From a virus, in the IMG/VR virus record IMGVR_UViG_3300005664_001428, positions 1-20,489 of that record: a DNA stretch of 20,489 nt. One strand, 5' to 3'. Positions 1 to 20,489 of the stretch are shown in pieces (position 1 is the stretch's first letter; every line of letters starts with the position of its first letter). Below the pieces are notes generated by a model, which did no database searches, had not been told where the DNA came from, and worked only from the letters and a program-made list of their open reading frames with translations. Made by a program: the position numbers and the translations under genes.

Positions 1-437
1 ACTATTCTCCAATCATCACCAGGGTCATTTACGGCAACTGTAAAATTATTTCCACCCACAACAACATCATAATATTTTATATCTGAACGATTTATGGTTT
101 GTTGAATAGTTGGAAGAAGTTTTATTTCTTCTATAGGAACCAACATATCATCTTCTTGTGTAAATTCTCCAACGACAGGTCGCATCCGTGGCGGTTTCTC
201 ATTGGCAAGAGATAAAATATCATTTTCAAAATGTTCATCTATTGAGTTATATTGTTCTTCTAGATTTTTAAGTTGATTTTCGATATACTCCTTTGCAGTG
301 ATTTTATCCCCATCTGTATTAGAAAATGTTCCAAACAATATAAAATGTTTATCTAAATCTTCGTCGGGAACATGTGGTACGCCTGCTTCTATTTTTAACT
401 GGTTTGTCCAGTGTTCTTTATTAAATTTTGGTGTCAT
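1..437 (-). CDS. Hypothetical protein, C-terminus cut off by window edge
   Basis: An open minus-strand frame of 145 codons starts at the ATG at 437-435 and runs off the left edge without a stop. The start overlaps the upstream gene's stop as ATGA (437-434), typical of translational coupling. The protein begins MTPKFNKEHWTNQLK, then has a Glu/Asn-rich, probably helical segment (about residues 50-80), then a mixed acidic stretch ending in DVVVGGNNFTVAVNDPGDDW. No catalytic motif is recognisable and I cannot assign a family. It is the last visible gene of the leftward operon that carries the helicase and the sugar-nucleotide genes. Real coding is likely because the frame stays open in AT-rich DNA and is coupled to its neighbour. 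Confidence 0.75.
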   Translation of the reverse strand, partial: MTPKFNKEHWTNQLKIEAGVPHVPDEDLDKHFILFGTFSNTDGDKITAKEYIENQLKNLEEQYNSIDEHFENDILSLANEKPPRMRPVVGEFTQEDDMLVPIEEIKLLPTIQQTINRSDIKYYDVVVGGNNFTVAVNDPGDDWRI

Positions 438-1204
438 AATTTTCTTTCTTCTTGAGTTAGTTGTTCTGGAACAACATCGTTTTGACAAGTCTCGGAAAAT
501 CCATAAAAGGCTGCAACGTTATCAGCCTCTTTTACATATTTAGGAAGTAGCGATTTCTTCAATTTTTCTTCTTGATATTCTGCGATAAATGCAGTCTCGT
601 CTTCCCTCGAACCAGATTTTTCAGAATACATAGAATCCTCGCCGTCTGGTTTAAGATTTGGTATTTCACCAATAGGCTCTGATATTACTTGTTTTTGTTT
701 AGCGAGTTCATCTCTCTTAATTTTGAAATTTTCTAATAAATTTTCTAATTTTTCTTGTTCAGACTCTCTCAACTTCTTCTCTAATGTAACGTCTCTCGGA
801 GTTTTTATTATAGGATTAATGCCACTATTTCCGATACACCTAGTGTTGATAATATCGATTAATCTTTTATATATTGATTGCTTATCCTCGGGCCAATAAG
901 CAGGTATAAATGAATAATCTAGTTTATTTCTGTCTCTTGCAGGACGATCCATAGAACCTTGTAGCTTATACAAATATAAAAGGTTGCTAAGAATCATACC
1001 TTCTACCGCATTCTCATCTTCTTTGTCTGGCTTTGGAATATTACATTGGGTAGGGTTGGTAGGGACATCTTTTTCTATTTCATACGTATAGTTGACCCAA
1101 TTAAAGAGCTTGTCGGCACTGTGGATAATTTCATCCACTTCGCATCCATTTTTATCTTTAACTATACGTAATAGTTCTAATCTTAATTCTGCTGTCTCAA
1201 TCAT
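434..1204 (-). CDS. Hypothetical phage protein, 256 aa
   Basis: Not recognised. The N-terminal part (about residues 1-65) starts MIETAELRLELLRIVKDKNG and is rich in hydrophobic and Trp residues, suggesting a small folded domain. Residues 130-170 are a strongly charged, helix-prone Glu/Lys segment that could form a coiled coil. The C-terminal third is acidic and probably flexible. There is no signal peptide or membrane segment. The start follows the upstream small ORF as TAA-T-ATG (1208-1202) with no Shine-Dalgarno sequence, and the stop overlaps the next start as ATGA. Both arrangements point to co-translation within the leftward operon. Its position downstream of the helicase does not by itself indicate a role. 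Confidence 0.8.
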   Translation of the reverse strand: MIETAELRLELLRIVKDKNGCEVDEIIHSADKLFNWVNYTYEIEKDVPTNPTQCNIPKPDKEDENAVEGMILSNLLYLYKLQGSMDRPARDRNKLDYSFIPAYWPEDKQSIYKRLIDIINTRCIGNSGINPIIKTPRDVTLEKKLRESEQEKLENLLENFKIKRDELAKQKQVISEPIGEIPNLKPDGEDSMYSEKSGSREDETAFIAEYQEEKLKKSLLPKYVKEADNVAAFYGFSETCQNDVVPEQLTQEERKL

Positions 1205-1205
1205 A

Positions 1206-1373
1206 TTATTCGGGTAATTGTATTTTTCTTATGTTTATAGATGTTTTATCTAGGTAATTCAGATTTTCTAAATATTCCCTAAGACTCTTTTCATCATCGT
1301 TTAAATTCGTTTTCTGCCATATTTTAGAATCATCATAACGATAAAATCCTATATAATAGTCTTTAATTTGCAT
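1206..1373 (-). CDS. Small hypothetical protein, 55 aa
   Basis: A short minus-strand frame runs from ATG (1373-1371) to TAA (1208-1206). It begins MQIKDYYIGFYRYDDSKIWQ and ends INIRKIQLPE. The TAA is followed by one T and then the ATG of the 256-residue gene, the same stop-T-start junction seen at other gene boundaries here. That junction is the best argument that it is real. The start is preceded by a TATA-rich stretch and no Shine-Dalgarno sequence, and the helicase gene ends 43 bases upstream. The protein is aromatic-rich at the N-terminus and highly charged later. No family is recognised. Confidence 0.65.
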   Translation of the reverse strand: MQIKDYYIGFYRYDDSKIWQKTNLNDDEKSLREYLENLNYLDKTSINIRKIQLPE

Positions 1374-1416
1374 ATATACAGTATTAATTCTTGGTATATC
1401 ATTACATCAAGTAATT

Positions 1417-2760
1417 TTACACGACATATAACATTTTTCTCGGACGGGTCATTGCCGTATATAAAATTCTCTTCTTCTCCTCATCGTTTTTATTAAGAGA
1501 TATATCACCATACATGACAAAGGTATTATCATAAGTGCTACCTTGAGAGTTATGTGCGGTTATTGCATACGAATATTTGACCTCGGAAAAGTTCTCTTTA
1601 AAATTGAAAAACTCTTTCCATTTTTTTATTCTCTTGGACACATCGGGTTCGCTGGATGCATCCGATGACATATTCTTTAAGCATTTATTAAAGGCGACTT
1701 CTTCCGATTCATGAAGAATATGAATATTATCGACTTTTTCAAAACCTTGTACTAAACAATCATAATATTTCCACGATGTTCCACCAGTTATAGATTTCTC
1801 TTTAACTTCGATCTGGTTCACAACCAAATCTTCATTTGTAACAAATATTGTGCCGCTTCCATCATCGGTCTTAATTGGTTTACCTACGATGAGTTTTTCG
1901 TTCAGAACTATTTTATTTGCTTTAAGACCATATTTAAATGCCCTCACAAATTTATTATAATAATCCACCGTGACGTTTCTCCATGCAATGATCTTACAAA
2001 AATCCGCATTAAAATCAAATGCAGTAGAGCCGAAATAATATTTGATAAGTTCAGAAAGAATCTTTGTTTGTGAATCTGAAATCATTACTATCCCCGATTC
2101 CCCTGATACTTCCTTAAATCCAGGAGTATATTCAAACTCATCTTTAATTATTTTCTGAGAGAACTTAATAATCGGATTTCCTTCGGCTTGTCGGACAATC
2201 TTTTCTAATTTTATATGACCGATATTATATGCAATGCGCTGTGTCTCGATCATAGGAATTGCCATTACATGGTTAACAGGATTGATTTGATGTGGATCAC
2301 CCACAAATAATACCTTAATATTCCTGTAGTTTTGATCCTCCATCTCTTTAAATAGTTGATCTGCCACCATACTGGCTTCATCCACAATGACTAAATCAAA
2401 GTGTGGAAACTTAGACATCACCTTTTTATCTCGAACAAAAATCTCCTTACCGTCCTTTGTTATTTCATGCTTTAGTCCTAGTAAGGAATGTAATGTACAA
2501 AATGTCAACTGACTACGTAAATTTTCAGGGGTCATTTCCATAGACACCCGTGTTGCTTTGTTGGTAGGACTGCACACACATACATTGTGAAACATGCTGT
2601 TTTCGAGCACCCACTCAACAAACTTAGAAACCATGAAAGTTTTTCCTACGCCTGCAAACCCCGATAACAAACACATGTGTTGTTTGTCTTCATTTAAAAA
2701 TTCTTTAAGTTTTTGGAATGCTTCTTTTTGGTCATCTGTTAATTCTATATTTTCGCTCAT
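1417..2760 (-). CDS. dda: Dda-like superfamily 1B DNA helicase
   Basis: This is a 447-residue 5'-3' DNA helicase resembling T4 Dda (about 439 residues), which works in replication initiation, protein displacement and recombination. Visible motifs, in order, are: the Q-motif-like start ELTDDQKEAF; Walker A GFAGVGKT at 34-41; motif Ia CSPTNKAT near 63-70; Walker B VIVDEAS around 124-130; motif III FVGDPHQINP at 152-161; and near the C-terminus motif V/VI regions YAITAHNSQGST and YTAMTRPRK. The last includes the arginine that contacts ATP in this family. The length is full and no motif is missing. The ATG follows the MazG-like gene's TAA after a single base, so the two are probably translated together. 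The gene symbol rests on family resemblance only. Confidence 0.92.
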   Translation of the reverse strand: MSENIELTDDQKEAFQKLKEFLNEDKQHMCLLSGFAGVGKTFMVSKFVEWVLENSMFHNVCVCSPTNKATRVSMEMTPENLRSQLTFCTLHSLLGLKHEITKDGKEIFVRDKKVMSKFPHFDLVIVDEASMVADQLFKEMEDQNYRNIKVLFVGDPHQINPVNHVMAIPMIETQRIAYNIGHIKLEKIVRQAEGNPIIKFSQKIIKDEFEYTPGFKEVSGESGIVMISDSQTKILSELIKYYFGSTAFDFNADFCKIIAWRNVTVDYYNKFVRAFKYGLKANKIVLNEKLIVGKPIKTDDGSGTIFVTNEDLVVNQIEVKEKSITGGTSWKYYDCLVQGFEKVDNIHILHESEEVAFNKCLKNMSSDASSEPDVSKRIKKWKEFFNFKENFSEVKYSYAITAHNSQGSTYDNTFVMYGDISLNKNDEEKKRILYTAMTRPRKMLYVV

Positions 2761-2761
2761 G

Positions 2762-3049
2762 TTATTCGTTTATATGTAGAACTACTCCATCTTTATCAGG
2801 AGTACCCCATTTTCTCTTTTTATTAATTTCGAATTTTTCTTGTAATACTGAGGATATATCAATTCCCTCAATCGCGGCCATGCCGCAGACTAACATAATT
2901 ATATCAGCCATTTCATACCCATCAGTAGGATTTTGATCTAACTCAATAACTTCCTTTTTTAAGTGAGCTAATTTTGATAGAAGCGTACTTTGGGGAAAGG
3001 TTTTTAACTGCCAGTTATGTAATTCTTTTTGAAACTTTTGTAAGTCCAT
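2762..3049 (-). CDS. MazG-like nucleotide pyrophosphohydrolase
   Basis: This 95-residue protein is of the all-alpha NTP pyrophosphohydrolase type (MazG-like/DUF550-type dATP-dGTP pyrophosphohydrolases). Such enzymes hydrolyse nucleoside triphosphates to monophosphate and pyrophosphate with Mg2+. The two metal-binding pairs are visible: E33-x-x-E36 in HLKKEVIEL and E46-x-x-D49 in GYEMADI. The N-terminal W-x-x-x-x-F-P pattern (NWQLKTFPQST) and the C-terminal KKRKWGTPDKDGVVLHI tail are also typical. In phages these enzymes are thought to adjust dNTP pools or the (p)ppGpp level. The substrate cannot be read from the sequence. The gene lies between rmlA and the helicase, one base before the helicase start. 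Confidence 0.88.
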   Translation of the reverse strand: MDLQKFQKELHNWQLKTFPQSTLLSKLAHLKKEVIELDQNPTDGYEMADIIMLVCGMAAIEGIDISSVLQEKFEINKKRKWGTPDKDGVVLHINE

Positions 3050-3082
3050 ATACCTACATTATAGGCTACTAGTGGATGCTTA

Positions 3083-3865
3083 TCAAGCCTTTTTCCGAAG
3101 TCCTAAGTCTTTACTTGTTCGATGTTCGATGGCACGAACAAGGTTTGCACAATCCAATAAATCTTCATGTGTTCCGCAATCAAACCAAAATCCAGAGTCT
3201 ATTTTATGAATATTAACACCTTCCAGTTTGTCCATTTCCCTAATTAGGTCAACAATTTCCAACTCGCCCCTATCCGAAGGTAATAACTTTTTTGCAACAT
3301 TTATTGCGGTTCTTGATAGATAGTATAATCCGACAACTGCATTATCGCTGACGTATTCTTTAGGTTTTTCGACTATCTTAACCATTCTTCCCAGATCATC
3401 AATTGTGACTACGCCGTATGCGGATGGATTTTTTACTTTATATGTGAAAATAGTATTCGGTAAAATATGTGAAAAATCATCATTTCCTATGAATGAATTG
3501 TCTCCGAGAATAAGAATAGCATCATCCGCATCTTTGAGAAAATTTTCTGCTAATATGAATGCTTCGGCTAATCCGTTAGGTTTGTCTTGGATTATGTATT
3601 CCAGCTTAATCCCATATACACTCCCATCCCTTAGATAGTCCTTAAACATCGTTTGCTGCTGTTTGTCCGCATTTATAATGAGAACATCTGTGCAACCCAT
3701 GTCCTGTAATGTGCGCAAGGGAAACTCGATCATGGGCTTGTTAAACACAGGAAGCAGTTGCTTAGATATACCAAACTGTGTAATTGGATGTAGACGGGTC
3801 GCGCGCCCGCCCGAAAGTACAATGCCGTACTTCTTTTTATTAACGTCTTTTCTTAAATTCTTCAT
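3083..3865 (-). CDS. rmlA: Glucose-1-phosphate thymidylyltransferase (RmlA-like)
   Basis: RmlA makes dTDP-glucose from dTTP and glucose-1-phosphate, the first step of dTDP-sugar synthesis. With the start at 3865 the protein has 260 residues, slightly shorter than the usual 285-295. Nucleotide-binding motif: GIVLSGGRATRL at 14-25. Substrate loop: SKQLLPVFNKPMIEFP at 34-49. Metal region: ILGDNSFIG near 119-127. Also VEKPKEY around 165-171 and GELEIVDL further on. The signature is unusual: GGxGTRL has become GGRATRL. An in-frame ATG at 3898 would add 11 residues, but the family normally begins just before the glycine loop, so 3865 is preferred. The start lies inside the 3' end of a 55-residue ORF (26-base overlap). 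Confidence 0.9.
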   Translation of the reverse strand: MKNLRKDVNKKKYGIVLSGGRATRLHPITQFGISKQLLPVFNKPMIEFPLRTLQDMGCTDVLIINADKQQQTMFKDYLRDGSVYGIKLEYIIQDKPNGLAEAFILAENFLKDADDAILILGDNSFIGNDDFSHILPNTIFTYKVKNPSAYGVVTIDDLGRMVKIVEKPKEYVSDNAVVGLYYLSRTAINVAKKLLPSDRGELEIVDLIREMDKLEGVNIHKIDSGFWFDCGTHEDLLDCANLVRAIEHRTSKDLGLRKKA

Positions 3866-4007
3866 ATAAACGCTGTTCCAAGAGTGCAACATAATCATTA
3901 GACTTAACTACTTCATTCATAAGTTTATCTAATACAGATTTTTTTGATAATCTTGCTGATTTAACAAGATTATCTATTTTCAAAATATTATCCGATCTTT
4001 GACTCAT
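3840..4007 (-). CDS. Small overlapping ORF between rmlB and rmlA, 55 aa
   Basis: A frame runs from ATG (4007-4005) to TAA (3842-3840). Its start lies inside the last 20 bases of rmlB, and its end overlaps the first 26 bases of rmlA in different frames. It begins MSQRSDNILKIDNLVKSARL and ends in a basic tail, EEFKKRR. The composition suggests an alpha-helical, mostly hydrophilic protein; no domain is recognised. Without it there would be a gap of about 120 bases between two otherwise tightly packed genes, which supports its being real. It may also serve to couple rmlA translation to rmlB. It could be a small regulator or a partner of the sugar enzymes, but nothing in the sequence shows this. 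Confidence 0.65.
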   Translation of the reverse strand: MSQRSDNILKIDNLVKSARLSKKSVLDKLMNEVVKSNDYVALLEQRLYEEFKKRR

Positions 4008-6114
4008 TACAATGTTTATTTACATACCACTCCACAGTCTTTTCAAGTCCTGTTTTTAAATCAATCATAGGTTTCCATCCTAATTCTCTTTTGGATTTAT
4101 TATAATCTATACAATATGTTCGGTCATGCCCTAATCTATCTTTGACATATTCTATACCCACATATGTAGGATAAAACTCATAACATTTTAAGAGAATATC
4201 CGTAACTAAGTCTATATTATATATTGTTTTATTTGTTCCAAAAAGATAACTTTCACCTATTTTGCCTTTCAGTATTACATCAATAATACCATCGCAATGA
4301 TCATCGACATAAATCCAATCTCTCGATTGTAATCCATCACCATATACTGGAACATCCATACCTTGTTTATAACACTCGATAGTCTTTGGTATCAGTTTCT
4401 CTTTATGTTGACCGGGACCATAGTTATTAGAACAATTGGTAATTATTCCTGGGAAATTATAGGTATGAACATATGATTTTAATAGAAGCTCGGCGGATGC
4501 TTTTGATGCAGAATAGGGATTATTTGGATGGTATGGAGTATTTTCATCAAATGGTTTACCGTTATTGTCTTCTACAGAACCATATACTTCATCAGTATTC
4601 CCGCATATGTGCATAATACCATTTCGCTCAACTATTAGATTTTTATTATCTTCAACTTTAACACACCATATCTTTCCTTTGTATGAAATTCTATTCACAC
4701 TATTTTGTGCTAACCCTATATTTCCTGAACGAAAATGAACAATATAGGATGGTGTGGTTGCCTTGATAACTCTATCCTTGTATATACATTTATGTTCAGG
4801 GTTACGAATATAAAATCTAGGGGACATTCCTAATTTTATAGAAATTTCGCATATATCATCACGAAGATGTGCTGATGATGTAGAAAATACTCTCATTCCG
4901 TTAGGAGTATAATGACCATCGCTATCTATAAGACCATCAAATAATGCATTTAAATATACCTCGTCATAATCCATCATCCATCTAGAAACTTTCTTATTCT
5001 TAAAACCATGACCAAATTGTTTGAAGAATTCTACCCATTCTTTTGAAGAAAAATAAATATGTTCTCCTGATTTATTTTTATGGGCGCTCCATTTTATTCC
5101 TAAATTTGTAAGCGATTGTTCTAATTTATTTCGTCCTTTATCGTTTTCGGGAACATCAAAGAATATCCTATAACTAGTAGATGTGACGAATTCTTGTGAT
5201 CCTTTGTTTAATGGATCAGTTTTTAAAAATTTCCCGGTATTAGGATCACGTCTAGTTTTATTTGACTCTTTTTTTGATAGTCCTGAAATAGATTTTATTT
5301 TATTCTTTTGAACAGCGGTGAACCCATCTCCTAAAAACATCCCACATACATAAAATAAATCATACGTAGGAACATTCCCGATTCCATTTATATTATATGT
5401 ACTATCATAAGTCCCTTTCCATGAACCCCTAGGAAAATATATATTTTTTTTGTCAACAATGTTATGTGCCTCATCGAATGTAATATTATCATTTTCCATA
5501 TAATACATTCGATGATTAGGGGTTACTAACAAATCAGTGCTTTTATCACATAAATGAAGCATGTCACCATCATAGTCCTGCACGATTATTTTCTCGATTT
5601 TCTTTTCCTCGATTAGATGTGTTTTAGAATTTATACTAAAAATTATATCTCCTTCCACCAATTCCCAATAGTTTTTTAATCCATTGGTTGTAAGGGCTTT
5701 AGTTTTTTCATCATAACAAGAAATTTGAATAAATCTTCCATCTATATCATATTTATTCCAATATTTCATAGCCTCGTCCATCAGTATATGCATACCAACA
5801 ATATTGGTATCGATGAATGATGCACTAGAATTGATTGAATTATCTACATGTGTTTGTGCAGCAAAGTTAACAACAATATCTATATCGAATTGCTTAAATA
5901 CTCCTTCTGTTATGTACTTTATATCACATTCTATAAACCTATAACGGTCATCATAGTATGATTCTTTTCTGGTATTGATTGCAGAGTAATCAAGTTTATC
6001 GACATTTATAATTTTATTAAATTGGATTTTGTTTTGATTTTCGTAAAGTCTTCTGATGAAATTCCAGCCAATAAAACCACATCCGCCAGTTACTAATATA
6101 TTATAATTTTTCAT
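3988..6114 (-). CDS. rmlB: dTDP-glucose 4,6-dehydratase (RmlB) precursor with intein
   Basis: RmlB oxidises dTDP-glucose and removes water to give dTDP-4-keto-6-deoxyglucose, using bound NAD. The 708-residue reading frame is a host enzyme of 334 residues (normal size) plus a 374-residue intein at residues 133-506. Host parts: NAD-binding TGGCGFIG at 9-16; NFAAQTHVDNS at 83-93; FIQIS before the intein; TDEVYG immediately after it; YSASK (Tyr534, Lys538; 160 and 164 in the spliced protein); and RDWIYVDDH near 598-606. The catalytic Thr-Asp-Glu therefore follows the splice junction directly. The ATG at 6114 is chosen because it begins MKNYNILVTGG as in the family. An upstream in-frame ATG at 6168 would add 18 unrelated residues inside the preceding gene. 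The 5' end overlaps that gene by 14 bases. Confidence 0.93.
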   Translation of the reverse strand: MKNYNILVTGGCGFIGWNFIRRLYENQNKIQFNKIINVDKLDYSAINTRKESYYDDRYRFIECDIKYITEGVFKQFDIDIVVNFAAQTHVDNSINSSASFIDTNIVGMHILMDEAMKYWNKYDIDGRFIQISCYDEKTKALTTNGLKNYWELVEGDIIFSINSKTHLIEEKKIEKIIVQDYDGDMLHLCDKSTDLLVTPNHRMYYMENDNITFDEAHNIVDKKNIYFPRGSWKGTYDSTYNINGIGNVPTYDLFYVCGMFLGDGFTAVQKNKIKSISGLSKKESNKTRRDPNTGKFLKTDPLNKGSQEFVTSTSYRIFFDVPENDKGRNKLEQSLTNLGIKWSAHKNKSGEHIYFSSKEWVEFFKQFGHGFKNKKVSRWMMDYDEVYLNALFDGLIDSDGHYTPNGMRVFSTSSAHLRDDICEISIKLGMSPRFYIRNPEHKCIYKDRVIKATTPSYIVHFRSGNIGLAQNSVNRISYKGKIWCVKVEDNKNLIVERNGIMHICGNTDEVYGSVEDNNGKPFDENTPYHPNNPYSASKASAELLLKSYVHTYNFPGIITNCSNNYGPGQHKEKLIPKTIECYKQGMDVPVYGDGLQSRDWIYVDDHCDGIIDVILKGKIGESYLFGTNKTIYNIDLVTDILLKCYEFYPTYVGIEYVKDRLGHDRTYCIDYNKSKRELGWKPMIDLKTGLEKTVEWYVNKHCNESKIG
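4597..5718 (-). mobile_element. Intein with LAGLIDADG homing endonuclease, inside rmlB
   Basis: This in-frame insertion splits the RmlB motif IS-TDEVYG. It starts with Cys (CYDEKTKALTTNG, block A) and ends with Asn (RNGIMHICGN, blocks F and G) before a Thr, so splicing would use Cys1, the terminal Asn and Thr+1. Block B is visible as LLVTPNHR, with the usual Thr and His. The middle part holds two LAGLIDADG helices: CGMFLGDGF (precursor residues 257-265) and ALFDGLIDSDGHY (391-402). Both acidic catalytic positions are present, so the endonuclease looks intact. The residue before the terminal Asn is Gly rather than the common His, which is tolerated in some inteins. Length is 374 residues, typical of a full bifunctional intein. 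Confidence 0.93.
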
Positions 6115-6289
6115 ATATTTTGGGTTCCCAAGGACTAGGACTTGTGGTACATTTACACTTTTTATCAATCACATCAGATTCACATCTACGACAAAACCAA
6201 CCAAAACTAGGAGCACCTGCTTGTATACAGTATTCTTCCCCGAGTTTAGCCAGTTCTATACATCGTTCTTTCGATATTTCAAATTTCAT
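6101..6289 (-). CDS. Small Cys-rich protein, possible zinc-binding, 62 aa
   Basis: A small protein beginning MKFEISKERCIELAKLGEEY. It has a helical N-terminal half and a Cys cluster C-x2-C-x8-C-x-C at residues 33-47 (FCRRCESDVIDKKCKC), which could bind one zinc ion. The stop of the upstream gene is joined to its start as TAA-T-ATG, and its last 14 bases overlap the start of rmlB. It therefore sits co-translated between two sugar-nucleotide enzymes. No family is recognised. A role as a small regulator or as a chaperone for its neighbours would be guesswork. Confidence 0.75.
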   Translation of the reverse strand: MKFEISKERCIELAKLGEEYCIQAGAPSFGWFCRRCESDVIDKKCKCTTSPSPWEPKIYEKL

Positions 6290-6290
6290 A

Positions 6291-7178
6291 TTACCAAAAC
6301 GGAGTTTCGTCTATTTTATTCCAATTTTCAAATGTTTTCTTTAATGAATCCCTTACAGGCAGCATTCCACATCCAGTTTTTTCGAGTTTAGTTGTATCAA
6401 GTACACAGTTACTTCGGGGTGTTCTAATGACTTTATCGAATTCTTCTTGTGATTCAAAATATTCGTATACATCCTTCGTTATACCATATTCTGCTGCAAT
6501 CTCCAGAACTTCTTTTGCAGTTATTGCACCGGGATTAGTCATATTATATGTGCCGTATTCATTGCCTGATGCATATAAATTATAACAAGATTGAACAAAT
6601 TCATCGACATTTGTTAAAGAATTGGATACTGACCAAACTTTGGGATATTTCAGAAGTTTGCTTATATAGTTCTTATCTTCATCTATATGATTAAATGGCA
6701 TCCTCAAACGGCATATATAATGTTTATCCCATGTTTTTCTTACAAGGGTTTCCCCAAGAGCTTTAGTGCCAGAATACCATGATCCCTCACCATATTGAAA
6801 TGAGAAATTAGGAATACTGTTTTCATTATGCGTTTTTTCATTTATTGTTGTTTTGAAGATGCATCCACTAGATACGTGAATTAGTGGTATTCCTAAAAGT
6901 TTAACATGTTCGCTCAATATTTCGGGAAACACTGTGTTTAATGATAGACATTCCCTTTTATGATCCTCACATGCATCTACGTTAGGTTTTCCTGTATATC
7001 CAACACAATTAATGATTAGCTTCACATTACGAGGTAATGCACAGAAATTAATCAGTATATTTCTATTATTTTCAGACTCTCTGCCCATCTCATATATCGA
7101 ATACTCAATACCCTTATAATCAAAGAATTTTTGAAATCTTTTACTAATATATCCGTTTTTTCCTAAAATTAAAATCAC
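6291..7178 (-). CDS. NRS/ER-like nucleotide-sugar 3,5-epimerase/4-reductase
   Basis: This 295-residue short-chain dehydrogenase/reductase belongs to the RmlD-like branch. The N-terminal dinucleotide motif is ILGKNGYI (4-11), close to the GKTGWIG form of plant NRS/ER. The catalytic Tyr-x-x-x-Lys is YSGTK (135-139). Further stretches match what I recall of plant NRS/ER and the Mimivirus L780 enzyme more than bacterial RmlD: NCVGYTGKPNVDACEDHK (57-74), SSGCIF with Cys106, RLRMPFNHIDEDKNYISKL (157-175), and TPRSNCVLDTTKLEKTG near the C-terminus. Those enzymes carry out both 3,5-epimerisation and 4-keto reduction, turning the RmlB product into dTDP- or UDP-L-rhamnose. The activity is inferred from similarity; plain RmlD activity or another deoxysugar is possible. 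It is the first gene of the leftward operon. Confidence 0.82.
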   Translation of the reverse strand: MILILGKNGYISKRFQKFFDYKGIEYSIYEMGRESENNRNILINFCALPRNVKLIINCVGYTGKPNVDACEDHKRECLSLNTVFPEILSEHVKLLGIPLIHVSSGCIFKTTINEKTHNENSIPNFSFQYGEGSWYSGTKALGETLVRKTWDKHYICRLRMPFNHIDEDKNYISKLLKYPKVWSVSNSLTNVDEFVQSCYNLYASGNEYGTYNMTNPGAITAKEVLEIAAEYGITKDVYEYFESQEEFDKVIRTPRSNCVLDTTKLEKTGCGMLPVRDSLKKTFENWNKIDETPFW

Positions 7179-7248
7179 ATAACTATTAATTTTATAACAT
7201 AAGAGAATTCAACTTCTTTTCGTTCAATAATTTAATTAAGATAATATT

Positions 7249-7256
7249 TATTTATA
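7249..7256 (-). promoter_or_regulatory. Late-promoter-like TATAAATA box, leftward
   Basis: The minus strand reads TATAAATA at 7256-7249, identical to the T4 late-promoter octamer. It lies 70 bases before the ATG of the epimerase/reductase gene and points at the leftward operon. The surrounding DNA is very AT-rich, so a chance match is possible. Confidence 0.4.
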
Positions 7257-7573
7257 TTCTACGATCATCACCTTTGGGCCAATCATATGTAAATTTTGAT
7301 GTCATATAAATCATTATAAAACGATTTTCCACAAAAATCAACAAATTTTTTGCATTAATATTATTAAATTCTTGATTTTTTGTTTTCCAGTTTTGAACCT
7401 GTTTTTCTGAGTCCTTTTTACCAAAGGGAACCCCTTCCCCTAACGATTGTTTTATCTTTTAAAACCTGTTGGAGAAGTGCCTTTAGTGAAAAGGGAAAAT
7501 CAAATTCAGTTTTGAACCTTGTTATCTTTCGCCCTGAGAAATAGTCCGCATACAAAAGACAGTCAATAAACAC
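7252..7573 (-). pseudogene. Possible decayed gene in the divergent spacer
   Basis: Two minus-strand open frames overlap by one reading-frame step. The first runs from a GTG at 7573 to TAA at 7418 and reads like protein (FIDCLLYADYFSG, FPFSLKALLQQVLKDKTIV). The second is open from 7458 to TAA at 7252 (VPFGKKDSEKQVQNWKTKN, FTYDWPKGDDRRI) and has no good start. They would join into one chain of about 105 residues if one base were missing from the G runs near 7426-7440 (plus strand CCAAAGGGAACCCCTTCCCC). A third open stretch lies further upstream in another frame. Stop codons should be frequent in DNA this AT-rich, so such long open frames suggest a recently inactivated gene. No family is recognised, and the frames could still be chance. 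Confidence 0.3.
7388..7519. repeat. Two 13-base direct repeats in the divergent spacer
   Basis: CAGTTTTGAACCT occurs at 7388-7400 and again at 7507-7519, 119 bases apart. A weaker third copy, CACTTTGAACTAT, is at 7571-7583. A separate pair, GGAACCCCT, occurs at 7427-7435 and 7602-7610. They may be protein-binding sites in a regulatory region, or traces of an internal duplication in the decayed gene. Confidence 0.5.
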
Positions 7574-7690
7574 TTTGAACTATTTCCCTTACTCCTGCCC
7601 TGGAACCCCTAAAGTCGGACGAGGAACTGATTTATAATAGTATGCTATGATCAATTTAGAGAACACGTCTAGCAATATCAAGACATTTCG

Positions 7691-7697
7691 ATAAATA
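7691..7697 (+). promoter_or_regulatory. ATAAATA late-promoter-like box before the 7703 gene
   Basis: ATAAATA (context CGATAAATATTTTTATG) ends five bases before the ATG at 7703. The same box-to-ATG spacing recurs at 13318 and 18406. If it acts as a T4-type late promoter, transcription would begin at or next to the ATG, giving an almost leaderless message. Confidence 0.5.
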
Positions 7698-7702
7698 TTT
7701 TT

Positions 7703-8392
7703 ATGAATTTTAAAGAGTTTTTTAGAAATAAATTGTTATTAGAGGCTAATCCCGAAAAACGGATAGCATTTTTAATTGATAAATACGGAAAGAAAATTGC
7801 AGATTTGTTTGTAAAACGATTCGGAAATAAAGGATGGGATACTCCTGGGTTTATATCTAATATAGTAACTAATGTTGATCCAGAAAATGGAACATATTCA
7901 GAATGGATTATTCGTCATGTGTTCGATTTAAATGATAGAGATTTGGCAATGTTTGGAGAGGATTCTTATAAAATAACAGAAGATTTAGAGAAATATCATA
8001 GATATAAAAAATATTTTAAAAAAGCAGGGGAGGATATGCGAAATCCTAATACTAAAAAGTTAGCAGACATAAATCAAATTAATGGTTTTGAAGATTTATA
8101 TGATAGTCTTAAAGTTATACAAGATTATATTAAAAAAGACGAAGAAGCTGCAATATCCAAAGAGTTAGAGAATGAAGTTGAGAAAATATATAAATCGGAA
8201 AATTATTTAATTTTAGTTCCGAAAACAAAGGAGGCATCTTGTGCATATGGAAGAGGAACGAGATGGTGTACTGCATCAACGGGTAGTTATAATTATTTCG
8301 ACAGATATACCAGAGATGGACCACTATATATTATAATTGATAAACAAGAAATGAGAAATATCAATTTCACTTTCAATCAGAACAATATATGA
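7703..8392 (+). CDS. Probable virion protein, N-terminal part (WCTAST domain)
   Basis: A 229-residue frame. It begins MNFKEFFRNKLLLEANP, which resembles T4 capsid-targeting sequences ending in a head-protease site (Leu-x-Glu, then Ala). The C-terminal part contains CAYGRGTRWCTASTGS (WCTAST at 188-193) and GPLYIIID, a pattern I associate with uncharacterised large-phage proteins. In such proteins the next strand normally runs on into a piece like QFMDE-D---VNLREF. Here the frame stops at TGA (8390-8392), while exactly that continuation (NSDDSGVNLRQFFEDHGELK) is found in the -1 frame from 8389. It is therefore probably the first half of a split gene. The alternative is two proteins coupled by the ATGA overlap. 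Function is not known; packaging in or on the virion is inferred only from the N-terminus. Confidence 0.8.
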   Translation: MNFKEFFRNKLLLEANPEKRIAFLIDKYGKKIADLFVKRFGNKGWDTPGFISNIVTNVDPENGTYSEWIIRHVFDLNDRDLAMFGEDSYKITEDLEKYHRYKKYFKKAGEDMRNPNTKKLADINQINGFEDLYDSLKVIQDYIKKDEEAAISKELENEVEKIYKSENYLILVPKTKEASCAYGRGTRWCTASTGSYNYFDRYTRDGPLYIIIDKQEMRNINFTFNQNNI

Positions 8393-9810
8393 ATTCAGAC
8401 GACAGTGGAGTGAACCTACGACAATTTTTTGAAGATCATGGAGAATTAAAAGAAACACTATACGACCTTGCATTGAAAAATAAAAATAATGGTTTTATAA
8501 TAAACAGCGGCGGAATTGACTATATAATGAAAAAGATGGATACTTTTTCTGACAATGACATCAACCTACTAATAAAGCAAAATGCATATATTGCACTGAA
8601 ATACGGGGAGAAACACACCGAACTAGTTAACAATATACAACAGTTATTTCGTTTTGAAAAAGATAATACAATTACACTACGATCTGGATGGTCCGACTGG
8701 ACGGAATTTATAGACTTTTTTGATGGTAAAATTCAAGGTTCTGTGACGGATATATTAGAAGGTAATCCATCATGGATATATGATAACTCTAATAACTCAT
8801 ACGAAGACGAATATTGGAATTGGCTGGATGCAGATTCTCAAGTATTAATCAGAAAGTATATAAAGAATAAATTCAATCATGACGTGCATACTATGGCCGA
8901 TGCAGCGGAATATTTAGAAAATCTAGAAGATAATGAAGATGAAGAATATTTTCATGACATATTAACTAGAAGCTATGACGATGCATATAGTTCTGCATTA
9001 GAACGAGAATATTTTGAAAAAACTATAGATTCTCTATTGGATATAGTTGCAATTAAAAATAAATTTCAATATGATAATGAAAAAAATGAGTACACATTCC
9101 CAGGATATAGTGTCGAAAATATCGAACATATTTTAAATTCCTTTCAACAAAACGACGAAAATAATAATGAATATCCTGGCACACAGAGTTCCAACTTCTT
9201 TGCATTTTGGAATTATGCATTAAAGGATCAAGGTGAATTAGCAAAACCTAACTTTGATAATATTTACGGGGATGCCACCATAAAGAAAGACGGAGAACAG
9301 TTTAATTATAGATTTCAAACCGAGTTTGAAATCCCTGAGATGCCAGAAACCACACAATTAGAATTAGATTTATCTGGTATAAATAGAGGTATGACACAGT
9401 TTGATCAATTTATTAAGAAACTTTTTGAAGAAGGATTGGGGGATATGGGAAAAAATGGACTTGCGAATCGTGGAGGTTCGGGAACTCAAGCAGCCAGCCC
9501 AACATCATCCACTGCTGTACCACAATCAAAAGTATCTAATGGTGTAAAAATGCCATTTTCTGGTTCAACAGGCGTCAAGCCGATGAATCCTAGCGCAATG
9601 CAAAATAATAATACAATAGATTATGGATCAATATTCAGTTCCAAAGACCCAAATACGATGAAATTGTTTATGTCCGATCCGAATAATATTGAAGTATTTA
9701 AACAACATATGAGCGACGATAAAAATTATCAAGCACTTACATCATCCATAAAAGACCCTAACCAGTGGAAAACTATTATGGATTTAATGCGTACACCATC
9801 ACCACAATAA
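8389..9810 (+). CDS. Probable virion protein, C-terminal part of split gene
   Basis: A 473-residue frame starting at the ATG inside ATGA (8389-8392). Its first 30 residues continue the domain broken off in the preceding frame, so ATG-initiated translation would give a protein without its domain core. The body is acidic and mostly helical (for example YLENLEDNEDEEYFHDIL). Residues from about 350 to 400 form a low-complexity Gly/Ser/Thr/Pro/Ala linker (GGSGTQAASPTSSTAVPQS). A final helical segment rich in SDPNN and KDPN turns follows, ending LMRTPSPQ. There is no signal peptide or membrane segment. The combined product would be about 700 residues. Possibly a head-internal or structural protein. 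The next gene starts directly after its TAA as TAA-T-ATG. Confidence 0.8.
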   Translation: MNSDDSGVNLRQFFEDHGELKETLYDLALKNKNNGFIINSGGIDYIMKKMDTFSDNDINLLIKQNAYIALKYGEKHTELVNNIQQLFRFEKDNTITLRSGWSDWTEFIDFFDGKIQGSVTDILEGNPSWIYDNSNNSYEDEYWNWLDADSQVLIRKYIKNKFNHDVHTMADAAEYLENLEDNEDEEYFHDILTRSYDDAYSSALEREYFEKTIDSLLDIVAIKNKFQYDNEKNEYTFPGYSVENIEHILNSFQQNDENNNEYPGTQSSNFFAFWNYALKDQGELAKPNFDNIYGDATIKKDGEQFNYRFQTEFEIPEMPETTQLELDLSGINRGMTQFDQFIKKLFEEGLGDMGKNGLANRGGSGTQAASPTSSTAVPQSKVSNGVKMPFSGSTGVKPMNPSAMQNNNTIDYGSIFSSKDPNTMKLFMSDPNNIEVFKQHMSDDKNYQALTSSIKDPNQWKTIMDLMRTPSPQ

Positions 9811-9811
9811 T

Positions 9812-10525
9812 ATGAATTCTACATTTGATAATTACATTTATAAATTGATGATGGAAGCAGGCCCGATGCCGGTAAATCCTGACGAGGATGAGGATTCCAT
9901 AGAAGAAGGGGATGAAGATACCCAATCACCGGGAAATGATGCAGGAATGCCACCAGGAGGCGATGATGATCTTTCTGGTGAGTTGGATCAAGAAATGCCT
10001 TCAATGCCTGAGAAACCTGTGTTTCCAGAAGAAATCGAGCTTGCCAAGCTTGCAATCCGTGCATTGTATTTCAACAAAGATTCTAAAGATACACATAATC
10101 TTAAAATGCGTATAGATGGACAAGAAATTCCATTTGAGAAGATACCCGATTATTTTGAGAAAACCAAGAAGATTTTATCGGTTTTAGGATTCGTCGAATG
10201 GGTTATGGATAAATATGAAGGACTTGCAAGTAAATGGACAGAACAACCAAAAGTTAAAGGAAAATCCATTTCGAGCAAAATTAAATACTTCCAATCCTTA
10301 CCCGAGGATAAAGTTCTCGACAACGGAAAAAGAGTCTATTGGGTTCGTATTATTCTAAATGCATTAATTCAAGGTTCTCCGAGCATGAATATCAACATAG
10401 GAGATGTTAATGAACAGAACATCGTAGAGGTGTTTCGTCTATTAAAACAACACTTTGGTAGAGACACCAGAGGGTTGATAGCCCCTGATGTTGAACAGAG
10501 TTTAGAAGGACCAGGAGTTTTTTAA
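9812..10525 (+). CDS. Hypothetical probable virion protein, 237 aa
   Basis: Not assigned to a family. The N-terminus, MNSTFDNYIYKLMMEAGPMP, resembles that of the 7703 protein (aromatic-rich helix, then Lys-Leu-hydrophobic-hydrophobic-Glu-Ala-x-Pro). It suits a capsid-targeting or cleavable leader segment. Residues 20-70 are a highly acidic, Gly/Pro-rich disordered linker. The rest (about 75-237) is a folded, mainly helical domain with FPEEIELAKLAIRALYF and KIPDYFEKTKKILSVLGFVE, ending SLEGPGVF. The start follows the preceding stop after one base with no Shine-Dalgarno sequence, so it is probably coupled. The shared leader and adjacency suggest that this and the split upstream protein go to the same particle. 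Confidence 0.82.
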   Translation: MNSTFDNYIYKLMMEAGPMPVNPDEDEDSIEEGDEDTQSPGNDAGMPPGGDDDLSGELDQEMPSMPEKPVFPEEIELAKLAIRALYFNKDSKDTHNLKMRIDGQEIPFEKIPDYFEKTKKILSVLGFVEWVMDKYEGLASKWTEQPKVKGKSISSKIKYFQSLPEDKVLDNGKRVYWVRIILNALIQGSPSMNINIGDVNEQNIVEVFRLLKQHFGRDTRGLIAPDVEQSLEGPGVF

Positions 10526-10538
10526 CTTGCAATTGACT

Positions 10539-10548
10539 CCATATATGG
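10539..10548. promoter_or_regulatory. Palindrome CCATATATGG upstream of a TTAAATA box
   Basis: A perfect 10-base palindrome lies in the 45-base gap before the 10571 gene, with partly symmetric flanks (AC-T before, T-GT after). It sits six bases upstream of TTAAATA (10555-10561), a possible weak promoter box. It could be an operator, or the stem of a short hairpin ending the preceding transcript; no U-tract follows. Confidence 0.3.
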
Positions 10549-10570
10549 TGTAGATTAAATACATTCATAT

Positions 10571-11866
10571 ATGAGTCAAACAAAAGAAACACTCAAGAGT
10601 AAGTCATACACCTATAATTCAAAAGATAAGAAATTTGTATTTCATACTGAAACATCGTTGGGTAAAAACTACGTCTTAGACGAATCCAAAGTTGATACAA
10701 TATTGAAATTGTATTCAAACTTTGATAAACAGCCTTATACGGCGGGCGAAATTGCACAACGAACAAGTACACCAAAAAAGGTTATTGAGTTCGTCGTTAG
10801 GTCGTTGAAGGTCAATCATGGGTCAATACCATATACTGACGAAAAGATAGAGGAATCGAAAGAAGATGAGTTAGTAGAAGACCTTTTAATCGAAAAAAGG
10901 GCGAACATTGAACAGAAGTTTGAAAGACGGGATTGGAAAGATACTATTGCGGATGCAGAAAATTGGAGAAAGATTGAATCTGGAGTATTAAATCCTATTA
11001 AAGATTTTATAGAGTCTTTTAATGTATCAAGTATTAAAACACAAAAAACACATAAAGTGTTCAAGGTATCCGAAAACCGTGTAGCAATATACGGCATTTC
11101 GGATACTCATTTCGGAAATATTCATCCGATAAATAATAGTTATAATCAACCAGTTTATACGTTAGAAACTATAAAAACCACATTTGACAATTATCTTATA
11201 CAAATCCAAGAAAACTTGAATAGTAGAACTGATAGTATAGAAAAGGCAATAATCGTGTTCGGGGGAGATATCCTTCACTCATTAAATTCTTTTACTTCGC
11301 GGGGCACACAATTACAAGATGGAGTGTGGGGCATAGATCAATATAAAATTGCATTTGAGACATTGGTGAATTTTATATCATCGATGAAGACGATGTTTAA
11401 ATCTGTTGAAATTAAAGCCGCAAGTTCGAATCATGATATGTTGGGGGATTGGATACTGTTATACTCATTATCGCAATTATTTACCGATATAGACTTCCAG
11501 ATAGCGACGAATCGCTGGATAGATTTTAATGTGGGAGGAAATTTGTTTATATTGGAACATGGAGCATCTGGAAGAGTTCGGGGCGGAAGTATCCCAGATT
11601 CGGGCAATGCCAGAGAATCATTTATACAAAACTTATTCATAAATGCTTCACATAAATATACTAAAATAGATCGTTGGATTTTATTATGCGGAGATCGTCA
11701 CACTATTCAATATGGTGAATATAATAATTTCGAGTTTTTCCGATTCTCCACACCCGTTAAGGGCGACTCGTATGCAGATACTTTAAATCTAAAAAATAGA
11801 CCGAGATTTAATTCCTTTATAGTTGATGAAAGTGGTATAAAAGAGATTATTAATTATTATATGTGA
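10571..11866 (+). CDS. Calcineurin-like metallophosphoesterase with N-terminal HTH
   Basis: A 431-residue protein. The C-terminal two thirds carry the two-metal phosphoesterase motifs in order: GISDTHFG (Asp178, His180), VFGGDILHS (Asp233), SSNHD (Asn287, His288), ILEHG (His330) and CGDRH (His377). In the last motif the usual Gly-His-x-His has Asp instead of the first His. Residues 50-90 (PYTAGEIAQRTSTPKKVIEF) look like a winged helix-turn-helix, followed by a charged helical linker. Relatives include phage phosphoesterases and SbcD/Mre11-type nucleases; the HTH suggests action on or near DNA, but phosphodiesterase or phosphatase activity on small substrates is equally possible. The start lies downstream of TTAAATA and a CCATATATGG palindrome, so it may have its own promoter. 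Confidence 0.85.
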   Translation: MSQTKETLKSKSYTYNSKDKKFVFHTETSLGKNYVLDESKVDTILKLYSNFDKQPYTAGEIAQRTSTPKKVIEFVVRSLKVNHGSIPYTDEKIEESKEDELVEDLLIEKRANIEQKFERRDWKDTIADAENWRKIESGVLNPIKDFIESFNVSSIKTQKTHKVFKVSENRVAIYGISDTHFGNIHPINNSYNQPVYTLETIKTTFDNYLIQIQENLNSRTDSIEKAIIVFGGDILHSLNSFTSRGTQLQDGVWGIDQYKIAFETLVNFISSMKTMFKSVEIKAASSNHDMLGDWILLYSLSQLFTDIDFQIATNRWIDFNVGGNLFILEHGASGRVRGGSIPDSGNARESFIQNLFINASHKYTKIDRWILLCGDRHTIQYGEYNNFEFFRFSTPVKGDSYADTLNLKNRPRFNSFIVDESGIKEIINYYM

Positions 11867-11984
11867 TGATCCATTTATCGTCTATGTTGTTTATCCCCTT
11901 TTTTCGAAGAGGGTAGATTCTTGTTACATCTATATCTAAAAACTTAGAAGCGTCTTTTGAATATTCTTCGGGATTCCGAATTTG
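11850..11984 (-). pseudogene. Possible minus-strand gene remnant, HTH-like
   Basis: The minus strand is open for 44 codons down to TAA (11852-11850), with a TGA just upstream and no start codon. It reads convincingly as protein: NPEEYSKDASKFLDIDVTRI, then YPLRKKGINNIDDKWIITYNN split over the end. The pattern Ala-Ser-Lys-x-Leu-x-Ile-x-x-x-x-Ile followed by Lys-Trp-Ile-Ile-x-Tyr recalls the small DNA-binding modules (NUMOD type) found at the ends of phage homing endonucleases. It overlaps the ends of both neighbouring plus-strand genes. It could be the tail of a lost homing endonuclease, or chance. Confidence 0.25.
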
Positions 11985-12157
11985 TCAGCGATAGATATGA
12001 TAAAAGAATACTTCGAGACAAGATGACCAGTGCTTTACATGATTGGTATAATCAGGGACGATTCGAGATTAAAACGCGACAACATATTACTATGCATCTC
12101 CCTTATAATGATAGAGAATTTATATTAATGATGACTATGATACATAACCTAAAATGA
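11957..12157 (+). CDS. Small hypothetical protein, up to 66 aa
   Basis: The frame ends in TGA overlapping the next gene's start as ATGA (12154-12157), which supports real coding. The start is uncertain. A TTG at 11957 gives 66 residues, and an in-frame ATG at 12023 gives 44 (MTSALHDWYNQGRFEIKTRQ). An in-frame TAG lies just upstream of the TTG. The protein is basic in the middle and ends EFILMMTMIHNLK. No family is recognised. It may be the 3' remainder of a longer gene, since its 5' side runs into the region holding a suspected minus-strand remnant. Confidence 0.5.
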   Translation: MNILRDSEFVSDRYDKRILRDKMTSALHDWYNQGRFEIKTRQHITMHLPYNDREFILMMTMIHNLK

Positions 12158-12630
12158 TTAAAACTATTCCAAATTTTATTAGAAATGTTCCTGAGATTAT
12201 GGAACATATCAAATACCATGATCATCTTTTCAAACCCAGAGAAGGAGCGGATGCACATGCGTCTATTATCAAAGGCGTAAGATCACGATTTAAGACGCTC
12301 AAATGTGTTGATATGTCAGATGTAATGAAGGAGGCAATTTTTGCAGATGCAGATTTTGATGAGGATTTGAAGTATATGTACGAATTTATTCAAATTCAAA
12401 AATATGAACCAGGAGATGCAATATGTCCTCACAGAGATTCATATTCTATAAGAAAACTTCATTTAATCACCTTGACAGATTCTGATTGTGATGGTTTAGT
12501 ATGTGAATCGGGTGAATTTATCGAAAAAATATATGATAAAGCAGGACAATATATAGACTTTCCGTATGATGCAGTTCATTGGGTTGATCCTGTCCGAGAT
12601 TTGAGATATTCATTAGTAGTTGCAATATAA
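12154..12630 (+). CDS. 2OG-Fe(II) oxygenase-like protein
   Basis: A 158-residue protein with the double-stranded beta-helix signature of 2-oxoglutarate/Fe(II) dioxygenases: FIQIQKYEPGDAICPHRDSY gives His93-x-Asp95, His142 lies in DAVHWVDP, and Arg151 in RYSLVVAI would bind 2-oxoglutarate. The spacing fits the H-x-D...H...R pattern of the prolyl-4-hydroxylase-like group common in marine T4-like phages. Substrate is unknown; protein hydroxylation and nucleic-acid demethylation are both seen in the superfamily. The N-terminal 70 residues (MIKTIPNFIRNVPEIMEHIK) form the usual helical lead-in. The ATG overlaps the previous stop (ATGA), and the TAA is followed by T and the next ATG. Confidence 0.85.
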   Translation: MIKTIPNFIRNVPEIMEHIKYHDHLFKPREGADAHASIIKGVRSRFKTLKCVDMSDVMKEAIFADADFDEDLKYMYEFIQIQKYEPGDAICPHRDSYSIRKLHLITLTDSDCDGLVCESGEFIEKIYDKAGQYIDFPYDAVHWVDPVRDLRYSLVVAI

Positions 12631-12631
12631 T

Positions 12632-12838
12632 ATGACACATAAAGATACAAAACCAGAACCTATCAAAATAGATGATGATCAGAAAAAACTTATCGATGAA
12701 GTTGCAAGAAATGACAAGGCACAAGTTTCATACTGGACTGGTCAATTAGAACTCGCAAAATCACAGCTTAAATTCTGGGAAAATCAACATAATCATTCAT
12801 CTGCATTGGCGATGAGAGCAACTATGGAAAGATGGTAA
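12632..12838 (+). CDS. Small hypothetical protein, 68 aa
   Basis: The start is taken at 12632, directly after the oxygenase stop (TAA-T-ATG). An in-frame ATG at 12620 lies inside the oxygenase gene. The protein begins MTHKDTKPEPIKIDDDQKKL and is almost entirely charged or helical, with a central amphipathic stretch (DKAQVSYWTGQLELAKSQLK) that could form a coiled coil. It ends ALAMRATMERW. The sequence resembles small phage proteins of unknown role, but no family can be named. Confidence 0.7.
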   Translation: MTHKDTKPEPIKIDDDQKKLIDEVARNDKAQVSYWTGQLELAKSQLKFWENQHNHSSALAMRATMERW

Positions 12839-12842
12839 TATT

Positions 12843-13250
12843 ATGAATAAAGCAGAAGAAATTATAAAGAAATACAGTTTGGTCCCCAATTCTTATTATC
12901 CTGATGGAGTAAATCCATATGATTTTCGAACAGGCAAGCATACCGACATGGATAATCATATAGCCGAACAGAATGATCTATATAAAAAGTATTCACAAAA
13001 ATGGAAAGATTATGTTCCCGAAAAATGGTATGGTTGGGGTGGTTTAGGGAATCCAACACCCGTTAGCTGGTATCTCGCAATTGATGAATTCTTGGAATAT
13101 GTTAAAGAGATTGATCCTGAATTTAAAATTCTACAATTGAAGATAAAATTTGGTTCTTTAAGAATGTATTTAAATTCTACAAAACAAGAAGTTCATGAAC
13201 TATGCCATATTCTAGAAGAAAGTATGTTTGATGAAAAACTGATTTATTGA
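12843..13250 (+). CDS. Hypothetical protein with FGSLRMY motif, possibly truncated
   Basis: A 135-residue protein beginning MNKAEEIIKKYSLVPNSYYP. A Trp/Gly-rich centre (KWYGWGGLGNPTPVSWYLAI) is followed by ILQLKIKFGSLRMYL. The latter resembles the Q-x-K-x-K-F-G-x-L-R-x-Y motif of a widespread phage and bacterial family of unknown function, whose members often go on to a Cys-rich end. Here the frame stops at TGA (13248-13250) soon after the motif, and the same frame stays open for another 15 codons beyond it. A homing endonuclease gene lies just downstream, so the original 3' end may have been displaced. Function unknown. Confidence 0.75.
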   Translation: MNKAEEIIKKYSLVPNSYYPDGVNPYDFRTGKHTDMDNHIAEQNDLYKKYSQKWKDYVPEKWYGWGGLGNPTPVSWYLAIDEFLEYVKEIDPEFKILQLKIKFGSLRMYLNSTKQEVHELCHILEESMFDEKLIY

Positions 13251-13305
13251 ATAGAATTAATGAACGAAATAGGAACAATGCCTATTGAAGTAGACTGATG
13301 ATTTC

Positions 13306-13312
13306 ATAAATA
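13306..13312 (+). promoter_or_regulatory. ATAAATA late-promoter-like box before homing endonuclease
   Basis: ATAAATA (context TTTCATAAATACTTAAATG) ends five bases before the ATG of the endonuclease, the same spacing as at 7703 and 18406. A private late promoter would fit a free-standing mobile gene. Confidence 0.5.
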
Positions 13313-13317
13313 CTTAA

Positions 13318-14520
13318 ATGTATTGTGTATACAAAATAACAAATACCTTAAATAATAAAGTATATATAGGAAAGACGAAAAATTTCAATAGACGCATGAA
13401 GGAACATTGTTCCACCGTGACATTGGCGATAGGAAAAGCGATATGTAAATATGGTAAAGATAATTTCTTATTTGAAATATTGTATCAGACAGATGATATA
13501 GATTTGCTTGGATTAAAAGAATTTGAATATATTAATATATTCAATAGTATGGTTCCAAATGGATATAATTATACGAAAAAAACGGACAGTAAGATTATAT
13601 TTGCAGATTCTACTAGAAGACTACTGTCAATCAGTTCACAGAAGAAAATAAGACCGAAGGGAGCATCTTCGACTTCTAAATACTTCGGAGTGGCTCTACC
13701 ACGAAGATCGAATCATTATGCTACTGTTATGGTTTTTGATGGAAAACGCATAAGGCGTTCTGCTAATTCTGAGATGGAAGCAGCCGAACAATATGATAAA
13801 ATTTCGATATATTTATGGGGAGTTGATGCAAAACTTAATTTCCCCGAAAAGTTGAGTTTTTATCTAAGTCTAGACTTAGATAAAAACTTTTCAGATTTTA
13901 TGTCGATGAAATCGACCGCAAAAAGAATAACATATATACCAGACGAAAACACCAAAACGATAATTGCTATTAAAGCACAAAGAGCAGGAAAGTCGAAGAC
14001 AGAATATTCATCATCAAAATATATAGGAGTTAGATTACCGAAAAACGGTAAATCTTTTACAGCATCAATACAATTCAACGGAAAAACCTATCATAAAAAA
14101 GTGGAAGATGAAATAAAGGCTGCTGAATTGTATGATAAAATGGCTTTGTTTTGGTATGGTAATTGTGCAAAGCTAAACTTTCCCCAAAAACTGCCTTCTT
14201 ATATGCTTGAGAATTTAGAAGAGATTAATAAAGAATTCATTTCTCCAATAAGAAAATTGTCAATATACAATTTTGTTACACAACATAAAACATCAAAAAA
14301 ATGGGTCGTATCCACTAAGTTATATACAGATAAACTTCGGCTGGGATTATATGAGTCGGAACTAGAAGTTGCTCGGATAGTAGATTATATAATAATATAT
14401 TTTAAATTGGAAAAATCGCTTAATTTCCCGACGTATTCATATGACAGCATTAAAATACAGACAGTTATAGAAAATGGTATAAATCACAACACCAAAATTC
14501 GCTTGACGGACGATATGTAA
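13318..14520 (+). CDS. GIY-YIG homing endonuclease with AP2 DNA-binding repeats
   Basis: A 400-residue free-standing mobile endonuclease. The N-terminal 95 residues are a GIY-YIG nuclease: VYKITN then NNKVYIGKTKNFNRRMKEH (catalytic Tyr and Arg region), and LKEFEYINIFN supplying the Glu. Two clear AP2-type DNA-binding repeats follow, at about 117-178 (SKYFGVALPRR to AKLNFPEKL) and 231-292 (SKYIGVRLPKNGKSF to AKLNFPQKL). A weaker third spans about 318-372 (SLNFPTY at its end). Each repeat shares Gly-Val near the start, Ala-Ala-Glu-x-Tyr-Asp-Lys in the helix, and LNFP. Such proteins cut a target allele and copy their own gene into it. The gene has its own promoter-like box and interrupts an otherwise tightly coupled gene row. 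Confidence 0.92.
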   Translation: MYCVYKITNTLNNKVYIGKTKNFNRRMKEHCSTVTLAIGKAICKYGKDNFLFEILYQTDDIDLLGLKEFEYINIFNSMVPNGYNYTKKTDSKIIFADSTRRLLSISSQKKIRPKGASSTSKYFGVALPRRSNHYATVMVFDGKRIRRSANSEMEAAEQYDKISIYLWGVDAKLNFPEKLSFYLSLDLDKNFSDFMSMKSTAKRITYIPDENTKTIIAIKAQRAGKSKTEYSSSKYIGVRLPKNGKSFTASIQFNGKTYHKKVEDEIKAAELYDKMALFWYGNCAKLNFPQKLPSYMLENLEEINKEFISPIRKLSIYNFVTQHKTSKKWVVSTKLYTDKLRLGLYESELEVARIVDYIIIYFKLEKSLNFPTYSYDSIKIQTVIENGINHNTKIRLTDDM

Positions 14521-14541
14521 CAGAGTATTGTACACGGTAAT

Positions 14542-16593
14542 ATGAAATTATTAATAAATAAACGCAACGGTGAACAAAATATCCCAACCAATTATATGAT
14601 ATTGGTCGATACATCAGGATCAATGTACCAATCTATAAATTCTCTCAAGGAAACCCTGATGAGTATAGGTAGTAACATTGGAACAGACGATACCCTTAGC
14701 ATAGGGTGGTTTTCAGGATATAATTCATTTGAATGGGTATGTACTGGATGGAAGTGCAACACCGACAATCTCGAAAACTTAGTAAATACTAAAATTTATT
14801 CCCGAGGACTAACTTGTTACAACCAAATTCTTCAAACAGTTGAGAACACTTGGAACAATGTTTCTCTTCTTACAGGATGCGAAAACTTTTCGTTATTTTG
14901 GTTATCGGATGGATGGCCCAACAGCAATTCACCCGAAAGCGAAACCATCAATCTGTGTAAAAAGCTTTCATCTAAGTTCTCTGCAAAGACTATTGTAGGA
15001 TATGGCAGCAACTATAATCGAAAGCTTCTTCTAGATATGACAGAAGCAATCAATGGAACATTTAGTCATATTTCAAATTATACTGAATTAACCGCAAGTG
15101 GCGAAGTTCTTGTTAAGTCTAAAAAGACTGTTAAGATTGTTGATCTTGATAAATGTTATGATGTGATTTGGCAAGTGACTGATTCTGAGATTATTCCGCT
15201 GGTGTGTAAGGACAAACAGGTTGAAGTATTAGAAACTGAAAACAACGGTGAACTGTTTGCAATTGATTTTACCGAAATCGATAATCTTCCAGATGATCAA
15301 CTCAAAGACGGTAAGTTTGTTTATTCACTTGCATATATTCTATCACAGAAAAATCTTGCAAATCTAGGCGTTTCTGTGCTTCGAAAAGCAGGAGATGCAC
15401 TTAGAGCCAAAATGTTACAGAAGTCGTTCACAGTGGCTCAGAAAGGGCGTTCTGAGAACGATCTAAAGGCATTCGCATTAGTAGGTTCTACTATTAATAA
15501 GCAAACCGTGCCAATTACTGTTTCTCTTGAGTCGTTTGTTAAATCGATCAAGGATAATCTTGGAAAAGTATCCATTGATTTGGCTAAGTCTCCATATAAA
15601 TCCGTGACCAGATCAGGCGAGGATGTCAGTAAAGTAGAATTTAAGACAAACGATTCATCTGCTAAAATTGTAGGAATCACTGGAAACGAAGATCGTGCGA
15701 ATATTTCATTCCTAACAGTTCGTGAAGGACAGATTGAACAATATACTGATATTGATTTTGGTAATCGAGTATTGGCATATAATGCGACTGTTGAAAACGG
15801 CGGTCTTTCAGGAAATTCCGTGATTGAGTTACCTATTAAGGCTCCGACATTTAGGAACTATACATTTGTTGCAAATGGTGACTTTAATTATGATGCAATC
15901 TCCTTAGAGTTTGATAATAGCGTTGGAGCGATAAAAGCATCGTTGGGGTATACAGTCGATCCTAATGAATCTATTGATCTCTTCGACGAAAATCAAAAGA
16001 CTATTAAGATTAAAGATTTTGCTAATCTTTATAAGGCTCTTATTTCGGAGAAAGCTCATGCAAGCGTTCTTCGGTTCTATGTTAAGAAATATTCTGAACA
16101 AAAAAATCTAGTCGATCTTCGTGTACAGAATTATGGTGTCGAAGGTGCTAAACTTCTTGAAGAAATGGGCCTTGATTCGCAGATGCGTTATGCACCGAAA
16201 AAGGCATATAAACCAAAAGATGAAAATGCAGACTTCGTTCCGTTCATTGAACTAACGGCACAATTGAAAGGTGCATCAACTATCTCGGCAAGTAAATCAT
16301 TTGAAAAATATGAGAAAAAAGGCAAACCAAATGTTGGTGATGATATTTGTTGGCCTTTGTTTGAGAAATATGAAAAGCAACTCGTTGCTCTTGGGCAAGA
16401 GACATTCGTCGAATTCTGTCAGAAAACATTAGAAGGTGTCGAGGATACTGTTGACCTACTTTCTCAGAAAGTGTCATCAATCAAATTCTTCCTCATGATT
16501 ACCAATAGCTGGTTTGTGGATGTTGATAAATCTGATAGTTTTGAATATGATGGTCTTGTCATCAATACCAAGGTCGTAAACGAATATCTATAA
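14542..16593 (+). CDS. von Willebrand factor A-domain protein, 683 aa
   Basis: The N-terminal domain (about 15-190) is a vWA fold with a complete metal-ion adhesion site: Asp23-x-Ser25-x-Ser27 in MILVDTSGSM, Thr91 in RGLTCYN, and Asp123 in WLSDGWP. vWA domains bind partner proteins through a metal ion. The remaining 490 residues are not recognised; they contain many beta-type segments and a helical C-terminus (LLSQKVSSIKFFLMITNSWF). No signal peptide or transmembrane helix is seen. Codon usage looks richer in AAG, CTT and GTT than in the neighbours, which may mean high expression or a different origin (impression only). The ATG is preceded by TAA-T, but no gene now ends at that TAA. Large phages carry such proteins with unknown function. 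Confidence 0.88.
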   Translation: MKLLINKRNGEQNIPTNYMILVDTSGSMYQSINSLKETLMSIGSNIGTDDTLSIGWFSGYNSFEWVCTGWKCNTDNLENLVNTKIYSRGLTCYNQILQTVENTWNNVSLLTGCENFSLFWLSDGWPNSNSPESETINLCKKLSSKFSAKTIVGYGSNYNRKLLLDMTEAINGTFSHISNYTELTASGEVLVKSKKTVKIVDLDKCYDVIWQVTDSEIIPLVCKDKQVEVLETENNGELFAIDFTEIDNLPDDQLKDGKFVYSLAYILSQKNLANLGVSVLRKAGDALRAKMLQKSFTVAQKGRSENDLKAFALVGSTINKQTVPITVSLESFVKSIKDNLGKVSIDLAKSPYKSVTRSGEDVSKVEFKTNDSSAKIVGITGNEDRANISFLTVREGQIEQYTDIDFGNRVLAYNATVENGGLSGNSVIELPIKAPTFRNYTFVANGDFNYDAISLEFDNSVGAIKASLGYTVDPNESIDLFDENQKTIKIKDFANLYKALISEKAHASVLRFYVKKYSEQKNLVDLRVQNYGVEGAKLLEEMGLDSQMRYAPKKAYKPKDENADFVPFIELTAQLKGASTISASKSFEKYEKKGKPNVGDDICWPLFEKYEKQLVALGQETFVEFCQKTLEGVEDTVDLLSQKVSSIKFFLMITNSWFVDVDKSDSFEYDGLVINTKVVNEYL

Positions 16594-16596
16594 TAT

Positions 16597-16947
16597 ATGG
16601 GTAAGAAATATCGAATGCCTGGATATATTGGAGTTGACTTCGATAAAACCCTTGCAACATATGACAAATGGGTTTCCCCTACCACATTAGGGGAGCCTAT
16701 CCCTCTCATGGTGAACCGTGTGAAAAAATGGTTGTCTGAGGGAAAACGAGTCAAGATATTCACTGCAAGGGTTGCACCAGATCATTCAAGAGAAGAAATT
16801 GAATTAGGGGAACGTGCAATTAAGGATTGGTGTATAAAATATATAGGAAAAGAACTAGATGTAACTGCAATTAAATATTCAGCAATGTATGAACTTTGGG
16901 ATGATAAAGCCGTAGGATTGACACCAAATACTGGTGAAATTAGATGA
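16597..16947 (+). CDS. HAD-superfamily phosphatase-like protein
   Basis: A 116-residue protein with HAD motifs: GVDFDKTLATYD, giving Asp14-x-Asp16-x-Thr18 (nucleophile and acid/base); IFTAR with Thr56 (motif II); and ELWDDKAVG with Asp102-Asp103 (motif IV). It is compact and without a cap domain, like the phage HAD proteins related to the phosphatase half of polynucleotide kinase/phosphatase. Substrate cannot be inferred; nucleotide or nucleic-acid 3' phosphate are candidates. It starts three bases after the vWA stop (TAATATATG) and is followed by TGA-T-ATG, so it belongs to the same transcript. Confidence 0.88.
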   Translation: MGKKYRMPGYIGVDFDKTLATYDKWVSPTTLGEPIPLMVNRVKKWLSEGKRVKIFTARVAPDHSREEIELGERAIKDWCIKYIGKELDVTAIKYSAMYELWDDKAVGLTPNTGEIR

Positions 16948-16948
16948 T

Positions 16949-17452
16949 ATGGAAGAATATAAGATATATGCACTGTTTAACAATAAGACTCGTCAGTTGA
17001 CCTGTTTTACTACCGACATATCTCAATTCCCTGAATCTATAAGGAAAACTCTTTTAATACGAGAGTTTAAACTAAAGGATTTAGGATTTGATGATAATGA
17101 AATAGTGCTATCTCGATTCAAATGGATCGGGGATTATGATACAGGACGATTAGCGGATATAATTAATGAAAACAAGTCTGTTGTCACAGAGAAAGAGATA
17201 GATCAGAAATTTCATACAATGTTTTGGGCGAGATACAATTCGACAGAGGTATTGTATGAAATACTCTTGAATAGTGATATGAAAACTGATAAGGGTCGAG
17301 AAATGAAGGGATTTTTAGAGAAGGTCTTGACAAAAAAGAAAACTGATATAGACTTCTATAAGAATTCACCCCTTCATATCTGGGAGACGAACGAAGACAT
17401 AAGAGTTAGAGAAAAGAATGCATTTAAATCCAATGATCAAACTAGAGAGTAA
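16949..17452 (+). CDS. Hypothetical protein, 167 aa
   Basis: Not recognised. The start at ATG 16949 comes one base after the HAD stop; an in-frame GTG at 16934 would lie inside the HAD gene. It begins MEEYKIYALFNNKTRQLTCF, which looks like a small beta-rich domain, and continues with a helical, charged C-terminal half (for example DIIDFY-type helices around residues 110-150). A Trp at 85-87 (FKWIGDYDTGRLAD) is part of its most distinctive stretch. The last bases overlap the next gene's start by 35 bases, or 20 if the second ATG of that gene is used. Context suggests a role linked to the two phosphatase-type neighbours, but this is inference from position only. Confidence 0.8.
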   Translation: MEEYKIYALFNNKTRQLTCFTTDISQFPESIRKTLLIREFKLKDLGFDDNEIVLSRFKWIGDYDTGRLADIINENKSVVTEKEIDQKFHTMFWARYNSTEVLYEILLNSDMKTDKGREMKGFLEKVLTKKKTDIDFYKNSPLHIWETNEDIRVREKNAFKSNDQTRE

Positions 17453-18149
17453 AAATATATATCTTATCGGAGATACCCACGAACTAAGGTTTACATCACT
17501 GCTTAAACATTATGGTATAAAGGATTTTATCCTTATTCATGTGGGTGATGCAGGTGAAGGATTTCAACATGAGGCATCTGACCGATATGATGTAGATAGA
17601 CTGGAAAAATATTGTGAGGAAAACAATGGTCAAATTCTTATAGTCAGGGGCAACCATTCCGACCCAGCATTTTACCACAAGCCACACTGGACATCATCTT
17701 TTAGTAGAGTTACCTTTGTTCCAGATTATTCGTATTATACAATAAATGGTAAAGTTTTTCTATTTGTCGGAGGCGCAACATCAATCGACCGTGTTAAAAG
17801 AACAGAGAATGAGAGTTGGTGGAGAGGTGAACCGTTTATTCTTCGCGACGATTACCTCGCATTAGATAAATGTGATGTTCTTGTCACGCACTCATCGGGC
17901 GGCAACGAATACCCAGTTGACGGATTGAGTAAAATATCAGGATGGTTTAAGGATGATCCTACTCTTAGAGACGAGTTGATAGAAGAACGTGCCAACATTC
18001 AGAAGCTATACGACCACGTAAAACCATCAATTGGACATTGGTACGGGCATTTCCATTTCTCAAGTATAGAATATAATCCCGTAAATGGATCGATTCAAAG
18101 ATGTTTAGACATCAACGAAGTTGTCGATATTTCCAAACTACTGGTTTGA
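17418..18149 (+). CDS. Calcineurin-like metallophosphoesterase, 243 aa
   Basis: A second, compact phosphoesterase with all motifs intact: LIGDTHE (Asp19, His21), HVGDAGEGF (Asp44), VRGNHSD (Asn79, His80), LVTHSS (His158) and YGHFHFS (His211, His213). The order and spacing match small phage phosphoesterases of the serine/threonine phosphatase-like and diadenosine tetraphosphatase-like type. It differs from the first metallophosphoesterase at 10571 in lacking a helix-turn-helix domain and in keeping Gly-His-x-His. The start is placed at 17418, preceded by GAGAAAAG. An ATG at 17433 (MIKLESKNIYLIG) is nearly as good. The 3' end overlaps a minus-strand lipoprotein gene by 12 bases. Confidence 0.88.
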   Translation: MHLNPMIKLESKNIYLIGDTHELRFTSLLKHYGIKDFILIHVGDAGEGFQHEASDRYDVDRLEKYCEENNGQILIVRGNHSDPAFYHKPHWTSSFSRVTFVPDYSYYTINGKVFLFVGGATSIDRVKRTENESWWRGEPFILRDDYLALDKCDVLVTHSSGGNEYPVDGLSKISGWFKDDPTLRDELIEERANIQKLYDHVKPSIGHWYGHFHFSSIEYNPVNGSIQRCLDINEVVDISKLLV

Positions 18150-18362
18150 GTTGTAAGAGAAATTTTTCTCGAACTTACTTGCAGGAGGAGTAAGGGATGG
18201 TATATTAGGAAATAAAAATAAACCGGGATTACTTTTTGGTGGTTCTGGTTTGAAAAGGTTACTATCCATTGCTTTATCAATGGTGTTCCAACAACCACTG
18301 ATCCAAACAGATAATACTACACATAGTCCAATATAAAGGGCGGTTCGCGGCAAGTTGTTCAT
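18138..18362 (-). CDS. Small lipoprotein, possible outer-membrane spanin
   Basis: A 74-residue protein with a short basic start (MNNLPRT), a hydrophobic segment (ALYIGLCVVLSVWISG) and a lipobox Ile-Ser-Gly-Cys with Cys24. It would be lipidated and cleaved by signal peptidase II. The mature part is rich in Pro (KPEPPKSNPG and PSLTPPASKF), a feature of phage outer-membrane spanins, which help disrupt the outer membrane at lysis. No inner-membrane spanin partner is visible in the window, and prophage or phage lipoproteins have other uses such as superinfection exclusion. It lies on the opposite strand to both neighbours, with its own TAAATA box upstream. Confidence 0.72.
   Translation of the reverse strand: MNNLPRTALYIGLCVVLSVWISGCWNTIDKAMDSNLFKPEPPKSNPGLFLFPNIPSLTPPASKFEKNFSYNSNQ
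18153..18178 (+). terminator. Weak hairpin after the rightward operon
   Basis: Just past the last rightward gene, GTAAG (18153-18157) pairs with CTTAC (18174-18178), enclosing AGAAA/TTTCT. It lies within the 3' coding end of the minus-strand lipoprotein gene and is not followed by a U-run, so its value as a terminator is doubtful. Confidence 0.25.
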
Positions 18363-18369
18363 ACTACAC

Positions 18370-18376
18370 TATTTAG
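18370..18376 (-). promoter_or_regulatory. CTAAATA box before the lipoprotein gene
   Basis: The minus strand reads CTAAATA at 18376-18370, seven bases before the lipoprotein ATG. It is paired with a rightward GTAAATA box 18 bases away, forming a compact divergent promoter candidate. Confidence 0.35.
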
Positions 18377-18393
18377 TTATGGATATCTTTGTT

Positions 18394-18400
18394 GTAAATA
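18394..18400 (+). promoter_or_regulatory. GTAAATA late-promoter-like box before the last gene
   Basis: GTAAATA (context TTGTAAATACTAATATG) ends five bases before the ATG at 18406, the same distance as at 7703 and 13318. Confidence 0.45.
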
Positions 18401-18405
18401 CTAAT

Positions 18406-20489
18406 ATGAAATTTGATGATCTTTATAATAAATTAGAATTATGTTCTATTATAACGAATAAAAAACAGGTAATAGAGGAAAAGGACCACAGAAAAAAGAT
18501 GGTAGGATTCGGTATTCCCCAGGATGTTGCAGATTTTCTGCACAATTTTAATGATAAATATTCGTTATGGTTTGCTGATAAAATTGCAAAAATGCCTGGT
18601 TTTCAAAATTCTAACAATAAAGTTAATTTTGTTAATAATCTACGAACAGGAATGCAAGGAATTGTGGATTGGGTAAGAAACACTCCTAATATTTTGTTGA
18701 AGGATTATGATTGGGACGGGGCAATAGCCGCAGCAGACCAATATCATACCAATATGACGACCTCTAGCATAGAGGGAATTGAAACCAATACTGTTATAAA
18801 AACTTATAAGGATGGTTTTTATTGGGTGGATTTAGAATCTAAGCAGGATTCATGTGAAGCAAGTGCAATGGGACACTGTGCAAGTACAAGTAAGGGAGAT
18901 ACACTGTACTCACTTAGAAAATTTGAAAAATCAACAAATACGGTAGAACCATTTATAACTATATCTATTAGTCCTGATGACGGTGTGTGGTACCAATGTA
19001 AAGGCAAGAAAAACTCTAAACCAAAAAGTGTATATCATCCCTATATTGCTGATATTCTTATACAAGGCGAAACTTTCAAATACGACACTGAGTACGACTC
19101 TGGTAACGACTTTACTAATGTTGATCTTAAAAATTATATAAACGAAAATTCGGATGACTATCCAAATTCAGATGAAATTCTAGCAAAAATTGAAGAACAT
19201 TTAATAGGTTATGATGATTTTGAAAAAGTTTTCAATGATTATCAAAAATATTTCAAACATTATACTATATACTTAGATTCTGATACTGATAACGATATAT
19301 ACATAATGATGTCTTTTTATATAGAGATTGACTACGAAGATGTTGGTCTATCTAAAAGTCAAGTGGATGAAGGTTTCGAAATGAAATACAATTCTCCTGC
19401 AAGGAAATATTTAAATGATATATTGGATGTATATGTGACAGATGTGACAGTTGAGGAGAGTTATAATGATGCATCTTCATTTATTATCAGGGCGGATATA
19501 GAAGACTCAGATAATAGTTTTGCATATTCAAAGGAAGGACTTAAAGCGTTCGAACAACAGTGTGAGCTTTATAAGGGATATAATAAAGACTTCGATGAAG
19601 AAGAATTTATCGAAAAACATGTACCTAATATGTTGGAACTGGACGGCGTGACCACATCTGAATTATCGACTTTTATTACCGAGGTGAAAAAATATACTAA
19701 AAAGTTAAAGTATGAACAGGCACGAAAATCCTTAGATATAACAATATCATCACCCGAGTTGAACATTGGTGCAACAGAAAATGCATTATCTATATTCAGT
19801 ATATTCGGTAGAATGGACGGTATATTGTCAGACGATAATGTAAAAGAATGTATGAATAAATCTGAAATATACGGGGATGTGTTGATTTATATTCTATTCT
19901 GGAAATATATAAAAAAACACATCCTACATGATTTCAATAATTTAGACATTAAAAAACAATACAACACATTTACATTATGTGTTAAATACGATGCCGATGA
20001 ACAGGAAAAATATGATTTTGAAAAAGAGTTAGATCATTTAATAAGGCTGGACAAGAGTATAAAACTGATTCAGACATATCTAACACAGGTAGAACATAAG
20101 ATCATATCCCCATATGTTCACAAGAGAGTTCCGATTACTATAGACGATGTGGATGTGATAGCAACAAACAATACAAGTAGTTCTATATATACCAAATACG
20201 GAGATCGTTATGTAGGATCGGTTTATAATAACAGTCCATCCACTGCAATAACAAATGATGCAGTGCAGGATGTCTTAGATTCAAAAAATAATCTGTTTTT
20301 TTATACAAAGGTTGATATAAGGGATATAAATAATCAATTAGAAGAGGTTATTGGTGGACAAATGTCATTCAAGAATTTCTTTGAAGGATTTATAGCAGAT
20401 AAGAATGTGGATGTTGTAGAAGAATCTTTCACTGATTACCTTAAAAATCCAAAGGTATTGGTCGCAGCAGCACTATTATTAGGAATAAC
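18406..20489 (+). CDS. Large probable virion protein with HCAST motif, 3' truncated
   Basis: An uninterrupted frame of 694 codons runs off the right edge. It begins MKFDDLYNKLELCS, again like the aromatic, Lys-Leu leaders at 7703 and 9812. An in-frame ATG at 18379 would add nine residues, but it lies upstream of the promoter-like box. Residues 149-161 read CEASAMGHCAST and are followed by LYSLRKF, a stretch of beta strands (FITISIS), and WYQCKGKKNSKPKSVYH. I associate this pattern with uncharacterised large-phage proteins. The rest is acidic, rich in Asp, Tyr and Asn. Near the visible end, MSFKNFFEGFIAD (from residue 653) again resembles a capsid-targeting leader, and the last residues are hydrophobic (VLVAAALLLGI). 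Probably structural or packaged; no enzymatic role is claimed. Confidence 0.8.
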   Translation, partial: MKFDDLYNKLELCSIITNKKQVIEEKDHRKKMVGFGIPQDVADFLHNFNDKYSLWFADKIAKMPGFQNSNNKVNFVNNLRTGMQGIVDWVRNTPNILLKDYDWDGAIAAADQYHTNMTTSSIEGIETNTVIKTYKDGFYWVDLESKQDSCEASAMGHCASTSKGDTLYSLRKFEKSTNTVEPFITISISPDDGVWYQCKGKKNSKPKSVYHPYIADILIQGETFKYDTEYDSGNDFTNVDLKNYINENSDDYPNSDEILAKIEEHLIGYDDFEKVFNDYQKYFKHYTIYLDSDTDNDIYIMMSFYIEIDYEDVGLSKSQVDEGFEMKYNSPARKYLNDILDVYVTDVTVEESYNDASSFIIRADIEDSDNSFAYSKEGLKAFEQQCELYKGYNKDFDEEEFIEKHVPNMLELDGVTTSELSTFITEVKKYTKKLKYEQARKSLDITISSPELNIGATENALSIFSIFGRMDGILSDDNVKECMNKSEIYGDVLIYILFWKYIKKHILHDFNNLDIKKQYNTFTLCVKYDADEQEKYDFEKELDHLIRLDKSIKLIQTYLTQVEHKIISPYVHKRVPITIDDVDVIATNNTSSSIYTKYGDRYVGSVYNNSPSTAITNDAVQDVLDSKNNLFFYTKVDIRDINNQLEEVIGGQMSFKNFFEGFIADKNVDVVEESFTDYLKNPKVLVAAALLLGI

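Follow-up and report, generated by a model that had tools for sequence, protein, structure and literature searches.

Inteins located at active sites and inteins of phages are both well known (PMC5050341; PMC7765530). The phage intein in the RDF gp51 of Bethlehem, which resembles the element described here in its phage host, in the presence of glycine for the penultimate histidine and in its insertion within a functional motif, splices, and precursor accumulates when this glycine is changed to histidine; a block F histidine has been proposed as the substitute helper for a penultimate-Gly phage intein (PMC5050341). Penultimate-Gly phage inteins such as that of gp51 reside mostly in proteins that act on nucleic acids, unlike the dTDP-glucose 4,6-dehydratase (RmlB) considered in this report (PMC5050341), and a survey of mycobacteriophage inteins found none in oxidoreductases. 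A preliminary description of the present DNA had called a sugar-nucleotide enzyme an unusual host, and this holds, with the qualification that there is a precedent in the halobacterial UDP-glucose 6-dehydrogenase, which carries the intein 'udp' (PMC4071816). That intein is like ours in having a sugar-nucleotide oxidoreductase as host, but it belongs to another enzyme family and to an archaeal chromosome, and the two are likened by host type alone (PMC4071816). In the open-access literature we found no report of an intein in RmlB, a 4,6-dehydratase or a GDP-mannose dehydratase, which is weak evidence of absence. What is new here is the host enzyme and the insertion site; the mobile intein is of a kind already known.

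The window, by which we mean the whole stretch of DNA analysed, is the 20,489-base virus record IMGVR_UViG_3300005664_001428 (positions 1 to 20,489). Its phage rmlB gene is almost certainly interrupted, just before the codon for the catalytic threonine, by a class 1-like mobile intein that contains a LAGLIDADG homing endonuclease, for which we predict both splicing and homing. The precursor reading frame has 708 codons on the minus strand, starts with the ATG at 6114 and is closed by a stop codon at 3988-3990; by translation the precursor is 708 aa and the exteins joined without the intein are 334 aa, in agreement with the product of about 334 residues that had been foreseen. The intein itself, 1122 nt or 374 codons with 0 stops and 0 frameshifts, extends on the minus strand from the TGT of Cys1 (5716-5718) to the AAT of Asn374 (4597-4599), and is followed by the ACT of Thr+1 (4594-4596). 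The interval 4597-5718 in the preliminary description was thus base-exact from the Cys1 codon to the Asn374 codon. The parts of the gene, together with two putative sugar-pathway genes, are located as follows.

3988 to 6114, minus strand: rmlB precursor gene (N-extein, intein and C-extein); TIGR01181 E 4e-100, PF16363 E 8e-60.
5719 to 6114, minus strand: N-extein, RmlB residues 1-132, with the end FIQIS and the Rossmann nucleotide-binding part TGGCGFIG.
4597 to 5718, minus strand: intein, 374 aa, Cys1 to Asn374.
5512 to 5523, minus strand: block B TxxH (T66-P-N-H69), kept in 16/16 inteins compared.
4717 to 5406, minus strand: LAGLIDADG homing endonuclease domain, about residues 105-334; PF14528 E 6e-4 and I-DmoI alignment.
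5323 to 5349, minus strand: LAGLIDADG motif 1, VCGMFLGDG (D131); Asp in 16/16.
4915 to 4941, minus strand: LAGLIDADG motif 2, FDGLIDSDG (D267); Asp in 16/16.
4597 to 4683, minus strand: blocks F and G, YKGKIWCVKVEDNKNLIVERNGIMHICGN, with Cys F:4, Lys F:13, penultimate Gly and terminal Asn.
4588 to 4596, minus strand: Thr+1-Asp-Glu, predicted splicing nucleophile and RmlB catalytic triad, from the sequence and alignment to 1g1a.
3991 to 4596, minus strand: C-extein, spliced-RmlB residues 133-334, with the catalytic Tyr/Lys in YSASK.
3083 to 3898, minus strand: rmlA, glucose-1-phosphate thymidylyltransferase; TIGR01207 E 7e-68, below the equivalog cut-off.
6291 to 7178, minus strand: rmlD-like reductase; TIGR01214 E 1e-12, well below the equivalog cut-off.

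On the precursor, the Pfam match to GDP_Man_Dehyd/Epimerase was split in two, with Intein_splicing (E 1e-7; score 32.1, slightly under the gathering score of 35.8) and LAGLIDADG_3 (E 6e-4) between the halves. We modelled the intein with AlphaFold2 from an alignment of 16 related inteins (pLDDT 88.8, pTM 0.86), and observed that the top Foldseek matches of the model were all inteins, with full-length inteins ranked first. Structural alignment with VIA-align, in which full inteins also came first, gave Z values of 25.1 for TliVMA (305 residues), 25.0 for 2cw7, 22.4 for PhoVMA, 20.4 for PI-PfuI and about 19-21 for PI-SceI, and the best alignments (TliVMA, 2cw7, PI-PfuI) spanned 305-312 residues; residues 105-334 aligned with I-DmoI (Z 14.9). 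A phmmer comparison of the intein with PDB sequences gave no match, and it is thus fold comparison that links this element to the solved inteins. That we are dealing with a BIL or hedgehog-type Hint domain, or with an assembly chimera, is scarcely credible: the Hint fold is common to BIL and hedgehog domains, which aligned with the model at Z about 15, but the best matches were full-length inteins with an endonuclease (Z 25), and a chimera is excluded by the exact empty site and the 13 same-site copies from other assemblies that are described below. These analyses confirmed the element as a class 1-like intein that extends from Cys1 to Asn374 and contains a LAGLIDADG endonuclease domain.

The window intein shares with TliVMA, PI-PfuI and PI-SceI the combination of Hint and endonuclease domains, Cys1, TxxH, a terminal Asn and a +1 nucleophile, and differs from them in its sugar-nucleotide dehydratase host and in its penultimate Gly, Cys F:4 and Lys F:13; sequence identity to these 3 inteins in structural alignment was 13-19%. 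Among the SDR inteins compared, Cys1, Thr66, His69, the terminal Asn and both LAGLIDADG Asp residues (131 and 267) were kept in 16/16, as was Cys at F:4. The presence of this last residue might suggest a class 3 intein, with the WCT triplet (Trp B:12, Cys F:4, Thr G:5), instead of class 1. However, Cys1 is found in all of them, B:12 is Met, Phe or Tyr and not Trp, and G:5 is Cys or Ser and not Thr; in the window these 3 positions are Met, Cys and Cys, with two triplet residues missing. Cys1 together with Met at B:12 and Cys at G:5 excludes the WCT triplet, and we regard a class 3 assignment as highly improbable. In L067, an Omnitrophica genome, motif 2 of the intein reads SDV in place of SDG, perhaps the onset of endonuclease decay.

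The penultimate His and the block F His are the usual helpers of Asn cyclisation, although the former is not universal. We observed that the penultimate residue is Gly in 16/16 SDR inteins, the usual His being absent, and that F:13, the block F His position, is Lys in 13 of the 14 RmlB inteins; the assignment of this column is supported by the presence of His there in L070 (RmlB) and in L154 (GDP-mannose dehydratase). A penultimate Gly does not disqualify the element from class 1, since exceptions that splice are known (PMC5050341). The substitute helper, block F His, is absent too in most RmlB inteins, and with both helper residues missing the window intein may splice slowly or conditionally. 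A degenerate intein that has lost splicing or homing and left rmlB dead, which the lack of a helper His at G:6 or F:13 and the fragmentary nature of the window could be taken to indicate, is very unlikely in view of the 374-codon open frame, the nucleophiles and both endonuclease Asp residues kept in 16/16, and the intact extein active site; also, the Gly/Lys pair is a conserved feature of these inteins whether from phages, bacteria or archaea, a pattern not expected from decay. The same conserved non-canonical residues, with Cys1 and Cys F:4 in 16/16, could alternatively reflect conditional splicing, responsive to redox, temperature or metal, that would switch surface-sugar synthesis post-translationally in infection. 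Conditional inteins are known, and an intein placed at an active site would turn the enzyme strictly on or off. Yet homing alone explains the distribution, and the widely scattered hosts speak against a phage-specific role; we consider such a switch unlikely.

Turning to the host enzyme, the two matches of the precursor to TIGR01181 (RmlB) became one continuous match when the intein was removed, and the score rose from 335 to 359 bits; the spliced protein, at 358.8 bits, is just under the equivalog cut-off of 365.1 bits. Alignment with the solved RmlB structures 6bi4, 1g1a and 1bxk placed the splice junction within the invariant STDEVYG, between its S and its T, and so upheld the original proposal that the intein splits IS from TDEVYG with the catalytic Thr as Thr+1. 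Thr+1 and the Asp and Glu that follow it correspond to T133-D134-E135 of 1g1a (counted along the structure alignment), the residues that in RmlB act as catalytic Thr and as the Asp/Glu pair for acid-base catalysis. The Thr-Asp-Glu triad, YxxxK and the nucleotide-binding GxxGxxG are all present in the window RmlB, and S132, T133, D134, E135, Y160 and K164 are invariant in the spliced exteins of six phage lineages. The exteins of the other phage lineages are only 30-38% identical to that of the window, and invariance of the active site despite such divergence argues that selection still sees a working enzyme. Judged from its sequence, the host without the intein is a normal 334-aa dTDP-glucose 4,6-dehydratase with every active-site residue, and Thr+1 doubles as predicted splicing nucleophile and RmlB catalytic residue. 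Before splicing, the TDE triad would be separated from its own strand, and for this reason the precursor should be inactive. A model of the full precursor (pTM 0.52) carries little weight; the TDE segment, residues 507-534, is among its least confident parts, which would fit, weakly, with an active site not yet formed in the precursor.

The RmlB nearest to that of the window, 55% identical, is intein-free (L071/L072), and in alignment to the L071 protein the gap corresponded to precursor residues 133-506, exactly the whole intein. The L071 rmlB gene lies between genes for an RmlD-like protein (43%) and a Dda-like helicase (50%). In the window rmlB has the same two genes around it, and on the helicase side rmlA and a gene for a small nucleotide pyrophosphohydrolase intervene. 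In the extein tree, the window and L071/L072 were grouped at 100/100, and a single clade of intein-bearing RmlBs was rejected (p-AU 5e-7) by this tree, which has several long branches. The RmlB inteins came together as a single group in 92% of the 200 bootstrap trees, with moderate branch support (76/94). Pairwise identities in the cellular genomes disagreed in both directions: in some pairs the inteins are more alike than the exteins, as in L065/L066 (73% in the intein versus 55% in the extein), and in one pair, L068/L070, the order was reversed (50% versus 72%). Exteins that do not follow the intein tree imply horizontal homing, and horizontal movement by this route is the simplest account.

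We found 13 more RmlB genes broken at the same Ser132/Thr133 bond, in 5 phage lineages and 8 cellular genomes. The phage lineages, from scans of viral contigs, are L004 (406 kb), L005, L006 (219 kb), L007/L008 (239 kb and 43 kb) and L035/L041/L044/L062, the last recovered by a DNA-pattern scan. A search for other phage RmlB genes with and without the insertion, as had been suggested, thus gave an occupied site in 5 lineages and an empty one in L071; among the 239 records of the phages collection, none covered 80% of the precursor. Two candidates were set aside: MT835535 (H16), matched in three pieces over 2.4 kb, has an ordinary intein-less rml cluster, and the match in Prevotella phage Lak-A1 comes from a related intein that interrupts a different host protein. 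In cellular genomes, a scan with a two-sequence alignment as query found none, and the same scan with a five-sequence alignment found seven: Diapherotrites (L064), Omnitrophica (L065 and L067), an Actinomycetota bacterium (L066), Levybacteria (L068), Staskawiczbacteria (L069) and Altarchaeum (L070); an eighth, L160, was added by phylum search. The hosts span CPR, Omnitrophota, Actinomycetota, and DPANN and Altarchaeum archaea, these assignments being those of metagenome bins, which could be partly wrong, with L067 on a 4-kb contig. L064, L066 and L070 exceed the RmlB equivalog cut-off with the intein left in, and in L065, L066, L068 and L070 rmlB is surrounded by other sugar-nucleotide or rml-like genes (by eye from ORF starts). 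Sampling by strong matches gave 4 of 285 genomes in the Omnitrophota phylum, 2 of 380 in the Levybacteria phylum, and 1/87, 2/296 (one with an NAD synthetase-like host) and 1/29 in further genome sets; the intein is rare and scattered among the cellular genomes sampled. Recurrence of the same insert at the same site in other phages and in some uncultured bacteria and archaea argues for a real mobile element.

Two sister inteins from genomes of the Omnitrophota phylum interrupt other extended SDRs at the matching catalytic Ser/Thr: L154 a GDP-mannose 4,6-dehydratase (FAG–intein–SSEMFG) and L153 an epimerase-like SDR (YCS–intein–TNKIYG). Related phage inteins in TerL, ThyX, radical-SAM-like and glycosyltransferase proteins (L010-L034) are 23-35% identical to the window intein and, like it, have the C-terminal ERNG/RRNG...GN motif, Cys1 and Cys at F:4; they differ in host genes and targets and lie mostly outside the RmlB group, with L010 inside or beside it. 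More broadly, relatives ending in Gly-Asn were seen in L010-L014, L020-L034, L003, L155-L159 and L164, in hosts named by eye as TerL, ThyX, radical-SAM-like, glycosyltransferase, DNA polymerase, portal, phosphoesterase, RecT-like, ribonucleotide reductase, aminotransferase and NAD synthetase; the terminal residue of the L026 intein is Gln, not Asn. Beside the intein-bearing rmlB of L005, the TerL gene (3962-6226, plus strand) has an apparent second, different intein at Walker A (FQSGKG–...VTHN–TTIGS).

The preliminary description had made rhamnose synthesis dependent on splicing. RmlA, RmlB and an RmlD-like protein are present, in keeping with this, but the RmlD-like protein is far below its cut-off and no RmlC was recognised within the 20-kb window; the final sugar may or may not be rhamnose, and the dependence of rhamnose synthesis on splicing has only partial support. 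Elsewhere in the window there is a free-standing gene for a GIY-YIG endonuclease in which segments at the C-terminus are repeated (13318-14520, plus strand; Pfam GIY-YIG E 2e-10), the second homing-type nuclease of this phage fragment, and a gene (14542-16593, plus strand) whose 683-aa product matches von Willebrand A weakly and is related to phrog_2426, a phage family of unknown function.

For the class 1-like mobile intein that we favour, splicing would begin after translation with an N-S acyl shift at Cys1 and transfer of the N-extein to Thr+1 as a branched ester; cyclisation of Asn374 would then free the intein, and an O-N shift would link Ser132 to Thr133, which would thereupon act as the catalytic Thr of RmlB. 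Homing would start with endonuclease cleavage of an intein-free rmlB at the conserved codons for IS-TDEVYG, and the intein would be copied into the cut gene during repair. Since Ser/Thr is retained at this position in extended SDR sugar-nucleotide enzymes, an intein that inserts here finds a +1 nucleophile already in place as well as a conserved DNA target. It is conceivable, if doubtful, that a single mobile intein lineage has become a specialist for the catalytic Ser/Thr position in extended SDRs (RmlB, GDP-mannose dehydratase, epimerase) across phages, bacteria and archaea, with the Gly/Lys site making surface-sugar synthesis conditional on splicing.

The conserved loss of both helper His residues offers a clean test of Asn cyclisation without them, with RmlB as a simple enzymatic read-out for splicing, and a single residue would serve both as splicing nucleophile and as catalytic Thr of the host. 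To intein research, which is centred on DNA-handling proteins, the locus contributes a site of insertion in sugar-nucleotide metabolism, and the scatter of the intein over phages, CPR, Omnitrophota, Actinomycetota and archaea, together with the syntenic empty site, makes it a natural case for the reach of homing.
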